From assembly GCF_003269295.1 (NCBI RefSeq), contig NZ_QLTT01000002.1, positions 248,001 through 312,000 of the forward strand: a DNA stretch of 64,000 nt, in the 5' to 3' direction. Within the stretch, counting starts at the first letter, position 1; every line of letters begins with the position of its first letter. This document shows positions 1-64,000 of this stretch, in pieces. Under the pieces are notes generated by a model. That model worked only from the letters and a program-made list of their open reading frames with translations, did not search any database and was not told where the DNA came from. Both the position numbers and the translations under genes were made by a program. This DNA comes from Lentzea atacamensis. Its GTDB lineage: Bacteria > Actinomycetota > Actinomycetes > Mycobacteriales > Pseudonocardiaceae.

Positions 1-379
1 GCACGGTTGTCGGGGTGGCGGGTCCGTAGACACCGCTCTCGGACGGCACGTACTCCCAGTACCCGACCTCGCCGAGGTCGACCCAGGGGACGAACACCCA
101 GCCAGGACGTGACGAGAGCAACTCGGTCACCGCGTCCTCGACGGCGTGACCTTCGGCACGGGAACGCAGCCGGCCGCGGTCCAAAGCCCGCAACCACCAG
201 GGCGCGGGTGCGTCCTCCACGGCGCGCACGGTGCGGTACATCGCGAGCACTTCGTTCTCGTTCGCGCGGTTCACCCAGGAACGACGCGCTTCTGCAGGGG
301 TGAGGGCGATTTCGGCGGGGTTGGGAGCTTCGAGCGCACTTGCCCACTCGAGGCCGAGCATTGCTTCGACACGGACCAC
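1..379 (-). CDS. Hypothetical protein, partial (C-terminus beyond window)
   Basis: I do not recognise this protein. The reverse strand reads open from a GTG at 379 to the window edge (126 codons visible). A strong GGAGG-type ribosome site lies at about 384-390. An in-frame ATG at 361 is an alternative start without such a site. The visible part is soluble, with many Trp and Glu residues (APAPWWLRALDRG, RPGWVFVPWVDLGEVGYW) and no signal peptide or membrane segment. It is transcribed away from the mycosin gene, so a link to type VII secretion is possible but only by position. Confidence 0.6.
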   Translation of the reverse strand, partial: MVRVEAMLGLEWASALEAPNPAEIALTPAEARRSWVNRANENEVLAMYRTVRAVEDAPAPWWLRALDRGRLRSRAEGHAVEDAVTELLSSRPGWVFVPWVDLGEVGYWEYVPSESGVYGPATPTTV

Positions 380-507
380 TGGCCACCTCCGCAGCGGGGA
401 TAGCCCAATTGAACGCGAATCCAAACGCCGGTGTTGTCCAGAAAGCGGCTTTTCACGGCTTGTTAACAGCGCTCTTACTCAACGTGTGACCCCAGGCACG
501 TTGCGCC

Positions 508-1680
508 TTGGCGTGGAAACACGATGTAGGGGACGTGCCTCTGCTCTCCGCGCTCGCCGTCGCGCTGCCGTTGCTGCTCGCCGCGCAGTCGATCGAGGAG
601 CAGGAGTGGCATCTCGACGCGCTCGACATCTACTCGGCGCAGGAGCAGGCGCGCGGTGACGGCGTGATCGTCGCGGTGATCGACTCCGGAGTGGACGCCA
701 AGCACCCCGACCTCGCCGGACGGGTCTTGCCCGGCACCGGCTTCGGCAGCTCCAAGGGCACCGACGGCACGACCGACACCGACGGTCACGGCACGGGCAT
801 GGCCGCGATCATCGCCGCGACCGGCCGCGACGGCGGAGCGCTCGGCATCGCGCCCGGTGCCAAGATCCTCCCGATCGCGAGCGCCGAGAAGGAGCAGTTC
901 ACGCTCGACGTCGTCGCGGAGAGCATCAGGTGGGCCGCCGACCACGGCGCCAAGGTCGTCAACCTGTCGCTGGGTTTCTCCAGCTCGATGACGCCGAGCC
1001 TGGTCAGGGCCGTGAACTACGCGATCGAGAAGGACGTCGTCCTCGTCGCCGCGACCGGCAACGAGGGCAAGGAGGTCTCCGCGCCCGCCAACATCGGCGG
1101 CGTGATCGCGGTCGCGGGCACCAACCGCGAGGGCAAGCCGTGGAAGTCGTCCAACGTCGGTGCGGACACCGTGCTCGCGGCCCCGGCGGAGGGCATCGTC
1201 ACCGCGGCGCCGACCAGCGTCTACTCCAGCGGGTACGCCGAGATGGACGGCACGAGCGCGGCGTCGGCGATCGTGGCCGGCGTGGCGGCGCTGGTGCGCG
1301 CGAAGCACCCGCAGCTGCCGGCCAAGGACGTCGTCAACGTGTTGATCAAGACCGCGAAGGACCTGGCGGAACCCGGCAGGGACGAGGCGACCGGGTTCGG
1401 CCTGATCGACCCGATGGGCGCGCTCACCGCGCAGTTGCCGCCGGTGGAACGGAATCCGCTGCTGCCGCCGCCGAAACCGTCGACCGCGCAACCGACTCCG
1501 ACGCTCGCCGCCCAGCCCTCCGCGCAGCCGGCCGACGAGATCTCCGACCGGCTGCCGTTCATCGCCGCCGTCGCGGGTGGAACCGCGGTGATGACGGCGC
1601 TGCTGATCGCCTTGCCCGCCATCAGGTCACGACGACCGGAACCGGTCAGTGCGCGTGATACTCCACCGATTCCTTGGTGA
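508..1680 (+). CDS. mycP: Mycosin-like S8 subtilisin protease (type VII secretion-associated)
   Basis: Membrane-anchored subtilase of the mycosin type. The catalytic triad is visible: Asp in VIDSGVD (about residue 59), His in DGHGTGMA (about 94) and Ser in DGTSAASA (about 250). A hydrophobic N-terminal signal segment, a Pro-rich linker (about 310-345) and one C-terminal membrane helix followed by Arg-Arg complete the mycosin layout. In ESX systems mycosin stabilises the secretion machine and cleaves substrates on the outer face of the membrane. No EccB/C/D/E or EsxA/B genes are in the window, so this copy is orphan here or at the edge of a locus to the left. The start is uncertain: TTG 508, or GTG 535, which directly precedes the hydrophobic segment. 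The 3' end overlaps the convergent ABC gene by 35 bp. Confidence 0.85.
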   Translation: MAWKHDVGDVPLLSALAVALPLLLAAQSIEEQEWHLDALDIYSAQEQARGDGVIVAVIDSGVDAKHPDLAGRVLPGTGFGSSKGTDGTTDTDGHGTGMAAIIAATGRDGGALGIAPGAKILPIASAEKEQFTLDVVAESIRWAADHGAKVVNLSLGFSSSMTPSLVRAVNYAIEKDVVLVAATGNEGKEVSAPANIGGVIAVAGTNREGKPWKSSNVGADTVLAAPAEGIVTAAPTSVYSSGYAEMDGTSAASAIVAGVAALVRAKHPQLPAKDVVNVLIKTAKDLAEPGRDEATGFGLIDPMGALTAQLPPVERNPLLPPPKPSTAQPTPTLAAQPSAQPADEISDRLPFIAAVAGGTAVMTALLIALPAIRSRRPEPVSARDTPPIPW

Positions 1681-2548
1681 GCTGCATGAAGGCGTCCTCC
1701 AGCGAACCGCGCTGAGGGCTGAGCTCGTGCAGCACGATTTGGTTGTCCGCGGCGATCTCACCGATGCGGGCCGCCGGAAGCCCGTGCACCACAAGGGCTC
1801 CGTCCACCGCGTCCTCGGTGACCGTCGCGTCGGCCACGAGAATCTCGCGCAGCTTCACGGCGTGGGGTGAGCGCACCCGGACGTGGTCCTGGGTGGCGTC
1901 GCTGATGAACTGCTCCGTGGTGGTCTGGGCGATCAGCTGGCCCTTGCCGATCACGATGAGGTCCTGGGCGGTCTGCGCCATCTCCGAGAGCAGGTGGCTC
2001 GACACGAACACCGTCCGGCCCTCGTCCGCGAGCCGGTGCATGAACTGCCGGATCCAGAGGATGCCCTCGGGGTCGAGGCCGTTGACCGGCTCGTCGAACA
2101 GCAGCACCTCGGGGTCGCCGAGCAGCGCGCCCGCGATGCCGAGCCGCTGGGACATGCCGAGCGAGAACCCGCCCGCCTTCTTGTTCGCGACCTCGGTGAG
2201 CCCGACGATCTCCAGCACCTCGTCGACGCGGCTGACCGGGATCTTGTTCGACACCGCCATCCACTTGAGGTGCGAGCGCGCGGAACGGTTCGGGTGCACC
2301 CACTTCGCGTCGAGCAGCGCGCCGACCTTGCGCAACGGCTGCTTGAGCTCGGTGTAGTGCTTCCCGTCGATCGTGACGTCCCCGCTGGTGGGGGTGTCGA
2401 GGCCGAGGATCATCCGCATGGTCGTGGACTTGCCGGCGCCGTTCGGGCCGAGGAAGCCCGTGACGCGACCCGGCTTGACGATGAACGACAGGTCGTCCAC
2501 GGCCTTCGTCCGGCCGTAATGCTTGCGCAACCGCACTGCTTCGATCAT
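1646..2548 (-). CDS. ABC transporter ATP-binding protein (copy 2)
   Basis: ATPase of an ABC-2-type exporter (drug/bacitracin-resistance class), 300 residues. It shows Walker A GPNGAGKS, signature SLGMSQRL, Walker B LLFDEPVNGLDPEG and the switch His in SSHLLSE. It is very similar along its whole length to the ATPase at 3401-4312, including the C-terminal HELSPQRGSLE and AFMQLT, so the two are recent paralogues on either side of one permease. A strong hairpin (2579-2617) separates it from the permease, so it may be expressed separately. Its last 35 bp overlap the mycosin gene. The substrate cannot be read from sequence. Confidence 0.88.
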   Translation of the reverse strand: MIEAVRLRKHYGRTKAVDDLSFIVKPGRVTGFLGPNGAGKSTTMRMILGLDTPTSGDVTIDGKHYTELKQPLRKVGALLDAKWVHPNRSARSHLKWMAVSNKIPVSRVDEVLEIVGLTEVANKKAGGFSLGMSQRLGIAGALLGDPEVLLFDEPVNGLDPEGILWIRQFMHRLADEGRTVFVSSHLLSEMAQTAQDLIVIGKGQLIAQTTTEQFISDATQDHVRVRSPHAVKLREILVADATVTEDAVDGALVVHGLPAARIGEIAADNQIVLHELSPQRGSLEDAFMQLTKESVEYHAH

Positions 2549-2578
2549 GGCCTCTCCCGTTCGCTCGAAGAACTGATC

Positions 2579-2617
2579 GGGACGTGGGTCATCCCCCCGA
2601 TGGATGACCCACGTCCC
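2579..2617 (-). terminator. Hairpin between ABC permease and second ATPase
   Basis: Perfect 16-bp arms GGGACGTGGGTCATCC (2579-2594) and its complement (2602-2617) around a 7-nt loop. On the minus strand it follows the permease stop and precedes the ATPase at 2548. It probably ends most transcription of the upstream ATPase-permease pair. There is no clear U tract. Confidence 0.75.
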
Positions 2618-2639
2618 GCTCCCCCTTATTCGGAACCGG

Positions 2640-3404
2640 TCACGCGTCGCGGCGCTTCGCGACGACCAGCGCGACCACCAGCAGAGCGATCGCGATGCCG
2701 GCGAAGTAGGCCAGCGATCCCCACTGGCTCAGCTTGAAGTCGATGCCCGCTCCCGGTTGCTCCGCGGGGTTGCCGCCGCCGAGCGCCAGGAAGTTGTTGG
2801 CGTTCTGGAACGGCAGCCACGCCTGGATCTTCACGCCGACCTTCGGGATGATCCCGATCAGGCCTTCGAGCAGCATGTTCCACACGAGCAGGATGGCCAC
2901 GGCACCGGCGGTCTGGCGGACCAGGATGCCCACCGCGATCGCGAGCACCGCGCCGATCCCGTACAGCAGGCCGACACCCGCGATGTGCCGCCACTCGGCG
3001 CCCGTGTTGATCGCCAGGTCCGAGGCGGGCGACATCACCTTCGCGAGGCCCCACGACCCGAACGCGATGATCTCGCCGAGGACAGCGGCGATGAACGCGA
3101 CCACGGCGGTCTTCGCGACCAGCGCGGACGTGCGGCTCGGTACCGCGAGGAACGTGGCGCGGATGGTGTTGAAGCGGTACTCGGTGGTGACCGCGAGCGC
3201 CGACATCACCAGCACGACGGCGAGCGCGAGCTGGCTGCTGCCGAACTGGGTCAGGCCGACGGACATCTGGCCGTTCTCGGTCGTGCCCGCGATGATCGCG
3301 GTGAGACCGACACCCAGGACCAGGGCGAGTGCCGTGCACCAGTAGGGCGAACGGGTCGAGAAGAGCTTGATTCTCTCAACTGCCAACAGGGTCATCAGAC
3401 TCAC
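2640..3404 (-). CDS. ABC-2-type transporter permease
   Basis: Integral membrane subunit of an ABC exporter, 254 residues with about six hydrophobic segments (for example ALALVLGVGLTAIIAG, LALAVVLVMSALAV, AVLAIAVGILV, LAYFAGIAIALLVVALVV). It fits the ABC-2/DUF-type permeases encoded beside single-domain ATPases. The start overlaps the stop of the upstream ATPase by 4 bp (3401-3404), so the two are translationally coupled. The C-terminus is short and basic (AKRRDA). Only one permease is present for two ATPases, so it may dimerise or pair with either. Confidence 0.85.
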   Translation of the reverse strand: MSLMTLLAVERIKLFSTRSPYWCTALALVLGVGLTAIIAGTTENGQMSVGLTQFGSSQLALAVVLVMSALAVTTEYRFNTIRATFLAVPSRTSALVAKTAVVAFIAAVLGEIIAFGSWGLAKVMSPASDLAINTGAEWRHIAGVGLLYGIGAVLAIAVGILVRQTAGAVAILLVWNMLLEGLIGIIPKVGVKIQAWLPFQNANNFLALGGGNPAEQPGAGIDFKLSQWGSLAYFAGIAIALLVVALVVAKRRDA

Positions 3405-4312
3405 TTCCCGATCTCTGCGTGGTACTCGACAGCATCGCCGGTCAGCTGCATGAACGCCTCTTCGAGCGAGCCGCGCTGCGGGCTCAGTTCGTGCAGAACG
3501 ACACCGTTGGCTGCGGCGATGTCCCCGATCTGGTCACTCGTGGCACCCGATACGGACAATGCCCCGTCCGCGCCGTCACGAACCGTGAAGCCCTTGTCCA
3601 CCAGAAGCGGGCCGAGCTTGAAGAGCTGAGGGCTGCGCACCAGCACGGAGTTCCCCGTCGAGCGGTCGACGAACTCGGCGGTGCTGCTCTGCGAGATCAG
3701 CTTCCCCCTGCCGATCACCACGAGCTCGCTCGCCGTCAGCGCCATTTCGGACAGCAGGTGGCTCGACACCAGGACCGTGCGGCCCTCGGCGGCGAGGTTC
3801 TGCATGAACGTGCGGATCCAGAGGATGCCCTCGGGGTCCAGGCCGTTGACGGGCTCGTCGAACAGCAGCACCTTCGGATCGCCGAGCAGTGCCGCGGCGA
3901 TCCCCAGCCGCTGCGACATGCCGAGCGAGAACCCGCCGGCCTTCTTGCCTGCCACCTGCGTGAGGCCGACCGCGTCGAGCACGGCGTCCACGCGCTTGCC
4001 CGGCAACCCGTTGGACTTGGCGAGCCAGCGCAGATGCGCTCGTGCCGACCGGTTCGGGTGAACCCACTTGGCGTCGAGCAGCGCGCCCACCGTCTGCAGT
4101 GGACGGTGCAGCTGGTCGTAGGGCTTCCCGTCGATCAGCACGCGGCCTGCCGTCGGTCGGTCGAGCCCCAGAATCATCCGCATGGTGGTGGACTTGCCGG
4201 CGCCGTTCGGACCGAGGAACCCGGTCACCCGTCCAGGTTGGACGGTGAACGACAGGTCGTCGACCGCGACCGTCCTGCCGTATCTCTTGGTGAGGCCGAT
4301 TGCCTCGATCAT
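3401..4312 (-). CDS. ABC transporter ATP-binding protein (copy 1)
   Basis: ATPase of an ABC-2-type exporter, 303 residues, with Walker A GPNGAGKS, signature SLGMSQRL and Walker B LLFDEPVNGLDPEG. It opens with MIEAIGLTKRYGRTVAVDDL, nearly the same as MIEAVRLRKHYGRTKAVDDL in copy 2. It heads the minus-strand operon and overlaps the permease start by 4 bp. The ~120 bp before it hold the divergent start region of a PPOX gene. The likely role is export of a hydrophobic compound or drug. No regulator gene is adjacent. Confidence 0.88.
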   Translation of the reverse strand: MIEAIGLTKRYGRTVAVDDLSFTVQPGRVTGFLGPNGAGKSTTMRMILGLDRPTAGRVLIDGKPYDQLHRPLQTVGALLDAKWVHPNRSARAHLRWLAKSNGLPGKRVDAVLDAVGLTQVAGKKAGGFSLGMSQRLGIAAALLGDPKVLLFDEPVNGLDPEGILWIRTFMQNLAAEGRTVLVSSHLLSEMALTASELVVIGRGKLISQSSTAEFVDRSTGNSVLVRSPQLFKLGPLLVDKGFTVRDGADGALSVSGATSDQIGDIAAANGVVLHELSPQRGSLEEAFMQLTGDAVEYHAEIGK

Positions 4313-4435
4313 CAGCTGTCCCCTCTCGGTGTTGGGGACAACTCTCCCGCTCCGAGGGGTCCACCCACATCGCCCAGCGGTCTGCGACCACCGTCAACTT
4401 CAGTCGTCCTGTGCCGCTACCTCAGTCGTAGTTGA

Positions 4436-4879
4436 ATGCTTCTCATGGGTTACACCGAAGCTCCAGAAGGCTGGTGGCGCGAGTTCGTGCTGGCCAAGCC
4501 CGCCCGCACCGGCAAGCTCGCCGTCACCCGCAAGGACGGCAGCCCGCACATCGCCCCGGTGTGGGTGGACCTCGACGGCCCGGACGTCGTCTTCCTGACC
4601 TCCCGCGACACCATCAAGGGCAAGTCCATCCTGCGCGACGGCCGCGTCGCCCTCTGCTTCGACGACGAAATCCCGCCCTTCAACTTCGTGACGATCACGG
4701 GTCGCGCCCAGGTGGACGAGGACCCCGACCAGCTGAAGTACTGGGCCGGCCGCACCGCCGCCCGGTACATGGGCGACGACCAGGCCGACCACTACGCCGA
4801 TCGCAACGGCGTGCCCGGCGAGATGGTGGTCCGGGTCAAGGTCGACAAGGTCGTCGCCAAGGTCAACGTCGCCGACTAG
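4436..4879 (+). CDS. PPOX-class F420-dependent oxidoreductase
   Basis: Small split-barrel flavin/F420-binding protein of 147 residues, typical of the PPOX/F420 family in actinobacteria. The family pattern is visible: GKLAVTRKDGSPHIAPVWVD near residues 21-40, DTIKGKSILRDGRVALCFDD for the next strands and phosphate-binding loop, then FVTITGRAQV. An ATG at 4445 is an alternative start. The 3' end overlaps the convergent HAD gene by 4 bp. These enzymes reduce diverse substrates with F420H2; the substrate here is unknown. A second split-barrel protein lies at 6240. Confidence 0.82.
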   Translation: MLLMGYTEAPEGWWREFVLAKPARTGKLAVTRKDGSPHIAPVWVDLDGPDVVFLTSRDTIKGKSILRDGRVALCFDDEIPPFNFVTITGRAQVDEDPDQLKYWAGRTAARYMGDDQADHYADRNGVPGEMVVRVKVDKVVAKVNVAD

Positions 4880-5664
4880 GCGGGGAAGAACCGGGCCAGC
4901 GCCTGAGCGGCACCGTCTTCCAGCACGGTGCCGGTCACCGCGTCGGCGGCTGCCTGCACGGTCGCCGGCGCCTGACCCATCGCGATGCCGCACGCGGCCC
5001 ACCGGAGCATCTCCAGGTCGTTGGTCCCGTCACCGATCGCGAGCGTGTCCTCGGCGCTGATGCCCAACGACACCCTGAGCTCCTCCAGCGCCCAGCCCTT
5101 CGTGACGTCGGGCGGCACCACGGTCAGCCACGCCTCGGTGTGGTCGACGTGCCACGAGACGCCGGGCAGCTCCAGTTCCCGCACCGCGAAGGCGAGCTCG
5201 GCCGGTGTGTGGCCGAGCCAGCGCATGACGAGCCTGGCCGTCGGTGTCGCCGCGATCTCGTCGAACGTGGCCTGAGTGGTCACGCCCCAGAGGTCGCCCG
5301 GCAGGAACTCGCCGAGCGACAGGCTGCCCACGCCGGTCTGCTCGACCGCGAACACCGCGCCGGGCAGGAGCGCCTGCAGCGTCTTGATCGTCGGGCCGGC
5401 GTCGAACGTCGTGTGCTTGATGATCTCGTCGCTGACCGGGTTCCACCACACCGCTCCGTTCGAGCACAGCGCCAGCGACGTGGGCAGTTGTGGCGCGATC
5501 GGCGTGGTGCCGATGAGGCTGCGGCCGGTGCAGAGCACCACCACTCCACCGTGCTCGGTCACGCGCGTGACGGCCGCCTTCACGGCGGGTGAGATGTCGT
5601 GCGAGCCGACTGGGGTCAGGGTTCCGTCGATGTCCAACGCGACCAGGCGCGGTCTCCAGTTCAC
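4876..5664 (-). CDS. HAD-superfamily hydrolase (Cof-type)
   Basis: Phosphatase of the Cof/IIB HAD class, about 262 residues. Motif I DIDGT comes just after the start, motif II Thr in VVLCTGRS, the motif III Lys in VTKGWALEEL and motif IV GDGTNDLEML. The large cap domain between motifs II and III marks sugar-phosphate or phosphorylated-cofactor phosphatases. I place the start at GTG 5664, directly before NWRPRLVALDIDGT; the frame stays open further upstream but would run through the TetR operator and gene. It is divergent from the TetR gene, with only ~48 bp between starts. Confidence 0.82.
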   Translation of the reverse strand: MNWRPRLVALDIDGTLTPVGSHDISPAVKAAVTRVTEHGGVVVLCTGRSLIGTTPIAPQLPTSLALCSNGAVWWNPVSDEIIKHTTFDAGPTIKTLQALLPGAVFAVEQTGVGSLSLGEFLPGDLWGVTTQATFDEIAATPTARLVMRWLGHTPAELAFAVRELELPGVSWHVDHTEAWLTVVPPDVTKGWALEELRVSLGISAEDTLAIGDGTNDLEMLRWAACGIAMGQAPATVQAAADAVTGTVLEDGAAQALARFFPA

Positions 5665-5686
5665 GTGAAGCCACCCTATGCGAAGG

Positions 5687-5708
5687 TTAGTGAATTGTGG
5701 TTCACTAA
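5687..5708. promoter_or_regulatory. TetR operator: perfect inverted repeat
   Basis: TTAGTGAA (5687-5694), a 6-bp spacer, then TTCACTAA (5701-5708): perfect 8-bp arms. It ends 4 bp before the GTG start of the TetR gene at 5713 and lies 22 bp from the divergent HAD start. Position and symmetry fit autoregulation by that TetR, with possible effect on the HAD gene. Confidence 0.7.
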
Positions 5709-5712
5709 TGGG

Positions 5713-6240
5713 GTGGCACGGCCTCGCACCATCACCGACGAGCGGATTCTCAGTGCAACCGCGACGGTCATCGACCGGCGCGGACCGGACTTCACGGTGG
5801 CGGACGTGGCAGCGGAGGCCGGGGTCTCGGTCGGCGCGGTGGCGAAGCGGTTCGGGTCGAAGAGCGGTCTGCTGCAGGCGCTGACCCGAGCGGGAACGGA
5901 AGAGGTCGCCCGCCGGATGCGGGAGGCCGGCACCGTGCGCGAGGCGTTGCTGACCTGGTTCGACCGGCTGGCTGATCCGGTGGTCGCGACCAACAACCTG
6001 GCGCAGCTGGGCGTCGACCTCATCGACCCCGAACTGAGGGCGTTGCTGGCTCGGCACTACGCGGTGATGGAGTCGGAGCTGGAGGTCCTGTGCGCAGCCG
6101 AGGGGTTGCCGCCGAACGCGGCTCGCGTGCTGGCCGCGCTGGTGTACGGGATCTCGATGGACTGGTCGGTTCGACCACGCGGGGACCTGCTGGAACGCAT
6201 GGCGGAGGACATAGATCTGGTGCTGGAGGGGATGCGCTGA
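5713..6240 (+). CDS. TetR-family transcriptional regulator
   Basis: TetR repressor of 175 residues. The N-terminal helix-turn-helix is clear (FTVADVAAEAGVSVGAVAKR, then FGSKSGLLQALT), followed by a helical ligand domain. GTG 5713 is chosen because the family start VARPRTITDERILSA follows directly and the operator sits just upstream; upstream in-frame codons would overlap the operator and the HAD gene. The stop overlaps the ATG of the next gene (TGATG), so this regulator, the PPOX protein and the SDR form one operon, probably repressed through 5687-5708. Confidence 0.85.
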   Translation: MARPRTITDERILSATATVIDRRGPDFTVADVAAEAGVSVGAVAKRFGSKSGLLQALTRAGTEEVARRMREAGTVREALLTWFDRLADPVVATNNLAQLGVDLIDPELRALLARHYAVMESELEVLCAAEGLPPNAARVLAALVYGISMDWSVRPRGDLLERMAEDIDLVLEGMR

Positions 6241-6719
6241 TGGCTACCTGGGCGGAGTTCGCGGCAGAACAGCCCGACATGGCGGCGTTCGTGCAGAGCA
6301 GGTTCGCGGCGGACCGGCACGCGCTGATCGCGACCCTGCGCAAGGACGGCTCACCGCGGATCAGCGGTGTGGAACCGGACTTCACGCGCGGCGAGCTGTG
6401 GGCGGGCATGATGCCCGACTCGCTGAAGTCCCGTGACCTGCGCCGGGACCCGAGGTTCGCGCTGCACTGCATGACCACGACCGCCTCGATGACGGAGGCG
6501 GGCGACGCGAAGATCAGCGGGACGGCCGAGTTCTGGGCAGACAAGGACGTCTACCTGAAGGATCTGTTCGACCGCACGGGCTGGCAGCCGAAGCCGGAGG
6601 AGATCGACCTCTTCCGGATGGACGTCACCGAGGTCGTGCAGCTCACCGTCGAGGGCGACGAGATGGTTGTCCTGTCCTGGCACGAGGGAAGGGGAACTCG
6701 CCGTGTCACGAAGAAGTGA
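6240..6719 (+). CDS. Pyridoxamine 5'-phosphate oxidase-family protein
   Basis: Split-barrel flavin-binding protein of 159 residues. ADRHALIATLRKDGSPRISG (about 25-44), then GELWAGMMPDSLKSRDLRRD and RFALHCM, match the PPOX fold with its phosphate-binding Arg/Ser region. ATG 6240 overlaps the TetR stop. The end overlaps the next gene by 17 bp in another frame. It is probably an FMN- or F420-dependent reductase co-controlled with the SDR by the TetR. The substrate is unknown. Confidence 0.8.
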   Translation: MATWAEFAAEQPDMAAFVQSRFAADRHALIATLRKDGSPRISGVEPDFTRGELWAGMMPDSLKSRDLRRDPRFALHCMTTTASMTEAGDAKISGTAEFWADKDVYLKDLFDRTGWQPKPEEIDLFRMDVTEVVQLTVEGDEMVVLSWHEGRGTRRVTKK

Positions 6720-7623
6720 GCCGGATCTGAGCGGCAAGGTCGCCGTCGTCACGGGCGCCACGAGGGGTGCCGGCCGGGCGATCGCGGTCGAGCTGGGCGC
6801 GGCCGGTGCGACGGTCTTCGTCGGCGGACGCACAACGCGCACGCAGCAGTCGGAGGTCGGTCGTTCCGAGACGATCGAGGAAACCGCCGAGCTGGTGGAC
6901 GCCGCCGGTGGCAAGGGGATCGCCGTGCGGTGCGACTTCACCGATCCGTCCGATGTGGACGCTTTCGCCGCACGGATCGACCGGCTCGACATCTTCGTCA
7001 ACGACGTGTGGGGCGGCGAGAACCTCGTCGAGTGGGGCAAGTTCTGGGAGCACGACCTCGAAAAGCAACTTCGCATGTGGCGCAACGGCGTCGAGTCGCA
7101 CCTCGTGGCGATCCACAAGCTGATGCCGCTCGTGATTCAGTCCGACGACGGGCTCGTGGTCGAGGTGACCGACGGCGAGGACGGCGAGGCGTACTTCGTG
7201 AACCTCACCTACGACGCGGTGAAGAGCTCCGTGCGGCGGTTCGGTGAGGTGCTCGCGAAGGACCTCAAGGATCACCCGAACGTGACTGCGCTCGCGGCCA
7301 CGCCGGGTTTCCTGCGGTCCGAGCAGATGCTGGAGGGCTTCGGCGTCACCGAGGAGAACTGGCGGGACGCGATCGAGAAGGTGCCGGACTACGCGTTGTC
7401 CGAGACGCCGCACTACCTCGGGCGCGGTCTCGCGCACCTCGCCGCGGACTCCGACCGCAGGAGGTTCTCCGGGCAGTGCCTGTCGTCGTGGCGGCTCATG
7501 CGCGAGTACGGGTTCACCGACCTCGACGGCTCGAAACCGGACTGGGGCCGGTGGTACGACGAGGTGGTGAAGCCGAGGATGGCCGGCATCACCGTGGACG
7601 CCGACCCCGAGCAGTACCGCTAG
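6703..7623 (+). CDS. SDR-family oxidoreductase
   Basis: NAD(P)-dependent short-chain dehydrogenase of 306 residues. The Rossmann glycine motif VTGATRGAGRA is near residue 17, and the catalytic Tyr-Lys pair is in YDAVK (Y170, K174). The acidic insert EVTDGEDGEAYFVNLTYDA before the catalytic Tyr replaces the usual SS(I/A)AG serine segment, with a Thr where Ser is expected, so activity may be atypical. The start is GTG 6703, with GGGAAGGGG about 8 bp upstream. It is the last gene of the TetR operon and converges with the response regulator, overlapping by 4 bp. Confidence 0.82.
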   Translation: MSRRSEPDLSGKVAVVTGATRGAGRAIAVELGAAGATVFVGGRTTRTQQSEVGRSETIEETAELVDAAGGKGIAVRCDFTDPSDVDAFAARIDRLDIFVNDVWGGENLVEWGKFWEHDLEKQLRMWRNGVESHLVAIHKLMPLVIQSDDGLVVEVTDGEDGEAYFVNLTYDAVKSSVRRFGEVLAKDLKDHPNVTALAATPGFLRSEQMLEGFGVTEENWRDAIEKVPDYALSETPHYLGRGLAHLAADSDRRRFSGQCLSSWRLMREYGFTDLDGSKPDWGRWYDEVVKPRMAGITVDADPEQYR

Positions 7624-8276
7624 GCGTCGCCGGGGCGGACGAGACCGGTCTCGTAGGCGAGCACCACGGCCTGCACCCGGTCTCGCAGCTCCAGCTTCGC
7701 GAGGATCCGTCCGACGTGCGTCTTCACGGTCGCCTCCGACAGGAAGAGCTTCCGGGCGATCTCGGTGTTCGAGAGCCCCTTCGCGATCAGCACGAGCACC
7801 TCGCGCTCGCGTTCGGTCAGCACGTCCAGCACGGTGGCGTCGCGCAGCTCACCGCCGCCGTCGCCGAGGAACCGCCCCAGCAGCCGCTTGGTGACCGACG
7901 GCGAGACCACCGCGTCGCCCGACGCGACCGCGCGCAGTGCCGACACCAGATCGGACGGCGGCGTGTCCTTCAGCAGGAACCCGCTGGCGCCGTTGCGCAA
8001 CGCCGACAGGGCGTACTCGTCCATGTCGAACGTGGTCATGACCAGCACCTTGGCCGTGTTGGCCTCGGTGATGCGCTTGGTCGCCTCCACGCCGTCCAGC
8101 ACCGGCATGCGGACGTCCATCAGCACGACGTCGGGGCGCAGTTTGTCGGCCATCTGCACCGCGTCGAGACCGTCGGCGGCCTCGCCGATGACGTCGATGT
8201 CCTCCTGCGCTCCCAGCACCATGCGGAAGCCCATGCGCATGAGTTCCTGGTCGTCGACCAGCAGCACTCGAATCAC
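7620..8276 (-). CDS. NarL/LuxR-family response regulator
   Basis: Two-component response regulator of 218 residues. The receiver domain starts VLLVDDQELMR, with the phospho-acceptor Asp in VVLMDVRMP (about residue 53) and the conserved Lys in FLLKDTPP. The C-terminal LuxR helix-turn-helix runs LTEREREVLVLIAKGLSNTE then ATVKTHVGRILAKL. It starts 9 bp after the histidine kinase stop on the same strand, so the two are co-transcribed. The signal and targets are not evident. Confidence 0.93.
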   Translation of the reverse strand: MIRVLLVDDQELMRMGFRMVLGAQEDIDVIGEAADGLDAVQMADKLRPDVVLMDVRMPVLDGVEATKRITEANTAKVLVMTTFDMDEYALSALRNGASGFLLKDTPPSDLVSALRAVASGDAVVSPSVTKRLLGRFLGDGGGELRDATVLDVLTEREREVLVLIAKGLSNTEIARKLFLSEATVKTHVGRILAKLELRDRVQAVVLAYETGLVRPGDA

Positions 8277-8285
8277 GTGATCACC

Positions 8286-9464
8286 CTATGCGGCGAGCGG
8301 GAAGCTCGCGCGCACGCGCCAGCCACCGCCGGGGTTGGGGCCCGCCTCGAACTCGCCACCCAGCACCGCGGCCCTTTCCCTCATGCCGATCAGTCCGTTG
8401 CCACCGGACACCTTGACCACGTCGTGCGGCGTGCCGAAGCCGTTGTCGATCACCTCGAGCCGCAGCTCTTCCGGTGTGCGGGCCAGGCGCACCAACGCGG
8501 TCGAGCCCGCGCTGGCGTGCTTGATGGTGTTCGTCAGCGCTTCCTGCACGATCCGGTAGATGCTCAGGCCGACACCGGCGGGCAGGTCGTCCACGTCACC
8601 GGTGATCTCCAGGCGGACCGGCACCCCGGCCGCGCGGGCGTTCTCGGCGAGCTCGACCACGCCTCTCGCGTCGGGCTGCGGAGCCCACTGCGTCTCGGCG
8701 TCCTCGCTGCGCAGCACGCCCAGCAGCCGCCGCATCTCGGTCAGCGCGAGCCGGCCGGTCTCCGCGATCGTGCGGACCGCGTTCTCCGCGACCTCGGGCT
8801 GTGACCTGATCGTGTAAGCGGCACCGTCCGCGTGGACGATCATCACGCTGACCGCGTGCGCGACCACGTCGTGCAGCTCACGGGCGATCCGGGAGCGCTC
8901 CTCGCCGACCGCGATCTTGGCCTGCTGGTCGCGTTCGGTCTCCAGCAGCTTGAGGCGTTGCTCCAGCTCGCTCTGGTACGCGCGGCGGGCGCCGACGAAC
9001 TCGCCCATCGCCCAGCTGAAGCCGAAGATCACGAAGACCATGAACACCAGGAACACGGCCTGGAGGTCGCCGATCTGGAAGATCGCCCACAGCATCGTGC
9101 CGGCGAACAGCCAGCACGAGTAGATCAACGCGGACTTGCGGCCGATGTACGCCACCAGCGTGTACAGCGCGATGGCCAGCGCGAAGTCCGACATCCGCAC
9201 CGGTATGCCGCCGGTCTCGCCGCCGTGCGTGAAGAGCTGCAGGAACGCGCCCGCGAGGATCAGGTAGCTGGAACCGGCCGGGTGGTAGCGGCGGAACGGC
9301 AGCGGTCCGAGCATCAGCAACGTGACGGCGAGGAACGCCGAGAACGACACCCCGAGATCCACCGTGGTGACCCCGATACCGAGGTCGAAGATCAGCAAAA
9401 GCCCGGCGATCAGGGAGTCCCCGAACGCCGGGTGAGCCTTCATCCACAGGCTGAACCGCCGCAC
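8286..9464 (-). CDS. Sensor histidine kinase (NarL-cognate, HisKA_3)
   Basis: Membrane sensor kinase of 392 residues. The N-terminal half has about five to six hydrophobic segments (SLIAGLLLIFDLGIGV, FSAFLAVTLLMLGP, FALAIALYTLVAYIG, AVFLVFMVFVIFGFSWAM) with no large outer loop, so it may sense the membrane itself, like many Streptomyces envelope-stress kinases. A short coiled coil leads to the HisKA_3 phospho-His in RIARELHDVVAH. The HATPase motifs are ALTNTIKHA, IDNGFGT and GNGLIGMRERA. The start is a GTG at 9464. It forms an operon with the response regulator. Confidence 0.92.
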   Translation of the reverse strand: MRRFSLWMKAHPAFGDSLIAGLLLIFDLGIGVTTVDLGVSFSAFLAVTLLMLGPLPFRRYHPAGSSYLILAGAFLQLFTHGGETGGIPVRMSDFALAIALYTLVAYIGRKSALIYSCWLFAGTMLWAIFQIGDLQAVFLVFMVFVIFGFSWAMGEFVGARRAYQSELEQRLKLLETERDQQAKIAVGEERSRIARELHDVVAHAVSVMIVHADGAAYTIRSQPEVAENAVRTIAETGRLALTEMRRLLGVLRSEDAETQWAPQPDARGVVELAENARAAGVPVRLEITGDVDDLPAGVGLSIYRIVQEALTNTIKHASAGSTALVRLARTPEELRLEVIDNGFGTPHDVVKVSGGNGLIGMRERAAVLGGEFEAGPNPGGGWRVRASFPLAA

Positions 9465-9578
9465 CGGACAAGGTTAGGTGCGGGCCGAACTTCTGCGCGT
9501 CGCGCCACGGAATGACGCTGCGTACGACTCCAGTGTGAGTTATTGTGTCAAGGGGTCGATACAAAGATCGGGGGAGCC

Positions 9579-10259
9579 GTGCTCGAGATCAACCCGTGGA
9601 TCGCGCTGGCCGCGTTCGTCGCCACCGGACTGCTGATACTCGGCATCCTGTGGCCGACGGCGGCGAACGGTGAGCGTCTGCTGAAGAAGTGGGGGGTGGC
9701 CGAGCCGACGGCCGCGCAGGCACAGGAAGGGCTGCTCTACCTCAGGCGCCGGCGGCTGCTCTACCCGTGGCTCTACGCGGTGCTCTGGTTCGTGCCGAAG
9801 TGGGGCGACGACGTCGACCAGATCGTGGTCGTCGTGCTGGCGGGCACGCTGCTCGCGGAGCTGCTGGCACTGCGTCCGCGTCGTGGCGCCCGTCGGGAGG
9901 CGATCCTCACACCACGTGGGCTGTTCGACTTCGCGTCGAAGTGGGTGGTGTTCCCGTACGCGGTGTTCGTGCTGGGTGCCGCGATCTACCTCGTGATCCA
10001 CCCGCGGTGGACCGCGCTCGCGTGGCTCGCGGCGTCGGTGCTCGCGGTCGGGGTGATCATCTGGACGGCCGTCGCCCGCCCGGCGGGCGGTGACCAGGTC
10101 GTCGACCTGGCGTTGCGCACCCGCAGCGTGCACGTCGCGGCGGGGCTCGGTGCGGCGATGGTGGGCGGGCTGGTCCATCCCTGGGTCGGCGTGCTCGGCC
10201 TGCTCATGTGGATCTCGATGGCGAACACGACACCGCAACCGGCGAAGATCGCGAAGTGA
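9579..10259 (+). CDS. Membrane protein, function unknown (six TM)
   Basis: Integral membrane protein of 226 residues with about six predicted helices, for example WIALAAFVATGLLILGIL, QIVVVVLAGTLLAELLAL, WVVFPYAVFVLGAAIYLVI and AWLAASVLAVGVIIWTAV. GTG 9579 is supported by GGGGGAG at 9570-9576. The stop overlaps the start of the GntR gene (GTGA), so the two are translationally coupled. Small YtrA-type GntR proteins often sit with the membrane proteins they control, which suggests an envelope or transport role. No catalytic motif is seen. Confidence 0.72.
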   Translation: MLEINPWIALAAFVATGLLILGILWPTAANGERLLKKWGVAEPTAAQAQEGLLYLRRRRLLYPWLYAVLWFVPKWGDDVDQIVVVVLAGTLLAELLALRPRRGARREAILTPRGLFDFASKWVVFPYAVFVLGAAIYLVIHPRWTALAWLAASVLAVGVIIWTAVARPAGGDQVVDLALRTRSVHVAAGLGAAMVGGLVHPWVGVLGLLMWISMANTTPQPAKIAK

Positions 10260-10624
10260 GTGCTCCACGAATCGTCGTCGACGTCGAGAACGGCGTCGCG
10301 CCCTGGCGTCAGGTCCGCGACCAGCTCGCGCGGCTGATCAGCGGTGGCGTGCTGCGCGTCGGCTCGCGGTTGCCGACCATCCGGCAGCTCGCCGCCGACC
10401 TCGGCCTCGCGGCCGGCACGGTCGCGCGGGCGTACCGCGAGCTGGAGACCGAGGGCGTGCTCACGACAGGACGAAGGCAGGGCACCGTGGTGGCCGCCCT
10501 GCCCTCGCATGCACCGGACCCGCTCTCCGCCGCCGCGGCGGAGTTCGTCGCCGTCGCTCGGTCACTCGGCGCCAGCGAGGGGGAGGCGCTGGACGCCGTG
10601 CGTGCCCACTACGTGGCTGAGTAA
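10256..10624 (+). CDS. GntR-family regulator, YtrA type
   Basis: Short GntR repressor of 122 residues: a single winged helix (VAPWRQVRDQLARLISGGVL, then LPTIRQLAADLGLAAGTVAR and YRELETEGVL) plus a short helical tail, with no large effector domain. That is the YtrA subgroup, which usually controls an adjacent transporter or membrane-protein operon. Its GTG overlaps the stop of the membrane protein gene, and its 3' end overlaps a convergent membrane gene by 16 bp. Confidence 0.86.
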   Translation: MSAPRIVVDVENGVAPWRQVRDQLARLISGGVLRVGSRLPTIRQLAADLGLAAGTVARAYRELETEGVLTTGRRQGTVVAALPSHAPDPLSAAAAEFVAVARSLGASEGEALDAVRAHYVAE

Positions 10625-11043
10625 GGCGACTCGATCTTGGGCGCGGGTCGCGGTTCGCCGATGTGTGCGTGGCGTTCCTCGTAGATGCGGTGCTCCTCGG
10701 CCATCTGGTCCGCGAGCTGCTGCTGGATCTGGCGGTCCCGAATCCTGGACAGGATCGCCATCGTGACGCCGTGAGCCAGTGCCAGCAGCAACAGCACCAC
10801 ACCCAGCTTCACGACCACGTTCTTCACCGGGTCGCCGGTCTCGACGTTGATGATCGACACCAGCGCCAGGAGCCCGAGCACGACGAGGTGGAACAGCACA
10901 GCCGTCAGCCGCATCATGGCTCCGGCCTGCTCGTCGTCGTACGCGCGCCTCAGGTATCCCTTGCCGCTGTGGTAGATCAGCTGGCCGTCAACGACGACCA
11001 GGACGATCCCCAGCACTAGGAACGTCACGTAGCTGTCTTCCAT
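10609..11043 (-). CDS. Small membrane protein, function unknown
   Basis: 144 residues with three hydrophobic helices (FLVLGIVLVVVDGQLIYH, LTAVLFHLVVLGLLALVSII, VVKLGVVLLLLALAHGVTMA), then a long charged helix (RIRDRQIQQQLADQMAEEHR, EERHAHIG) that looks cytoplasmic and may form a coiled coil. The family is not recognised. It starts 36 bp from the dynamin operon on the opposite strand, so the promoters are back to back. Confidence 0.68.
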   Translation of the reverse strand: MEDSYVTFLVLGIVLVVVDGQLIYHSGKGYLRRAYDDEQAGAMMRLTAVLFHLVVLGLLALVSIINVETGDPVKNVVVKLGVVLLLLALAHGVTMAILSRIRDRQIQQQLADQMAEEHRIYEERHAHIGEPRPAPKIESPYSAT

Positions 11044-11079
11044 GGGCTGTGGCTACCCGCGCACGCACACCTACAAACC

Positions 11080-12600
11080 GTGGCACGATCAGTGCTCGTG
11101 ACGGCGTTGCAGGGACAACAGCTGGCCGGACCGCTGTGCGCGGCGGTGGCCAACTTGTGTGTTGCTTTGCAACCACAGGTTTCCCAGCAGACCGCTCGTG
11201 GATTCCAGGAAGTGTTGCGGCGTCTGCACGCGCCGTTGCAGGTGGCGGTGGCGGGACGGATCAAGTCCGGAAAGTCGACGTTGGTCAACGCGCTGATCGG
11301 ACGCCGGGTCGCGCCCACCGACGTCGGCGAGTGCACACGGCTCGTGACGCGCTATCAGTACGGAACGGTCGACCGCATCGAAGTGGTGTTGCGAGACGGC
11401 CGACGGCAGGTACTGCCGTTCGACGCCAACGGCATGATCCCCGCGTCTCTTGGCGTGGAAGGCATTTCGCACATCGAGGCGTACCTGACGAACGCGGTGC
11501 TGCGCGACTTCACCGTCATCGACACGCCAGGTCTCGGGTCGCTGGACGCGGCTTCGGTCGCCCGCACCGAGGAACTGCTGGATCCCGTGTCCCGCAACGC
11601 CGTCGCGGGTGCGGAGGCAGTTCTCTACGTCGTGACGCAGGGCGTGCGCGCGGACGACCACTCGACGCTGGCCGCCTTCACCGCCGCGACAGCTTCTCGC
11701 GAGGCGGGGCCGGTCAACGCCATCGCCGCGTTGAACAAGGTCGACGCCGTGGCGCCGGAAACCGTGGAGGGGTCGGACGGCGACGTCTGGCGGGCCGCGG
11801 AGATCCTCGCGGGCAAGCAGGCCGCGCTGCTGAAGCCGCGGGTCGCCGACGTGCTGCCCGTGATCAGCCTGCTCGCCGAGTCCGCGGAGACCGGCGAGTT
11901 CACGTCCGCGGACGCGGAGGCGTTGCGTCAGATCGCGGCGCTGGACGCGGACACCCGCACGATGATGCTGATGTCCGGCGACCTCTTCACCTCGTGGGAC
12001 TGCGACGTCGCGGCGGGCGTGCGGTCGAGGCTGCTCGAGAAGCTCGACCTCTACGGCATCGGCCGCGCTCTGGAGGCGTTGGACGCCGAGCCCGCGCTGA
12101 CCGCCGGCGCGTTGCGTCGCGTCCTGTTCGACGCCTCCGGGTTCGCCGCGGTGCGCGGACGGCTGGACGCGGTGTTCCGGGCGCGGGCCGACGGCATCAA
12201 GGCGGCGGCCGCGCTGGCGTCGGTCACCTCGCTGGCCTCGGGCGACCCCGGTGAACGGCAGCGGGTGCACGACGCGATCGAAGTGCTGCTGGCCCGGCCG
12301 GAGGCGCACCAGCTGCGGCTCCTGGAGGCGCTGACGCTGGTGTCGTCCGGCGCGGTGACGCTGGCACCGGACCTGACGGAGGAGGTTCTGCGTGTCGGCA
12401 GCACTCCGGACGTGGCCGGTCAGCTGGGCCTGACCGGCCGGCCCCTGCCTGAACTGGTCGCACACGCACTGGAACGCGCCGGTTGGTGGCGTTCGTTCGC
12501 CTCGTTCGGCGCGACGCCGGCGCAGGCTCGGGTGGCGCACGTCGTCCACAGGGCGTATTTCCTCATCTGGCAGCAACTGCGTGCTGGGGGGCACCGATGA
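11080..12600 (+). CDS. Dynamin-like GTPase (IniA/IniC type), first copy
   Basis: Large GTPase of 506 residues. The GTPase motifs are complete: P-loop AGRIKSGKST (about 58-67), switch Thr region, DTPGLGS (D148) and NKVD (N219). The rest is helical, as in bacterial dynamin-like proteins, but no clear membrane segment is seen in this copy. Relatives (IniA/IniC in mycobacteria) act at the membrane under cell-wall stress. The start is GTG 11080; GTG 11092 and 11098 are alternatives. Its stop overlaps the ATG of the GrpE-like gene (ATGA), giving a tight three-gene operon. Confidence 0.85.
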   Translation: MARSVLVTALQGQQLAGPLCAAVANLCVALQPQVSQQTARGFQEVLRRLHAPLQVAVAGRIKSGKSTLVNALIGRRVAPTDVGECTRLVTRYQYGTVDRIEVVLRDGRRQVLPFDANGMIPASLGVEGISHIEAYLTNAVLRDFTVIDTPGLGSLDAASVARTEELLDPVSRNAVAGAEAVLYVVTQGVRADDHSTLAAFTAATASREAGPVNAIAALNKVDAVAPETVEGSDGDVWRAAEILAGKQAALLKPRVADVLPVISLLAESAETGEFTSADAEALRQIAALDADTRTMMLMSGDLFTSWDCDVAAGVRSRLLEKLDLYGIGRALEALDAEPALTAGALRRVLFDASGFAAVRGRLDAVFRARADGIKAAAALASVTSLASGDPGERQRVHDAIEVLLARPEAHQLRLLEALTLVSSGAVTLAPDLTEEVLRVGSTPDVAGQLGLTGRPLPELVAHALERAGWWRSFASFGATPAQARVAHVVHRAYFLIWQQLRAGGHR

Positions 12601-12962
12601 GCGTGAGTGGAACCGATCCCACCGGTCTGGCGTCGGACGACGGTGTGGAGACCATTGCCGACGAGCTGCTCGACCAGGCGCTGGCCGAACGCCGCGCGCT
12701 GGTCCAGCTGTGCCTGTACGCGCTGGACCGCGCCAGTGCGGGTGTGGTCCAGCGCATCGAGGAAGGCCTGTCGACCATAGGGGTCGTGGCCGTGCGTGCC
12801 GACGGAGAGCGCTTCGACCCGTCGTTGCACGAGGCGGGCGGCACGGTGCCGACCGACGACGCCTCGTTGCAGGGCCTGGTCGCCGAGACCGAGGTGCCGG
12901 GCTTCTGCGACCGCGGGCGTGTCCTGCGGGCTCCGATCGTGACGGTCTACACGGCCCGATGA
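12597..12962 (+). CDS. GrpE-like nucleotide-exchange-factor domain protein
   Basis: Short protein of 121 residues. Its second half keeps the GrpE signature: FDPSLHEAGGTVPTDD, then PGFCDRGRVLRAPIVTVYTA, as in FDPxLHEA...GRVLRPAxVxV of GrpE. The first half has one predicted helix (LAERRALVQLCLYALDR), where full GrpE has a long paired helix, so it is a truncated or specialised relative of the Hsp70 exchange factor. It overlaps both dynamin genes by 4 bp. In related actinobacterial loci I recall an Hsp70/IniB-like gene nearby; none is present in the window, and the gene upstream is on the other strand. Confidence 0.72.
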   Translation: MSVSGTDPTGLASDDGVETIADELLDQALAERRALVQLCLYALDRASAGVVQRIEEGLSTIGVVAVRADGERFDPSLHEAGGTVPTDDASLQGLVAETEVPGFCDRGRVLRAPIVTVYTAR

Positions 12963-14779
12963 GCACACTTCCACAGACCGTCCGGCAGACGCGCGAACGT
13001 CTCACCTCTCTCGTGCGCGAGCTCGACCCGTCCATGGCCGACTGGGTCACCAGGCGTTCCGCGCCGGAGGTGTCATCCGTCGTGATCGTCGGCGAGACCA
13101 ACCGCGGCAAGTCGTCACTCGTCAACGCTCTGCTGGCCACTCCTGGCCTGTCTCCGGTGGACGCAGACGTGGCCACGTCGACCTACCTGGTCTTCCAGCA
13201 CGGACCCGACTGGGCCGCCCGCGCCTGCTACCCGGGCCTGCTCGCACCGGTAACGTTCCCGCTGCCCGCGCTGATCAACTGGGTCTCCGCCGCCCACGAA
13301 CTGCCGGAGGGCGAGCTGCCCCCGCGCTACGTCGAGGTGGACGCGCCGATCCCGCTGCTGGAACGCATGTCCGTTGTGGACACTCCGGGCGTCGGCGGAC
13401 TCGAGTCGGTGCACGGCGAGCTGGCGCTGGAAGCCGTCACCTCGGCCACCGCCCTCGTCTTCGTGGTCGACGCCTCGTCCCCCTTCACCCGAGGCGAGCT
13501 GGACTTCCTCAAGCGGGTCGGCGACCGCGTCGAGACCGTCGTCTTCGCCCTGACCAAGACCGACCAGTACCGCGGCTGGCGCCAGGTCCTCGACGCCGAC
13601 CGCGCCCTGCTGGCCGAGCACGCCCCGCGCTTCGCCGACGCCCCTTTCCACCCCGTGTCGTCCCGCATGTTCGACCTGGCGGCCCAGGCCCCGAACCCGG
13701 ACGCCGCCGCCATGCTTCGCGAACGCTCCGGCATCGCCTCTCTGCAGACCTTCCTGCAGGAGCTGGTGGCCGGTCGCTCCGGAATGCTGGCCGAGGCCAA
13801 CGCTCTGCGCGCTCTCTCGACCGTTCTGGACGAGCTCGTGGTTCGCCTTGAGCACGAGAAGCGCGCTCTGTCCGTGGGTGAGGACGAGGCAGTTGTCCTG
13901 CGCGCCCGCCGCGAGGAACTGCAGACCGAACGCCGTTCGTCCACCCGAGGCTGGCAGGTCCGCCTGCGCGGCGAGATCCAGCGCGCCCGAGTGGAGAACT
14001 CCCACGAGATCTCCCGCCAGATGCGTGACCTCCAGACCTGGTACCGGCAGGCCATCGACATCGCCGACCGCGCCGCCCTGGCCGTGCTGCCCCAACAGGT
14101 CGACACGGCCCTGCAGGTGGTGTCGCGCCGCATCTCCACCGCCCTGTCGGTGCGCCTCTCCCAGGTGACCGACGTGGTGCTGGCGACGATGTTCAGCGCC
14201 GACGAACTGACGTTGATCCGCGGCCAGTTCGCCCGCGGCGAGCAGCCCCCGGTCGTGTTGCGCCCCAAGGAGAAGCGCCCACCGACAGCCGAGGACAAGC
14301 TCCTCGTCTTCATGGGCGTGTCCGGTGGCCTGGGCGCCGGCAAGCTCGCCGTGATGCCCCTGGCCGGCCTCGGCATCGCGGTGCTGAACCCGATCGTCCT
14401 GCCGGTGACCATCGCCCTGGGCCTCGGCGCCGGCTGGTGGATGGCCCGCACCCGGACCCACACGGCCGAGAAGCAGCACGTCAAGCAATGGCTGTCCGAC
14501 GCCATCGCCGACGCACGCTCCACGGTGGACCAGATCGCCGCCGAGCAGCTGATCGAGGCCGAGCAGGCCTTGTCACTGGCTTTGGACGAGGCCCTCGCCA
14601 AGCGCATCGAGGCCATCGAGGTGGAACTCCGCGAGGTCGACAAGGCGCTGCGGATGGAGGCCGGTGAACGTGGGCGCGAGCTGCAGTCGGTGACCCGGCA
14701 ACTGGCCGAGGTGGAGTCGGGCCGATCGAAGGCGGAAGAGTTGCTGGCACGAATTCGATCGGTTCGCGACAGGGCCTGA
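12959..14779 (+). CDS. Dynamin-like GTPase (IniA/IniC type), membrane-associated copy
   Basis: Large GTPase of 606 residues. P-loop GETNRGKSS (45-53), DTPGVGG (D141) and TKTD (T199) are all present. Long helical segments follow, then a hydrophobic paddle-like stretch around residues 460-500 (LAVMPLAGLGIAVLNPIVLP, VTIALGLGAGWWMA), then a C-terminal coiled coil rich in Glu and Arg. This fits a membrane-remodelling dynamin, while the first copy lacks the hydrophobic paddle. The two probably work as a pair, as seen for other bacterial dynamin operons. The start overlaps the GrpE-like stop (ATGA). Confidence 0.87.
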   Translation: MSTLPQTVRQTRERLTSLVRELDPSMADWVTRRSAPEVSSVVIVGETNRGKSSLVNALLATPGLSPVDADVATSTYLVFQHGPDWAARACYPGLLAPVTFPLPALINWVSAAHELPEGELPPRYVEVDAPIPLLERMSVVDTPGVGGLESVHGELALEAVTSATALVFVVDASSPFTRGELDFLKRVGDRVETVVFALTKTDQYRGWRQVLDADRALLAEHAPRFADAPFHPVSSRMFDLAAQAPNPDAAAMLRERSGIASLQTFLQELVAGRSGMLAEANALRALSTVLDELVVRLEHEKRALSVGEDEAVVLRARREELQTERRSSTRGWQVRLRGEIQRARVENSHEISRQMRDLQTWYRQAIDIADRAALAVLPQQVDTALQVVSRRISTALSVRLSQVTDVVLATMFSADELTLIRGQFARGEQPPVVLRPKEKRPPTAEDKLLVFMGVSGGLGAGKLAVMPLAGLGIAVLNPIVLPVTIALGLGAGWWMARTRTHTAEKQHVKQWLSDAIADARSTVDQIAAEQLIEAEQALSLALDEALAKRIEAIEVELREVDKALRMEAGERGRELQSVTRQLAEVESGRSKAEELLARIRSVRDRA

Positions 14780-15005
14780 AAGGCCATCAACGAGCGGCCC
14801 GCACACGGGTTACGGGTCGCCGGTGAGATCGTGCAAGCTTAATCGAGCAATGCTCATTTTGGCTGCTCAGAGCGATGTTGCCGGGGCAACTTAAGTGCAA
14901 GTGTCCGTACGTGTACTGGTACAAAACATTTGTGGCAGATATGAGTTCACCGATCCGTCAGAATCGGGAATGCCGGTTAATTCGACGCTGATTCGCTTTT
15001 GAAGC

Positions 15006-15785
15006 ATGAAGCTGCAGCGAGACCAGGTGGTGGCGGCGACCCTGGTGGGCACCGTGGTCGTCGTGCTCGGGTTCGCGTCCGGCATCGGTCGTGTCCCGCT
15101 CACGTGCCGCAGCCGGTGGCGCACAACCCCGCGCCGGTTCCGCATCTTCCGGCGGGGCCGCACGTTCCGGCTCCGGAACACCCGCACCCGAGCACACCCC
15201 CTGCCACGACGCGACCCCCGGTGACCACGCCTCCCACCACACCGCCCGACGCACCCTGCGACGCGGGTGCGATCACGAAGCTGTTGCGGCAACTGGGTTT
15301 GCTGTCGTTGCTCGGCGACGACCTGCCGGTCGTGACCGAACTGCCCGGCGGGACGAAGAAAGCCGAGCCCACCAGATCCCGATCACGCGCTACGCCTACG
15401 CCCCCGCCACGATGACCGTGTGTGTGGGCGATGTCGTGACCTGGACGAACCAGGACGAGGCGGCACACGATGTCGCGGGCGGCACGTTCCGGTCGCCGAT
15501 GCTCGCCGAAGGGCAGTCGTGGTCGTTCACCTTCACCCAGCCGGGCGCGTTCGACTACATCTGCTCGGTCCACCCGGACATGCGGGCGCAGATCGTCGTG
15601 CTTGCCCAGGAGACGACAGCGCAGGCTCCGCCACCGCCGCCCGTCCGGCAGCCGCCACCTCGCCGACGTTGCCACCCGTGTTGCTGCTGGCGGGCCTCGT
15701 CGCCGCCGTGACCACGCTGTGCCTGCTGATGATCGGTTCCCGCCCGGACCGGCACGAGGTTGGCGAGGGAACCAAACCGGCATAA
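15006..15785 (+). pseudogene. Cupredoxin-like secreted protein, reading frame broken three times
   Basis: The pieces read as one protein across three frames. A signal/anchor (MKLQRDQVVAATLVGTVVVV) starts at 15006. A Pro-rich linker with a short helix (AITKLLRQLGLLSLLGDDL) follows in a second frame. A blue-copper domain in a third frame carries His (AAHDV) and CSVHPDM as ligands (about 15375-15610). A C-terminal membrane helix (LPPVLLLAGLVAAVTTLCLL) in the first frame ends at 15785. Each change equals loss of one base (near 15090-15105, 15370 and 15620-15650). The copper ligands are intact. Either the gene is decaying or the sequence has indel errors. If whole, it would be a membrane-tethered plastocyanin/amicyanin-like electron carrier. 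Confidence 0.65.
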
Positions 15786-15828
15786 CGTGGGTCATACCGG
15801 TACGCAAGAGCGCAGGAGGTGTGTCCCG

Positions 15829-16515
15829 GTGTACATCGACGAGAACGGTGCGGCCGACGCCGAGCTGAAGGTGACCGTCGAGGACGAGGAGTACACCGCC
15901 GACGTCACCTTCGACCTCGACGACGACGGCGTGAACGACTCCGCCGTGGTCGAGACGGACGACGGTGGCCACCTCGCGTTCACCGACACGAACGGTGACG
16001 GCGACGCGGATCTGATGAGCACGTTCGACAAGGACGGCAAACTTCTCAGCCAGGCTCGGTTCGAGGAGAATTCGGGTGAGTGGGTTGCCGTCGACCCGAA
16101 CGACACTCAGCAACAGAAAACAAATTCCGCGCCTCAGCAGACCATTGTCGTGCACACCGACGAAGGCGATCGAAACGTCGGCCAGGCGACCGAGGACACC
16201 GACGGCGACGGCAAGGCCGACACCGCGGTGGTTCGCGACGACGACGGCGACACCTGGCTGTTCACCGACAAGAACGGCGACGGGCGGGCCGACGTGGCGA
16301 CCGAGATCACACGATCGGGCGAGGTCACCATGTCCGAGCACCGCGGTGACGACTGGGTCGAGGTCGAGCACGGGCACATCGAGGCCGACGGCCGGTACGT
16401 GACGGACTCCAAGAGCGGCATTCTGGACGAGTCGGACGACTGGTTCGAGGAAGAACGGTTCGAGGGCGTCGTCCGAATCGATTCCACCACCGGGCAGTGG
16501 ATCAGCCCGAACTGA
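15829..16515 (+). CDS. Acidic DxDxDG-repeat protein, likely calcium-binding
   Basis: 228 residues, very acidic, with repeated loops DTNGDGDADL, DTDGDGKADTAVV, DKNGDGRADVA and DLDDDGVNDSAVV, like EF-hand, thrombospondin-3 or FG-GAP calcium loops. Each is followed by a beta strand of the V.T..DG type. There is no signal peptide or membrane segment, so it is cytoplasmic or exported by a route that needs none. GTG 15829 is supported by AGGAGG at 15814-15819. A strong terminator follows. The exact function is unknown; mycobacteria and other actinobacteria encode similar uncharacterised proteins. Confidence 0.75.
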   Translation: MYIDENGAADAELKVTVEDEEYTADVTFDLDDDGVNDSAVVETDDGGHLAFTDTNGDGDADLMSTFDKDGKLLSQARFEENSGEWVAVDPNDTQQQKTNSAPQQTIVVHTDEGDRNVGQATEDTDGDGKADTAVVRDDDGDTWLFTDKNGDGRADVATEITRSGEVTMSEHRGDDWVEVEHGHIEADGRYVTDSKSGILDESDDWFEEERFEGVVRIDSTTGQWISPN

Positions 16516-16528
16516 AGCGCAGGTCACA

Positions 16529-16573
16529 GGCCCCGGTGTGGTGAGAACCGCACCGGGGCCTCTTGTGTTTTTC
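16529..16573 (+). terminator. Intrinsic terminator
   Basis: GGCCCCGGTG (16529-16538) pairs with CACCGGGGCC (16551-16560); a T-rich stretch ending TTTTT follows. It ends the acidic-repeat gene. Confidence 0.85.
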
Positions 16574-16820
16574 CGACCTCAAGCGCGCCTTAACCGCCGT
16601 CCGAGTGCTGAATCGATTCCAGAATCGGTTTTGTGAGAGAAGCGACAGGCTGGGGGTGCGTTACCTGCCATTCACCGGGCTAACCTCGATCCATCCCCTT
16701 CCACGCACGCCCGGCCCCACCGGGCGTCTGGAGCTATTCCCGAGGACGACGAAGTCCCCACACCGGACGGCCCACCGCGTCCTCGGGCAGCCGAGGCGTT
16801 CAGTCAGGAGACGAGACGAG
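16574..16820. other. Leader/promoter region of pckG
   Basis: About 250 bp without a gene between the terminator and pckG. It holds a 10-bp palindrome GAATCGATTC (16610-16619) with a near-repeat AGAATCGG just after it, and the sequence AGGAG about 12 bp before the pckG ATG. The palindrome could be an operator. No riboswitch-like structure was recognised. Confidence 0.4.
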
Positions 16821-18647
16821 ATGACGGCAGTGACCATTCCCGGTCTCGAACACGCACCTACCAACCACGCGCGCTTGCTCGCATGGGTTCAGGAAGTCGC
16901 TGAGCTGACCTGCCCCGACGAGGTTGTTTGGGCTGACGGGTCCCAGGGCGAATGGGACCGTCTCACGCAGAAGCTCGTCGACGCCGGCACGTTCGTGCCG
17001 CTGAAGAAGAAGCAGAACTCGTTCTGGGCTGCCTCGGACCCGAGCGACGTCGCACGCGTCGAAGAGCGCACGTACATCTGTTCGGTGCGCGAAGTGGACG
17101 CGGGCCCGACGAACAACTGGATGGACCCTTCCGAGATGAAGGCCATCATGACCGAGCTGTACCGCGGTTGCATGCGTGGCCGCACGATGTACGTGATCCC
17201 GTTCTGCATGGGCCCGCTGGACGCGGAGAAGCCGATGCTCGGTGTGGAGATCACCGACTCGGAGTACGTCGTCGTCTCGATGCACATCATGACCCGCATG
17301 GGCACCAAGGCTCTCGCGCTCTTCGGTGAGGACGCGGACTTCGTCCCGGCGCTGCACTCGCTCGGCGCGCCGCTCGAGGCGGGCCAGCAGGACGTCGCCT
17401 GGCCGTGCAACGACACCAAGTACATCTCGCACTTCCCGGAGACCCGCGAGATCTGGAGCTTCGGCTCCGGTTACGGCGGCAACGCCCTGCTCGGCAAGAA
17501 GTGCTACTCGCTGCGCATCGCGTCCGTGATGGCGCGCGACGAGGGCTGGCTCGCCGAGCACATGCTGATCCTCAAGCTCACCTCGCCGGAGAACAAGGCG
17601 TACTACATCGCCGCCGCGTTCCCGTCGGCCTGTGGGAAGACCAACCTCGCGATGCTCGAGCCGACCATCCCCGGCTGGAAGGTCGAGACGCTCGGTGACG
17701 ACATCGCGTGGATGCGCTTCGGCGAGGACGGCCGCCTCTACGCGGTGAACCCGGAGAACGGCTTCTTCGGCGTCGCGCCCGGCACGGACTACCACACGAA
17801 CCCGAACGCGATGCGCACCATCGCCAAGGGCAACTCGCTCTTCACCAACGTCGCGCTGACCGACGACGGCGACATCTGGTGGGAGGGCATGGGCGAGCCC
17901 CCGGCCCACCTGACCTCGTGGAAGCACCAGGACTGGACGCCGGACAGCGACGAGCTGTCGTCGCACCCGAACTCGCGCTATTGCACGCCGATCGAGCAGT
18001 GCGACATCAAGGCGCCGGAGTGGGACGACCCCAAGGGCGTGCCGATCTCGGCGATCTTCTTCGGTGGCCGCCGCGCCACGACGATCCCGCTGGTCACCGA
18101 GTCGCGCGACTGGCAGCACGGCACCTACATGGGCGCCACGCTGTCGTCGGAGACCACGGCCGCCGCGGTCGGCAAGACCGGCATCGTGCGCCGCGACCCG
18201 ATGGCGATGCTGCCGTTCATCGGCTACAACGCCGGTGACTACTTCCAGCACTGGGTCGACCTGGGCAAGCGCGCCGACGCCGACAAGCTGCCGAAGATCT
18301 TCTATGTGAACTGGTTCCGCCGCGGCGACACTGTGTCTGACAAGCCCGGGCGCTTCCTGTGGCCCGGGTTCGGCGAGAACTCGCGCGTCCTGAAGTGGGC
18401 GATCGAGCGCATCGAGGGCAAGGCCGCCGCCCAGGAGACGCCGATCGGCTACGTGCCGACGGCGGACGACCTGGACCTCGAGGGCCTGGACGCGCCGCGC
18501 GAGGACATCGAGGCCGCGCTCGCGGTCGACGCCGACGAGTGGCGTGCCGAGATCCCGCTGGTCGAGGAGTGGTTCGAGAAGATCGGCGAGAAGGTGCCCA
18601 CCACGCTCCGCGACGAGCTGGCGGCCCTGAAGCAGCGCCTGGGCTGA
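16821..18647 (+). CDS. pckG: Phosphoenolpyruvate carboxykinase (GTP)
   Basis: Converts oxaloacetate plus GTP to PEP, CO2 and GDP, the entry step of gluconeogenesis; cytosolic. At 608 residues it is the usual length of GTP-type enzymes. The phosphate-binding loop with its reactive Cys is [13 protein letters not shown] (about 267-279), the second kinase motif GDDIAWMRF, and substrate-binding [14 protein letters not shown] 16821 is chosen because the family start [19 protein letters not shown] follows and AGGAG lies upstream. It is monocistronic, with a strong terminator on each side. Expression is probably carbon-source controlled; no known operator was identified. Confidence 0.97.
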
Positions 18648-18663
18648 TCGTTCTCAGGTGTTT

Positions 18664-18704
18664 GGTGACCCAGCGGTCAACGGCGACCGCTGGGTCACCT
18701 TTTT
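18664..18704 (+). terminator. Intrinsic terminator of pckG
   Basis: Perfect 15-bp arms GGTGACCCAGCGGTC (18664-18678) and complement (18685-18699), 6-nt loop AACGGC, then TTTTT. Confidence 0.93.
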
Positions 18705-18721
18705 GAGGTACTACTAGTGGT

Positions 18722-18934
18722 GTGACGCAGGACGAGGACTTCCTCGGCGGGCTCCACTACGACGGCACCAGTCGCGACGTCGAGGTGGGACCGGCCAAGG
18801 GCATCGTGCGCTACTACCCGGTGCCGCCCGCACCGCCGGCCCGCACGCCGTGGTGGCGCTACACGCTCGTGTTCGTCCTCGGTTTAGCGATCGGTACCGC
18901 CGCTGGCGTGGTCCTGTGCAGCAATTTTCTCTGA
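18722..18934 (+). CDS. Small single-pass membrane protein
   Basis: 70 residues from a GTG: an acidic N-terminus (TQDEDFLGGLHYDG), a Pro-rich turn, Trp-Trp-Arg, then one membrane helix (YTLVFVLGLAIGTAAGVVL) near the C-terminus, so it is tail-anchored. No family is recognised. It lies between the pckG terminator and the DnaA-box-like cluster. Confidence 0.6.
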   Translation: MTQDEDFLGGLHYDGTSRDVEVGPAKGIVRYYPVPPAPPARTPWWRYTLVFVLGLAIGTAAGVVLCSNFL

Positions 18935-18967
18935 ATCAGTGCAGCTCACCGTCCATTTGAGACGAAG

Positions 18968-19039
18968 TTGTCCACAGGTGTGGACGGCTCTGTGCACATG
19001 TTGTGGATAGCTGTGGACAGCCCTGGGGACTTCTCCACA
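18968..19039. repeat. Cluster of DnaA-box-like 9-mers
   Basis: Within 72 bp: TTGTCCACA (18968-18976, the actinobacterial DnaA-box consensus), TGTGGACGG (18979-18987), TGTGGATAG (19002-19010), TGTGGACAG (19012-19020) and TTCTCCACA (19031-19039). The three middle ones are in reverse orientation. All keep the CCACA core. The stretch is non-coding. It could titrate DnaA or act as a DnaA-controlled regulatory site; dnaA/dnaN and AT-rich unwinding DNA are absent, so it is unlikely to be the origin. Confidence 0.6.
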
Positions 19040-19148
19040 GGTTCTGCAAATGGTCTTGCTCCAGGAATGAACCCGGCCCCTTCCGGGAACGTCTTAGTTA
19101 CGTGATGACGGTCACAAAGATCGTCACCGGAGGAAGGGGAGGTGTGCC

Positions 19149-19313
19149 GTGGGGATCGCAGGAATCGCGATGCTGGTGCTGTCCCTGGCCGCCGTGCTGA
19201 TGGTCGTGATCGCCGGATCAGTTCGGGAGCGGGTTGTCGCGGAGGCCGAGGAGAGTGCCGTTGAAGGTCTTGGTGGCCTCCGCGTAGCAGATCGCGTAGG
19301 TCCAACCCTCTGA
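19149..19313 (+). CDS. Candidate small membrane protein
   Basis: An open frame of 54 codons from GTG 19149. Its ribosome site is unusually strong (GGGGAGG at 19136-19142, 6 bp before the start). It encodes one hydrophobic helix (IAMLVLSLAAVLMVVIAG), then a charged helix (VRERVVAEAEESAVEGL). It overlaps the end of the convergent lipoprotein gene by 96 bp, which counts against it; the ribosome site and the helix count for it. Function unknown. Confidence 0.38.
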   Translation: MGIAGIAMLVLSLAAVLMVVIAGSVRERVVAEAEESAVEGLGGLRVADRVGPTL

Positions 19314-20060
19314 CCAGCCCTGGGATCCGGGCATGCGCCACGCCGGGAACACGTCGGTGCGCTTGTCCGAACCGACGTAGTCGTGCACGGCCTTGGTGCA
19401 CTTGTCCTTGGCGATGGCGCTCATCTGGTCCTTGGACGGCGTGGGGTCGTTGTACTTGCCCAGCGGCACGATGCCGGCGGGCACGGCCTCTGCCATGTGC
19501 GGCCCGTTGCAGGCCGTCGGCTTCACGTCCGAGTCCTTCGACGGCGAGCCGGCGAGGCAGATCTGGTACGTGTTGAAGCTCGACCCCTTGAGGACGCCCT
19601 TCAGGGAACCCTTGCGTGCCAGGGCTTTTCCTTCGGGGGCGAGCTCGACGACGGTGCACAGCCGCCAGCGCTCGCCCTTCTTCCAGCTCGCCTCGTTCGG
19701 CCAGAACGCCCAGACCTGCAGCCTGGTCGCGCCCGCGTCCTGGCTGCCGAGGTAGTCGTTGATCGTCGCGTAGCACGGGGGCAGCGCGGCTTTGCGCAGC
19801 GCCTGGGTGTCCGGGTAGGCCGAGGGCATGCCGGACATCTCGCCGACCGCCATCACCTCGGCGTCGTGGCTCGCGGCGCAGTCGATCGCCTTGAGCTCCG
19901 AGGAGTTCATGCACTGCCCCACCTTGGGCAGCGTCGGCGTGTCCGCGGCGGCGGTGGACGGCATCGGGCCCGGGACGGCCTGGCCTCCGACCTGGATGGC
20001 GCAGGCACTCAGCCCCACCGCGCTCAGGATGATTGCCACCGCCAGCCGCACACGAGTCAC
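19218..20060 (-). CDS. Lipoprotein, septum-formation-like family
   Basis: 280 residues. The N-terminal signal ends in a lipobox (LSAC, about residues 17-20), so the mature protein is lipid-anchored outside the membrane. Two similar halves with paired Cys follow: VGQCMNSSELKAIDCAASHD, then AEVMAVGEM and PPCYATINDYLG; later ICLAGSPS, TACNGPHMAEAV, DKCTKAVHDYVG and WTYAICYAEA. This C...DCxxxHDAEV pattern is the actinobacterial septum-formation family. The start is GTG 20060, overlapping the stop of the peptidase gene by 4 bp, so the two are coupled. The exact role is unproven. Confidence 0.72.
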   Translation of the reverse strand: MTRVRLAVAIILSAVGLSACAIQVGGQAVPGPMPSTAAADTPTLPKVGQCMNSSELKAIDCAASHDAEVMAVGEMSGMPSAYPDTQALRKAALPPCYATINDYLGSQDAGATRLQVWAFWPNEASWKKGERWRLCTVVELAPEGKALARKGSLKGVLKGSSFNTYQICLAGSPSKDSDVKPTACNGPHMAEAVPAGIVPLGKYNDPTPSKDQMSAIAKDKCTKAVHDYVGSDKRTDVFPAWRMPGSQGWSEGWTYAICYAEATKTFNGTLLGLRDNPLPN

Positions 20061-21298
20061 ACCACAGAGACTAGGGCCTTGACCTGATCGGCGATGTCCC
20101 GACGCTGTTTTTCGAACGCCGAGTCCGTCAGCGCGGCCGGGTCTGCGGGCTGGCCCAGCACCGGCGTGTGGAGGTGTCCGCCGAGGACACTCGTTGCGCC
20201 GTAACCGATCCGCACGCGATTGGCCCGGTACATGCTCTCGTTGGAGAGGTAGTTGCCTCCACCGCCGACGGCCGCGACACGGCCCGGCGTCGGCTCGTCC
20301 GTCCGGCAGTCCTGCGTGGCACCGACGACGACCCACTCGCAGAAGCTCCGGTTCAGCACCACGGGGAACGGGCCGGTGCCCGCGTCGATCATCTTCTGGG
20401 ACGGCAGCGAGGTCTCGATGAACTCGTGAGACGGCTGCGGCCAGCCCGCGGCGTTGGGGACGCTGCCGTACGAACCGACGTTGTTGTTGTCCGGCGAACC
20501 GCCACGCCAGCGCGCCGCCCACCGCTCGATGTCGAAGCGGCCGGGCCGGCCCTGGCTGACCGTCACGAACGCGTCGGGCTTCTGCTCCAGCGCGGATCCG
20601 TAGAACTGCTCGACGATCCCCTCGTCGAACCCGCCCCACAGCACCGGCAGCACGGCCGCCTGCAGCACGACCTTGCCGGACGGAGTGCTGATCTCACGGC
20701 CGTCGAGCTGCAGCGCCGCCGCACCGGCCGGGTTGGCGCGCCGCACGTTGGTTCCGGTGAGCTGGAACGGGTCGAAGCCGGTCACCGCGACCTTGCGCAC
20801 GCCGGGCCTGGCGGGGAACGCTGAGTCGCTCAACCCGCGCGAGGCCCAGTCGAACCGCTGGACCAACTTCGCGCGGTCGTGCACCGAAAGGGAGAACCGC
20901 GGCTTCCACTGGCGCAGCGCGGTGGTGAGCTGCAGGCGTGCCCAGTACAGCGGGCGGTCGTCGTGAGCGTCGTGCGGCAACGGCTGGGCGCTCTGGGCGC
21001 GGGCGACAGCGGCCTTCCACAGCGCGTTGCCCTCGCGTTCCACGAACTGCTGAGCCTGCTTCTGCGCGACCTGCCGGCAGAGCTTGGAGGTGAAGTCCGT
21101 GACGCGGCCGTCGAACCCGGCGAGCTTCACGAGAGAGGGCCCGACGGCGGGGCCGCCGGGAACGAGTGTGTCGTCGAGCCGCTGTTCCTCGACGGTCGAC
21201 GGGACGGTGGTGTCGTAACAGGGGGCGTCCTGGGCGTGGGCGACGCCCGGCACGACCGTGAGGCCTGCCGCGATGACGAGTCCGGCGATGATTTTCAC
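20057..21298 (-). CDS. Secreted pyroglutamyl-peptidase-like protein (C15-like)
   Basis: 413 residues. A signal peptide (VKIIAGLVIAAGLTVVPGV, cleavage after AHA) shows export. After an extra ~150-residue helical region, the C15 fold appears: VTGFDPFQLTGTNV (family GFxPF), NPAGAAAL, a candidate catalytic Cys in NRSFCEWVVVGA and His in GGHLHTPVLG. C15 enzymes release N-terminal pyroglutamate (5-oxoproline) from peptides; typical ones are cytosolic and ~215 residues, so this is a long exported form. GTG 21298 begins the signal peptide. It is next to symporter, regulator and pxpA genes that fit use of 5-oxoproline. Confidence 0.75.
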   Translation of the reverse strand: MKIIAGLVIAAGLTVVPGVAHAQDAPCYDTTVPSTVEEQRLDDTLVPGGPAVGPSLVKLAGFDGRVTDFTSKLCRQVAQKQAQQFVEREGNALWKAAVARAQSAQPLPHDAHDDRPLYWARLQLTTALRQWKPRFSLSVHDRAKLVQRFDWASRGLSDSAFPARPGVRKVAVTGFDPFQLTGTNVRRANPAGAAALQLDGREISTPSGKVVLQAAVLPVLWGGFDEGIVEQFYGSALEQKPDAFVTVSQGRPGRFDIERWAARWRGGSPDNNNVGSYGSVPNAAGWPQPSHEFIETSLPSQKMIDAGTGPFPVVLNRSFCEWVVVGATQDCRTDEPTPGRVAAVGGGGNYLSNESMYRANRVRIGYGATSVLGGHLHTPVLGQPADPAALTDSAFEKQRRDIADQVKALVSVV

Positions 21299-21318
21299 GT
21301 CACTGATCTCAACGGAAA

Positions 21319-21348
21319 GGGCCACCCGTCGAAACCGGCGGGTGGCCC
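21319..21348 (-). terminator. Intrinsic terminator of the symporter operon
   Basis: GGGCCACCCG (21319-21328) pairs perfectly with CGGGTGGCCC (21339-21348). On the minus strand it is followed by TTTCCGTT. It lies between the symporter stop and the peptidase start. Confidence 0.8.
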
Positions 21349-21368
21349 ATACCGTTAACTGCTGCGTC

Positions 21369-23006
21369 TCAGTGGGCGGCGACGGGCTTGACCCGCGGGC
21401 TGTCCTCGTCGACGTGGTAGTCGGACGGATCGGTCTGGTCCGTGCCGTTGAAGACGCGCATCTTCTTGGCGATCAGCGTGACGACCACGGCGACCAGCAG
21501 GTTCGCCGCCAGCGCCGGCACACCGACGTAGATCGTCAGCGTGGAGCCGCCGAACGGGTGCCAGCCGAAGAGCGACAGCTGGCCCATCGGCAGTGCCGAA
21601 CCGGCGAAGTGCGCCTTGCCGATGGCCGGGTTGCCGATGTTGTAGAGCAGCCACATGCCGTAGCCCATACCCGCGACCCAGCCCGCGACCAGGCCGTAGA
21701 CGTGGAACCAGCGGGTGTAGAGCGCGATCGCGACCGCCGGCAGCGTCTGCAGGATCATCACGCCGCCGATGAGCTGCAGGTCGATGGAGAACTGCGGGTC
21801 GACGAACACGATGAACGCCACGGCGCCGAACTTCACGACCAGCGAGGCGAGCTTGGCCTGCTTGGCCTCCTGCGCCGGGGTGGCGCGCTTGTGGATGTAC
21901 TCCTTGTAGACGTTGCGCGTCCACAGGTTCGCCGCCGCGATCGACATGATCGCCGCCGGCACCAGCGCGCCGATGCCGATGGCCGCGAACGCGATGCCCG
22001 CGAACCACGACGGGAAGTTCGCGCCGAAGAGTTCGGGCACGATCGTGTTGGTGTCGGGCCGGCCGGTCGCCTGGTTGACGATCGGCTTGGTGCCCGCGCT
22101 GATCGCGACGTAGCCCAGCAGCGCCAGCAGGCCCAGCACCAGCGAGTACGCCGGCAGCGCGACCATGTTGCGCTTGATGACGTTGCGGCCGCGGCTCGCC
22201 AGGATGCCGGTCAGCGAGTGCGGGTAGAGGAACAGCGCGAGTGCGCTGCCCAGCGCCAGCGTGGCGTACTGCAGCTGGTTGTTGCTGTTGAGCAGGATGC
22301 CGTCGGTCTTGGCCGGCGTCGCGTCGAACTTGGCCTGCGCGTCGTTGAAGATCTCGCCCCAGCCGCCGAACTTGGACGGCAGGTAGATGATCGCGACGAG
22401 GATGACCAGGTAGATCAGGATGTCCTTGACGAACGCGATCAGCGCCGGCGCCCGCAGACCCGACTGGTAGGTGTACAGCGCCAGGATCACGAACGCGATG
22501 AACAGCGGCAGGTGGCCGAGGATGCCGGAGCCGTTCAGGCCCATGCTGCGCAGCACGGCCTCGAGACCGACCAGCTGCAGCGCGATGTACGGCATGGTCG
22601 CGACGATGCCGGTGATCGCGATGAGCAGCGCCAGCCAGTGCGAGCCGTAGCGGCCCTTCACGAAGTCCGCCGGCGTGACGTAGCCGTGCACGCGGCTGAC
22701 CGACCACATGCGCACCAGCGGCAGGAACACGATCGGGTAGAGGATGACCGTGTACGGCAACGCGAAGAACCCGGTCGCGCCCGCGCCGAACATCAGCGCC
22801 GGCACCGCCACGAACGTGTAGGCGGTGTAGAGGTCGCCGCCGACCAGGAACCACGTGATCCAGCTGCCGAACTTGCGGCCGCCGAGGCCCCACTCGTCGA
22901 GGTGGTCGAGGGTGTCGCCCTTCTGCCACCGCGCCGCCACGAAGCCCATGACCGTGACGAGCAGGAAGAGGGCGCTGAAAACGATCAGCTCAGTCCACTG
23001 CATCAC
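21369..23006 (-). CDS. Sodium:solute symporter (MctC-like monocarboxylate type)
   Basis: 545-residue SSS-family transporter with about 13 hydrophobic helices. The N-terminus has the family features: LDEWGLGGRKFGSWITWFLV with GGDLYTAYTFVAVPAL, then the sodium-site region around GYVTPADFVKGRYGS. Actinobacterial relatives such as MctC take up acetate, propionate and pyruvate. The start overlaps the stop of the DUF3311 gene (23003-23006), the usual partner. It is close to pxpA and the pyroglutamyl peptidase, so 5-oxoproline, itself a monocarboxylate, is a reasonable candidate substrate (inference). Confidence 0.9.
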   Translation of the reverse strand: MMQWTELIVFSALFLLVTVMGFVAARWQKGDTLDHLDEWGLGGRKFGSWITWFLVGGDLYTAYTFVAVPALMFGAGATGFFALPYTVILYPIVFLPLVRMWSVSRVHGYVTPADFVKGRYGSHWLALLIAITGIVATMPYIALQLVGLEAVLRSMGLNGSGILGHLPLFIAFVILALYTYQSGLRAPALIAFVKDILIYLVILVAIIYLPSKFGGWGEIFNDAQAKFDATPAKTDGILLNSNNQLQYATLALGSALALFLYPHSLTGILASRGRNVIKRNMVALPAYSLVLGLLALLGYVAISAGTKPIVNQATGRPDTNTIVPELFGANFPSWFAGIAFAAIGIGALVPAAIMSIAAANLWTRNVYKEYIHKRATPAQEAKQAKLASLVVKFGAVAFIVFVDPQFSIDLQLIGGVMILQTLPAVAIALYTRWFHVYGLVAGWVAGMGYGMWLLYNIGNPAIGKAHFAGSALPMGQLSLFGWHPFGGSTLTIYVGVPALAANLLVAVVVTLIAKKMRVFNGTDQTDPSDYHVDEDSPRVKPVAAH

Positions 23007-23269
23007 TTCGCTCCCTCGTCGAGGTCGTCAACGCCCAGCTTGTCCGGCTTGCCGGTGACGGCGGGCGCGTCCTTGGTCTTGATGTAGACCACGGCGACGC
23101 ACAGCACGCCGAGAGGCACGAACGCGAACTGGTACCAGTAGAAGAACGGCATCCCGAACAGCCGGGGCTGGTCGAAGTTGAACCACGGCGTGATGAGCAT
23201 GAGCAGCGGAACTATCAGCAGCAGGTTCCAGTTGCTCCAGCGCAAGCCGGTCTTGGGATCCGACGGCAT
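23003..23269 (-). CDS. DUF3311 small membrane subunit
   Basis: 88 residues with two membrane helices (NLLLIVPLLMLITPWFNF and YQFAFVPLGVLCVAVVYI) and the DUF3311 pattern P.F.YWYQ in between. It is routinely encoded directly upstream of SSS monocarboxylate symporters and probably assists them, here with a 4-bp overlap. It follows the GntR gene on the same strand after ~105 bp. Confidence 0.85.
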   Translation of the reverse strand: MPSDPKTGLRWSNWNLLLIVPLLMLITPWFNFDQPRLFGMPFFYWYQFAFVPLGVLCVAVVYIKTKDAPAVTGKPDKLGVDDLDEGAK

Positions 23270-23375
23270 GGTGGGCCCTCCGTGTACGCGGTGTTGCGCG
23301 GATGTTAGGCCTGATGAGACGTGCCGTCAGCTCCGTGATCGGAATCGTTGCACTCGTCTTAACGTTCTCTTTGGA

Positions 23376-24062
23376 CTAATTCGCTTCGAGACGCTGGACA
23401 AGGTCCTCTTCCGCGGCGTCGAAGTACTCGTTGAGCTGGTCGACCGCCTCGTCGATCTCGCTGTTGTTCAACAATTCGACAATCCGACGATTCCACGGCA
23501 CGTACGTCTGGTAGAAGTCGTTGATCTCCTGAGCCACCCGGAAGGCGAGCATGAGCTCGGCGAAGAGGCGGTCGGACTCGTCGCTCAGCCGTGTGCTGCC
23601 CGCCAGCCCGACGATGCCGCGGTGGAACTGGATGTTCGCCGACCCGGCCTTCGTCCAGTCGTTCTTCTCGGCCCTGGCGACGGCCTGGCGGACGGGAGCC
23701 CGGACGGCCTCGCGCTGCGCGTCCGTCACGCCGTTCCACAGCCGCAGGGCGCCGCACTCGATCACCCTGCGCGCGGCGTAGAGGTCACGCACGTCGTCAC
23801 CGGTGGGCCTGCGGACGAACACGCCCCGGCTGTGCTCGTGCACCAGCAGCCGGTCGCGGGTGAGCAGCCGGAACGCCTCCCGCAGCGTGTTGCGGCTGAC
23901 CCCCAGCGCGCCGCCGATGGCTTCCTCGCTGAGTCGCAGGCCAGGTGCGAGTTCACCGTCGAGCACCCGCTCGCGCAGCATGTCCGCGACCTTCTGCGCG
24001 GTACTGGCCCGCTCCAGGCCGGCTTTTCCCTGCGCCAGCGTCGACACCCACGTCTCCGTCAC
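23376..24062 (-). CDS. GntR-family regulator (FCD/FadR subgroup)
   Basis: 228 residues: an N-terminal winged helix (KVADMLRERVLDGELAPG, VSRNTLREAFRLLTRDRLL) and a C-terminal all-helical FCD domain with metal/ligand His residues (IQFHRGIVGLAGS and nearby). FCD regulators sense small organic acids. It starts at GTG 24062, divergent from pxpA, with repeated sequences between them (24072-24128). It is thus the likely local regulator of the pxpA and symporter genes, with 5-oxoproline or a related acid as candidate effector. Confidence 0.88.
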   Translation of the reverse strand: MTETWVSTLAQGKAGLERASTAQKVADMLRERVLDGELAPGLRLSEEAIGGALGVSRNTLREAFRLLTRDRLLVHEHSRGVFVRRPTGDDVRDLYAARRVIECGALRLWNGVTDAQREAVRAPVRQAVARAEKNDWTKAGSANIQFHRGIVGLAGSTRLSDESDRLFAELMLAFRVAQEINDFYQTYVPWNRRIVELLNNSEIDEAVDQLNEYFDAAEEDLVQRLEAN

Positions 24063-24071
24063 CTGCCAAGT

Positions 24072-24128
24072 CTATTGCAGGATCGTTCTATTGCAGTATC
24101 GTAGAATCGTTCAACAATCCAACGATCC
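24072..24128. promoter_or_regulatory. Repeats between GntR gene and pxpA, putative operators
   Basis: Two 15-bp direct repeats differing at one base: CTATTGCAGGATCGT (24072-24086) and CTATTGCAGTATCGT (24088-24102), period 16 bp. Further on, GGATCGTT (24080-24087) has its complement AACGATCC at 24121-24128. The region is clearly lower in GC than its surroundings. It fits binding of the adjacent GntR to both divergent promoters. Confidence 0.6.
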
Positions 24129-24157
24129 AACAAACCTGCAAGCGTTGGAGGACCGCC

Positions 24158-24937
24158 ATGGACCTGAACGCAGATCTCGGCGAGGGCTTCGGCCACTGGA
24201 CGCTGGGCGATGATCGAGCGCTCCTGTCCGTGGTGACCAGCGCAAACGTCGCCTGCGGCTACCACGCCGGCGACGCCGACACGATGCGCGAGGTGTGCGC
24301 CCAGGCCGCGGAGGCCGGTGTCGCGGTGGGAGCGCACGTCGGCTACCGGGACCTGGCGGGCTTCGGTCGCCGGTTCATCGACGTAGCACCGGACACCCTG
24401 ACCAACGAGGTGCTGGCCCAGCTGGGCGCCCTGTCGGTCTTCGCCCGTGCAGCCGGCACCCGTGTGTCCTACGTGAAGCCGCACGGCGCGCTCTACAACG
24501 CCCTGGTCCGCCATGAGGCCCAGGCGGATGCCGTGGTGGACGCCGTCCGGCTGTTCGATCCGGCACTGGCGGTGCTGGGCCCACCAGGCGCCGTGTGGCT
24601 GAAGCGCGCCTCGGTGGCCGGCCTGCGGGTGTGGCACGAGGCGTTCGCCGACCGCGCCTACACCTCGGCGGGAACGCTCGTACCGCGCGGCGAGCCGGGC
24701 GCCGTCCTGCGGGACCCGGCGGAGATCGCGGCGAGGTGCGTCCAGCTGGCGACGGAGGGCTGGGTGCGCAGCGTCAGCGGACGTCCGGTGCGCATCGCGG
24801 CCGACTCGATCTGCGTGCACGGCGACACCCCCAACGCCGTGGAGATCGCCCGCACGGTGCGCGCGGCCCTGGACGCGGCAGGCGTCGCGGTGGCGCGGGT
24901 GGAGTCCCCGCTCCGCCACACGCGCCAGGTCAGCTAA
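24158..24937 (+). CDS. pxpA: 5-oxoprolinase subunit A (LamB/YcsF family)
   Basis: Part of the ATP-dependent PxpABC 5-oxoprolinase, which opens 5-oxoproline to glutamate. 259 residues, the usual length. The family start MDLNADLGEGFGHW is followed by NVACGYHAGD, VGAHVGYRD and VKPHGALYN, the conserved metal/substrate residues. ATG 24158 has GGAG about 7 bp upstream. PxpB and PxpC, normally adjacent, are not in the window, so they must be elsewhere or this protein works alone. The stop overlaps the convergent ROK gene by 4 bp. It is probably regulated by the divergent GntR. Confidence 0.9.
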   Translation: MDLNADLGEGFGHWTLGDDRALLSVVTSANVACGYHAGDADTMREVCAQAAEAGVAVGAHVGYRDLAGFGRRFIDVAPDTLTNEVLAQLGALSVFARAAGTRVSYVKPHGALYNALVRHEAQADAVVDAVRLFDPALAVLGPPGAVWLKRASVAGLRVWHEAFADRAYTSAGTLVPRGEPGAVLRDPAEIAARCVQLATEGWVRSVSGRPVRIAADSICVHGDTPNAVEIARTVRAALDAAGVAVARVESPLRHTRQVS

Positions 24938-25824
24938 CGAACGAGGGCGGCCGCGCCCACCAGCCCGGCCTCCCCGCCCAGCTGCGCGGCCCGCACCTCG
25001 AGCCCGGCCAGGTAGGACAACCCGGCGTGCGTCTTCAACGCCCGCCGCACCGGCTCGAACAGCAACTCCCCGGCCTGGGCCACGCCACCGCCGATCACGG
25101 CCAGGTCCAGGTCGCACACGGCGGCAGCCCCGGCGATCGCCACCCCGACCGCCAGTCCGGCCCGGTCGAACGCCTCCAGCGGAATCTCTTCTCCTGCCAG
25201 CGCCGCCGCGGCCAGCACAGCCGCGTCCGCGTCATCAGGAGCCTGCCACCCGGCACGCCGGGCCCAGGCCACCATCCGAGGCCCACCGGCCACGGTCTCG
25301 ACGCACCCGCGCCCACCGCACGTGCACGGTTCGCCGTCCGGCTCGACGACGATGTGACCGATGTGCCCGGCGTTCCCGGTCCGGCCTCCGAACGGCCGTC
25401 CGTCCAGCACCAGCCCGCCACCGACACCGGTCGACACGACCAGCCCGACCATGAACGTGCTGCCCTGCCCGGCCCCGCGCCAGTGCTCGCCCAGCGCCAT
25501 GCACACCCCGTCGCCGGCGAGCTCGACCCGGACACCGGGGAACAACGACGACACCGCGGCGCGCAGCGGGAAGGCCTGCCACGAGGGCACGTTGATCGGT
25601 GAAACGGTGCCGGCGACGGTGTCCACGGGCCCGGCAGAGGCGATCCCCACGCCCGAAACGGCAGAGCCCGCCACCACCGACGACACCACGGACACGACAG
25701 CGTCCCAGGGATCGGAGGCGGGCGTGGGCACCCGCGACGACCGCACCACGGAGCCCGAGGGATCAACCAGAGCGGCAGCGATCTTGGTGCCGCCGAAGTC
25801 CAGTGCCAGCACCAGATCAGTCAC
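24934..25824 (-). CDS. ROK-family sugar kinase (glucokinase-like)
   Basis: 296 residues. The N-terminal phosphate loop is LALDFGGTKIAAALV; the sugar-binding GHIGHIVVEPDGEP is followed by the zinc site CTCGGRGCVE; the adenosine motif is VIGGGVAQAGE. ROK kinases phosphorylate glucose, N-acetylglucosamine or N-acetylmannosamine; the lack of an N-terminal winged helix rules out a ROK repressor. Downstream, on the same strand after 11 bp, the GH38-like gene ends, so the kinase may follow it in one transcript. The substrate is not resolved. Confidence 0.9.
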   Translation of the reverse strand: MTDLVLALDFGGTKIAAALVDPSGSVVRSSRVPTPASDPWDAVVSVVSSVVAGSAVSGVGIASAGPVDTVAGTVSPINVPSWQAFPLRAAVSSLFPGVRVELAGDGVCMALGEHWRGAGQGSTFMVGLVVSTGVGGGLVLDGRPFGGRTGNAGHIGHIVVEPDGEPCTCGGRGCVETVAGGPRMVAWARRAGWQAPDDADAAVLAAAALAGEEIPLEAFDRAGLAVGVAIAGAAAVCDLDLAVIGGGVAQAGELLFEPVRRALKTHAGLSYLAGLEVRAAQLGGEAGLVGAAALVR

Positions 25825-25835
25825 GGTGATCCATG

Positions 25836-28016
25836 CTAACCAGCGACTTCGAGGCGGATCACCGCGGTGGCCCTGACCAGCTCACCGGCCGCCACCTTCA
25901 CCACCGCCGGCCACGACCCGGCAGACGCCCACGCCGGTGCCGAGACCGTGAAGTCGAGCGCCACCCGTCCCCGAGCGGGCAGGAGACCGGAAACGCAGAA
26001 CGGCCCGACCAACTCCCACGTCTCTCGCGGCGACAGAATCCGTGCTTGCACCGGCAGGTCACCGTGCGCGCTGGAAGCCAGCACGACCCGCAGCACCGCG
26101 GACGAGCCGGGCGCGACGGACACCACCGAAGGCGCCGACGCCACCCACAGCACCTCGACCGGATCCTCGAAGTCCCACTCCGGCACGGTCAGCAGCACCA
26201 CGTCGTAGACCTCGAACGGCAGCCCTTCCAACGTGGCCCGCACCGGGTGGCAGCCGGGAGTCCGCGGCGGGACCAGTCGCACCTCGGCCGAGGTGTGGCC
26301 ACCGGCGGGCAGCGACACCGGCAGCGTGTCCCAGGAAGCCGACCAGCCGTCCGGCAGCGACAGCCGGACCACACCCTCGAACGGATCACCGTCGGACACC
26401 GCGACCACCCGCAGCCGGGTCGGGCTGAGCACCTCCAGGTGCACGTTCGCGGCAAGCCCTCCCAACGGAGCGGGCTCGTGCAACCAGTACCGCGCGAACA
26501 CCGGCGTGACGGCGGGCGACACGGGACCGAGGGGTGGCCCTGCCACCGACAGCCGCGGCGCCACCGAAGGCAGCGAGCCCTCCGCCGGCGAGCGCGATCC
26601 CAGGACGCCCACGAGCGGGGAAGGTCCGAGGTGGTCGACCTCGTGCCACAACGTGAAGGTCGAGGACCCGACCATCTTCTCGCCGACCTCGCTGTGCCAG
26701 ACCGTCACCGGTCCGGTCAGCTGGGGAGGCTCCAACGCTGGGCCGTCAACCGCGACCAACGAAGCGATCGGGTCGTAGGAGAGCACGTGGTGAGTGGACG
26801 CGATCTCGTTGCCGAAGCCGCGCTTCCACCCGTGGTCGACGTTGTCCTCGACGAGCGAACACGTTCGCCACCCGTGTGCCGGTACGTCTCTGGCCAGGAA
26901 CGTCACGGTGGTCCCGTCCACCAACGTCGGCAGCACTTCATCGCCGTGCGCCACATGCACGTTCCGAGGGGACGGAAGATGTACGGACACGACATCGGTG
27001 CACGGCACGTCCAGCGGGTTCCAGACGACGACCGACGAGTCCATTGTGGACGTCAATGCCGAAAGCGACCGCGCGATGATGTCCGAGTGCAGGTCGAAGG
27101 CCTCACGAGGATGCGCCACAGCAGCACGCTCAAGAGCGGCAGTCGGATAGGTCGCCCCGGTGAGCCGGGCGGCATGCGATGCGAACACCGCTGCCGGTGA
27201 GTCGTCGAGCGGAGCAGGCGGCACCGGCACGGACCCGCGCACGTAGTAGTCGCGCGGCAACGAGCAGATGATCCGCGGCCACGTGTAGCGCGCGCTCCAG
27301 TCGTGGTGGATCGCGGTCATCCACGGCGAGGGCATCGAACGCGGCGGTCCGATCGGCAGCATCACGTGCGGCGACGACGCCGAGGACCGCAGCGCCAGGA
27401 ACGACGAGTAGACCGACCGCTCGGCCTCACCCAGTGAAGACGCCTCCAACGCCGTCCCGGTCGGCAGCGAGGACAGCAACGGTGACACACCGACCACATT
27501 GGACTGAGAGCCGACGACCTCGACCCGGCCCTCGGAGATCAGCCGCAACAGCAGCGAACGGTGCTGCGGGAACGTGTCCCAGTACGGCTGCAGCAACTCC
27601 ACGGACGTCACGGCGAACCGGTAGGCGGGATCGGTCAGCGCCAGGTCCAGATGCGCCCGCAGCACCGGGAAGGGCGCGTCCGCCGCCACGTGCCCGACCA
27701 GGTGCACTGTCCACCCGGGCGAGCCGACGACCAGCGAAAACGAGCACGAGTCCTCGCCAGAGGCCGACCGCACGACGGCCTGGGCGGGCACCACGGAGCC
27801 GGGGGAGTGCTCGGAGACGTCGACCGCGATCTCGTAACCGAACGGTCCTGGTACGAGCGAACCGCCGTGCCGCGCCGAGTGCAGGCCCGGACCGGAGACG
27901 TGCGCGTGCACCGGTCCGGCCAACGCAGGCCCGGACGCAGGCACAGTCACGCGCACCACCTGCAGCAGCGCGGTCCGAGGCCCGACGAACAGCTCGGTGG
28001 ACTCGGCGGAGATCAC
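25836..28016 (-). CDS. Degenerate GH38 alpha-mannosidase-like protein
   Basis: 726 residues in one open frame. Parts of actinobacterial GH38 are plain: VTSVELLQPYWDTFPQHRSL, LLRLISEGRVEVVG, LHSDIIARSLSALTSTMDSS, VVVWNPLDVPC, and C-terminal beta-sandwich domains. The catalytic core is missing. Where GH38 has an H-x-D zinc motif after the first strand, this reads LVGHVAADAPFP, and the expected GGTYNEPNTN is GSQSNVVGVS. The barrel segment with the nucleophile Asp is shortened. It is much smaller than the usual ~1000+ residues. It is probably not a mannosidase; it may bind carbohydrate or be a decaying gene kept in frame. It precedes the ROK kinase on the same strand. Confidence 0.7.
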   Translation of the reverse strand: MISAESTELFVGPRTALLQVVRVTVPASGPALAGPVHAHVSGPGLHSARHGGSLVPGPFGYEIAVDVSEHSPGSVVPAQAVVRSASGEDSCSFSLVVGSPGWTVHLVGHVAADAPFPVLRAHLDLALTDPAYRFAVTSVELLQPYWDTFPQHRSLLLRLISEGRVEVVGSQSNVVGVSPLLSSLPTGTALEASSLGEAERSVYSSFLALRSSASSPHVMLPIGPPRSMPSPWMTAIHHDWSARYTWPRIICSLPRDYYVRGSVPVPPAPLDDSPAAVFASHAARLTGATYPTAALERAAVAHPREAFDLHSDIIARSLSALTSTMDSSVVVWNPLDVPCTDVVSVHLPSPRNVHVAHGDEVLPTLVDGTTVTFLARDVPAHGWRTCSLVEDNVDHGWKRGFGNEIASTHHVLSYDPIASLVAVDGPALEPPQLTGPVTVWHSEVGEKMVGSSTFTLWHEVDHLGPSPLVGVLGSRSPAEGSLPSVAPRLSVAGPPLGPVSPAVTPVFARYWLHEPAPLGGLAANVHLEVLSPTRLRVVAVSDGDPFEGVVRLSLPDGWSASWDTLPVSLPAGGHTSAEVRLVPPRTPGCHPVRATLEGLPFEVYDVVLLTVPEWDFEDPVEVLWVASAPSVVSVAPGSSAVLRVVLASSAHGDLPVQARILSPRETWELVGPFCVSGLLPARGRVALDFTVSAPAWASAGSWPAVVKVAAGELVRATAVIRLEVAG

Positions 28017-28067
28017 CGAACGATCGCACCATCGTTCAGCACCAGATGAAATAACCCGATGGTGGCG

Positions 28068-30176
28068 TTATCTCCTGAGCATCCGCGTGAGGCCCGCAGC
28101 CACCGTGGTCGCCAGAATCCAGCCCGTCACGATGAGCCCGGACGCGATCCACTGCGACGCACCGGGGGTCTGCCAGCGGTTCTTGTTGCCGAAGTCGACG
28201 ATCGGCACCACCAGGTCGATCGTGTAGAGCCACGCGTTCCACGGCAGGTGGTCGTCGTCGTTGATCACCACCAGCGGTCCCTTGAACTGGAACCACATGC
28301 TGCCCACGACCCACGCCGCGATCAGCCACCCGAGTGCGCGCGCCGGGCGGTAGCCGTAACCGACCATCGAGCGCTGCAGGAAGCTCCACACCAGCACCAG
28401 CGGTCCCAGGAACCGCATGCCCTCGGCGACCGCGCGGTACCGCAGGCGTTGCTTCTCGATCAGCACGGTCGAGGCGTGCTCCTCGTTGCCGGACGCCGTC
28501 AGCATCTCGGCGAACTGGTCGTACGGGCGCGGGTGGTAGCTGCGGCGCATGGCCTGCCGAAGCCAGCGCAGCCGTTGCTCGACCTGGGCGTCGTCGCGCA
28601 GGTGGATCGGGTGGGCGAGCGAGTCGTAGCGGAAGTCGTCGAGGTCGATGAAACCGGTGGCGTTCCAGAAGTTCTCGTTGTCGTCCAACGAGGTGCAGCG
28701 CGCCTGCCGCAGTGTCACGAGGCCTTTCGGCGGCGACACGACGTTGACCATCAGCTCCTGGACCTGCATGCCCATGGCGTTCAACGCGTGGCTGTCGAGC
28801 TTGTAGCCGAGCACGGCGCCGTTGAAGTTCGCCATGCGGCCGATGGTCGCGCGACGGCACCGCACGCCGCCGTGCGCGACGAACTCCTTCTCGCCGCGCG
28901 CGCAGATGAGGTCGCGGCCGATCGTGGCGCCGCCGATGTCGAGCGACGGCTTCTCGCGCGGCTGGTGGCGGTACGTGCCCGGCTTGATCAGGCGGCTGCC
29001 GCGCAGGTCGAGGTTCGCGCCCACGGTGATGCCGCGCAGCTCCAGACCACCGGAGATCTCCGACTCGCGCACCACGAAGTTGCTGCCGATCTGCGAGCGG
29101 TTGGTCAGCAGGGCGTCCGCGGCCGGATTGTCCACAACGGCCCGTTCGATCGTGATGCTGCCGCGCACGTGCGTGTCGACCATGCGCAGCTGGCCCTTGA
29201 TCCGCACACCGCGCCCGACGATGTCGCCGCCGATCTCGGCACCGTCGACGTGCAGCGCGCGGCCCGATCCGGTCGGGTCGGTGCCCACCGCCGGTGGCGA
29301 CACGGCGTCCAGCACAGCGTCTGCCAGCGACAACGTGCCGCCGACGCGGGCGTTCACGGCGCGGACCGTGCCGAGGCTCGTGAAGTCGCGGTCGAGCTCC
29401 AGGTCGCCGGACACGTCGACGCGGTCGAGGATCAGCGTCGCCGAGGGGTCGGCGTGCGGGTCGGTGGTCTCCTCGAACACGTCACCGCGCGAGAGCTTGG
29501 CGCGGCTCAGCGACAGCGTGGAGCTGATCCGGGCGTTGGAGAGGAACACCACTCCGTGCGAGGTGAACGCGCCGAGCAGGTTGCCGCCGACCTGCATGCC
29601 GTTGCCGTTCAACGTGAAGCCGTTGGCGTTCTGCAGGATCGCGCTGCCGAGGTTGACGTTGCCGCCGATGCGCGCGCCCGCGAGCCGCATCTCGCCCTCG
29701 GTGTGGATGCCGAACGCGAGCAGCGCGCCCGCAACGGTCAGCCGGTCGCCGTGCACGCACAGCCCGCCCGGCACGCTGAACCTGCTGTCGCGCAACAGAA
29801 CCGAGCCCGCGATCTCGGCATCGGTCAGGTCGACCAGATCGGAGACCCGGCAGCCGAGCAACGAGACGTCGTTGCTGCTGCTGAGGTTGCGCGCTTCGAG
29901 ACCCGGCAGATCGCAGTCGCTGAACGAGATGCCGGCGAGGTTCGCCTGCCGCAGGTCGGGTGCCGACTCGAACTGGCAGCGCTCGAACTCGAGCACGTAC
30001 GGCACCTCGACCGCGCGCAGGTCGAGCACATCGGTGACCACGCGGTCCACCACGCGGATGACGGGTGGGGTGCTCGGCTTGCGCCGAGGTAACCGCCACC
30101 CGCCACCACCTGAGTTGTCGTTCTCCCCCAACAGTCCCCGCAACACCTCCGCCGCGGTGACCCTCCCCCTGGCCAC
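28068..30176 (-). CDS. Beta-helix (pentapeptide-like) membrane protein
   Basis: 702 residues. Residues ~50-450 are built of ~20-residue repeats of the type ARIGGNVNLGSAIL, GAEIGGDIVGRGV and GITVGANLDLRGSRL, which predict a right-handed beta-helix or pentapeptide-like solenoid. The C-terminal part has three to four membrane helices (FLGPLVLVWSFLQRS, ALGWLIAAWVVGSMWF, ASGLIVTGWILATTVAAGL). Similar actinobacterial proteins are annotated only as membrane-associated oxidoreductases, without visible cofactor motifs. It probably displays a long solenoid at the membrane as a scaffold. The function is unknown. Confidence 0.75.
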   Translation of the reverse strand: MARGRVTAAEVLRGLLGENDNSGGGGWRLPRRKPSTPPVIRVVDRVVTDVLDLRAVEVPYVLEFERCQFESAPDLRQANLAGISFSDCDLPGLEARNLSSSNDVSLLGCRVSDLVDLTDAEIAGSVLLRDSRFSVPGGLCVHGDRLTVAGALLAFGIHTEGEMRLAGARIGGNVNLGSAILQNANGFTLNGNGMQVGGNLLGAFTSHGVVFLSNARISSTLSLSRAKLSRGDVFEETTDPHADPSATLILDRVDVSGDLELDRDFTSLGTVRAVNARVGGTLSLADAVLDAVSPPAVGTDPTGSGRALHVDGAEIGGDIVGRGVRIKGQLRMVDTHVRGSITIERAVVDNPAADALLTNRSQIGSNFVVRESEISGGLELRGITVGANLDLRGSRLIKPGTYRHQPREKPSLDIGGATIGRDLICARGEKEFVAHGGVRCRRATIGRMANFNGAVLGYKLDSHALNAMGMQVQELMVNVVSPPKGLVTLRQARCTSLDDNENFWNATGFIDLDDFRYDSLAHPIHLRDDAQVEQRLRWLRQAMRRSYHPRPYDQFAEMLTASGNEEHASTVLIEKQRLRYRAVAEGMRFLGPLVLVWSFLQRSMVGYGYRPARALGWLIAAWVVGSMWFQFKGPLVVINDDDHLPWNAWLYTIDLVVPIVDFGNKNRWQTPGASQWIASGLIVTGWILATTVAAGLTRMLRR

Positions 30177-30180
30177 GTGG

Positions 30181-30948
30181 CTAGTCCGGGTCGCTCGGAC
30201 CGTGGTGCGTCGGGTCGAGCACGCGAGCCAGGAACGACTTGGTGCGCTCCTCCTGCGGGTTGCCGATCACCTCGGCAGCCGGACCCTCCTCGACGATGTA
30301 GCCGCCGTCCATGAAGATCACCTTGTCGGCGACCTCGCGGGCGAACTGCATCTCGTGCGTCACGACCAGCATCGTCATGCCCTCGTCGGCGAGCTGGCGC
30401 ATCACGCCGAGCACGTCACCGACGAGCTCGGGATCGAGCGCCGAGGTCGGCTCGTCGAACAGCATGACCTCGGGGTCCATCGACAGCGCGCGGGCGATCG
30501 CCGCACGCTGCTGCTGGCCACCGGAGAGCTGCGCGGGCATCGCGGCGACCTTGTCGCGCAGGCCCACGCGGTCCAGGTTGCGCAGGGCGACCTCGCGGGC
30601 TTCGCGCTCCGAGCGCTTGAGCACCTTGCGCTGCGCGACCATGAGGTTGTTCAGCACGTTGAGGTGCGAGAACAGGTTGAAGCCCTGGAAGACCATGCCG
30701 ATCTTCGTGCGCGCCCGGTCGATGTCGACGTCCGGGTCGGTGAGCTCCGTGCCGTTGACGGTGATCTTGCCGCCGTTCGGCTCCTCCAGCAGGTTCACGC
30801 ACCGCAGCAACGTCGACTTGCCGGAGCCGGACGGCCCGATGATGCAGACGACGTCCCCGCGGTTGACGCTGAGGTCGATGTTCTTGAGAACTTCCAGCGG
30901 GCCGAACGACTTCTTCAGCCCGGAGATCTCCACGCAGATCTCGCTCAT
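30181..30948 (-). CDS. Polar amino-acid ABC transporter ATP-binding protein
   Basis: 255-residue ATPase of a GlnQ/HisP-type importer. It shows Walker [10 protein letters not shown], the Q-loop in [13 protein letters not shown], signature LSGGQQQR, Walker [15 protein letters not shown] and switch His VVTHEM. ATG 30948 overlaps the permease stop by 4 bp. It is the last gene of a binding protein-permease-ATPase operon. It probably imports glutamine, glutamate or another polar amino acid. Confidence 0.95.
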
Positions 30949-31742
30949 ACGACGGACACCTTCTTCCCGCCCGTGCGCTTCTCCAGGTACCGCGACAGGT
31001 AGCCGAGCGGCAGCGTGATGATCAGGTAACAGAGGCCCGCGATGAGGATCGGCGTCAGCGACGGGCTGCGGCTCAGCGTCTCGCGGCCGAACTTCGTGAG
31101 CTCGTACTGCTCGCGGAACAGGCCGAGGATGTAGATGAGCGAGGAGTCCTTGGTCAGCAGGATCAGCTCGTTCGTGAGCGGCGGCAGGATGATCCGGAAC
31201 GCCTGCGGGATCACGATCGTGATCATGGCGCGGCCACTGGACATGCCGAGCGAACGCGCGGCCTCGACCTGCCCCTTGGGCACCGCCTGGAGGCCGGCGC
31301 GGATCGTCTCCGCCATGTAGGCGGCGCCGACGCCACCGAGCGCCAGCATGACCGTGGTCAGCGGCGGGAACTGCATCTGGAACGCGATCGGCACGCCGTA
31401 GTAGATGCCGATGAAGACCAGCAGCGCGGGCACGCCGCGGAAGAACTCGATGTAGACGGTGGCGATCCAGCGGTACGGAGCGACCGACGACAGCTTCATC
31501 AGCGCCAGCACGAGCCCGAGCGCGAGACCGAACCCGAATCCGAGCGCGGTGTAGACGATGGTGTTCTTCAACGCCACCGTGATCACGTTCGGGAACATCG
31601 ACGCGGCGATCTCGGGGTTCAGGAACGCGCGCCGGATCTGGCCCCAGTCGGCGAGGAACGCGACCAGCAGGACTACGACGATCAGCACGCCGTACTGCAC
31701 ATAGCGGATGTACTGGGCCCGCTTGCGCCTGGACAGTGCCAT
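30945..31742 (-). CDS. Polar amino-acid ABC transporter permease
   Basis: 265 residues with about five to six membrane helices. It has the HisM/GlnP-type EAA loop ([20 protein letters not shown]) that contacts the ATPase, and the family stretch [17 protein letters not shown]. It overlaps the ATPase gene by 4 bp and follows the binding-protein gene across a hairpin (31776-31808), so expression of the membrane parts may be lower than that of the binding protein. Confidence 0.94.
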
Positions 31743-31775
31743 TTGGGCTCCTAGCGATGTGGTTCGGACAAGCGG

Positions 31776-31808
31776 CGGGGCCGGCGCGTCGTGCGTGCAC
31801 CGGCCCCG
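31776..31808 (-). terminator. Hairpin between binding-protein and permease genes
   Basis: CGGGGCCGG (31776-31784) pairs with CCGGCCCCG (31800-31808) around a 15-nt loop. It lies just after the binding-protein stop on the minus strand. It is probably a partial terminator or mRNA 3'-end stabiliser that raises binding protein over permease. Confidence 0.6.
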
Positions 31809-31818
31809 TGGAAAGCCG

Positions 31819-32631
31819 TTACTTCTTCTCCGGCTTCTTGCCGAACCACTTCTCGTAGATCTTGTCGTACTCGCCGCTCTCCTTGGCCTTCTTCAGCACG
31901 TCGTTGATCTTCGTGAGGAGGGCGGTGTTGCCCTTCTTCACGCCGATGCCGTACTGCTCACCGGTGGCGAACTCGGTGGTGACCTCGGTGTCCGGGAACT
32001 CCTTGGCGTAGTCGTAGAGCACGCCGTTGTCGTTGATCGCCGCGTCGACCGCGCCGGTGCGCACGGCGGTCTCCATCAGCGGGAGGTCCTCGAACTGGAC
32101 GACGGTGTAGCCGTTCGCGGCCGCGTTGTCGTTCGCGTACTTCTCACCTGTCGTGTCCTGCTGGACGCCGAGCTTCTTGCCCTTCAACGAGGCGAGGTCC
32201 TTGTATCCGGAACCCTTCTTGACCAGCAGTGCCTGCGAGGCCTCGAAGTACGGGTCCGAGAAGTCGATCGCCTGCTTGCGCTCGTCGGTGATAGTCATGC
32301 CAGCCGCGGCCAGGTCGCACTGGTTCGCGTTGAACGACGTGCCCGAGGTGATCGTCTCGAACGGGGTGTCGAAGATCTGCTGGGTGACACCCAGGTCCTT
32401 GGCGATCAGGTCGACGAGGTCGACGTCGAAGCCGACGGTCTTGTCGCCCTGGCTGAACTGGAAGGGCTTGTAGCTGAGGTGGGTGCAGGTGACGAGCTTG
32501 CCGGCCTGCACCAGCGAGATGTTCGAACCGCCCGAACCCTGGTTCACCGGAGTCGCGCAGCCCGAAGCTGCCATCACGGCCAGCCCCAATGCCGGGATCA
32601 TGGCCATCAACTGCCTGGTTCGACGAGCCAC
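31819..32631 (-). CDS. Amino-acid ABC transporter substrate-binding lipoprotein
   Basis: 270 residues. A signal peptide with lipobox (VMAASGC) anchors it outside the membrane. It is a family-3 solute-binding protein: YKPFQFSQGDKTVGFDVDLV, CDLAAAGMTITDERKQAIDF, DPYFEASQALLVKKGS and DAAINDNGVLYDYAKEFPD are the typical ligand-site segments. GTG 32631 is chosen because GAGGAG lies 7 bp upstream; the frame is open further, without such support. It starts the operon with permease and ATPase. The ligand is probably a polar amino acid such as glutamine or glutamate. Confidence 0.93.
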   Translation of the reverse strand: MARRTRQLMAMIPALGLAVMAASGCATPVNQGSGGSNISLVQAGKLVTCTHLSYKPFQFSQGDKTVGFDVDLVDLIAKDLGVTQQIFDTPFETITSGTSFNANQCDLAAAGMTITDERKQAIDFSDPYFEASQALLVKKGSGYKDLASLKGKKLGVQQDTTGEKYANDNAAANGYTVVQFEDLPLMETAVRTGAVDAAINDNGVLYDYAKEFPDTEVTTEFATGEQYGIGVKKGNTALLTKINDVLKKAKESGEYDKIYEKWFGKKPEKK

Positions 32632-32872
32632 TGCGTCACTCCTCGTAACTGTTGCGGACGAGTGAACGGGATCCTGCCACCCAGGTGCCGTGGTGGACAG
32701 CACGTGCGTGTTACAGGCCACTGCCTTGCAACAAGTTTGCGTCAAATGGGCTCGTGAGCCGCAGAATCTTGCGTGAAATAGCCTAGATCACACAACGTCT
32801 GCACGTATTGCACCCGAATGGTAACCATCTGCGAGCGCGTCCTTGATCAGGATTTGATCACGATGATGCTGC

Positions 32873-35527
32873 TCAGCGCGTGCGTTCGGTCAACAGACCA
32901 GCCACCAACGCCGTCCACCCGGTCTGATGGGTCGCGCCGAGGCCTTCGCCCGTGTCACCGTCGAAGTACTCGCTGAACGTGACGTGGTTGCGCCAAAGCG
33001 GTGACTCGGAAGCCTCGATCCGCTTGCCGTCCGACGGCCGGCGCCCGTCGTGGTCCGGCAGGAACAACCCGACGAGCCGGTCGCTCAGCTCGTCCGCGAC
33101 CTGCCCGGCGGTGAGGTGGCGGCCGGAGTGCGTCGGCATCTCGACCTGGAACGTGCCGTCGTGGAACGCGCAGACCGTCCTGAGCGCTTCGACCAGCAGC
33201 GCGTTGGTGGGCAACCAGATCGGGCCGCGCCAGTTCGAGTTGCCGCCGAACATCGGCGTGGTCGACTCGCCGGGTTCGTAGCCCATCCGGTGCTCCTGGC
33301 CCGCGACGTTGACCTCCAGGCCCTCGCGGTGGGCGGCACTCAGCGAGCGGATCCCGTGCGGCGAGAGGAACTCGTGCTCGTCGAGCATCCGGTGCAGCAC
33401 GCGGCGCAGCTTGTGCTCGTCCAGCAACGACACGAACGCGCCGCGCTCGTAGTGGAACGTGATGAACTGCCGCAGCTCCGGCCGGCGTTTGAGCAGGTGC
33501 TCCAACCGGCTGGTGAAGCCGTGCAGCTCGCTGAGCACCCACGGTTCGAGGACCGCTGACGCCAGGAGCGGGATGAGGCCGACCATCGACCGCACCCGCA
33601 AGGGCTCCGACTCGACGCTGCCGTCCGGGCGGCGGCGCGAGACCCGGTCGTAGCAGAAGCCGTCCTCCTCGTGCCAGATCCCGCTGCCCGACGACCCGAA
33701 GTGCGTGAACGCCTCCGCGATCGACAGGAAGTGCTCGACGAACTTCGTCGCCACGTCCTCGTAGGACTCGTCCTCGCGGGCCAGCTCCAGCGCGATCTGC
33801 ATCAGGTGCAGGCTGTACGCGGCCATCCACGACGTGGCGTCGGACTGCTCCAGCCGCCACTCGCCCAGCATCGGCTCGGACCTGTTGACCGGCCCGATGT
33901 TGTCCATGCCGAGGAAGCCGCCCTCGAACAGGTAACTGCCGTCGGCGTCCTTGCGGTTCACCCACCACGAGAAGTTGAGCAGCAGCTTGTGGAAGATCTT
34001 CGCGAGGAACTGCCGGTCCTGGCTCCCGTCCGCCCGGTAGACCTGCAACGCCGCCCAGGCGTGCACAGGCGGGTTGACGTCGCCGAACTCCCACTCGTAG
34101 GCGGGAATCTGGCCGTTCGGGTGCATCATCCACTCACGGCAGAACAGCAGCAGCTGCTCCTTCGCGAGCGCCGGGTCGACCAGCGTGAACGGAATCGTGT
34201 GGAACGCGAGGTCCCACGCCGCGAACCACGGGTACTCCCACTCGTCCGGCATGGAGATGACGTCCGCGACGTCGAGGTGCCGCCAGTGCACGTTGCGCGC
34301 CTCGGGCGTCCGCCTGCTCGACGGTGCCTCCGGCTTGGTCGGGTCGCCGTCGAGCCAGTCGCGCGTCCGGAACCGGTAGTGCTGCTTCGTCCACATCAAC
34401 CCGGCCAGCGCCCGCCGCAGCACGTGCTTCTCTTCTGGGCTCGTTTCCGGCGCGATGGCGTCGTGGAACTCGTCCGCCTCCTGCTTGCGAGCCTGCACGG
34501 TCTCGCCGAAGCTCGGCCCGAACGGATCCACGTGCCCGTCACCACCGACGAGCCTCAGCCGGATCGTCACCGTCTCACCCGGCTCCACGGGGTCGAACGA
34601 GTACCAGGCCGCGAACTTCGTACCCGCCACCCCCGCGTCGTCCGGCCCGGCCACCTGACACGTGGACGTGCTGCCGTGCACCACGTAGTTGCAGATGCCG
34701 TCCTTCGTCCACGGCGACGGGTTGCGCTCGGCCCCGAAGAGCGACATCTCGTTGCTCTCGTTGTCCGTCATCAACATCGACGGCGCCCCGTCGAGGTGCA
34801 GCGTGTACCGCCCGAGGTTGCCGTGGTCAGCCGTCACCTTGCGCCCTGTCGACGTGCTCGCCACCAGCTGACAGGGCCGCTGATCCCGCCCCCACGCCCA
34901 CGTGTTGCGAAACCACAGCTGCGGCAACAGGTGCAACGGCGCGTCATCAGGCCCGTGGTTGGTAGCGCTGATCTCGACGCAGATGTCGTCGGTGTCGGCC
35001 TTCGCGTAGGTGACCTGGACGTCGAAGAACCGGTTCTCGTCGAGCACCCCGGTATCGGCCAGCTCGGGCTCGCGGTTCTCCCGCCCGGCATTCCGCGCCA
35101 TCTCCCGGAGCTCGCCGTACGGAAACTCCTTCTGCGGATACCGGTAGACCACCTGCATCCACGAGTGCGTGGGCGTCCCATCGGTCACCCACCAGTGCTC
35201 CTTGACGTCCTCACCGTGGTTGCCCTCGCTGTTGGTGAGGCCGAAGTACCGCTCCTTGAGAATGGGGTCGTTGCCGTTCCACAGCGCGACCGCCAGGTTG
35301 AGAAACCCGTGCACGTCGCAAATGCCGGCGATGCCGTCCTCACCCCACCGGTAGGCGCGGGCACGCGCGTGGTCAAAAGGGAACGACGCCCACGCATCCC
35401 CTTCGGGCGAGTAGTCCTCCCGCACGGTGCCCCACTGGCGACCCGAGAGGTACGGCCCCCACAGCCGCCACGGCGAAGTCGGGTTCTCCGACTCCGCGAG
35501 GCGCGCCCGTTCCGCATGTTCGCCCAT
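32873..35527 (-). CDS. GH63/MGH1-like glycoside hydrolase
   Basis: 884 residues, single frame. The family start PWRLWGPYLSGRQWGTVRED is followed by DHARARAYRWGEDGIAG. The (alpha/alpha)6 barrel appears later with WKH-like GNSNWRGPIWLPTNALL and WFAAWDLAFHTIPFTLVDP, typical of GH63-type glucosidases and mannosylglycerate/glucosylglycerate hydrolases. It has no signal peptide, so it acts in the cytoplasm, perhaps on a compatible solute or oligosaccharide. ATG 35527 is chosen over GTG 35545. It stands alone, ~240 bp from the ABC operon promoter. Confidence 0.85.
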   Translation of the reverse strand: MGEHAERARLAESENPTSPWRLWGPYLSGRQWGTVREDYSPEGDAWASFPFDHARARAYRWGEDGIAGICDVHGFLNLAVALWNGNDPILKERYFGLTNSEGNHGEDVKEHWWVTDGTPTHSWMQVVYRYPQKEFPYGELREMARNAGRENREPELADTGVLDENRFFDVQVTYAKADTDDICVEISATNHGPDDAPLHLLPQLWFRNTWAWGRDQRPCQLVASTSTGRKVTADHGNLGRYTLHLDGAPSMLMTDNESNEMSLFGAERNPSPWTKDGICNYVVHGSTSTCQVAGPDDAGVAGTKFAAWYSFDPVEPGETVTIRLRLVGGDGHVDPFGPSFGETVQARKQEADEFHDAIAPETSPEEKHVLRRALAGLMWTKQHYRFRTRDWLDGDPTKPEAPSSRRTPEARNVHWRHLDVADVISMPDEWEYPWFAAWDLAFHTIPFTLVDPALAKEQLLLFCREWMMHPNGQIPAYEWEFGDVNPPVHAWAALQVYRADGSQDRQFLAKIFHKLLLNFSWWVNRKDADGSYLFEGGFLGMDNIGPVNRSEPMLGEWRLEQSDATSWMAAYSLHLMQIALELAREDESYEDVATKFVEHFLSIAEAFTHFGSSGSGIWHEEDGFCYDRVSRRRPDGSVESEPLRVRSMVGLIPLLASAVLEPWVLSELHGFTSRLEHLLKRRPELRQFITFHYERGAFVSLLDEHKLRRVLHRMLDEHEFLSPHGIRSLSAAHREGLEVNVAGQEHRMGYEPGESTTPMFGGNSNWRGPIWLPTNALLVEALRTVCAFHDGTFQVEMPTHSGRHLTAGQVADELSDRLVGLFLPDHDGRRPSDGKRIEASESPLWRNHVTFSEYFDGDTGEGLGATHQTGWTALVAGLLTERTR

Positions 35528-35828
35528 CGGCCCAGTGTGGGACACGGGGTCGGATGCCTGGTCGGGCCCACGTCTGGTCTGAGTGTTTCCTCACTAAAAG
35601 CGGGGTGGAGCGTGACCTGAACGGCCGATTCAGGCCGCCTACGACGGTGAGGACGCCGCCATCAGAAACCTGCGCGACCTAGCAGCAGCGCGGATCGAGT
35701 TCCCGGCAGTGGTGCGCGACGACTCACGAACGACCTGGCCGAGGCGGCCCCGCGCAGGTCAACGCGCTGGCGAGAGCGCGAAGATACGCGGGGTCAACCC
35801 GGCGACAGGTCTTGCGTTGTTGGAGGAT
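35528..35828. other. Gene-poor stretch, possible gene remnant
   Basis: About 300 bp between the GH63 start and the M20 stop. On the plus strand from ~35636 a short frame reads AAYDGEDAAIRNLRDLAAAR then IEFPAVVRDDS, more protein-like than its surroundings. It has no start with a ribosome site and soon turns into Arg/Gly-rich noise. It may be a fragment of a lost gene. No promoter or terminator was identified with confidence. Confidence 0.3.
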
Positions 35829-37247
35829 TCAGCGCTGAGACGACTGCGCGTCCAGCACCAACGCCACGGCCTCAGTGACCCGGGCCGCGTGCGCCAGGTG
35901 CAGCCACTCGTCCGGCACGTGGCAGTTCGAGTCAGGCCCAACAGCACCGGTCACGAGGAACTGCGCCTCGGGGTAAGCCTCGTGCAGCAGCCCCATGAAC
36001 GGAATCGACCCACCGAGCGACACGGTCCGCCACGGCGCCCCGAAGACCTCCTTGCCGGCATCGTCCAGAACAGCCGACAACCAGGGCGCCAAAGCAGGAG
36101 CGTTCCACCCGTCAGCGGCCTCGACCCGCGAGAGCTCCACGGTCGCGTTGTAAGGCACGTCCGTGGTCAGCCGCTCACGCACAGCCTCCAGGGCCGCCGA
36201 GGAGTCAGCGGTCGGCGGCAACCGGAACGAGAGCACCAGCGTGGTGAACGGCCGCAGCACGTTGCCCGCGTCGTCCGGCGACGGCAGCCCGTCCGCACCG
36301 GTGACCGACAGGGTCGGCCGCCACCCGGTGCCCAGAGCCTGCTCAACCTCGTCCGAAGACATCGGCTGCAGGTCGCCAACACGCGGCACGGGACCCCACA
36401 AGGCGCCGGGCGCGGCCTCCACGGCCTCGCGGACCTCGGCCAGCCGGTGCGCGGGGATCTCGACGTGCATCTCCGGCACCAGGATCTCGCCGGTCGCGGA
36501 GTCCTCGAGACGGTCCAGCAGCACTCGCGCGATGCGGAACGACGACGGCACCATGCCGGACGCCATGCCCGAGTGCAGGCCGCCCTCCAGCACCCGCACG
36601 GTCATCGTGACCTGCACCAGGCCGCGCAGCGACGTGGTCAGCCACATGCGTTCGTAGTCCGAGCCGCCGGAGTCCAGGCAGACCACCAGAGACACACGGC
36701 CCAGACGAGAAGAGAGGTGCGAGAGGTAGGCGGGCAGGTCGGGCGAACCCGACTCCTCGCCGGTCTCCAGCAGCACGACACAACGCGAGTGCGAGCCGCC
36801 TGCCGCGCGCACGGCCTCGATCGCGGCGATTGCGGCATATCCGGAGTAACCGTCATCCGCCGCGCCGCGGCCGTAGAGACGTCCGTCACGCAGTACCGGG
36901 GTCCACGGGCCGAGTCCGTCGCTCCAGCCGCCCACCGGCGGCTGCTTGTCGAGGTGTCCGTAGAGCAACACCGTGTCGTCGCCCGCGTTACCGAACGCGG
37001 GCACGTCGACCACGAGAAGTGGCGTGCGTCCCGCCAGTTGGACGACTTCGAGAGTCACGCCGGGCAGCTCGCGGGCGGAGATCCACGCGCGCACGTGCTC
37101 GATCGCGGCGGCCAGTTCGCCGTGTTCGTCCCAGGCCGGGTCGAACGCGGGCGAGATCGCCGGCACGGCGACGAGCTGAGACAGGCTCGGGACGATGTCG
37201 TCGTCCCACAGCGTCCGGACGGTGCTGGTCACAACTGAACGGTCCAC
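35829..37247 (-). CDS. M20-family metallopeptidase (dipeptidase)
   Basis: 472-residue zinc aminoacylase/dipeptidase. Metal and catalytic residues are visible: His/Asp in YGHLDKQP, Asp in GRGAADDGYSG, the Glu pair in ETGEESGS, Asp in CLDSGGSD, and the late His in DSNCHVPDEW. The dimerisation domain with GGLHSGMASG lies in the middle, as in CNDP-like M20 dipeptidases. It is cytoplasmic. The start is GTG 37247 with AGAGG just upstream. It probably hydrolyses small peptides; the exact substrate is unknown. Confidence 0.92.
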   Translation of the reverse strand: MDRSVVTSTVRTLWDDDIVPSLSQLVAVPAISPAFDPAWDEHGELAAAIEHVRAWISARELPGVTLEVVQLAGRTPLLVVDVPAFGNAGDDTVLLYGHLDKQPPVGGWSDGLGPWTPVLRDGRLYGRGAADDGYSGYAAIAAIEAVRAAGGSHSRCVVLLETGEESGSPDLPAYLSHLSSRLGRVSLVVCLDSGGSDYERMWLTTSLRGLVQVTMTVRVLEGGLHSGMASGMVPSSFRIARVLLDRLEDSATGEILVPEMHVEIPAHRLAEVREAVEAAPGALWGPVPRVGDLQPMSSDEVEQALGTGWRPTLSVTGADGLPSPDDAGNVLRPFTTLVLSFRLPPTADSSAALEAVRERLTTDVPYNATVELSRVEAADGWNAPALAPWLSAVLDDAGKEVFGAPWRTVSLGGSIPFMGLLHEAYPEAQFLVTGAVGPDSNCHVPDEWLHLAHAARVTEAVALVLDAQSSQR

Positions 37248-37601
37248 CTCTCGATCCTGTCACGACTCCGCCTCTGCTCGCGTCCCTAAGCTCATCCCCG
37301 GAGGCCTCTGGCAAAGTTAACGATCGGTAACCGGGACAGCTGCGTCCGGTAATCGAACGGCCTAGTCGGAGGACAAAAAGTCGAACCTCCGACTGTTGTC
37401 GCTGATCAGAACGTTGACTCGTGTGTTACGAAGTGGGACGGGTCTCACCAACACGGGTGAGGGCGTGTCAGGATGTGGTCGTAAGCCACCGTCAACGCCG
37501 ACGGCTGCCTCCGGCCCCACAGGGTTGGCGGTGACCGCCGGCGTCGCCGCACGAGGTCGTCACGAGCGATCGGGCGGTCGGAGAGACAGAGGAGAAGGCG
37601 C
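37248..37601. other. Promoter region of the 2-oxoacid dehydrogenase operon
   Basis: 354 bp without a gene between the divergent M20 and bkdA genes. It contains the inverted repeat at 37364-37394, a lower-GC patch around 37310-37440, and GGAGAAGG directly before the bkdA ATG. Nothing else was recognised. Confidence 0.5.
37364..37394. promoter_or_regulatory. Inverted repeat upstream of bkdA
   Basis: AGTCGGAGG (37364-37372) and CCTCCGACT (37386-37394), perfect 9-bp arms with a 13-bp spacer containing AAAAAG. It could be an operator or a hairpin for the divergent M20/bkd promoters. No regulator gene is adjacent. Confidence 0.5.
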
Positions 37602-38798
37602 ATGTCGTCCCCTGAGCAATGGACGCACCCTGAGCCGGACGCAGCGCCGGCCGCCACTGCCGCAAAACCGACAGCGGAACAGGTGATCGCAGGCTTGCGA
37701 GCAACAGACGAGGGCGGCGCCGACCTGGTGCAGCTCCTCACCCCCGAGGGTGAGCGAGTCACGCACCCCGACTTCGACATCGACATCTCGGCGGAGGAGC
37801 TGCGCGGCCTGTACCGCGACATGGTCCTGATCCGCCGGGTCGACCGCGAGGCGAACGCGTTGCAGCGCAAGGGCCAGCTCGGCATCTGGGTGCCGTTGCT
37901 CGGCCAGGAGGCGGCGCAGATCGGCGCCGGCCGCGCGATGCGTCCGACCGACATGGCGTTCCCGAGCTACCGCGAGCACGGCATCGCGTGGACCCGCGGC
38001 GTGCACCCGACGGAGCTGCTCGGCATCTTCCGCGGCACCGACCAGGGCACGTGGGACCCGGTCGAGAAGCGCTTCCACCCGTACACGATCGTCATCGGCA
38101 ACCAGGTCCTCAACGCGGCCGGGTACGCGATGGGGCAGAAGTTCGACGGCAAGGTCGGCGACGACGACGGCGAAGCCACCATGGTGTTCTTCGGCGACGG
38201 CGCGACCTCGCAGGGTGACGTGCACGAGGGCTTCGTGTGGGCCGCGGTCTACGACGCTCCGCTCGTCTTCTTCTGCCAGAACAACCAGTGGGCCATCTCC
38301 GAGCCCACCGAGCGCCAGTCGCGCCTGCCGCTGTACCAGCGCGCCCGCGGCTACGGCTTCCCCGGCATCCGCGTCGACGGCAACGACGTGCTCGCCACGC
38401 TCGCGGTCACGCGCTGGGCGTTGGACGAGTGCCGCCACGGCAACGGCCCGATCCTGATCGAGGCGTTCACCTACCGGATGGACGCGCACACCACCTCCGA
38501 CGACCCGACGCGCTACCGGCTGTCGGACGAGCTGGAGCTGTGGAAGCTCAAGGACCCGATCGAGCGGGTCAAGGTCTACCTGGTCCGGCAGCAGTGGGCT
38601 GACCAGGAGTTCTTCGCGGGCGTCGAGGCGGAGGCGGACGAGCTCGCCGAGAACCTGCGCGAGTTCTGCGTCAACATGCCGGATCCGCCCGCCGAACGGA
38701 TCTTCAGCAACGTCTACGCCGAGGGCAACCCCAACCTCGAAGCGCAGCGCGACGAATTCCTCGACTACGTCTCGGGTTTTGCTGGAGGTGAGCACTGA
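37602..38798 (+). CDS. bkdA: Branched-chain 2-oxoacid dehydrogenase E1 alpha
   Basis: Thiamine-diphosphate subunit of the decarboxylase (E1), 398 residues. The TPP motif is FFGDGATSQGDVHEGF...CQNN (about residues 192-228). GQEAAQIGAGRAM and the regulatory-site-like YRMDAHTTSDDPTRYR match E1alpha of branched-chain/acetoin-type complexes. An extra N-terminal ~60 residues precedes the core. GGAGAAGG lies before ATG 37602. Its TGA overlaps the next ATG by 1 bp, so the E1 subunits are coupled. The complex makes branched acyl-CoA primers from Val/Leu/Ile keto acids; a pyruvate-type role cannot be excluded. Confidence 0.93.
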   Translation: MSSPEQWTHPEPDAAPAATAAKPTAEQVIAGLRATDEGGADLVQLLTPEGERVTHPDFDIDISAEELRGLYRDMVLIRRVDREANALQRKGQLGIWVPLLGQEAAQIGAGRAMRPTDMAFPSYREHGIAWTRGVHPTELLGIFRGTDQGTWDPVEKRFHPYTIVIGNQVLNAAGYAMGQKFDGKVGDDDGEATMVFFGDGATSQGDVHEGFVWAAVYDAPLVFFCQNNQWAISEPTERQSRLPLYQRARGYGFPGIRVDGNDVLATLAVTRWALDECRHGNGPILIEAFTYRMDAHTTSDDPTRYRLSDELELWKLKDPIERVKVYLVRQQWADQEFFAGVEAEADELAENLREFCVNMPDPPAERIFSNVYAEGNPNLEAQRDEFLDYVSGFAGGEH

Positions 38799-39823
38799 TG
38801 GCTGCTCCGACCATGGACCGATCCACGACCGCTGCCCCGGCGACCCCGGTGCAGACGCTCACGATCTCCAAGGCGCTCAACATGGGCCTGCGGGCCTCCA
38901 TGGAGGCCAACCCCAAGGTCATCATGATGGGCGAGGACATCGGCAAGCTCGGCGGTGTCTTCCGGATCACCGACGGTCTGCAGAAGGACTTCGGTGAGCA
39001 GCGCGTGCTCGACACGCCGCTCGCGGAGTCCGGCATCATCGGCACCGCCGTCGGCCTCGCGATCCGCGGCTACCGCCCGGTGTGCGAGATCCAGTTCGAC
39101 GGCTTCATCTTCCCCGGCTTCGACCAGATCGTGTCGCAGGTCGCGAAGCTGCACTACCGCACGCAGGGCAAGATCAAGCTGCCCATCGTGATCCGCGTGC
39201 CGTTCGGCGGTGGCATCGGCGCCGTCGAGCACCACTCGGAGTCGCCAGAGTCGTACTTCGCGCACACCGCCGGCCTCAAGGTCGTCTCGTGCTCGAACCC
39301 GGCCGACGCGTACTGGATGATCCAGCAGGCGATCGACTGCGACGACCCGGTGCTGTTCTTCGAGCCCAAGCGCCGCTACTACGAGAAGGGCGAGGTCGAC
39401 ACCACGGCCCAGCCCGGCCCGCTGTTCCAGTCGCGGGTTCTGCGCACCGGCACGGACGCGACGCTCGTCGCGTACGGCCCGATGGTCCGCACGGCTCTCG
39501 ACGCCGCCACCGCGGCTGCCGAGGACGGCACGTCGCTGGAGGTCATCGACCTGCGCACGCTGTCGCCGCTGGACCTCGTGCCGGTGTTCGAGTCGGTGCG
39601 CCGCACCGGCCGGCTGGTCGTCGTGTCCGAGGCGCCGTCCGAGTCCTCGATCGCCAGCGAGATTGCAGCCAAGGTCCAGCAGGAGTGCTTCTACTCGTTG
39701 CAGGCACCGGTGCTGCGGGTGACCGGCTTCGACACCCCGTACCCGCCGTCGAAGCTCGAGGAGGAGTTCCTCCCCGACCTCGACCGGGTGCTGCACGCCG
39801 TCGACCGCTCTCTCGCCTGGTAA
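38798..39823 (+). CDS. bkdB: Branched-chain 2-oxoacid dehydrogenase E1 beta
   Basis: 341 residues with the E1beta layout: TPP-contacting Glu in MMGEDIGKLGGVF, then DTPLAESGIIGTAVGLA, and GTDATLVAYGPMV opening the C-terminal transketolase domain. It partners bkdA, with a one-base stop/start overlap. The E2 gene follows after 14 bp with a ribosome site (AAGGGGAACAACGGAA). Confidence 0.95.
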   Translation: MAAPTMDRSTTAAPATPVQTLTISKALNMGLRASMEANPKVIMMGEDIGKLGGVFRITDGLQKDFGEQRVLDTPLAESGIIGTAVGLAIRGYRPVCEIQFDGFIFPGFDQIVSQVAKLHYRTQGKIKLPIVIRVPFGGGIGAVEHHSESPESYFAHTAGLKVVSCSNPADAYWMIQQAIDCDDPVLFFEPKRRYYEKGEVDTTAQPGPLFQSRVLRTGTDATLVAYGPMVRTALDAATAAAEDGTSLEVIDLRTLSPLDLVPVFESVRRTGRLVVVSEAPSESSIASEIAAKVQQECFYSLQAPVLRVTGFDTPYPPSKLEEEFLPDLDRVLHAVDRSLAW

Positions 39824-39837
39824 GGGGAACAACGGAA

Positions 39838-41211
39838 ATGCCGCAGTACAAGCAATTCCCCCTGCCTGACACGGCTGAGGGGCTGACCGAGGCCGAGATC
39901 CTCACCTGGCACGTCAAGCCCGGTGACACCGTCACGGTCAACCAGATCATCGTCGAGATCGAAACGGCCAAGGCCGCGGTCGAGCTGCCGTGCCCGTGGG
40001 CCGGCGTCGTGACCGAGCTGCACGCGGAGCCCGGTCAGACCGTCGAGGTCGGCGTCCCGATCATCACGATCGACACCGACCCCGGTGGCGCCGCCGCACC
40101 CGCGCCGGCACCTGCCGCGGCCGAGTCGAACGGCACCTCGTCCGGCAAGATCGGCGAGGAGATGCCGGGCGGGCGCATCGCGACGCTCGTCGGCTACGGC
40201 CCGAAGTCCGGCACGGCCAAGCGCCGCGCGCGCAAGGACAGCGCGCCGGCTCCGGCAGCCGCCGTTGCCGCCGCACCTGCTCCTGCGCCTGTCGTGGTGC
40301 CGGAACCCGTTGCGGTGCCTGCTCCGGTGCAGGCTCCCGGTGGCTACGTGCCGCTGGCCAAGCCGCCGGTCCGCAAGCTGGCCAAGGACCTCGGCGTCGA
40401 CCTGTACGCGCTCACGGGCTCCGGCCCCGACGGCGTGATCACGCGTGAGGACGTCGAAAGCGCTGTCTCCGCACCGTCTCCCGTCGCCACGCAGTCCTTT
40501 GTGGACAACGGCTCGCGCGAACGTCGCGTGCCGATCAAGGGCGTCCGCAAGGCGACCGCGCAGGCGATGGTGGACAGTGCGTTCACCGCACCGCACGTCA
40601 CCGAGTTCCTGACGGTCGACGTGACGCCGATGATGGAACTGCGCGCGCGGCTGAAGAACCACCCGGAGTTCCGCGGTGTGAAGCTGACGCCGCTCGCGTT
40701 CTGCGCCAAGGCCGTCGTACTGGCCACGCGCCGCACGCCGGACGTCAACGCGACGTGGGACAGCGCGGCGAACGAGATCGTCTACAAGGACTACGTCCAC
40801 CTGGGCATCGCGGCCGCAACGCCGCGCGGCCTGGTGGTGCCGAAGGTCCGCGACGCCGACCGGATGTCGTTGAAGGAGCTCGCGGTCGCACTGGACGAGC
40901 TCGCGACGGTCGCCCGTGACGGCAAGACGTCGCCGGCCGACATGATGAACGGCACGATCACGATCACGAACGTCGGCGTCTTCGGCGTCGACACCGGCAC
41001 GCCGATCCTCAACCCCGGTGAGTCCGCGATCCTCGCCCTCGGGGCGATCCGCGACATGCCGTGGGTGGTCGACGGCGAGATCAAGATCCGCAAGATCTGC
41101 CAGCTCGCGCTGTCGTTCGACCACCGCGTGGTCGACGGCCAGCAGGGCTCGCAGTTCCTGGCCGACGTCGGCGCGTTGCTGGCCGACCCCGGCTTCGCGA
41201 TGACCTACTGA
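39838..41211 (+). CDS. bkdC: 2-oxoacid dehydrogenase E2 (dihydrolipoamide acyltransferase)
   Basis: 457 residues. It has one lipoyl domain with the lipoyl Lys in EIETAKAAVELP (K45), an Ala/Pro-rich linker, the E3/E1-binding domain (PPVRKLAKDLGVDLYALTGS, PDGVITREDVE) and the catalytic domain ending LSFDHRVVDGQQGSQFL with the active-site His and Asp. It transfers the branched acyl group to CoA. It is the last gene of the operon; E3 (lipoamide dehydrogenase) is not in the window. A strong terminator follows. Confidence 0.95.
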   Translation: MPQYKQFPLPDTAEGLTEAEILTWHVKPGDTVTVNQIIVEIETAKAAVELPCPWAGVVTELHAEPGQTVEVGVPIITIDTDPGGAAAPAPAPAAAESNGTSSGKIGEEMPGGRIATLVGYGPKSGTAKRRARKDSAPAPAAAVAAAPAPAPVVVPEPVAVPAPVQAPGGYVPLAKPPVRKLAKDLGVDLYALTGSGPDGVITREDVESAVSAPSPVATQSFVDNGSRERRVPIKGVRKATAQAMVDSAFTAPHVTEFLTVDVTPMMELRARLKNHPEFRGVKLTPLAFCAKAVVLATRRTPDVNATWDSAANEIVYKDYVHLGIAAATPRGLVVPKVRDADRMSLKELAVALDELATVARDGKTSPADMMNGTITITNVGVFGVDTGTPILNPGESAILALGAIRDMPWVVDGEIKIRKICQLALSFDHRVVDGQQGSQFLADVGALLADPGFAMTY

Positions 41212-41216
41212 GAACA

Positions 41217-41259
41217 GGTCGTGGGTGTTTCCTTCCTGGTGGAGGAAACACCCACGACC
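41217..41259 (+). terminator. Intrinsic terminator of the bkd operon
   Basis: Perfect 16-bp arms GGTCGTGGGTGTTTCC (41217-41232) and complement (41244-41259) around an 11-nt loop, then TCGTTTCC. It may also end the convergent minus-strand gene. Confidence 0.92.
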
Positions 41260-41279
41260 TCGTTTCCGGCCTCCAGTCG

Positions 41280-41555
41280 ACCTGCCCTGGACGGCTTCCG
41301 TTCGCAGGCGCAGGCTCGCGATGCCGACGACGGTGGTCTCGCCCGTCGGCTCACACTTTTCGCCCATCCAGCTCTCGTCCTGAACGTGTGCCTGTACGCA
41401 GGTCACACCGCCCGTGCCCGTAGCGACGACCCGGAGCGCCTCGAGCCGGAGCCGGACGTCTCGGCGTTCGCCGGCGCGGCCACAGCACCGAGCAGCGCGG
41501 CAACGAGCCCGACACAGCCAACAGCAGCCTTCAGCGCATGCGAAAGAGAACGCAT
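41280..41555 (-). pseudogene. Secreted W-motif protein, frameshifted
   Basis: Reverse strand. ATG 41555 with GGGGGG about 5 bp upstream starts a clear signal peptide (MRSLSHALKAAVGCVGLVAA, ending PANAE). This frame then becomes Arg/Ser noise and stops at 41403. One base lost near 41465 moves into a frame that continues plausibly: VRLRLEALRVVATGTGGVTC, VQAHVQDESWMGEKCEPTGE, TTVVGIASLRLRTEAVQ. The LRLEA...QAHVQ..W pattern resembles ChW (hydrophobic W) repeats of secreted proteins, here with a Cys pair. No clean stop follows before the bkd terminator. It is either a decayed gene or a sequence error; start and end of the second part are approximate. Confidence 0.5.
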
Positions 41556-41692
41556 TGATTCCCCCCAGAACCGTCGTTGACGGCACCAGGGCGATACCGA
41601 TGCGATCAACGTTTTCGCAGGTCACGCGGCTGTGTCGCCAGGTCGTTCAGTCCAGCCGGAGCGTGTTCGCGCCACCCGTCCGGTTATTCGGT

Positions 41693-41723
41693 TTGACCCT
41701 CCAGCTACTGGAGACTGCAGAGT
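41693..41723 (+). promoter_or_regulatory. MerR-type promoter with dyad
   Basis: TTGACC (-35, 41693-41698), then the perfect dyad CTCCAG-CTA-CTGGAG (41699-41713), then CAGAGT as a weak -10 (41718-41723). The spacer is 19 bp, the overlong spacing typical of MerR-activated promoters. Transcription would start close to the GTG at 41731, giving a leaderless or nearly leaderless message. Confidence 0.72.
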
Positions 41724-41730
41724 TGTCCCC

Positions 41731-42651
41731 GTGACGCGCTACCAGATCGGCGAGCTCGCCAAGATGACCGGACTCACAGTCCGGACCATCAGGTTCTACT
41801 CCGACTCGGGCCTCATCCCGCCCACGGACAGAACCGCCGGCGGCTACCGCACCTACGACGCAGAAGCGGTGGCCAGGCTGAAGCTTGTCCGCACCCTGAG
41901 GGATCTGGGCGTGGACCTGCCGACCGCCGGCCGCGTGCTGGCCCGCGAGGTGTCGGTCACCGACGTGGCGCGTGCACATGCGGAAGCGATCGACGCGCAG
42001 ATGAAGACGTTGCGGCTGCGCCGTGCCGTCCTGCGCGCCGTCGCCAAAGGAGGGGAGATGGAACTGATGAACGAGTTGGCACGGATGTCGGACGAGGAGC
42101 GCCAGCGCATCCTCGACGACTTCTTCGAGGAGGTGTTCGGGCCCTACGAGCTGGATCCGCAGTTCGAGCAGCGCATGCGATCCGTGCGGGTCGAGCTGCC
42201 GGACGACCCGTCGACCGAGCAGCTGGAGGCGTGGGTCGAGCTCGCGAAGCTCGTGCAGGACCCCGACTTCCGCGCGTCGGTCAAGCGGATGTCCCAGCAG
42301 CACGAGGAGTTCCGCCGCAACGGTGAGGACATGGGGCCGCGGTCGGAAGGCCAGATGGAGGCGTTCAACTTCGCGATCGTCCAGGCCCGTGAGGCTCTCG
42401 ATGCCGGTGTCGCGCCGGAGTCGGACGCCGCTCGCGAGGTCGTGGAGCGCGTGAACGCCAAGTGGGCGGAGGCGATGGGCCTGCCGAACGACGAGAACCT
42501 CGTCGAGCGGCTGCGCACGTTCTCCGACTTCGCCGACCCGCGTGCCGAGCGGTACTGGGTGTTGATCGCGAAGATCAACGGGTGGCCCGCCATGCCGGAC
42601 CACTCGCGTGAGCGCGCCTGGCTGCGCGCCGCCGGCCAGCCGTTCGGCTAG
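41731..42651 (+). CDS. MerR-family transcriptional regulator
   Basis: 306 residues. The N-terminal MerR winged helix is typical (YQIGELAKMTGLTVRTIRFY, GGYRTYDAEAVARLKLVRTL), followed by the dimerisation helix and a ~190-residue helical effector domain rich in Glu and Arg. There is no Cys-rich metal loop, so a metal sensor is unlikely; a multidrug or stress ligand is more likely. GTG 41731 starts directly at the conserved motif; upstream in-frame codons lie inside the promoter. It is probably autoregulated through the dyad at 41699-41713. Confidence 0.9.
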   Translation: MTRYQIGELAKMTGLTVRTIRFYSDSGLIPPTDRTAGGYRTYDAEAVARLKLVRTLRDLGVDLPTAGRVLAREVSVTDVARAHAEAIDAQMKTLRLRRAVLRAVAKGGEMELMNELARMSDEERQRILDDFFEEVFGPYELDPQFEQRMRSVRVELPDDPSTEQLEAWVELAKLVQDPDFRASVKRMSQQHEEFRRNGEDMGPRSEGQMEAFNFAIVQAREALDAGVAPESDAAREVVERVNAKWAEAMGLPNDENLVERLRTFSDFADPRAERYWVLIAKINGWPAMPDHSRERAWLRAAGQPFG

Positions 42652-42715
42652 ACCACCTCGCAACGGGAACCAGCTGGGCGCCCAGCTCGTTCCCGTAGCA
42701 ACGAAGGGGGTCGTG

Positions 42716-43039
42716 ATGTCTGCGTTGTTCGAGGTGCTCGGGGGCGTTCTCGGGGAGATGTTCGGCCCGTCCGGCGACGACAGCCGCGGCGACGGGGACG
42801 TGTTCCTGGACGGCCGCTGGGAAGAGGGCGAGCTGTTCTTCGGTCCCACGAAGATCGTCTGGGCCGAGCGGATCGTGTTCAGCCCCGAGGAGGGCCGGGT
42901 CGAGCTGATCACCGACCACGAGCCGCCGCATCCGAACTTCGTGGTGCTGCACTTCCGCCGCGCGGACGACACGGTTCTGCTCGCCGTGCACCGCCGCGAG
43001 CTCAAGCGCGTGGGCGCTATCCTGCCGCTGCCTGACTAG
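42716..43039 (+). CDS. Hypothetical protein
   Basis: 107 residues from ATG 42716, with GAAGGGGG about 5 bp upstream. An N-terminal hydrophobic-glycine helix (MSALFEVLGGVLGEMFG) and an Asp-rich loop precede a beta-rich domain (DVFLDGRWEEGELFFGPTKI, VWAERIVFSP, FVVLHFRRADDTVLLAVHR). I do not recognise the family. It lies 64 bp after the MerR gene, possibly in its operon, and overlaps the convergent membrane gene by 4 bp. Confidence 0.62.
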   Translation: MSALFEVLGGVLGEMFGPSGDDSRGDGDVFLDGRWEEGELFFGPTKIVWAERIVFSPEEGRVELITDHEPPHPNFVVLHFRRADDTVLLAVHRRELKRVGAILPLPD

Positions 43040-43539
43040 CGGGGATCCCTGATGCGCTCAGCCACGCCGCTGAGTGCGAACACACCACCGGACATCGCGA
43101 GGCAGATCGCGCTGACCAGCCGCTGGTTCGCCGCCTGAGCGTCCTCGTACTGCTCCTTGGTGAGCACGGTGACGGTCTTGCGGTGTGTGGTCGTGTACTG
43201 GCCGTTCTCGTACTTGAGGTTGCCCGCCGTGCTGCCGCTCACCATGGTGACGAGCGCGATGAGCCAGCCTCCGTAGAACGCGAGGGCGGCCAGCACGATC
43301 GCGAACGCCGGCATCGCCGCGCGCAGCGTCCGGAACAGTCCTTTGAGGCCGTCGGTCCGCAGTCGCGTGCGCCGGAAGCGCGCCACCATCAACACGATGA
43401 GCCCGACGGTCGCCACGATGAGCGCGAAGTTGGCCCACTCCGGCAACAGCGCCGCTCCCAGCACGACCGTCGCGGTGAGGACGATCGCGCTGACCGCACC
43501 CACGACCGCGGCGGCGGCCTGCACCGGCAACAGCTTCAT
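43036..43539 (-). CDS. Membrane protein, function unknown
   Basis: 167 residues with four hydrophobic segments (AAAVVGAVSAIVLTATVVLG, FALIVATVGLIVLMVARF, AFAIVLAALAFYGGWLIALV, VSAICLAMSGGVFALSGV) and a polar loop with repeated Thr and Lys before the last helix. No known family. It is 6 bp downstream of the acyltransferase on the same strand, so it is co-transcribed with it. Confidence 0.65.
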   Translation of the reverse strand: MKLLPVQAAAAVVGAVSAIVLTATVVLGAALLPEWANFALIVATVGLIVLMVARFRRTRLRTDGLKGLFRTLRAAMPAFAIVLAALAFYGGWLIALVTMVSGSTAGNLKYENGQYTTTHRKTVTVLTKEQYEDAQAANQRLVSAICLAMSGGVFALSGVAERIRDPR

Positions 43540-43545
43540 GGCAGG

Positions 43546-44700
43546 TCAGGCGCCGACCGGGACCGGTTGCATCTCCTTCGCGGGAGGGTTGGCCGCGGGC
43601 TTCTTCGCGCGGCGGGCGATGATGCGGCGGCCGAGCTCGATCGCCGGGTGCTCGACCCAGCGGAACACCACGTCGGCGAGCAACAGCGACACCAGGGTGA
43701 CCACCACGGCCGTGAGCGTGCCGTAGACCTGGAAACGAGGCAGCAGCGCGCCGACCATGAAGGCGGCGATGCCCTGGAACAGGTACAGCGAGTAGGAGCG
43801 GTCGCCGACGAAGCGCATCGGGCTGGTCGACAGCAGCCACGTCATCGGGTTGCGGCCCATCAGCGACACGATCAGCATCGCCGTCAGCACCGCGTAGGCC
43901 AGCAGCAGCACCACGGCGTTGCTGGTGGAGTGCCAGAGGGTCTCCATGTTCACGTGCAGCGCGGTGAAGCCGATGATCGCCACCAGCGCGAACAACGGGT
44001 GGGTCAGCGGCTGGACGAACCTGTACAGGCGCTTGCTGTTCATGACGATCGCCAGCAGCGCGCCCACCAGCAGCACCACGTAGTGCACGGTCGAGGTGTA
44101 GAGCGCGGTGATCGAGTAGGCGGTGTACCAGCCGGCGGTCAGCGGGATGCAGGCGATCAGCACGGCCATCGCACCCAGTGCGATGTAGACACGGCGCCGG
44201 GCCGCGGCCACTCCCGCGAAGACCATCAGCGCGGGCCACACCAGGTAGAACTTCTGTTCGATGCCGAGCGTCCACGAGCCGGAGAAGTAGTCGTTCGGAG
44301 CGCCCTTCATGCCCTCGGGCAGGAACTCGTTCATGAACGTCAGGTAGTACTTCAGCGTCTCCGGGTACCGGATCGTGAAGAAGTCGCCGCGCAGGTAGAA
44401 GAACGCCATGATGAACGCGAAGATCACGAAGTACGGCGGCATGATCCGGAACACGCGCCGGATGTAGAAGTTCTTCAACGAGATCCGGCCCTTGGTGTCC
44501 TGCTCACGCAGCAGCAGCGTGGTGATCAGGAAGCCGGACAGCACGAAGAAGAGGTAGACGCCGACCCACCCGGAGAGCCACTTCCACTCGGCGCCTCCGA
44601 AGTGGAAGAACACCACGATGACGGCCGCGAACGCGCGCAGGCCGTCCAGCGCGGGAAAGCGCCGCATCGCCATGAACTCGGCATGGGTCAACGTGCGCAC
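43546..44700 (-). CDS. Acyltransferase 3 family (OafA/YrhL-like)
   Basis: 384-residue membrane acyltransferase with about ten helices. The family start is present: RRFPALDGLRAFAAVIVVFF then HFGG, with the catalytic-type Arg and His, followed by VYLFFVLSGFLITTLLLREQ and the FYIRRVFRIMPPYF motif. These enzymes O-acylate cell-surface sugars, lipids or antibiotics. GTG 44700 is used; ATG codons a few residues inside are possible. It forms an operon with the small membrane protein downstream. Confidence 0.9.
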   Translation of the reverse strand: MRTLTHAEFMAMRRFPALDGLRAFAAVIVVFFHFGGAEWKWLSGWVGVYLFFVLSGFLITTLLLREQDTKGRISLKNFYIRRVFRIMPPYFVIFAFIMAFFYLRGDFFTIRYPETLKYYLTFMNEFLPEGMKGAPNDYFSGSWTLGIEQKFYLVWPALMVFAGVAAARRRVYIALGAMAVLIACIPLTAGWYTAYSITALYTSTVHYVVLLVGALLAIVMNSKRLYRFVQPLTHPLFALVAIIGFTALHVNMETLWHSTSNAVVLLLAYAVLTAMLIVSLMGRNPMTWLLSTSPMRFVGDRSYSLYLFQGIAAFMVGALLPRFQVYGTLTAVVVTLVSLLLADVVFRWVEHPAIELGRRIIARRAKKPAANPPAKEMQPVPVGA

Positions 44701-44787
44701 GACGCTCCTCCAAGATGGGATCGCCCAGACCGCGGGGCGCCCCGGAGGCTATCAAACGCCCCAAACCGCAAGCTGCGAGCGTGACGG

Positions 44788-45516
44788 CTACCTGAGTCCT
44801 TTGACGACGTTCCGCAGCTCGGCCTCCTTGCGGTACAGCGTCGGCACCGCCTTGGTGACCTTCGCCAGCAACACCGTCTGGTCCACCGGCGCCACCGCGT
44901 CCCACGTCAACCCGCCGGGCTTGCTCAGCTGGTCGACCAGCCCGATGGCGGTCTTGGCCGTGTCCGCCGCCACCGTCAGCTCGGCCTTGCTGGCCTTGAG
45001 CGGCTGTGCCTCGACCACGGCCGCCGCCTCGGTGATCGCCCTGACCTGCCCCGGCAACGTGCACGGCACCTCAGGCGAATGCAACCCCTTCCGCTGCGCG
45101 GCGGCCGAGGTGTTCGCCTCCTTCACGCTGCCCAGATAACGCGTGCCGTTGACCACCGGCACCGCCAGCCCGTCCGCGATGAGCGCGGCGTTGACGAACG
45201 TTCCGTCCTGCTTGGACAGCGCCGCGAACTGTCCTTCCCCGACCACGGTGACCGGAGTCCCCTCGGGCAGCAGCTCGATCAGCCGCTTCCGGGACTCCAG
45301 ATGCAGACACTCGCCCGCACCGGGCGCGTCGACGTTCACGAGCCGCACCACCGCGACGCGATCGCCCTCGCGCACTTCGACCGTCTCCGCGTCGACCACC
45401 CGCACGACGTGACTGACCACAACGGGCTTCGGGCGGTCCACGACCGTCACGACGTAGGCACTGCCCGCGGCACCGGCCAGAACCGCGGCAGCCATGAGGT
45501 ACACATTCGGGAGCAT
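44788..45516 (-). CDS. Membrane-anchored thermonuclease-like (SNase-fold) protein
   Basis: 242 residues. An N-terminal signal/anchor (MAAAVLAGAAGSAYVVTVV) is followed by an SNase-type domain: VVRVVDAETVEVREGDRVAV, VRLVNVDAPGAGECLHLESR, the positions of the family's Asp, Arg and Asp/Glu active residues, then VTVVGEGQFAALSKQDGTFV and NAALIADGLAVPV. A helical C-terminal region (~90 residues) is extra. It probably acts outside the membrane as a nuclease, or binds nucleic acid if inactive. It is monocistronic and divergent from the small secreted protein gene. Confidence 0.75.
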   Translation of the reverse strand: MLPNVYLMAAAVLAGAAGSAYVVTVVDRPKPVVVSHVVRVVDAETVEVREGDRVAVVRLVNVDAPGAGECLHLESRKRLIELLPEGTPVTVVGEGQFAALSKQDGTFVNAALIADGLAVPVVNGTRYLGSVKEANTSAAAQRKGLHSPEVPCTLPGQVRAITEAAAVVEAQPLKASKAELTVAADTAKTAIGLVDQLSKPGGLTWDAVAPVDQTVLLAKVTKAVPTLYRKEAELRNVVKGLR

Positions 45517-45629
45517 CTCGATCCCCCTAACGCCGATCTACTGGGCTGATCGGAGCAGTGGAACCCGGTGTTACTCCACGCGTTCGCGGATTTACCGTCG
45601 GCCAACCAACGCGACTTACGTTCACGTAC

Positions 45630-46037
45630 GTGCTGATCAAACTGGGAATCGTCACGACCGGCGTAGCCCTGTTCCTCGGGGGCACCGCACAAGCAGCGGA
45701 GGTACCAGTGGTGCCGAAGCCGCCGAACTGCTCGAGCGCGGTGAAAATCGGCTCGGCCGGCGTCCTGAAGCGAGGCGCCACGACCGTCGCCACGATCACG
45801 CAGTACGAGGGCTGTGGCGGCAAGTACGGCCACGTCCGCGTGCAGGCCACGACCCCGTTCCGCGCGGCGGTCCGGCTGAGGGCGGACACCGTGTCCACCG
45901 TGCCGACGATCGGCGAACCGAACCAACGCGACGTGTGGACGTTCAGCAGGATGATGAACGACATGTGCACGATGGCCGTGGCCACCGTGACTCACGACGG
46001 CGCCTCCCTTGAGGGGCGCAGCGGTCGGTCCTGCTGA
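45630..46037 (+). CDS. Small secreted protein
   Basis: 135 residues. The signal peptide (VLIKLGIVTTGVALFLGGTA, cleavage after AQA) is followed by a ~110-residue mature part with four Cys (PNCSS, YEGCGG, NDMCTM and the final C), consistent with two disulfides and a beta-rich fold. I do not recognise the family. GTG 45630 begins directly at the signal peptide; the frame is open to ~45558 without a better start. A bidirectional hairpin follows. Confidence 0.68.
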   Translation: MLIKLGIVTTGVALFLGGTAQAAEVPVVPKPPNCSSAVKIGSAGVLKRGATTVATITQYEGCGGKYGHVRVQATTPFRAAVRLRADTVSTVPTIGEPNQRDVWTFSRMMNDMCTMAVATVTHDGASLEGRSGRSC

Positions 46038-46047
46038 CGAAACGAGA

Positions 46048-46071
46048 GCGGGCGGCCCGAAAGCCGCCCGC
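46048..46071. terminator. Bidirectional hairpin between convergent genes
   Basis: GCGGGCGGC (46048-46056), loop CCGAAA, GCCGCCCGC (46063-46071). It lies between the ends of the secreted-protein gene and the acyl-CoA dehydrogenase gene. Confidence 0.72.
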
Positions 46072-46076
46072 CCACG

Positions 46077-47291
46077 TCACCTGATCTGCATCCCGGAGAT
46101 CGCCCGCGACACCACGAGCCGCTGGATCTCCGACGTCCCCTCGAAGATGGTGAAGATCTTCGAGTCGCGGTGCATCCGCTCCACCGGGTGCTCCCGCGTG
46201 TACCCGGCTCCACCCAGCACGTGGATCGCCCGCTCCGTCGCCCACACCGACACCTCGGACGCCTTGAGCTTCGACATCGAGCCCTCGCCAGCGGTGAACG
46301 GCACGTTGTTGCGCCCCATCCACGCCGCGCGCCACACCAGCAGCCGCGCCGCGTCGATTTCCATCCGCATGTTCGCCAGGTCGAACGCGATCGACTGGTT
46401 CTCGATGATCTTCCGCCCGAACGCCTCGCGGTCCTTGGCGTAGTCCAGCGCGTACTCGTAGGCGGCGCGTGCGACACCGACGGCCATGGCGCCCACGGTC
46501 GGGCGCGTGGTCTCGAACGTCGCCATCGCGGCCTGCCCGCCGGCCTTCTGGCCTTCGCGGGCACGAGCCAGGCGGGCCTCCAGGCGTTCGCGACCGCCCA
46601 GCACGCACCGGCCCGGCACCCGGACGTCGTCGAGGAACACGTCGGCGGTGTGCGAGGCGCGCATGCCGTGCTTCTTGATCTTGCCCGGCGACGACAGGCC
46701 CGGCGTGCCCGGCGGGATGATGAAGCCGGCCTGGCCGCGCGAGCCCAGTTCGGGGTCGACGACGGCCGTCACGACGTGCACGTTCGCGATGCCGCCGTTG
46801 GTGGCCCACGCCTTCTGGCCGTTGATCACCCACTCGTCGGTGGCCTCGTCGTAGCGCGCCCGCGTGCGGTACCCGGCGACGTCCGAACCGGCCTGGGGCT
46901 CGGAGGCGCAGAACGCGGCCAGCTTCGGCTCGTTCTCGTCGCCGAAGCACTCGGGCACCCACTCGGCCAGCTGCTCGGGCTCGCCGGACGCGAAGATGCC
47001 TGCGACGGCCAGACCGGTGCCCATCAGCGACAACGCGATGCCGGCGTCACCCCAGAACAGCTCTTCGGTCGCGATGGGCAGCGACAGCCCGATCGGGTCC
47101 GCGAACCAGGTCGCGAGGGCCTCGAAGCCGTAGAGGCCGATCTTCGCGGCTTCCTGGATCACCGGCCACGGCGTCTCCTCGCGCTCGTCCCACTCGGAGG
47201 CCGCTGGCCTGATCACGTCCTTCGCGAAGCCGTGCACCCAGTCGCGCAGGTCCGTCTGGTCTTCGTTCAGCTCGAGCGAGAAGCCACCCAC
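46077..47291 (-). CDS. Acyl-CoA dehydrogenase (FadE)
   Basis: FAD enzyme introducing the 2,3-double bond in acyl-CoA (beta-oxidation step 1), 404 residues. It has ASEPQAGSDVAGYRTRARYD, the substrate/FAD loop INGQKAWATNGGIA, and the C-terminal helical block GGAGYTREHPVERMHRDSKI with FTIFEGTSEIQRLVV, all diagnostic. It follows the SCP2 gene after 11 bp on the minus strand, so both are expressed from the TetR-type promoter at 47951-47980. With the hydratase, reductase and thiolase nearby it makes up most of a beta-oxidation set. Confidence 0.95.
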   Translation of the reverse strand: MGGFSLELNEDQTDLRDWVHGFAKDVIRPAASEWDEREETPWPVIQEAAKIGLYGFEALATWFADPIGLSLPIATEELFWGDAGIALSLMGTGLAVAGIFASGEPEQLAEWVPECFGDENEPKLAAFCASEPQAGSDVAGYRTRARYDEATDEWVINGQKAWATNGGIANVHVVTAVVDPELGSRGQAGFIIPPGTPGLSSPGKIKKHGMRASHTADVFLDDVRVPGRCVLGGRERLEARLARAREGQKAGGQAAMATFETTRPTVGAMAVGVARAAYEYALDYAKDREAFGRKIIENQSIAFDLANMRMEIDAARLLVWRAAWMGRNNVPFTAGEGSMSKLKASEVSVWATERAIHVLGGAGYTREHPVERMHRDSKIFTIFEGTSEIQRLVVSRAISGMQIR

Positions 47292-47302
47292 TGTGTTTTC
47301 TC

Positions 47303-47932
47303 CTAGGCCTTCGGGATGTTGAACAGGCTCATGAACCCGGCCGCGAACCCCAGGTCGCCCTTCACCTTCAGCTTGCCCGTCATGAACAGCACGGGGGCGG
47401 AGGCGTTGCCGGTCGCGAGCTTCAGGAAGTCGGCGGGCGTCAGCGTGACGATGGCACGGGCCTCGCGCGTCACGCCCTTGTTGATCGTGCAGGTCGCGTC
47501 TTCGATGATGGCCTCGTAGACGTCTTCCAGCACGTGGAAGTGCACGACGGCACGGGTGGCGCCGGCCCGGTCCGCGCGGAAGTGGGCCTCCATGCGGCGG
47601 AACACCTCGTCGAGCACCCGGACGCGAAGAGCGGGATCGGAAACGACACCCTCGATCTGGTCCTTCGAGGCGCGCGAGATGATCCTCGCGAAGTTGGACG
47701 GGTCCATCTTCGACAGATCGAGGTCCGCGCCGCCGTCGGCGAGCTTGCCCAACGCGGTCAGCAGTGCCGCGAAGTCGTCCTTGCCCAGCTTCTTGGGGTC
47801 GATGCCGCGGGCGATGACGTCGATGTTCACATCGGCGAGCGCCGGATCGTCCGGTGAGATCTGCTGCAGCGTGCTGATCAGCTCAGCCGGGCTGAGCTTC
47901 GCGATCGCCTCGGTGGTGAGGTCGAGCGTCAT
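47303..47932 (-). CDS. SCP2 sterol/acyl-binding domain protein
   Basis: 209 residues. The C-terminal half is an SCP2-type lipid-binding domain (VHFHVLEDVYEAIIEDATCT, REARAIVTLTPADFLKLATG, LFMTGKLKVKGDLGFAAGFM, SLF). The N-terminal half is helical with repeats. SCP2 proteins carry sterols or acyl-CoA. ATG 47932 is chosen because AGGAGG is 7-8 bp upstream; GTG 47938 is too close to it. It is the first gene of the SCP2-acyl-CoA dehydrogenase operon, directly downstream of the operator pair. Confidence 0.85.
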   Translation of the reverse strand: MTLDLTTEAIAKLSPAELISTLQQISPDDPALADVNIDVIARGIDPKKLGKDDFAALLTALGKLADGGADLDLSKMDPSNFARIISRASKDQIEGVVSDPALRVRVLDEVFRRMEAHFRADRAGATRAVVHFHVLEDVYEAIIEDATCTINKGVTREARAIVTLTPADFLKLATGNASAPVLFMTGKLKVKGDLGFAAGFMSLFNIPKA

Positions 47933-47950
47933 TGACACACCTCCTGGTAC

Positions 47951-47980
47951 CTACTCGCGAGTAAGACTACTGGTGAGTAG
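47951..47980. promoter_or_regulatory. Paired 14-bp operators between SCP2 and TetR genes
   Basis: CTACTCGCGAGTAA (47951-47964) and CTACTGGTGAGTAG (47967-47980): arms CTACT/AGTAG around 4 bp, centres 16 bp apart. The same pair occurs at 50674-50703. It lies 19 bp upstream of the SCP2 start and about 54 bp upstream of the TetR start, with a -10-like TAATCT at 48003-48008 for the TetR gene. Confidence 0.75.
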
Positions 47981-48033
47981 ATAGCGCGGCAAGCCGATCG
48001 GATAATCTTGTTCCTCCGAACTGAGGGGTAGTG

Positions 48034-48669
48034 ATGCGCACAGAAGGTCGAGCCAAGCGCTTGCCACGCGCGGTGCGTGAGCGGCAGATCATGGATGCTG
48101 CCGTCGACGTGTTCTCGCGGCTCGGCTTCCACGCGGCTTCGATGGACGAGATCTCCGAGGTCGCGGGCATCTCCAAGCCGATGCTCTACGCCTATCTCGG
48201 TTCGAAGGAGGAGCTCTTCGCGACCTGCATCCGGCGCGAGGCCACCCGGATGATGGAGGCCATCGCGACCGGCGTCGAGCCCGAACAGGAACCCGACGTG
48301 CAGCTGTGGAGCGGCCTCAGGGCCTTCTTCGGCTTCGTCGGTGAGAACCGGGCGAGCTGGCAGGTGCTGCACCGGCAGGCGTCGACCCAGGGCGGACCGT
48401 TCGCCGCCGAGCTCGCGGACATGCGCGGCAGGGCGGTGTCGCTGGTCGCGGCGCTGCTCACCCAGTCGACGAAGGCTCCTGCGACCAAGCTCGAGGCGGA
48501 GTCGCTGGCCGCCGCGCTGGTCGGAGCCGGCGAGTCACTGGCGGAGTGGTGGCTCGACCACCCCGAGGAGCCCGCCGGTGTCGTCGCCGCGCGCCTCATG
48601 AACCTCGTCTGGATGGGCTTCGGCGACCTCGTCGAGGGCAACGTCTGGCACCCGCCGTCACGGCGTTAG
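48034..48669 (+). CDS. TetR-family regulator of the fatty-acid module
   Basis: 211 residues. The helix-turn-helix is clear (MDEISEVAGISKPMLYAYLG then SKEELFATCI), followed by a large helical ligand domain, the usual make-up of acyl-CoA-responsive TetR repressors. ATG 48034 has GAGGGG upstream; GTG 48031 is also possible. It is divergent from SCP2 and convergent with the MaoC gene (12-bp overlap). It is the only regulator in this gene group and probably binds both operator pairs, with an acyl-CoA as inducer. Confidence 0.9.
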   Translation: MRTEGRAKRLPRAVRERQIMDAAVDVFSRLGFHAASMDEISEVAGISKPMLYAYLGSKEELFATCIRREATRMMEAIATGVEPEQEPDVQLWSGLRAFFGFVGENRASWQVLHRQASTQGGPFAAELADMRGRAVSLVAALLTQSTKAPATKLEAESLAAALVGAGESLAEWWLDHPEEPAGVVAARLMNLVWMGFGDLVEGNVWHPPSRR

Positions 48670-49428
48670 GTCGTGGGCGGAACCCAGCAGGTGGGGTCCT
48701 TTGCCCCACACCGCGAACTCCCAGCCGTCCGTCTCTGCCGCCGAGAACTCGACGCGACCGGGGATCAGCAGCGGCTTCTTGAAGCGGACGTCCACGGTCA
48801 CCGCCTCTGGCAGCCGGCCTTCGAGCGCGGCCAGGCAGCGCGCCTTCGTCCACATCCCGTGCGCGATCGTCCGCTTGAACCCGAACAGCTTGGCGCTCAA
48901 CGGGTACAGGTGAATCGGGTTCCGGTCACCTGACACGGCCGCGTACCGCCGCCCGATGTCCGCAGGCACCCGCCACACCGCCGACCCGATCGGCCGTCGC
49001 AGCTCCTCACCGGACGACGACCCGGAACCGGTTCGCCGCAGGTAGGTCGAAACCCCTTCCCAGACACCGGAAACCGACGTCACGACGTCGACCTGCGTCC
49101 CCTGCGGATGGGGACGGAGATCGCGTGCGGACACCGTGATCTCCAGCGGTTCGCACAGCGCCAGCGGCCGCGACTGCGTGATCCGGTTCGCGACGTGCAC
49201 CAGGCCCGGCAACGGGAACGGGAACCCCGAGCCGGTCATCAGCTTCATCTGCAACGGAAAGCCCAGCACGTGCGGGTAGGTCAGCGGCAACGCGTCCCGC
49301 AGCCCGAACCCGCACACCGCGTTGTAGGCCGTCAGGTGCTTCAGCGAGACGTCGAACGTGGCCAAGACCGGCTCGGCGGCCAGGGTTTCCCCACGCCGGA
49401 ACGACGTCAGGGCGGCACGCAGCAACAT
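48658..49428 (-). CDS. htdX: MaoC-like dehydratase (HtdX-like)
   Basis: Double hot-dog hydratase of 256 residues. The catalytic hydratase motif is in YAAVSGDRNPIHLYPLSAKL then FGFKRTIAHGMW (Asp/Asn and His). It hydrates trans-2-enoyl-CoA or dehydrates the 3-hydroxyacyl form. The start ATG 49428 overlaps the reductase stop (TGATG). Gene order matches the mycobacterial htdX-fabG4 pair. It is co-transcribed with the reductase from the operators at 50674-50703. Confidence 0.85.
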   Translation of the reverse strand: MLLRAALTSFRRGETLAAEPVLATFDVSLKHLTAYNAVCGFGLRDALPLTYPHVLGFPLQMKLMTGSGFPFPLPGLVHVANRITQSRPLALCEPLEITVSARDLRPHPQGTQVDVVTSVSGVWEGVSTYLRRTGSGSSSGEELRRPIGSAVWRVPADIGRRYAAVSGDRNPIHLYPLSAKLFGFKRTIAHGMWTKARCLAALEGRLPEAVTVDVRFKKPLLIPGRVEFSAAETDGWEFAVWGKGPHLLGSAHDLTP

Positions 49429-50663
49429 CACGCCCCCAGCAGCATCTGGCCGCACACGCGCACGACGTTGCCGTTCACGCCGCCAGAACCCGGTGAGGCG
49501 AACCAGGCCACCGTCTCCGCCACGTCGACCGGCAGCCCGCCCTGCGAAAGGCTGTTCATCCGCCGCCCGACCTCACGTGTCATCAACGGCACGGCCGCGG
49601 TCATCTTCGTCTCGATGAAACCGGGCGCGACGGCGTTGATCGTGGCCCCGCGAGCAGCCAGGACCGGCGCCAGCGAGTTGACCATCCCGATCACGCCCGC
49701 CTTCGAGGTGGCGTAGTTGGTCTGGCCGACGTTGCCCGCGATGCCCGCGATCGACGACACCCCGACGATCCGCCCGCCCGCGCGCAGCACGTCGCCTTCG
49801 AGCAGCGCGGCGTTGATCCGCTCCTGACAGGCGAGGTTGACCTCCAGCACCGCGTCCCACAGTGAGGAGTCCATGCGCGCCAACGTCTTGTCGCGCGTGA
49901 TGCCCGCGTTGTGCACGACGATGTCCACACCGCCGTGCCGTTCGAGCAGGTAGGAGGTCAGCCGGGCGGGGTCTCCTGTGATGTCGAGCTGCAACGCCGA
50001 CCCGCCGACGGCGTTCGCGACCTTCGACAGCTCGTCGCCGGCAGCGGGAACGTCCAGGCAGATCACGTGCGCGCCGTCGCGTCCCAGCGTCGTGGCGATC
50101 GCTTCACCGATGCCTCGCGAAGCACCCGTGACCAGCGCGACCTTGCCCTCGAGCGACCCGGGAGAAGCATCCCCGGAAACGTGGATGACCTGTCCGGACA
50201 CGTACGCCGAGCGCCCGGACAACAGGAATCGCAGCGTGGACTCGACACCGTCCTCGGCGCCGTCCGCCACGTGGACCAGGTTTGCCGTGCCACCCCGCCG
50301 CAGCTCCTTGCCGACCGAGCGGACGAAGCCTTCGAGAGCCCGCTGCGCCACGGAGTCCGGCGACCGTCCGATGACGATCACCCGCCCGCACGGCCCGAGC
50401 TGTGTGATCACCGGGTGGAAGAAGTCGTGCAGCTGCCGCAGATCAGCGACAGAAGCGATGTCGGACGCGTCGAACACCAACGCGCCATAAGGAGCGGAAC
50501 CTGTTTCGAGCTGCTTCAGGAAGGGCAGCCGACCGGCGCCACCGACCAGCACCGGCGTGGCCAGGGCGGCGTCGCGGCGCAGTGGATACGGGTTCGGCAG
50601 GCCGAGCCTGCGCACGAGCTGGCGACCGAGTCCCGACGATGCGAACTTCTGGTACCTGTCCAC
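49428..50663 (-). CDS. fabG4: FabG4-like 3-oxoacyl reductase (two-domain SDR)
   Basis: 411 residues, longer than normal FabG because an N-terminal flavodoxin-like half (LVGGAGRLPFLKQLE, GRVIVIGRSP) precedes the SDR half, as in mycobacterial FabG4. The active half has VTGASRGIGEAIA, VHNAGITRD, the Ser in VGVSSIAG and Tyr/Lys in NYATSKAG. It interconverts 3-oxoacyl and 3-hydroxyacyl-CoA or -ACP, probably with NAD(H). GTG 50663 is preferred over TTG 50672 because it is a better start codon and leaves room after the operator. Confidence 0.9.
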   Translation of the reverse strand: MDRYQKFASSGLGRQLVRRLGLPNPYPLRRDAALATPVLVGGAGRLPFLKQLETGSAPYGALVFDASDIASVADLRQLHDFFHPVITQLGPCGRVIVIGRSPDSVAQRALEGFVRSVGKELRRGGTANLVHVADGAEDGVESTLRFLLSGRSAYVSGQVIHVSGDASPGSLEGKVALVTGASRGIGEAIATTLGRDGAHVICLDVPAAGDELSKVANAVGGSALQLDITGDPARLTSYLLERHGGVDIVVHNAGITRDKTLARMDSSLWDAVLEVNLACQERINAALLEGDVLRAGGRIVGVSSIAGIAGNVGQTNYATSKAGVIGMVNSLAPVLAARGATINAVAPGFIETKMTAAVPLMTREVGRRMNSLSQGGLPVDVAETVAWFASPGSGGVNGNVVRVCGQMLLGA

Positions 50664-50673
50664 GGCACACAAC

Positions 50674-50703
50674 CTACCCGCTAGTAAGTCTACTCGCTAG
50701 TAG
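50674..50703. promoter_or_regulatory. Paired 14-bp operators between fabG4 and thiolase genes
   Basis: CTACCCGCTAGTAA (50674-50687) and CTACTCGCTAGTAG (50690-50703), centres 16 bp apart, the same design as 47951-47980. They sit between the divergent starts at 50663 and 50717. A -10-like TAGTAT (50705-50710) follows directly, 6 bp before the thiolase ATG. Confidence 0.78.
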
Positions 50704-50716
50704 GTAGTATGCCGGT

Positions 50717-51922
50717 ATGCGAGTAGCGATCATCGGCGGCAACCGCATCCCGTTCGCCCGCTCGAACGGTCCGTACGCGACCGCGTCGAACCAGGACATG
50801 TTCACCGCGGTCCTCGACGGGCTGGTCAGCCGCTTCAACCTGCAGGGAGAACGCCTCGGCGAGGTGGTCGCGGGCGCCGTGCTCAAGCACTCGCGCGACT
50901 TCAACCTCGTCCGCGAGTCGGTCCTGGGCAGCAAGCTCAGTCCCGCAACGCCCGCGTACGACCTGCAGCAGGCGTGCGGCACCGGCCTCCAGGCGATCAT
51001 CGCGGTGGCCAACAAGATCGCGCTCGGCCAGATCGAGGCGGGCATCGCGGGCGGCGTCGACACCACCAGCGACGCCCCGATCGGCGTGAACGAGAACTTC
51101 CGCAAGCTCCTGCTGGAGTTCAACCGCACCCGCAAGATCAGCCTGCTGGCCAAGCTGCGCCCCAGCCACGTCGTGCCGCACCTGCCCCGCAACGGCGAGC
51201 CGCGCACCGGCATGTCGATGGGCGAGCACGCGGCCGTCACCGCCGCCAAGTACGGCATCACGCGTGAGGACCAGGACGAGCTCACCGCGCGCAGCCACCA
51301 CAACCTCGCCCGCGCGTACGACGAGGGCTTCTTCGACGACCTCGTCACGCCGTACCTCGGCCTGACCCGCGACCAGAACCTCCGCCCGGACAGCAGCGTC
51401 GAGAAGCTCGCCAAGCTCAAGCCGGTCTTCGGCGACACGATGACCGCCGGCAACTCGACCCCGCTCTCCGACGGCGCCTCCGCGGTCCTGCTGGCCACCG
51501 AGGAGTGGGCGAAACAGCGCAACCTGCCCGTGCTCGCCTACCTGACCTTCGCCGAGACCGCCGCCGTCGACTACGTGCACAGCGACGAGGGCCTGCTCAT
51601 GGCCCCGGTGCACGCCGCGCCGCGCATGCTCGACAAGGCGGGCCTGAAGCTGCAGGAGTTCGACTTCTACGAGGTGCACGAGGCGTTCGCATCGCAGGTG
51701 CTGGCGACGCTGAAGGCCTGGGAGACCGACCTCGGCGAGATCGACCGCGCGAAGCTCAACGTCAACGGATCCTCGCTGGCCGCGGGGCACCCGTTCGCCG
51801 CCACCGGCGCCCGGATCGTCGCGACGCTGGCCAAGCTGCTGCACCAGAAGGGCAGCGGGCGCGGGTTCGTGTCGATCTGCGCCGCCGGCGGTCAGGGCAT
51901 CACCGCGATCCTGGAGCGATGA
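50717..51922 (+). CDS. fadA2: Acetyl-CoA C-acyltransferase (thiolase, FadA2-like)
   Basis: 401 residues. All thiolase catalytic residues are visible: nucleophile Cys in QQACGTGL (C87), His in AAGHPFAATGAR (H358) and Cys in SICAAGGQG (C388). It cleaves 3-ketoacyl-CoA in the last beta-oxidation step, or condenses acetyl units. No ribosome site precedes ATG 50717; a TAGTAT box ends 6 bp before it, so the message is probably leaderless. It is divergent from fabG4 and shares its operators. Confidence 0.95.
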   Translation: MRVAIIGGNRIPFARSNGPYATASNQDMFTAVLDGLVSRFNLQGERLGEVVAGAVLKHSRDFNLVRESVLGSKLSPATPAYDLQQACGTGLQAIIAVANKIALGQIEAGIAGGVDTTSDAPIGVNENFRKLLLEFNRTRKISLLAKLRPSHVVPHLPRNGEPRTGMSMGEHAAVTAAKYGITREDQDELTARSHHNLARAYDEGFFDDLVTPYLGLTRDQNLRPDSSVEKLAKLKPVFGDTMTAGNSTPLSDGASAVLLATEEWAKQRNLPVLAYLTFAETAAVDYVHSDEGLLMAPVHAAPRMLDKAGLKLQEFDFYEVHEAFASQVLATLKAWETDLGEIDRAKLNVNGSSLAAGHPFAATGARIVATLAKLLHQKGSGRGFVSICAAGGQGITAILER

Positions 51923-51952
51923 GTTTCGCGGACTCCTGAAGTCGAACCGTTC

Positions 51953-52921
51953 ATGACGCTGCAGGAAGTTCTGGAGGCGCACCGCGAGACCACGCCGTCC
52001 GCGGTCGCGCTGGTCGCCAGAGGCGACGACATCGAGTACGCGGCGATCGGCGAGGAAACCCGCGAGTCGGTCTTCCCGATCGCCTCGGTCACCAAGCCGA
52101 TCGTGGCCACCGCCGCGATGCTCCTGGTGCGGGACGGCCGGATCGGGCTCGACGACCCGATCGCGACCTGGCTGCCGGAGCTCGCGAAACCGGTGGTGGT
52201 GCGCACGCCGGGCGGCCCGGTCGACGACGTCGTCCCCGTGACGAACGCGATCACCGTCCGACATCTGCTGACGTCCCGCTGCGGCTGGGGCTTCACGGCG
52301 GACTTCTCGTTGCCCGTCACGCAGAAGCTCCTCGAAGACGTGCCCCCGCACGACCCGCCGCCGCCGGACGAGTGGCTGAAACAGCTCGCCGGGGTGCCGC
52401 TGCTGCACCAGCCGGGCGACGGCTGGCTCTACAACACGTCCTACGACGTGCTCGGACTGCTGGTCCACCGCGTCACGGGCTCACTCCCGGACTTCCTGGC
52501 CGAACGCTTCTACGTGCCTCTGGGCATGACGAACACGGGCTTCACCAGCGAGACCTTCCCGTCCGGCGCCGGTGGCCTGCGGTCCACCGCGGACGACCTG
52601 CTGGCGTTCAACAGGTTCTTGCTGGAGGGTGACCTGCTCGCGGAGCTGGCGGTCGACACGATGACGGCATCGGAGCGCGAGGCCGCGCGGATCTTCCTGG
52701 AGGGTCAGGGCTGGGGCATCGGCGGCAGCGTCGACGTCGCGGAGATCGACCCGTGGAACGTCGCGGGCCGCTACGGCTGGGTCGGTGGTTCCGGCACAGC
52801 GGCCCACGTGATCCCGTCGCAGGGCCTGATCACGATCCTGCTCACCCGAACCGTGATGACGAGCCCCACCTCGCCGCTCGTCATGCGTGATTTCTGGCTG
52901 AGTGCCATGCAGACTCTCTGA
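51953..52921 (+). CDS. Serine hydrolase, beta-lactamase family (class C-like)
   Basis: 322 residues, no signal peptide, so probably cytoplasmic. The Ser-Lys pair is in IASVTKP (S45, K48), the Tyr motif in YNTSYD, and the third motif region near GWVGGSGT. This fits the esterase/EstB/D-aminopeptidase group rather than true beta-lactamases. It begins 30 bp after the thiolase stop on the same strand and may be read through from it. The substrate is unknown. Confidence 0.85.
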   Translation: MTLQEVLEAHRETTPSAVALVARGDDIEYAAIGEETRESVFPIASVTKPIVATAAMLLVRDGRIGLDDPIATWLPELAKPVVVRTPGGPVDDVVPVTNAITVRHLLTSRCGWGFTADFSLPVTQKLLEDVPPHDPPPPDEWLKQLAGVPLLHQPGDGWLYNTSYDVLGLLVHRVTGSLPDFLAERFYVPLGMTNTGFTSETFPSGAGGLRSTADDLLAFNRFLLEGDLLAELAVDTMTASEREAARIFLEGQGWGIGGSVDVAEIDPWNVAGRYGWVGGSGTAAHVIPSQGLITILLTRTVMTSPTSPLVMRDFWLSAMQTL

Positions 52922-52952
52922 ACCGCGATGATGCGGACCTGGGGGTAGGCGC

Positions 52953-53213
52953 ATGCTGGAGTCGTACGTTGATCCCGTGCAGGATCCGGTGCTGGCCCGC
53001 GCGCTCAGCGGCACCCTCCGCGACGAGTGGAGACCGGCCGCCGACGCGATGGCGTCGGCACGCAGCTGGGACCGCCGCGCCTACGTCGTGCTGACGCTGG
53101 CCGCCGCGGCCGCACGCCGTGACGTGTGGCTGACGAACTGGCGCGAGGCCAAGCCGGGCGACCGCGACGCGGCGGCGGTGCATGCCGCGATGGTGGCCCT
53201 GCAGGCCAGTTAG
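52953..53213 (+). CDS. Hypothetical protein
   Basis: 86 residues, Ala-rich and mostly helical (PVLARALSGTLRDEWRPAAD, RAYVVLTLAAAAARRDVWL), with a conserved-looking end GDRDAAAVHAAMVALQ. GGGGGTAGG precedes ATG 52953. There is no recognisable domain and no strong membrane segment. It overlaps the convergent SIMPL gene by 4 bp. Confidence 0.6.
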   Translation: MLESYVDPVQDPVLARALSGTLRDEWRPAADAMASARSWDRRAYVVLTLAAAAARRDVWLTNWREAKPGDRDAAAVHAAMVALQAS

Positions 53214-53845
53214 TCGAGCAGCGACCAAGCTGCTGTGCACGTGGCGGTCACGGTGATCTGCTGCGCCTTGAGGTTCAGCTGGTCCACCATCCCCGCGGCC
53301 CCGGCCATCTCGAAGCTCGCCGAACGGGCCATCGGCGAGTAGTGCCCGCCTTCGGTGTCGCCGATGCGCAACAACGGCCCGAGCCGCCGCCCCAGCGCCG
53401 TCGCGTAGCCCTCGGCCCGGCGGAGCGCGTCCGCGACGGCTTCCCTCTGCGCCTCCCGGATGGCCTCGGTGTCGTCGACGAGCGTCCACGACGGTCCGTT
53501 GATCCACGACGGTTCGGCCTGCACGAGCTCGGCCAGCAGCCCGTCGAGCCGGTCCAGGTCGCTCACCCAGATCACGTACTGCTGCGACGCGCGGCTGCCG
53601 ACGCGCTGGTTGTTGTCCCAGTTGTCGTGCACGGACAGCTGCCGCGACCGCACCTCGAAGTTCTCGAGCAGCGGTTCGACGGCGGAAATGCGCTGGTTGA
53701 GCGTGCTCACCGCCTCGGAGCGTTCGGCACCGACAGCCTCGAACGTCACGTCCACCTGGGCGCGGTCAGCGGTTCGCTCGACCTCACCGGTCCCCTTCGT
53801 CACGACTTCAGCCACGTCGCCCAGCCAACCCGTGCCCAGGTCCAT
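53210..53845 (-). CDS. SIMPL-domain (DUF541) protein
   Basis: 211 residues with the SIMPL/DUF541 pattern: VVTKGTGEVERTADRAQVDV, TFEAVGAERSEAV, then YVIWVSDLDRLDGLLAELVQ, EAQREAVADALRRAEGYATA and LGRRLGPLLRIGDTEG. There is no signal peptide here, unlike most family members. SIMPL proteins are linked to oxidative-stress and envelope functions, but no reaction is established. ATG 53845 is chosen over TTG 53851. Confidence 0.8.
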   Translation of the reverse strand: MDLGTGWLGDVAEVVTKGTGEVERTADRAQVDVTFEAVGAERSEAVSTLNQRISAVEPLLENFEVRSRQLSVHDNWDNNQRVGSRASQQYVIWVSDLDRLDGLLAELVQAEPSWINGPSWTLVDDTEAIREAQREAVADALRRAEGYATALGRRLGPLLRIGDTEGGHYSPMARSASFEMAGAAGMVDQLNLKAQQITVTATCTAAWSLLD

Positions 53846-53958
53846 CCGCAACTATTCAGCAGTATTGCTCAATCACTAGAAAGTCGAATACAGATCCAGT
53901 CGTGGTTCGTCTGCGCGTCTCTACTTCGGGCACTAGAAACGCCGATACGGTGCGAGGC

Positions 53959-55151
53959 ATGGACCCGGTGCGCAATCCGTTCGCTCCCGGTGCAGGCCAG
54001 CGGCCTCCTGAGCTCGCCGGCCGGGACAAGGAGGTCTCCGCCTTCGAGGTGGTGCTCGAACGCGTGGCCCGCGGCCGTCCCGAACGCAGCCTCGTGCTGA
54101 CGGGCCTGCGAGGTGTCGGCAAGACGGTGCTGCTCGGCGAGCTGCGGTCCATGGCCGTCAAACGCGGGTGGGGTGCCGGCAAGGTCGAGGCACGGCCGGA
54201 CGCCGACCTCCGCCGGCCGCTCTCCGCCGCGCTGCACCGGGCGATCCGCGACCTCGCGGTCCGGCACCGCGCGCCGGACCGGGTCGAGGCGATCCTCGGC
54301 ATCCTCAAGGCGTTCGCGCTGAGAGCGGCACCCGACGGCGCCAAGCTGCGCGATCGCTGGCAGCCGGGCATCGACGTGCCGGCCGCGCAGGGGCGTGCGG
54401 ACTCCGGTGACATCGAGATCGACCTGGTCGAGCTGTTCACCGACGTCGCCGAGCTCGCCCAGGACGTGGGCACGGGCGTCGCGCTGCTCATCGACGAGAT
54501 GCAGGACCTCAAGCCGGACGACATCAGCGCGTTGTGCGCGGCGTGTCACGAGTTGTCGCAGCTCGGCGCGCCTCTTGTGGTCGTCGGAGCGGGTCTGCCG
54601 CACCTTCCCGCGGTGCTGTCGGCCAGCAAGTCGTACTCGGAACGGCTCTTCCGCTACGTCCGCATCGACCGGCTCAGCCGGGAGGACGCCGACCGCGCGG
54701 TGCTCGCGCCGGTCGAGCGGGAGGACGCGGCATCACGGACGAGGCGTTGGACGCGTTGTTCGACGCGTCGGGTGGTTATCCGTACTTCATCCAGGCCTAC
54801 GGCAAGGCCGCCTGGGACGCCGCGCCGGCCGATCCGATCTCCGCGCTGGACGTCTCCGTGGCCGCTCCCGAGGCCGACGCGGAGCTGGCCGTGGGCTTCT
54901 TCGGCTCCCGATACGAGCGTGCGACGCCCGCTGAACGCGAGTATCTCCGGGCGATGGCCGAGTTGACCGACGGAAAGGATGCGGGAGTCAACACGGCCCA
55001 GGTGGCCGACCACCTGGGCCGCAAGCCCTCGTCGCTGTCGCCCGCGCGGGACTCGCTCATCAAGAAAGGCCTGGTCTACAGCGCGGAACGGGGACAGATC
55101 GCCTTCACCGTGCCGCACTTCGGGAGGTTCCTGCTGGGCCGAGAGGACTAG
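53959..55151 (+). pseudogene. AAA-type ATPase with C-terminal winged helix, frameshifted
   Basis: From ATG 53959 (MDPVRNPFAPGAGQRPPELA) the protein shows Walker A TGLRGVGKT, Walker B ALLIDEMQDL and sensor region LVVVGAGLPHLPAVLS. Near 54727-54735 the frame turns into Arg/Ser noise, while the next frame continues correctly (GITDEALDALFDASGGYPYF) to a winged helix (NTAQVADHLGRKPSSLSPAR then DSLIKKGLVYS) and stop at 55151. Adding one base at GACGCGG would restore ~398 residues. The rest is unmutated, so a sequencing indel or very recent mutation is likely. Such ATPases are common, little-studied STAND/AAA-like proteins. Confidence 0.72.
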
Positions 55152-55299
55152 TGATGTTGTCCGGCCATTCACGTTGTCAGCCGATGATTCATCGGCGTGT
55201 GCCCCAACTCACCGGACAATCGCGTGCGGTCGCAGGTCTGGGGGTGCATACTTAAGTCACCAACCAAACAGACCTCCGAGTAGGGAAGTGCAGACCCCG

Positions 55300-55446
55300 A
55301 TGAACTTCGCAGCGAAGCTCCGCGCCCGTCGTGCCGAGGCGCGCAACCGGAAGGCCGTGGCTCGCGCGATCGACATGGCCACCACCCCGGCCATGCGTCA
55401 CGAGCTGATGGCCATCGCCCAGGCTCAGGTCACCACCCTGCGCTGA
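55300..55446 (+). CDS. Small basic protein
   Basis: 48 residues, helical and Arg/Ala-rich (MNFAAKLRARRAEARNRKAV, ARAIDMATTPAMRHELMAIA). It starts at ATG 55300, with an intergenic ~150 bp including lower-GC TACTTAAGTCACC as a possible promoter. It is followed by two hairpins, so it has its own short transcript. The function is unknown; similar short basic proteins occur in other actinobacteria. Confidence 0.6.
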   Translation: MNFAAKLRARRAEARNRKAVARAIDMATTPAMRHELMAIAQAQVTTLR

Positions 55447-55455
55447 CTCGACCCG

Positions 55456-55535
55456 GCACTCGCTCGACGGCGCCCCGTCGCGAGTGCCTCCCCAAACGGA
55501 AGCCCCTGGAGCACCTCCCGCGCTCCAGGGGCTTC
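55456..55535 (+). terminator. Double hairpin terminator of the small basic gene
   Basis: First stem GCACTCG (55456-55462) with CGAGTGC (55481-55487) and an inner near-complement. Second, stronger stem GAAGCCCCTGGAGC (55499-55512) with perfect complement (55522-55535), 9-nt loop, then AATCTGTT. Confidence 0.85.
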
Positions 55536-55611
55536 AATCTGTTAAACGTGATCCATGCCACAGTATGATGGCTCTGTAACAGTGCACGTCGGTCCGCCGA
55601 TGTCACGGTTG

Positions 55612-55665
55612 ACCTCGCGGTGCTGTCGGACCCCCGACCTGGCAGCACCGCGAGGTTTCTTGTTT
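55612..55665 (+). promoter_or_regulatory. Terminator-like hairpin just upstream of the dehydrogenase gene
   Basis: ACCTCGCGGTGCTG (55612-55625) pairs perfectly with its complement (55643-55656) around a 17-nt loop, then TTCTTGTTT. The stem ends about 20 bp before the ATG at 55676. A transcript starting after the previous terminator would have to pass it, so it could be an attenuator or the end of a short RNA. Confidence 0.6.
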
Positions 55666-55675
55666 GCTGGGGGAC

Positions 55676-56527
55676 ATGAAGATCGCCGTGCTCGGCACCG
55701 GCCTCATGGGTGCCCCCATCGCAGCCAACCTCGCCGCTGCCGGACACGACGTCCGGGTCTGGAACCGCACGCGCGCCAAAGCCGAACCGCTCGCCGAGAA
55801 GGGCGTCACGGTCGCCGACACGTCTGCTCAGGCCGTCGAGGACGTGGAGATCGTGCTGACGATGCTCAACGACGGCGCCACGGTCACCGCGGCCATGCAG
55901 GACGCCGCTCCTTCGCTGCCGCACGACGCGGTGTGGATCCAGGCGTCCACTGTCGGAATCTCGGCCACCGAGGACCACATCGCGCTCGCCCGCTCCCTCG
56001 GGCTGGAGTTCGTCGACGCACCGGTGCTGGGCAGCGTGAAACCGGCGGCCGAAGGCAATCTCGTCGTGCTCGCCTCCGGTGCTCCCGAACTGCGCGAGCG
56101 CGTCCAGCCGATCTTCGACGTCATCGGTGCTCGCACGATGTGGGTCGGTGAGACCGGTGCGTCGTCCCGGTTGAAGCTCGTCGCGAACAGCTGGGTGCTC
56201 GCGCTGACCGCCGCGGTGGGTGAGGCTGTGTCGCTGGCCGAGGCATCCGGGCTGGACCCGAAGCTGTTCCTGGAAGCCGTTTCCGGCGGTGCGACGGACT
56301 GCGCGTACCTGCAGATGAAGGGCAACGCGATCATCGAGCGGTCCTTCCCGCCGTCGTTCACCGTGCAGAACGCGTTGAAGGACGCCTTGCTGGTGAACGA
56401 GGCCGCGGTGCGCGCCAACGTTCACCTCGACGTGGCGCAGGCGTCGAGTGCGCGGCTCAACCGCGCTGTCACGAAGGGCCACGGCGACGAGGACATGGCC
56501 GCGTCGTACTACGCCAGCTTCGAATAG
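55676..56527 (+). CDS. NAD(P)-dependent 3-hydroxyisobutyrate dehydrogenase-family enzyme
   Basis: 283 residues of the beta-hydroxyacid dehydrogenase family. The Rossmann start is KIAVLGTGLMGAPIAANLAA, the substrate-binding motif is VDAPVLGSVKPAAEGNL (family DAPVSGG...A..G.L, here with a variant middle), and the catalytic Lys is in SSRLKLVANSW. It reduces or oxidises small hydroxyacids; related actinobacterial enzymes also include imine reductases, so substrate identity is open. GGGGGAC precedes ATG 55676. Confidence 0.85.
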   Translation: MKIAVLGTGLMGAPIAANLAAAGHDVRVWNRTRAKAEPLAEKGVTVADTSAQAVEDVEIVLTMLNDGATVTAAMQDAAPSLPHDAVWIQASTVGISATEDHIALARSLGLEFVDAPVLGSVKPAAEGNLVVLASGAPELRERVQPIFDVIGARTMWVGETGASSRLKLVANSWVLALTAAVGEAVSLAEASGLDPKLFLEAVSGGATDCAYLQMKGNAIIERSFPPSFTVQNALKDALLVNEAAVRANVHLDVAQASSARLNRAVTKGHGDEDMAASYYASFE

Positions 56528-56577
56528 GCGACGATCGGCCGGTCCTTCTGGGCGTGCGGGCTCAATAGCTTGGCCTG

Positions 56578-57945
56578 GTGAACAGACTCGTACGCTCCCT
56601 GCTGGCGTTCGGCCTGGCATCTACACAGGTCATGGGCGTCGCCTCGGTCGCATCCGCCGCTCCCGACATCAAGGACCGCATCGCCGCCATCCCCGGTGTG
56701 CGGATCATCAGCGAGGGGGCGTCCGGCACCGCGCGGACGTTCGTCCTCGGCATGCAGCAGCCCGCGGACCACCGCAAGCCGCGCGGCGTCCGGTTCGAGC
56801 AGCGGTTCTCGTTGCTGCACAAGGCGGAGACCAAGCCGATGGTGCTGCACACCTCCGGCTACCACCTGTCCGGCACGATCAGCGCGTCCGAGCCGGCCCG
56901 GCTCGTCGACGGCAACCAGATCAGCGTGGAGCAGCGGTTCTTCACGCCGTCCCGCCCGTCGCCGGCGGACTGGGACGACCTGAACATCTGGCAGGCGGCA
57001 AGCGACCACCACCGGATCGTCGCCGCGTTCAAGAAGATCTACGGCGCCCGCTGGCTCTCGACGGGTGCCAGCAAGGGCGGCATGACGTCGGTCTACCACC
57101 GCCGGTTCTTCCCGCGCGACGTCGACGCGACCATCGCGTACGTGGCGCCGAACGACGTGGTGAACGACCGCGACGTCTACGGCGAGTTCATCCGCAACGT
57201 CGGCAACGACCCGACGTGCAACCGGCGGCTGGAAGGTGTGCAGAGGCAGATCCTGCAGCACCGCGACGCGATCGTTTCTCGCCTCGAGGCCAAGGGCTAC
57301 ACCTACAAGCAGTTCGGCGGCGCGCACCGGGCGCTGGAAGTCCTCGTCCTGGACACACCGTTCACGTTCTGGCAATACGGAACCCAGGACCAGTGCGTTC
57401 TGGTTCCCGGTTCGGGTGCTTCGGTCGACGACCTCTGGACGTTCGTCGACAAGACCGTTGGCTGGGACCTCTACACCGATGCCGGCGTCGCGCCTTACGA
57501 GACCTACTACTACCAGGCGGGCACGCAGCTCGGCTGGCCGGAAGCCGACGAGTCTGCGGTGCGCGACCTGTTGCGCCACCCCGGCGTCAGCGTGCCGCGC
57601 ACGATGGTGCCCGCCTCGATCGAGTTCCCCCGCTTCGACCGCCACGCGATGAAGGACATCGACCGCTGGGTGCGCCACCAGGGCTCGCGGCTGCTGTTCG
57701 TGAACGGCCAGAACGACCCGTGGAGCGCGGAACCGTTCCGCCTCGGTCCGGGTACGCGCGACTCGTTGTCGTTCGTGGTGCCAGGAGGCAACCACGGCGC
57801 AAACATCGCGAAGCTGCCGGAGAGGGAACGTGCTGCTGCGACAGCGGCCGTGCTGCGTTGGGCCGGAGTCTCCGCGTCCGTCGCGCTGTCCGACGCTGAC
57901 GAAGGCCCGGACTCGCTCGACGCGCTGCGGGCGCGCCGGGGCTGA
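56578..57945 (+). CDS. Secreted tripeptidyl aminopeptidase, S37 (PS-10) family
   Basis: 455 residues. The signal peptide (NRLVRSLLAFGLASTQVMGV, cleavage near ASAAP) shows secretion. The catalytic Ser is in STGASKGGMTSVYHRRFFP, and candidate Asp and His are in FVNGQNDPWSAEPF and VPGGNHGANI. Length and sequence match the Streptomyces PS-10/S37 peptidases that remove tripeptides from extracellular peptides. It starts at GTG 56578, 50 bp after the dehydrogenase stop. The NYN gene follows after 15 bp. Confidence 0.85.
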   Translation: MNRLVRSLLAFGLASTQVMGVASVASAAPDIKDRIAAIPGVRIISEGASGTARTFVLGMQQPADHRKPRGVRFEQRFSLLHKAETKPMVLHTSGYHLSGTISASEPARLVDGNQISVEQRFFTPSRPSPADWDDLNIWQAASDHHRIVAAFKKIYGARWLSTGASKGGMTSVYHRRFFPRDVDATIAYVAPNDVVNDRDVYGEFIRNVGNDPTCNRRLEGVQRQILQHRDAIVSRLEAKGYTYKQFGGAHRALEVLVLDTPFTFWQYGTQDQCVLVPGSGASVDDLWTFVDKTVGWDLYTDAGVAPYETYYYQAGTQLGWPEADESAVRDLLRHPGVSVPRTMVPASIEFPRFDRHAMKDIDRWVRHQGSRLLFVNGQNDPWSAEPFRLGPGTRDSLSFVVPGGNHGANIAKLPERERAAATAAVLRWAGVSASVALSDADEGPDSLDALRARRG

Positions 57946-57960
57946 GGCAGTCTGAGAGGC

Positions 57961-58305
57961 GTGAAGCCGTTGCTCGTGGTCGACGCAGCCAACGTCGTGG
58001 GTTCGGTGCCCGACGGGTGGTGGCGCGACAGAGCGGGCGCGGCCGAACGCCTCCGCGACGCCCTGCAGGGTCGCGACGAGGAGGTGGTCCTCGTCGTGGA
58101 AGGCAAGGCGCGCAACATCTCCAGCGTCGACGGCGTCCGGGTCGTCGCCGCTGACGGCTCCGGCGACGACAAGATCGTCGAGGTCGTGCGGTCGGAAGGC
58201 ACCGACCGGCCGGTGACCGTGGTGACCGCGGATCGCGAGCTGCGGCGGCGCGTGACAGCTCTGGGTGCCGAGGTGGCCGGACCCACCTCGGTGCCGCGCC
58301 GTTAG
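57961..58305 (+). CDS. NYN/PIN-like domain protein
   Basis: 114 residues. LLVVDAANVVGSVPDGWWRD at the N-terminus, then DGSGDDKIVEVV and VTVVTADRELRRRVTALGAE, give the clustered Asp residues of NYN/PIN-type RNases (YacP-like). Database names such as NTP pyrophosphohydrolase also occur for this family, but the motif set fits a nuclease fold better. GTG 57961 is used. The end overlaps the convergent HAD gene by 4 bp. Confidence 0.75.
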   Translation: MKPLLVVDAANVVGSVPDGWWRDRAGAAERLRDALQGRDEEVVLVVEGKARNISSVDGVRVVAADGSGDDKIVEVVRSEGTDRPVTVVTADRELRRRVTALGAEVAGPTSVPRR

Positions 58306-59075
58306 AGCCGGAAGAGCTGCTCGATGATCTGGGCGACGCCGTCCTCGGTGTTCGGCGGCGCGTGGTTGCTGCAGGCCTGCTTGACGCGCGGATGCGCGTT
58401 GCCCATCGCGTACGCCGTGCCGGCCCATCCGAGCACCGACAGATCGTTCGGCATGTCACCGAACGCGATGACTTCCTCTTTGCTGATTCCCCTTGCTCTG
58501 CACAGGGATTCGAGCGCCGACGCCTTCGAGACGCCGGGCGGGCTGATGTCCAGGAGGCCGATACCGCCGGAGTGCGTGACCGTCACGTGCTGCCCGACCG
58601 CCTCTGCGGCGATCTCCATCAGATGATCGGCCTCGGCATCCGGCGCCCACGCGAGCATCTGCACGACCTGGTGCGCTTCGTCGAAGACGTGGTCGAGCAG
58701 CTCCAGTGTCCTGTGTGGATTGTTCGGTCCGAAGCCCTGGAAGCGCGGCTCTCCCAGCACTTCCAGGCCGGTCTCGACCGCGATGCCGACGTCGGGGATC
58801 ACCTCGGCCAGCGCCTCGGCCACCTTCCGCACGATGTCGAGCGGCACCGTCTGCGCCTCCAGGACCTCCCGGTTCGCCAGGTCGTAGATCATCGCCCCGT
58901 TGGCGCAGATCGCCGTGCCGGTGAGCGCCAGGTCCTCCACGTATCGCGGCGGCCGGGCGGTGACGACCACGACATCGGCGTCGACGGCCTCGAGCGTGGC
59001 GCGGGTGCGGTCGCTCAGCACCCCGCCGGGATGGAGCAGCGTGCCGTCGAGGTCGGTCGCGATCAGCCTGATCAT
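58302..59075 (-). CDS. HAD-superfamily hydrolase (Cof-type)
   Basis: 257 residues: motif I DLDGT near the start, motif II TARP, motif III Lys in PPGVSKASALESL and motif IV GDMPNDLSVL, with a C2-type cap. It is probably a phosphatase for a sugar phosphate or flavin/pyridoxal phosphate. ATG 59075 is directly before IRLIATDLDGT. It is the second Cof-type enzyme in the window (see 4876) but not closely similar. Confidence 0.88.
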   Translation of the reverse strand: MIRLIATDLDGTLLHPGGVLSDRTRATLEAVDADVVVVTARPPRYVEDLALTGTAICANGAMIYDLANREVLEAQTVPLDIVRKVAEALAEVIPDVGIAVETGLEVLGEPRFQGFGPNNPHRTLELLDHVFDEAHQVVQMLAWAPDAEADHLMEIAAEAVGQHVTVTHSGGIGLLDISPPGVSKASALESLCRARGISKEEVIAFGDMPNDLSVLGWAGTAYAMGNAHPRVKQACSNHAPPNTEDGVAQIIEQLFRL

Positions 59076-59477
59076 CGCCCGATTATCGGGCCGCATCGTC
59101 TTGCACACGAACGTGTTTCGCCACGTCGAGCCGGTCGAAGGCTCCTGCCGGTGGCGCCGCCTGTTGTGACGTTACGACTGTCCTGGCGTGCCGCCGTGCG
59201 AGACCCTGCGGTTTCGAATATCGGTTGGTGGCTTACCAATGGGATCGTGTGATTTTTTCGGGGAAACCTCGGGGCGTGCCCATTCAGGGGGTGTGTGTCC
59301 AGACGTGGAACCAGAACACTTTTGGGTGAAGTAGGAGCACGAAGTGCGGATGTCCACTTGCTACGGCCGGAGTCGGAGCTAATGTGGCGGCACTCGATTC
59401 ACCGCGTGCATTCCTCCCGGACCTGGGCAGGACGCAATCTGAGCGGTCCCTATCTTGTAGGAAACGGAGAAGCATCC
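59076..59477. other. Long 5' region of the three-repeat secreted protein gene
   Basis: About 400 bp without a gene between divergent starts. The middle is lower in GC (TTTCGAATATCGG, GTGATTTTTTCGGGG near 59210-59265). A possible -10, TATCTT (59451-59456), lies 22 bp before the ATG. The length suggests complex regulation, as for developmentally controlled surface proteins, but no known operator was found. Confidence 0.4.
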
Positions 59478-60278
59478 ATGTTCAATTTGGACGCCCTGCG
59501 TCGGACGGTCCTTGGGACTGTGGCGGCCACCCTCGCGGTCGGTTCCGTTCTGGCATCGTCGGCTGTCGCCTCGGCAGGCGAGGACGACGTGAAGGCGTCT
59601 GACTTCAGCCAGGTCGCAGCCGCTCCGGTGTACAACAACGGTTCGATCAACCAGATCGTGGGCACCGTCGGTGCGCCGCTGGTCAACGTGAACATCCCGT
59701 GCCCCGCTCCGTGGCAGCAGGGTGGCGTGTCCGGCTCCGACTACAACGCCTGCAACAACGCTCCGGTCTACCAGCAGGACGCGCTGGTGGCCGGTGACCT
59801 GGGTGGTGGCGAGGCCGACGCCCGCAACGAGGACTTCGGTCAGACCGCCGCTGCTCCGGTGTACAACGAAGGTTCGATCGACCAGCTCGTCGGTACCGTC
59901 GGTGCGCCGCTGGTCAACGTGAACGCTCCGTGCATCGCCCCCTGGAACCAGGGTGGCGTGGCCGGCGCCGACTACAACGCCTGCAACAACGCCGCGGTCT
60001 TCCAGCAGGGCGCGCCGGTGGCCGGTGACCTCGTCGGCACCGAGCGGACCTGGGCGGACCAGCCGACCGGCTTCGGCCAGACCGCTGCCGCTCCGGTGTA
60101 CAACAACGGTTCGATCAACCAGCTCGTGGGCACCGTCGGTGCGCCGCTGGTCAACGTGAACATCCCGTGCCCCGCTCCGTGGCAGCAGGGTGGTCTGCTG
60201 GGTTCGGACTACAACGCCTGCAGCAATGCTCCGGTCTACCAGCAGGACGCGGCCGTCAAGGGCAGCCTGCTCGGCTGA
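59478..60278 (+). CDS. Secreted protein of three two-cysteine repeats (chaplin-like surface protein candidate)
   Basis: 266 residues. The signal peptide ends near residue 33 (LAVGSVLASSAVASA). The mature part is three tandem repeats of 77-79 residues (starting at 43, 120 and 199), each AAAPVYNNGSINQLVGTVGA, PLVNVNIPCPAPW, QQGG, DYNACNNAPVYQQ. Each has one Cys pair 17 residues apart, valine-rich strands, Asn/Gln-rich strands and no charged core. Such Cys-paired, beta-prone Asn/Gln/Val repeats recall chaplins, but the sequence is not a chaplin and has no LPXTG or membrane anchor. GGAG at 59466-59469 precedes the ATG. The gene is flanked by a long promoter region and a strong terminator. I do not know its function. 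Confidence 0.8.
   Translation: MFNLDALRRTVLGTVAATLAVGSVLASSAVASAGEDDVKASDFSQVAAAPVYNNGSINQIVGTVGAPLVNVNIPCPAPWQQGGVSGSDYNACNNAPVYQQDALVAGDLGGGEADARNEDFGQTAAAPVYNEGSIDQLVGTVGAPLVNVNAPCIAPWNQGGVAGADYNACNNAAVFQQGAPVAGDLVGTERTWADQPTGFGQTAAAPVYNNGSINQLVGTVGAPLVNVNIPCPAPWQQGGLLGSDYNACSNAPVYQQDAAVKGSLLG
59604..60278 (+). repeat. Three tandem ~231-237-bp coding repeats
   Basis: Units start at about 59604, 59835 and 60072. Units 1 and 3 are nearly identical in DNA as well as protein (for example GGTGCGCCGCTGGTCAACGT in each). Unit 2 differs more, at PCIAPWNQ and FQQGAP. The identity suggests recent duplication or gene conversion. Confidence 0.9.
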
Positions 60279-60320
60279 TGAGGCCCGGTCTGCTCAAGAC
60301 CGAAGCCACACTCCGAAAGT

Positions 60321-60366
60321 GACGGATGGATGTCGCCTCCGAGGGTTCGGGCGACATCCATCCGTC
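60321..60366 (+). terminator. Hairpin after the three-repeat gene
   Basis: Perfect 16-bp arms GACGGATGGATGTCGC (60321-60336) and complement (60351-60366), 14-nt loop, no clear T tract. Confidence 0.8.
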
Positions 60367-60520
60367 CAGGCCGGACATTCTTGCTTGCGCTTGCAAGAAA
60401 CGTCGGGAACGTTTCTCCGTCTTTGTTGACCGCTGAGTTGGCCGGATCTTCGGGGCTGGCTGCCTGAACCTTGCTCTGTCCTGGCCGGACAGACGCATGG
60501 TGTCGACGAGCGGAATGTCG

Positions 60521-60557
60521 AAGCCCTGTTCGCCGCCACGGCGAACAGGGCTTCTTT
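60521..60557 (+). terminator. Strong intrinsic terminator
   Basis: Perfect 15-bp arms AAGCCCTGTTCGCCG (60521-60535) and complement (60539-60553), 3-nt loop CCA, followed by CTTTT. No coding gene ends just upstream. Confidence 0.88.
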
Positions 60558-60726
60558 TCGGCCGGAGAAGGAATCCGGGCCTGCCGGAATGAACTGAACA
60601 AACAGACATGGTCCTCTGGAGGGGCAGATCCCGTACGCATCGTCTCCGTGCGCGGCGCACTTGGCATCCCAACGCCTCGACGGTGTCGACCGGCTCACAG
60701 GCCTGCCCACGGCGCAGGTGCTGCCA

Positions 60727-60745
60727 CGATCCTCGGGCAGGATCG
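60727..60745. promoter_or_regulatory. Inverted repeat before the dienelactone hydrolase gene
   Basis: CGATCCT (60727-60733), CGGGC, AGGATCG (60739-60745): perfect 7-bp arms ending 4 bp before ATG 60750. This leaves no room for a normal ribosome site, so the message may be leaderless and repressor-controlled. Confidence 0.5.
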
Positions 60746-60749
60746 TCTT

Positions 60750-61418
60750 ATGACCCATCGAGTTGACGACATGCCGTTGCCCGTCTGGCTCCCCGAGTCC
60801 GGGTCCGGCCCCGGCATCGTGCTGATCCAGGAGATCTTCGGCCTGGACGGTTACCTGCGCGGCGTCGCCGAGAAGCTGGCCGCGCTCGGTTACGTCGTGG
60901 CCGTGCCCGAGCTGTTCCACCGCTTCCAGCCGGGCTGGGTGGGTGAGCACGACGAGGCCGGCATCCAGAAGTCGATGGAGGTCGTCGGCAATCTCGACTT
61001 CCCGCTGGCCGTCCAGGACGTCGTCGCGTCGGTCAAGTACCTGCGCGACCTGCCGGAGGTCACCGGCGGCGTCGGCGTGCTCGGCTTCTGCCTCGGCGGC
61101 ACCCTGGCGTACGCGGCGGCCGTCGCCTCCGACCCGGACACCGCAGTGTCGTTCTACGGCTCCGGCGTACCCGACCAGATCAGCACGCTGGACCAGGTGT
61201 CCTGTCCCATCCTGTTCCACTTCGGCACCGAGGACGCGTTCATCACCGAGTACCAGAAGGTCGTGGACGCGGTGGCCGCGCACGACGGCGCCGAGATCCA
61301 CCTCGAGGCCGCGGGCCACGCGTACCTCAACCACCTCGGCCCCTGGTACGACAAGGACGCCGCCGACCGCGCCTGGGACCTGACCGCGGCATTCCTCGCG
61401 CGCACGCTGCCGGCCTAG
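60750..61418 (+). CDS. Dienelactone hydrolase-family protein
   Basis: 222-residue alpha/beta hydrolase. The nucleophile is Cys in VLGFCLGGTLA, the DLH hallmark; Asp is in HFGTEDAFI and His in AGHAYLNHLG. GIVLIQEIFGLDGYLRGVAE carries the family oxyanion region. DLH enzymes open dienelactones in chlorocatechol breakdown, but many chromosomal copies have other roles. It is convergent with the FAD enzyme (4-bp overlap). Confidence 0.9.
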   Translation: MTHRVDDMPLPVWLPESGSGPGIVLIQEIFGLDGYLRGVAEKLAALGYVVAVPELFHRFQPGWVGEHDEAGIQKSMEVVGNLDFPLAVQDVVASVKYLRDLPEVTGGVGVLGFCLGGTLAYAAAVASDPDTAVSFYGSGVPDQISTLDQVSCPILFHFGTEDAFITEYQKVVDAVAAHDGAEIHLEAAGHAYLNHLGPWYDKDAADRAWDLTAAFLARTLPA

Positions 61419-62434
61419 GAGATGCAGGGCACCGCGAGCTGCTGCGAGAAGAACCTCTCCAGCGGCTTGCGGTGCAACCGGCACTCGACCGCGATCAGCT
61501 CGTTGCGCCGGTAGTGCCGGACCTGAGTGCGCGTGACCACGAACCCGTTGCGTTCGGTCGTGGGCATCTCGTCGTAGATCAGTGCGTGCCCGCCTTGGGG
61601 CACAACGACATCCGCCAGTCCCTCGGGAATCTGCCTCGCCCGGACGGCGACGGTGGCAGCCAGCGAGTCGGGCCGGTTGCGCATCTTCCGGTGCGGCCAG
61701 GGCACCCCGTGGTGCTCGGCCTCCAACGTCCGGTGCAACGCCCGTGCGGCATGCCGGATCGCCTTGATCGAGTCGCCCGTGACGACGTGCGCGTGCGGCA
61801 CGTCGAGACTGGTGTCCCTGCGGAAGCCCGTGCACACGACGACCTTGTCGTACCGCAGCTCCCCGCTGCCGTCGATCGTTGCGACGAACCCGTTGCCGTC
61901 CTTGACGATCCGCTGCACCGTCCGCCCGACGGTGTGCGTGAGCCGAGCCGTGGCCGCGATGTGGTCGGCCGTCTCGAACGCGCTGTGCCCGCGCCCGACG
62001 ATCAGCACCCGCTTCCCCGCGTACTCGGTCGGATCGGTGCTGGCGCTGGCATACGTCTCGGCATGCTCGATCCCCGGAATGCCCGGCACGTGAGGCTTCT
62101 GGCCGGTGGCGAGGATGACGTGCCGCGCCTCGTACTGGTCCGCGTGCGTGACCCGCGTGTTGTACCGGATGTTCAACGGCCGCGCGAAGTCCTCCAGATA
62201 CCGCACCAGATCGTCCGCGCCGGGAAACGCCCGCTTGCTGTACCGCGCGAACGGCACCCCCTCGAACAGCGAGTTGTCGTCCGTCGCCAGCACCCGGTGC
62301 CGGGGAAACCTGCGGAAGAAACTCGCCGGCCCCGGCTCGGCCTCCAGAATCACGTAGTCGCGGCCCGCCTGGTGCAGGAAACGCCCCATCTGCAGCCCCG
62401 CAGGACCCGCACCGACCACCAGGTACTCCACCAT
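61415..62434 (-). CDS. FAD-dependent monooxygenase/oxidoreductase
   Basis: 339 residues. The FAD motif YLVVGAGPAGLQMGRFL is at the start, followed by the NADPH-type motif VLIVGRGHSAFETADHI (about 150-166) and CTGFRRD near the end. This layout fits class B flavoprotein monooxygenases or related disulfide-reductase-fold enzymes. GGGAGG precedes ATG 62434. It is soluble, and the substrate is unknown. Confidence 0.86.
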   Translation of the reverse strand: MVEYLVVGAGPAGLQMGRFLHQAGRDYVILEAEPGPASFFRRFPRHRVLATDDNSLFEGVPFARYSKRAFPGADDLVRYLEDFARPLNIRYNTRVTHADQYEARHVILATGQKPHVPGIPGIEHAETYASASTDPTEYAGKRVLIVGRGHSAFETADHIAATARLTHTVGRTVQRIVKDGNGFVATIDGSGELRYDKVVVCTGFRRDTSLDVPHAHVVTGDSIKAIRHAARALHRTLEAEHHGVPWPHRKMRNRPDSLAATVAVRARQIPEGLADVVVPQGGHALIYDEMPTTERNGFVVTRTQVRHYRRNELIAVECRLHRKPLERFFSQQLAVPCIS

Positions 62435-62505
62435 CGCGCACCTCCCGGGATCCTCTACGCCAAACACGGCGCAAAGGTTCAGGTGGGCGGTTACCTCCCA
62501 TCATC

Positions 62506-62835
62506 GTGGAATCCGGGCTTCTCTGGTCAATCAGAAAGCACATCAGCCTGGTTGTGCTGATCGGTCCAACCGTCTTTGCGGCGGCCGCCGCGCTTCTGTG
62601 GGCAGCGCTCGGCTTTCCGACGGCACCGACGGCCCGGCTCGACCTCGCTGGAATCGGAGTGGTACCACGACACCGAGTCCGAAATCCGGCTGTCGATCAC
62701 CAACGTGATCGCCCGACATCTCCGCGACGGCGCACCGGTGAGCTGGCAGGGGCACGACTTCGACCTCGTGCGCGCGGTGCTGAGGTCCGCGGACTTCTCC
62801 GGCATCCACCTCCCGAAGCGCAGGCTTGAGAGCGG
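62506..62835 (+). pseudogene. Remnant of a pentapeptide-repeat membrane protein
   Basis: The first frame from 62506 gives a membrane segment (HISLVVLIGPTVFAAAAALL) and then noise. From about 62648 another frame reads ESEWYHDTESEIRLSITNVI, ARHLRDGAPVSWQGHDFDLV, RAVLRSADFSGIHLPK. This matches the linker and first pentapeptide turns of actinobacterial membrane pentapeptide proteins (W.G.DFD...AVL..ADFSG). The middle region and the rest of the repeat domain are missing, so this is a true truncation, not just a one-base error. Confidence 0.5.
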
Positions 62836-62840
62836 TGACC

Positions 62841-63191
62841 ATGACAGAGCTCAGATCGCCCGGAATGCGTGCCGACGTCATCGCCGCCCTCGAAGTGCTC
62901 GCGACTCTCGTTCCGGAAGCGGTCGAGCGGTGGCCAGGCCTCACCGAGGCCGTTCACCGGCTGGTCGACGACACCGTCCGGGGCCGGCGGGACGTGGCCG
63001 AGTCGGTCGGTTGGACGCTGAGGGACGAGCACGAGGTCGCGGCGATCAGAGCGGTGCCGGTTCCGCTGCTGGGCGTTCTGGACCAGCTCGACCCCGTCGC
63101 GCCCGACCCCGCTCACCTGCGTCACCCGCGCTGGCCGCACGTGCGCACCGCCGCGGAAAACGCTCGCGAGGTGTTGACCCCGTCCACATGA
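62841..63191 (+). CDS. SCO4402-like family protein
   Basis: 116 residues, helical, soluble: MRADVIAALEVLATLVPEAV, GLTEAVHRLVDDTVRGRRDV, LRDEHEVAAIRAV, HLRHPRWPHVRTAAENAREV. It matches the small actinobacterial SCO4402-type family as I know it; the role is unknown. ATG 62841 is preferred because the family start ELRSPGMRADV follows. Confidence 0.65.
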   Translation: MTELRSPGMRADVIAALEVLATLVPEAVERWPGLTEAVHRLVDDTVRGRRDVAESVGWTLRDEHEVAAIRAVPVPLLGVLDQLDPVAPDPAHLRHPRWPHVRTAAENAREVLTPST

Positions 63192-63235
63192 TGGACGCCG
63201 GAACAGCCCGACCGTCCACAGTGTTGGATACGGCC

Positions 63236-64000
63236 GTGACGACTGCGAAGCGCCGCGCCCGTGTCCGCGCCCCCGAACTGGTCGGACGCGGCTGGCTCAA
63301 CACGGGTGACACCACGGTCAGCCTCAAGGACCTGCGCGGCAAGATCGTGCTGCTCGACTTCTGGACGTTCTGCTGCATCAACTGCCTGCACGTCCTCGAC
63401 GAGCTGCGCCCCCTCGAGAAGGAGCACGAGGACGTCCTGGTCACCATCGGCGTCCACTCGCCGAAGTTCGTCCACGAGGCCGACGCCGACGCGCTGAAGG
63501 CCGCCGTCGAGCGCTACGAGGTGCACCACCCCGTCCTCGACGACCCGGAGCTGACCACCTGGCAGAACTACGCCGTCAAGGCGTGGCCCACCCTCGTCCT
63601 GATCGACCCCGAGGGCTACATCGTCCACGTCGCCGCTGGTGAAGGCCACGTCGAAGCCCTCAAAACGATCATCAGGGAACTCGAGGAAGAGCATCAGCAG
63701 AAGGGCACGCTGCATCGCGGCAACGGCCCGTACGTCGCACCGGAGCCCCAGGACACCACGCTGCGGTTCCCCGCCAAGGCGATCGTCACCCCGAGCAACA
63801 CGATCCTGGTCAGCGACTCCGCGCACCACAGCATCGTCGAGCTCGAGGCCGACGGCGAGACCGTCATCCGCCGCATCGGCACCGGCGAGCGGGGCAGGCG
63901 GGACGGCACGAGCCCCACCTTCTCCGAGCCCGCGGGCCTCACGCTCGTCCCCAACACCCACGGCTACGACGTCGTCATTGCGGACACCGTCAACCACCTG
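63236..64000 (+). CDS. Thioredoxin-like protein with NHL-repeat domain, partial (3' end beyond window)
   Basis: At least 255 residues visible. An N-terminal thioredoxin fold (GKIVLLDFWTFCCINCLHVL) carries the redox pair C47-I-N-C50, then TTWQNYAVKAWPTLVLIDPE with the cis-Pro. An NHL-type propeller begins at FPAKAIVTPSNTILVSDSAH and continues to the edge. It is probably cytoplasmic, because no signal peptide precedes it. GTG 63236 is chosen because the family begins TTAKRRARVRAPEL; ATG 63188/63191 are alternatives. NHL-thioredoxin fusions are a known actinobacterial family of unclear role. Confidence 0.88.
   Translation, partial: MTTAKRRARVRAPELVGRGWLNTGDTTVSLKDLRGKIVLLDFWTFCCINCLHVLDELRPLEKEHEDVLVTIGVHSPKFVHEADADALKAAVERYEVHHPVLDDPELTTWQNYAVKAWPTLVLIDPEGYIVHVAAGEGHVEALKTIIRELEEEHQQKGTLHRGNGPYVAPEPQDTTLRFPAKAIVTPSNTILVSDSAHHSIVELEADGETVIRRIGTGERGRRDGTSPTFSEPAGLTLVPNTHGYDVVIADTVNHL

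Follow-up and report, generated by a model that had tools for sequence, protein, structure and literature searches.

A putative family of two-cysteine coat proteins, fused into repeats in Lentzea and arrayed as single units at a locus otherwise held by chaplins

Introduction

The sheath proteins known from streptomycetes are the chaplins and the rodlins. Chaplins (PF03777, ChpA-C; ChpA-H in Streptomyces coelicolor) are small secreted proteins with two cysteines per domain, of which multi-domain forms exist, and the accessible text of PMC13251363 gives three GN motifs for the chaplin domain. Rodlins (NF041022, rodlin_AB) are likewise small and secreted, and the 12 sequences that we recovered with a rodlin pattern all have two cysteines. 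According to PMC4255298, rodlins are lost readily in streptomycetes and are missing from some species. What coats the rodlin-free species is a fair question. The sortase-dependent CwpA and CwpB of Actinoplanes missouriensis are, in PMC13251363, hydrophobic surface proteins of low similarity to chaplins that are argued to act like long chaplins. NepA of S. coelicolor is described as an insoluble spore-wall protein in the available text of PMC5693915.

We analysed a stretch of 64,000 nucleotides from Lentzea atacamensis (the window; contig NZ_QLTT01000002.1, positions 248,001 to 312,000), in which a preliminary description had proposed a secreted protein of three cysteine-pair repeats as a chaplin-like, self-assembling coat in an unrecognised repeat format. 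Here we compare this protein, its copies in Lentzea and its single-unit relatives with chaplins and rodlins.

Results

The open reading frame runs on the forward strand from an ATG at 59478 to a TGA at 60278 and encodes a putatively secreted protein of 266 residues built of three two-cysteine units. By eye, residues 1 to about 33 (59478-59576) form a signal peptide, which suggests that the protein is exported, and the C-terminus carries no anchor; both features had been claimed in the preliminary description. Repeat comparison delimits unit 1 (59601-59813, Cys 75 and Cys 92), unit 2 (59832-60044, Cys 152 and Cys 169) and unit 3 (60069-60275, Cys 231 and Cys 248) on the same strand, the 213-nt unit starting at 59601, 59832 and 60069 with spacings of 231 and 237 nt. 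The three cysteine pairs, each 17 residues apart, and the VGAPLVNVN motif of all three units are as first described; of the other motif reported for every repeat, units 1 and 3 have the exact form AAAPVYNNGSI, and unit 2 reads AAAPVYNEGSI. The claim that did not hold is that units 1 and 3 are near-identical in DNA: their identity is 86% over 207 nt, barely above that of units 1 and 2 (84.5%), and over 213 nt units 2 and 3 are each 84% identical to unit 1. From residue 34 on, the composition is 15% Ala, 13% Gly, 11% Val, 10% Asn and 8% Gln, and the 233 residues include 4 Lys or Arg and 19 Asp or Glu; charges are few, as claimed, but acidic on balance. Same-unit comparisons between the two other Lentzea that carry the gene gave a dN/dS of ~0.08-0.09 for units 1, 2 and 3, indicating that the three-unit frame is coding and that the protein is under purifying selection. 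AlphaFold2, supplied with shallow Lentzea alignments, returned a mean pLDDT of 36.9 for one unit and 31.5 for the whole protein, too low for the models to be of use.

The gene has its own putative control sequences on both sides, as had been proposed. Upstream lie 369 nt of intergenic DNA, measured from the listed start of the neighbouring gene, with a block conserved across the four Lentzea copies of the gene. Within this block, a promoter-like pair (TTGCTA, 16 nt, TAATGT; 59358-59385, forward strand) was found by eye; a consensus scan listed no sigma-70 site at this position. The ribosome-binding site GGAG (59466-59469, forward strand), 8 nt 5' of the ATG, is invariant in the four copies. 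Downstream, also on the forward strand, a perfect 17-bp inverted repeat at 60321-60366 forms a hairpin that is kept in the four copies (among its 20 predicted pairs, two are changed on both sides and four are broken in one sequence) and that is probably the terminator despite its missing T-run. It is followed by a second, conserved hairpin at 60520-60558 (forward strand), which ends in TTTT and was hence not listed by a terminator scan whose rule calls for five T. Hairpins like the second one occur at other Lentzea loci, beside unrelated genes in the two loci that we read. A small RNA in the region 3' of the gene was considered and rejected, all six Rfam matches there being weak and below the gathering score. 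Elsewhere in the window, at 55606-55661, Rfam finds an F6 sRNA (RF01791) at 62.6 bits (gathering score 46).

The 9.3 Mb host genome carries a two-unit paralogue on another contig, and whole-length relatives, 82% identical, are present in Lentzea kentuckyensis and Lentzea alba. A protein search found carriers in 3 of 24 Lentzea genomes, and a profile of the 11 Lentzea units, run over 390 genomes belonging to the family, matched strongly in the same three. Searches of plasmids and phages gave no match. Weaker matches of the Lentzea profile from the family search (eight, E 0.015-0.05), the genus search (19, E up to 1.75, one shared with the family search) and the class search (three), all read on both strands, included no small secreted two-cysteine protein of the present type, and a match in Spirochaetia was discarded as the frame it follows is a short one within other genes.

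The four Lentzea copies align for ~330 bp 5' and ~290 bp 3' of the gene, beyond which their flanks differ. In the window, the gene is flanked by a HAD-type hydrolase gene, present in all 24 Lentzea genomes, and by a dienelactone-hydrolase-family gene (both named by Pfam). The site between them (59086-60749) is variable. At 4 of the 23 other Lentzea loci the two genes are directly joined with no insert, at nine the aligned portions of the pair are separated by 25 to about 970 nt, and at ten the dienelactone-hydrolase-family gene is absent from the stretch examined; 19 of the 23 junctions were viewed. The inserted segment in the window measures ~1.65 kb and lies between the two copies of a 17-bp direct repeat, which match imperfectly (15/17; left copy 59086-59102, right copy 60733-60749), and no recombinase was found. 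These comparisons suggest that the gene forms a compact cassette, running from promoter to terminator, which has changed its place in the genome; for this we claim no mechanism. The neighbours of the Lentzea copies that were tested or read are unrelated genes, and the ten that were scanned include neither a tyrosinase nor a glycan synthesis gene.

To databases of known families the protein is a stranger. The whole protein and unit 1 matched no Pfam family at E≤10, the whole protein matched no NCBIfam family at E≤10 and no PDB sequence, and so what had been named beforehand as grounds for refutation, a confident hit on some enzyme or binding family, appeared in none of the three; a new family in a repeat format is supported. 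When the profile was run class-wide over 394 genomes, the one distant match that was credible lay in genome G648, where three small secreted proteins lie in tandem, each with the core C-x-APW ... Y-x-AC ... Q and the end GGL[LI]L. We call such tandem single-unit genes the array. When the 11 Lentzea units were compared with the first three single-unit proteins, hhalign gave a score of 44.2 (E 1.3e-8, probability 95.6), the best of 200 column shuffles reaching 21.6. Lentzea and array proteins have the core C-x-APW ... Y-x-A-C ... Q in common, and over 13 Lentzea and array sequences 18 columns are invariant, including both cysteines, APW and YxAC. Every one of the 11 Lentzea units has two cysteines and the sequence DYNAC, and two cysteines, [AV]PW and [HKR]YxxC are found in 45 of 45 array domains, a count that holds partly by construction since the model was built from sequences picked by their cysteine pattern. 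For four single-unit proteins, neither Pfam nor NCBIfam gave a match that came close to a cut-off.

A joint profile run over the 394 genomes of the family of G648 matched 28 of them at E≤0.01. The array form is present in 18 of the 394 (best E <1e-15), 17 of which have three gene places and the remaining one two; we infer from its rodlins and chaplins that this family is Streptomycetaceae. Seven of the ten weaker genomes gave a single-gene form, form B, with the pattern GAP-[LF] ... VD-x-RC ... C, and the weak matches in G915 and G1127 look like chance on re-reading. By profile comparison the Lentzea units score 46.7 against a wider array set and 49.5 against form B, and the array set scores 39.5 against form B, with 0 of 40 shuffles as high in each case; on these profiles the Lentzea units, the single-unit array proteins and form B are homologous. 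A 124-aa frame in genome G1115 (contig C10, 235064-235201), with the sequence GEPLVEALVPCPAPW ... YLSC (VPCPAPW...YLSC), matches the joint profile at E 2.5e-6 and is perhaps a third form. Around form B, no gene other than form B itself is common to three or more of six stretches, and these six stretches hold no short-chaplin or rodlin match. As far as open-access texts go, we found no description of the family or of the locus exchange reported below, which does not establish its absence from print.

Array copies are 81-82% identical within a genome compared with 73-74% at the same position between genomes (13 genomes, after three with only two detected ORFs were dropped). We therefore rejected a stable identity of the copies T1, T2 and T3; the excess of within-genome identity indicates that the copies have been homogenised or recently duplicated. 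This pattern is consistent with, though not proof of, interchangeable structural units.

The kinship with chaplins that the preliminary description had implied is not supported, profile scores being at shuffle level. We compared profiles with 21 short, NPA-bearing chaplin domains and 36 other chaplin domains from 29 loci. Against short and other chaplins respectively, the Lentzea units scored 8.95 and 10.8 (levels reached by 41 and 19 of 60 shuffles), the array 7.8 and 10.7 (57 and 29 of 60), form B 8.7 and 9.7 (27 and 18 of 40) and all forms together 8.9 and 12.6, the latter the best score (22 and 2 of 40). Short against other chaplins, the positive control, scored 94.7 with 0 of 60 shuffles as high. 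The Pfam ChpA-C model matched neither the Lentzea protein nor one array protein nor four single-unit proteins, and, in contrast to the three GN motifs of a chaplin domain, spaced 12-13 residues apart, the Lentzea protein lacks the GN dipeptide altogether. The 12 rodlins gave the same picture: hhalign scored the Lentzea units at 12.2 (16 of 60 shuffles as high), and the array, form B and all forms scored within column shuffles. One form B protein aligned with rodlin_AB over its first 51 residues at E 2.6 and 8 bits (cut-off 75). At the level that profiles can detect, the family thus appears unrelated to chaplins or rodlins.

Of the 18 array loci, all but those of G971 and G1041 were fetched as long stretches. 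In 14 of these 16, the genes run dehydrogenase, MelC2, MelC1, an unnamed gene, SecA, array, SecB, glycosyltransferase, Wzy-type polymerase, polysaccharide deacetylase and glycosyltransferase (the Pfam names come from two genomes, one of which served for the dehydrogenase). The glycan genes directly adjoin the array in 15 of the 16 loci; in G1139 array and glycan genes lie together with MelC ~17 kb away on the other side, and in G975 SecA alone adjoins the array within the stretch fetched. SecA (16 of 16 loci) and SecB (15 of 16) are small secreted proteins that accompany the array. They have no BLAST match in four chaplin-type loci, and one of each, searched against Pfam, had no match; that both come and go with the array suggests exchange as a module. 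The 16 array stretches are between 19 and 119.5 kb long; scanned with the rodlin profile and, for chaplins, with the short-chaplin profile only, they gave no match at E≤1e-4.

The four chaplin-type genomes (G446, G536, G498 and G525) were not a random sample, having been picked for a chaplin pair ~5 kb apart. In all four, chaplins stand on both sides of MelC, there is no array, and the stretch fetched includes two or more of the glycan genes, counted from the first; rodlins follow beyond the glycan genes in both of the loci fetched over 40 kb. G446 had no match in the array search. PMC5650626 numbers the S. coelicolor genes chpG and chpF as sco2699 and sco2705. One family or the other, array or chaplins, occupies the syntenic locus. 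By what we take to be the melC gene numbers of S. coelicolor, the positions of sco2699 and sco2705 fit the two flanks of melC. Whole-genome chaplin and rodlin searches among array genomes covered G483, in which a 42-residue stretch of rodlin found nothing at E≤1 and which retains six chaplin matches elsewhere, indicating that the exchange is local.

Promoters also set the two gene sets apart. With CGTAAC-16-CGTTGA as what we take to be the BldN-type consensus, and with start codons assigned mechanically, sites with at most two mismatches precede 7 of 13 chaplin genes in the four chaplin-type genomes (2-3% in shuffles); these seven are the ones beside MelC, and the sites lie 58-89 nt ahead of the gene. 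No such site was found before any of 45 array genes, 31 SecA or SecB genes, four rodlin genes or four Lentzea copies. A BldN-type promoter for the array was therefore rejected, and regulation of the array differs from that of chaplins. A conserved near-palindrome, TTATGC[AG]TGCATATACGGGTTTC, lies 5' of the first array gene, for example in G1019, G483 and G1160, at a distance that varies with the start codon taken; it is a possible operator.

Discussion

The most reasonable explanation, which we hold at a probability of roughly 0.6, is that an unrelated two-cysteine family does chaplin-like coat work, its units being fused into one chain in Lentzea. Of the chaplin-like coat first proposed, the probable surface coat stands, with single-unit relatives at the place of chaplins, and the kinship to chaplins is not supported. 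The Lentzea protein would lose its signal peptide on export; a single disulfide would probably join the two cysteines within each of the three ~70-residue units, and the Val/Asn/Gln-rich stretch ahead of the first cysteine probably forms strands, which would pack against the strands of neighbouring units. Packed in this way, the units would cover the outer wall of aerial hyphae or spores with an insoluble layer. In one group of what we infer to be Streptomycetaceae the same part would be played by single-unit genes, usually three, at the chaplin place between tyrosinase and glycan genes, and in Lentzea by units fused into one polypeptide. Surface location, assembly, disulfides and developmental timing are all inferred steps of this model, and as the Lentzea copies sit beside unrelated genes, the argument from the locus is borrowed from their relatives. 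Exchange at a locus can also have causes other than like function.

Other readings share much of this evidence. The proteins might be small, soluble and secreted, serving as inhibitors of a protease or of tyrosinase, as a tyrosinase substrate or as an antimicrobial rather than as a structural coat; beside MelC1 and MelC2, they might be tyrosine-bearing substrates cross-linked by tyrosinase, or tyrosinase helpers. A conserved tyrosine does stand three residues before the second cysteine in every array domain ([HKR]YxxC, 45/45) and every Lentzea unit (DYNAC, 11/11), and tyrosinase genes are near the array in 14 of the 16 loci. The same tyrosinase genes adjoin chaplins in the chaplin-type loci, however, and so are not specific to the array; with no tyrosinase among the scanned Lentzea neighbours and no family match near a cut-off, we judge a soluble role unlikely. 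Similar reasoning applies to a protein that is bound to the wall and acts in the matrix or in adhesion, in connection with the adjoining glycan pathway, instead of a coat at the air interface. Glycan genes next to the array in 15 of the 16 loci argue for it, but they adjoin chaplins too in other genomes and the scanned Lentzea neighbours include none for glycan synthesis, which makes this reading, to our mind, somewhat less likely still.

It is quite improbable that the array consists of extremely diverged chaplins, descended from those whose place it has taken. Such descent would account for the shared locus, the two cysteines, secretion and a composition rich in Val and Asn, yet all profile scores are at shuffle level (at best 12.6, 2/40) against 94.7 for the chaplin control, ChpA-C finds no match, and the coming and going of SecA and SecB with the array points to the exchange of a module.

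A coat of unrelated two-cysteine proteins would resemble chaplins in size, secretion, cysteine pair, multi-domain forms and, for the array, the syntenic place beside MelC and glycan genes, and would differ from them in lacking sequence or profile similarity and any BldN-type promoter that we could find. From rodlins the family likewise differs in profile, with no NCBIfam match to the Lentzea protein. The likeness to CwpA/CwpB and to NepA is one of description: as portrayed in the accessible texts, the former are a precedent for a coat unlike chaplins, differing in their dependence on sortase from the Lentzea protein with no anchor seen by eye, and the latter is an insoluble protein of the spore wall. 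We extend the coat reading only tentatively, at odds a little short of even, to an undescribed actinobacterial exoskeleton superfamily that, as a module with SecA and SecB, displaced chaplins and rodlins from the developmental surface locus in one group of Streptomycetaceae and that became a mobile two- or three-unit cassette in Lentzea. The array is an unrelated coat candidate at the chaplin locus with a definite gene set; if the candidate is confirmed, a sheath can evolve anew and be swapped in modular form. For biophysics, the fused protein of Lentzea is a multi-unit chain that comes ready made.

The host genome also encodes long multi-repeat chaplin-like proteins. Giant ORFs with frames of 910-1327 aa (C2 at 210 and 133 kb, C11 at 33 kb) contain repeats rich in Gly, Asn and Val with matches to the chaplin profile. 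By eye they resemble the two-cysteine family; the profile test was equivocal and gave 14.0 (2 of 60 shuffles as high), one giant protein alone scored 8.6 (39 of 60), and the giant ORFs scored 8.9 against all forms (6 of 40) and 11.6 against the array (3 of 60). Separately, a 272-aa ORF (C17 at 37.2 kb) has three chaplin-like cysteine-pair segments, a Pro/Glu/Gln linker and a C-terminus that resembles a sorting signal, with LSKTG, a hydrophobic stretch and a basic end.
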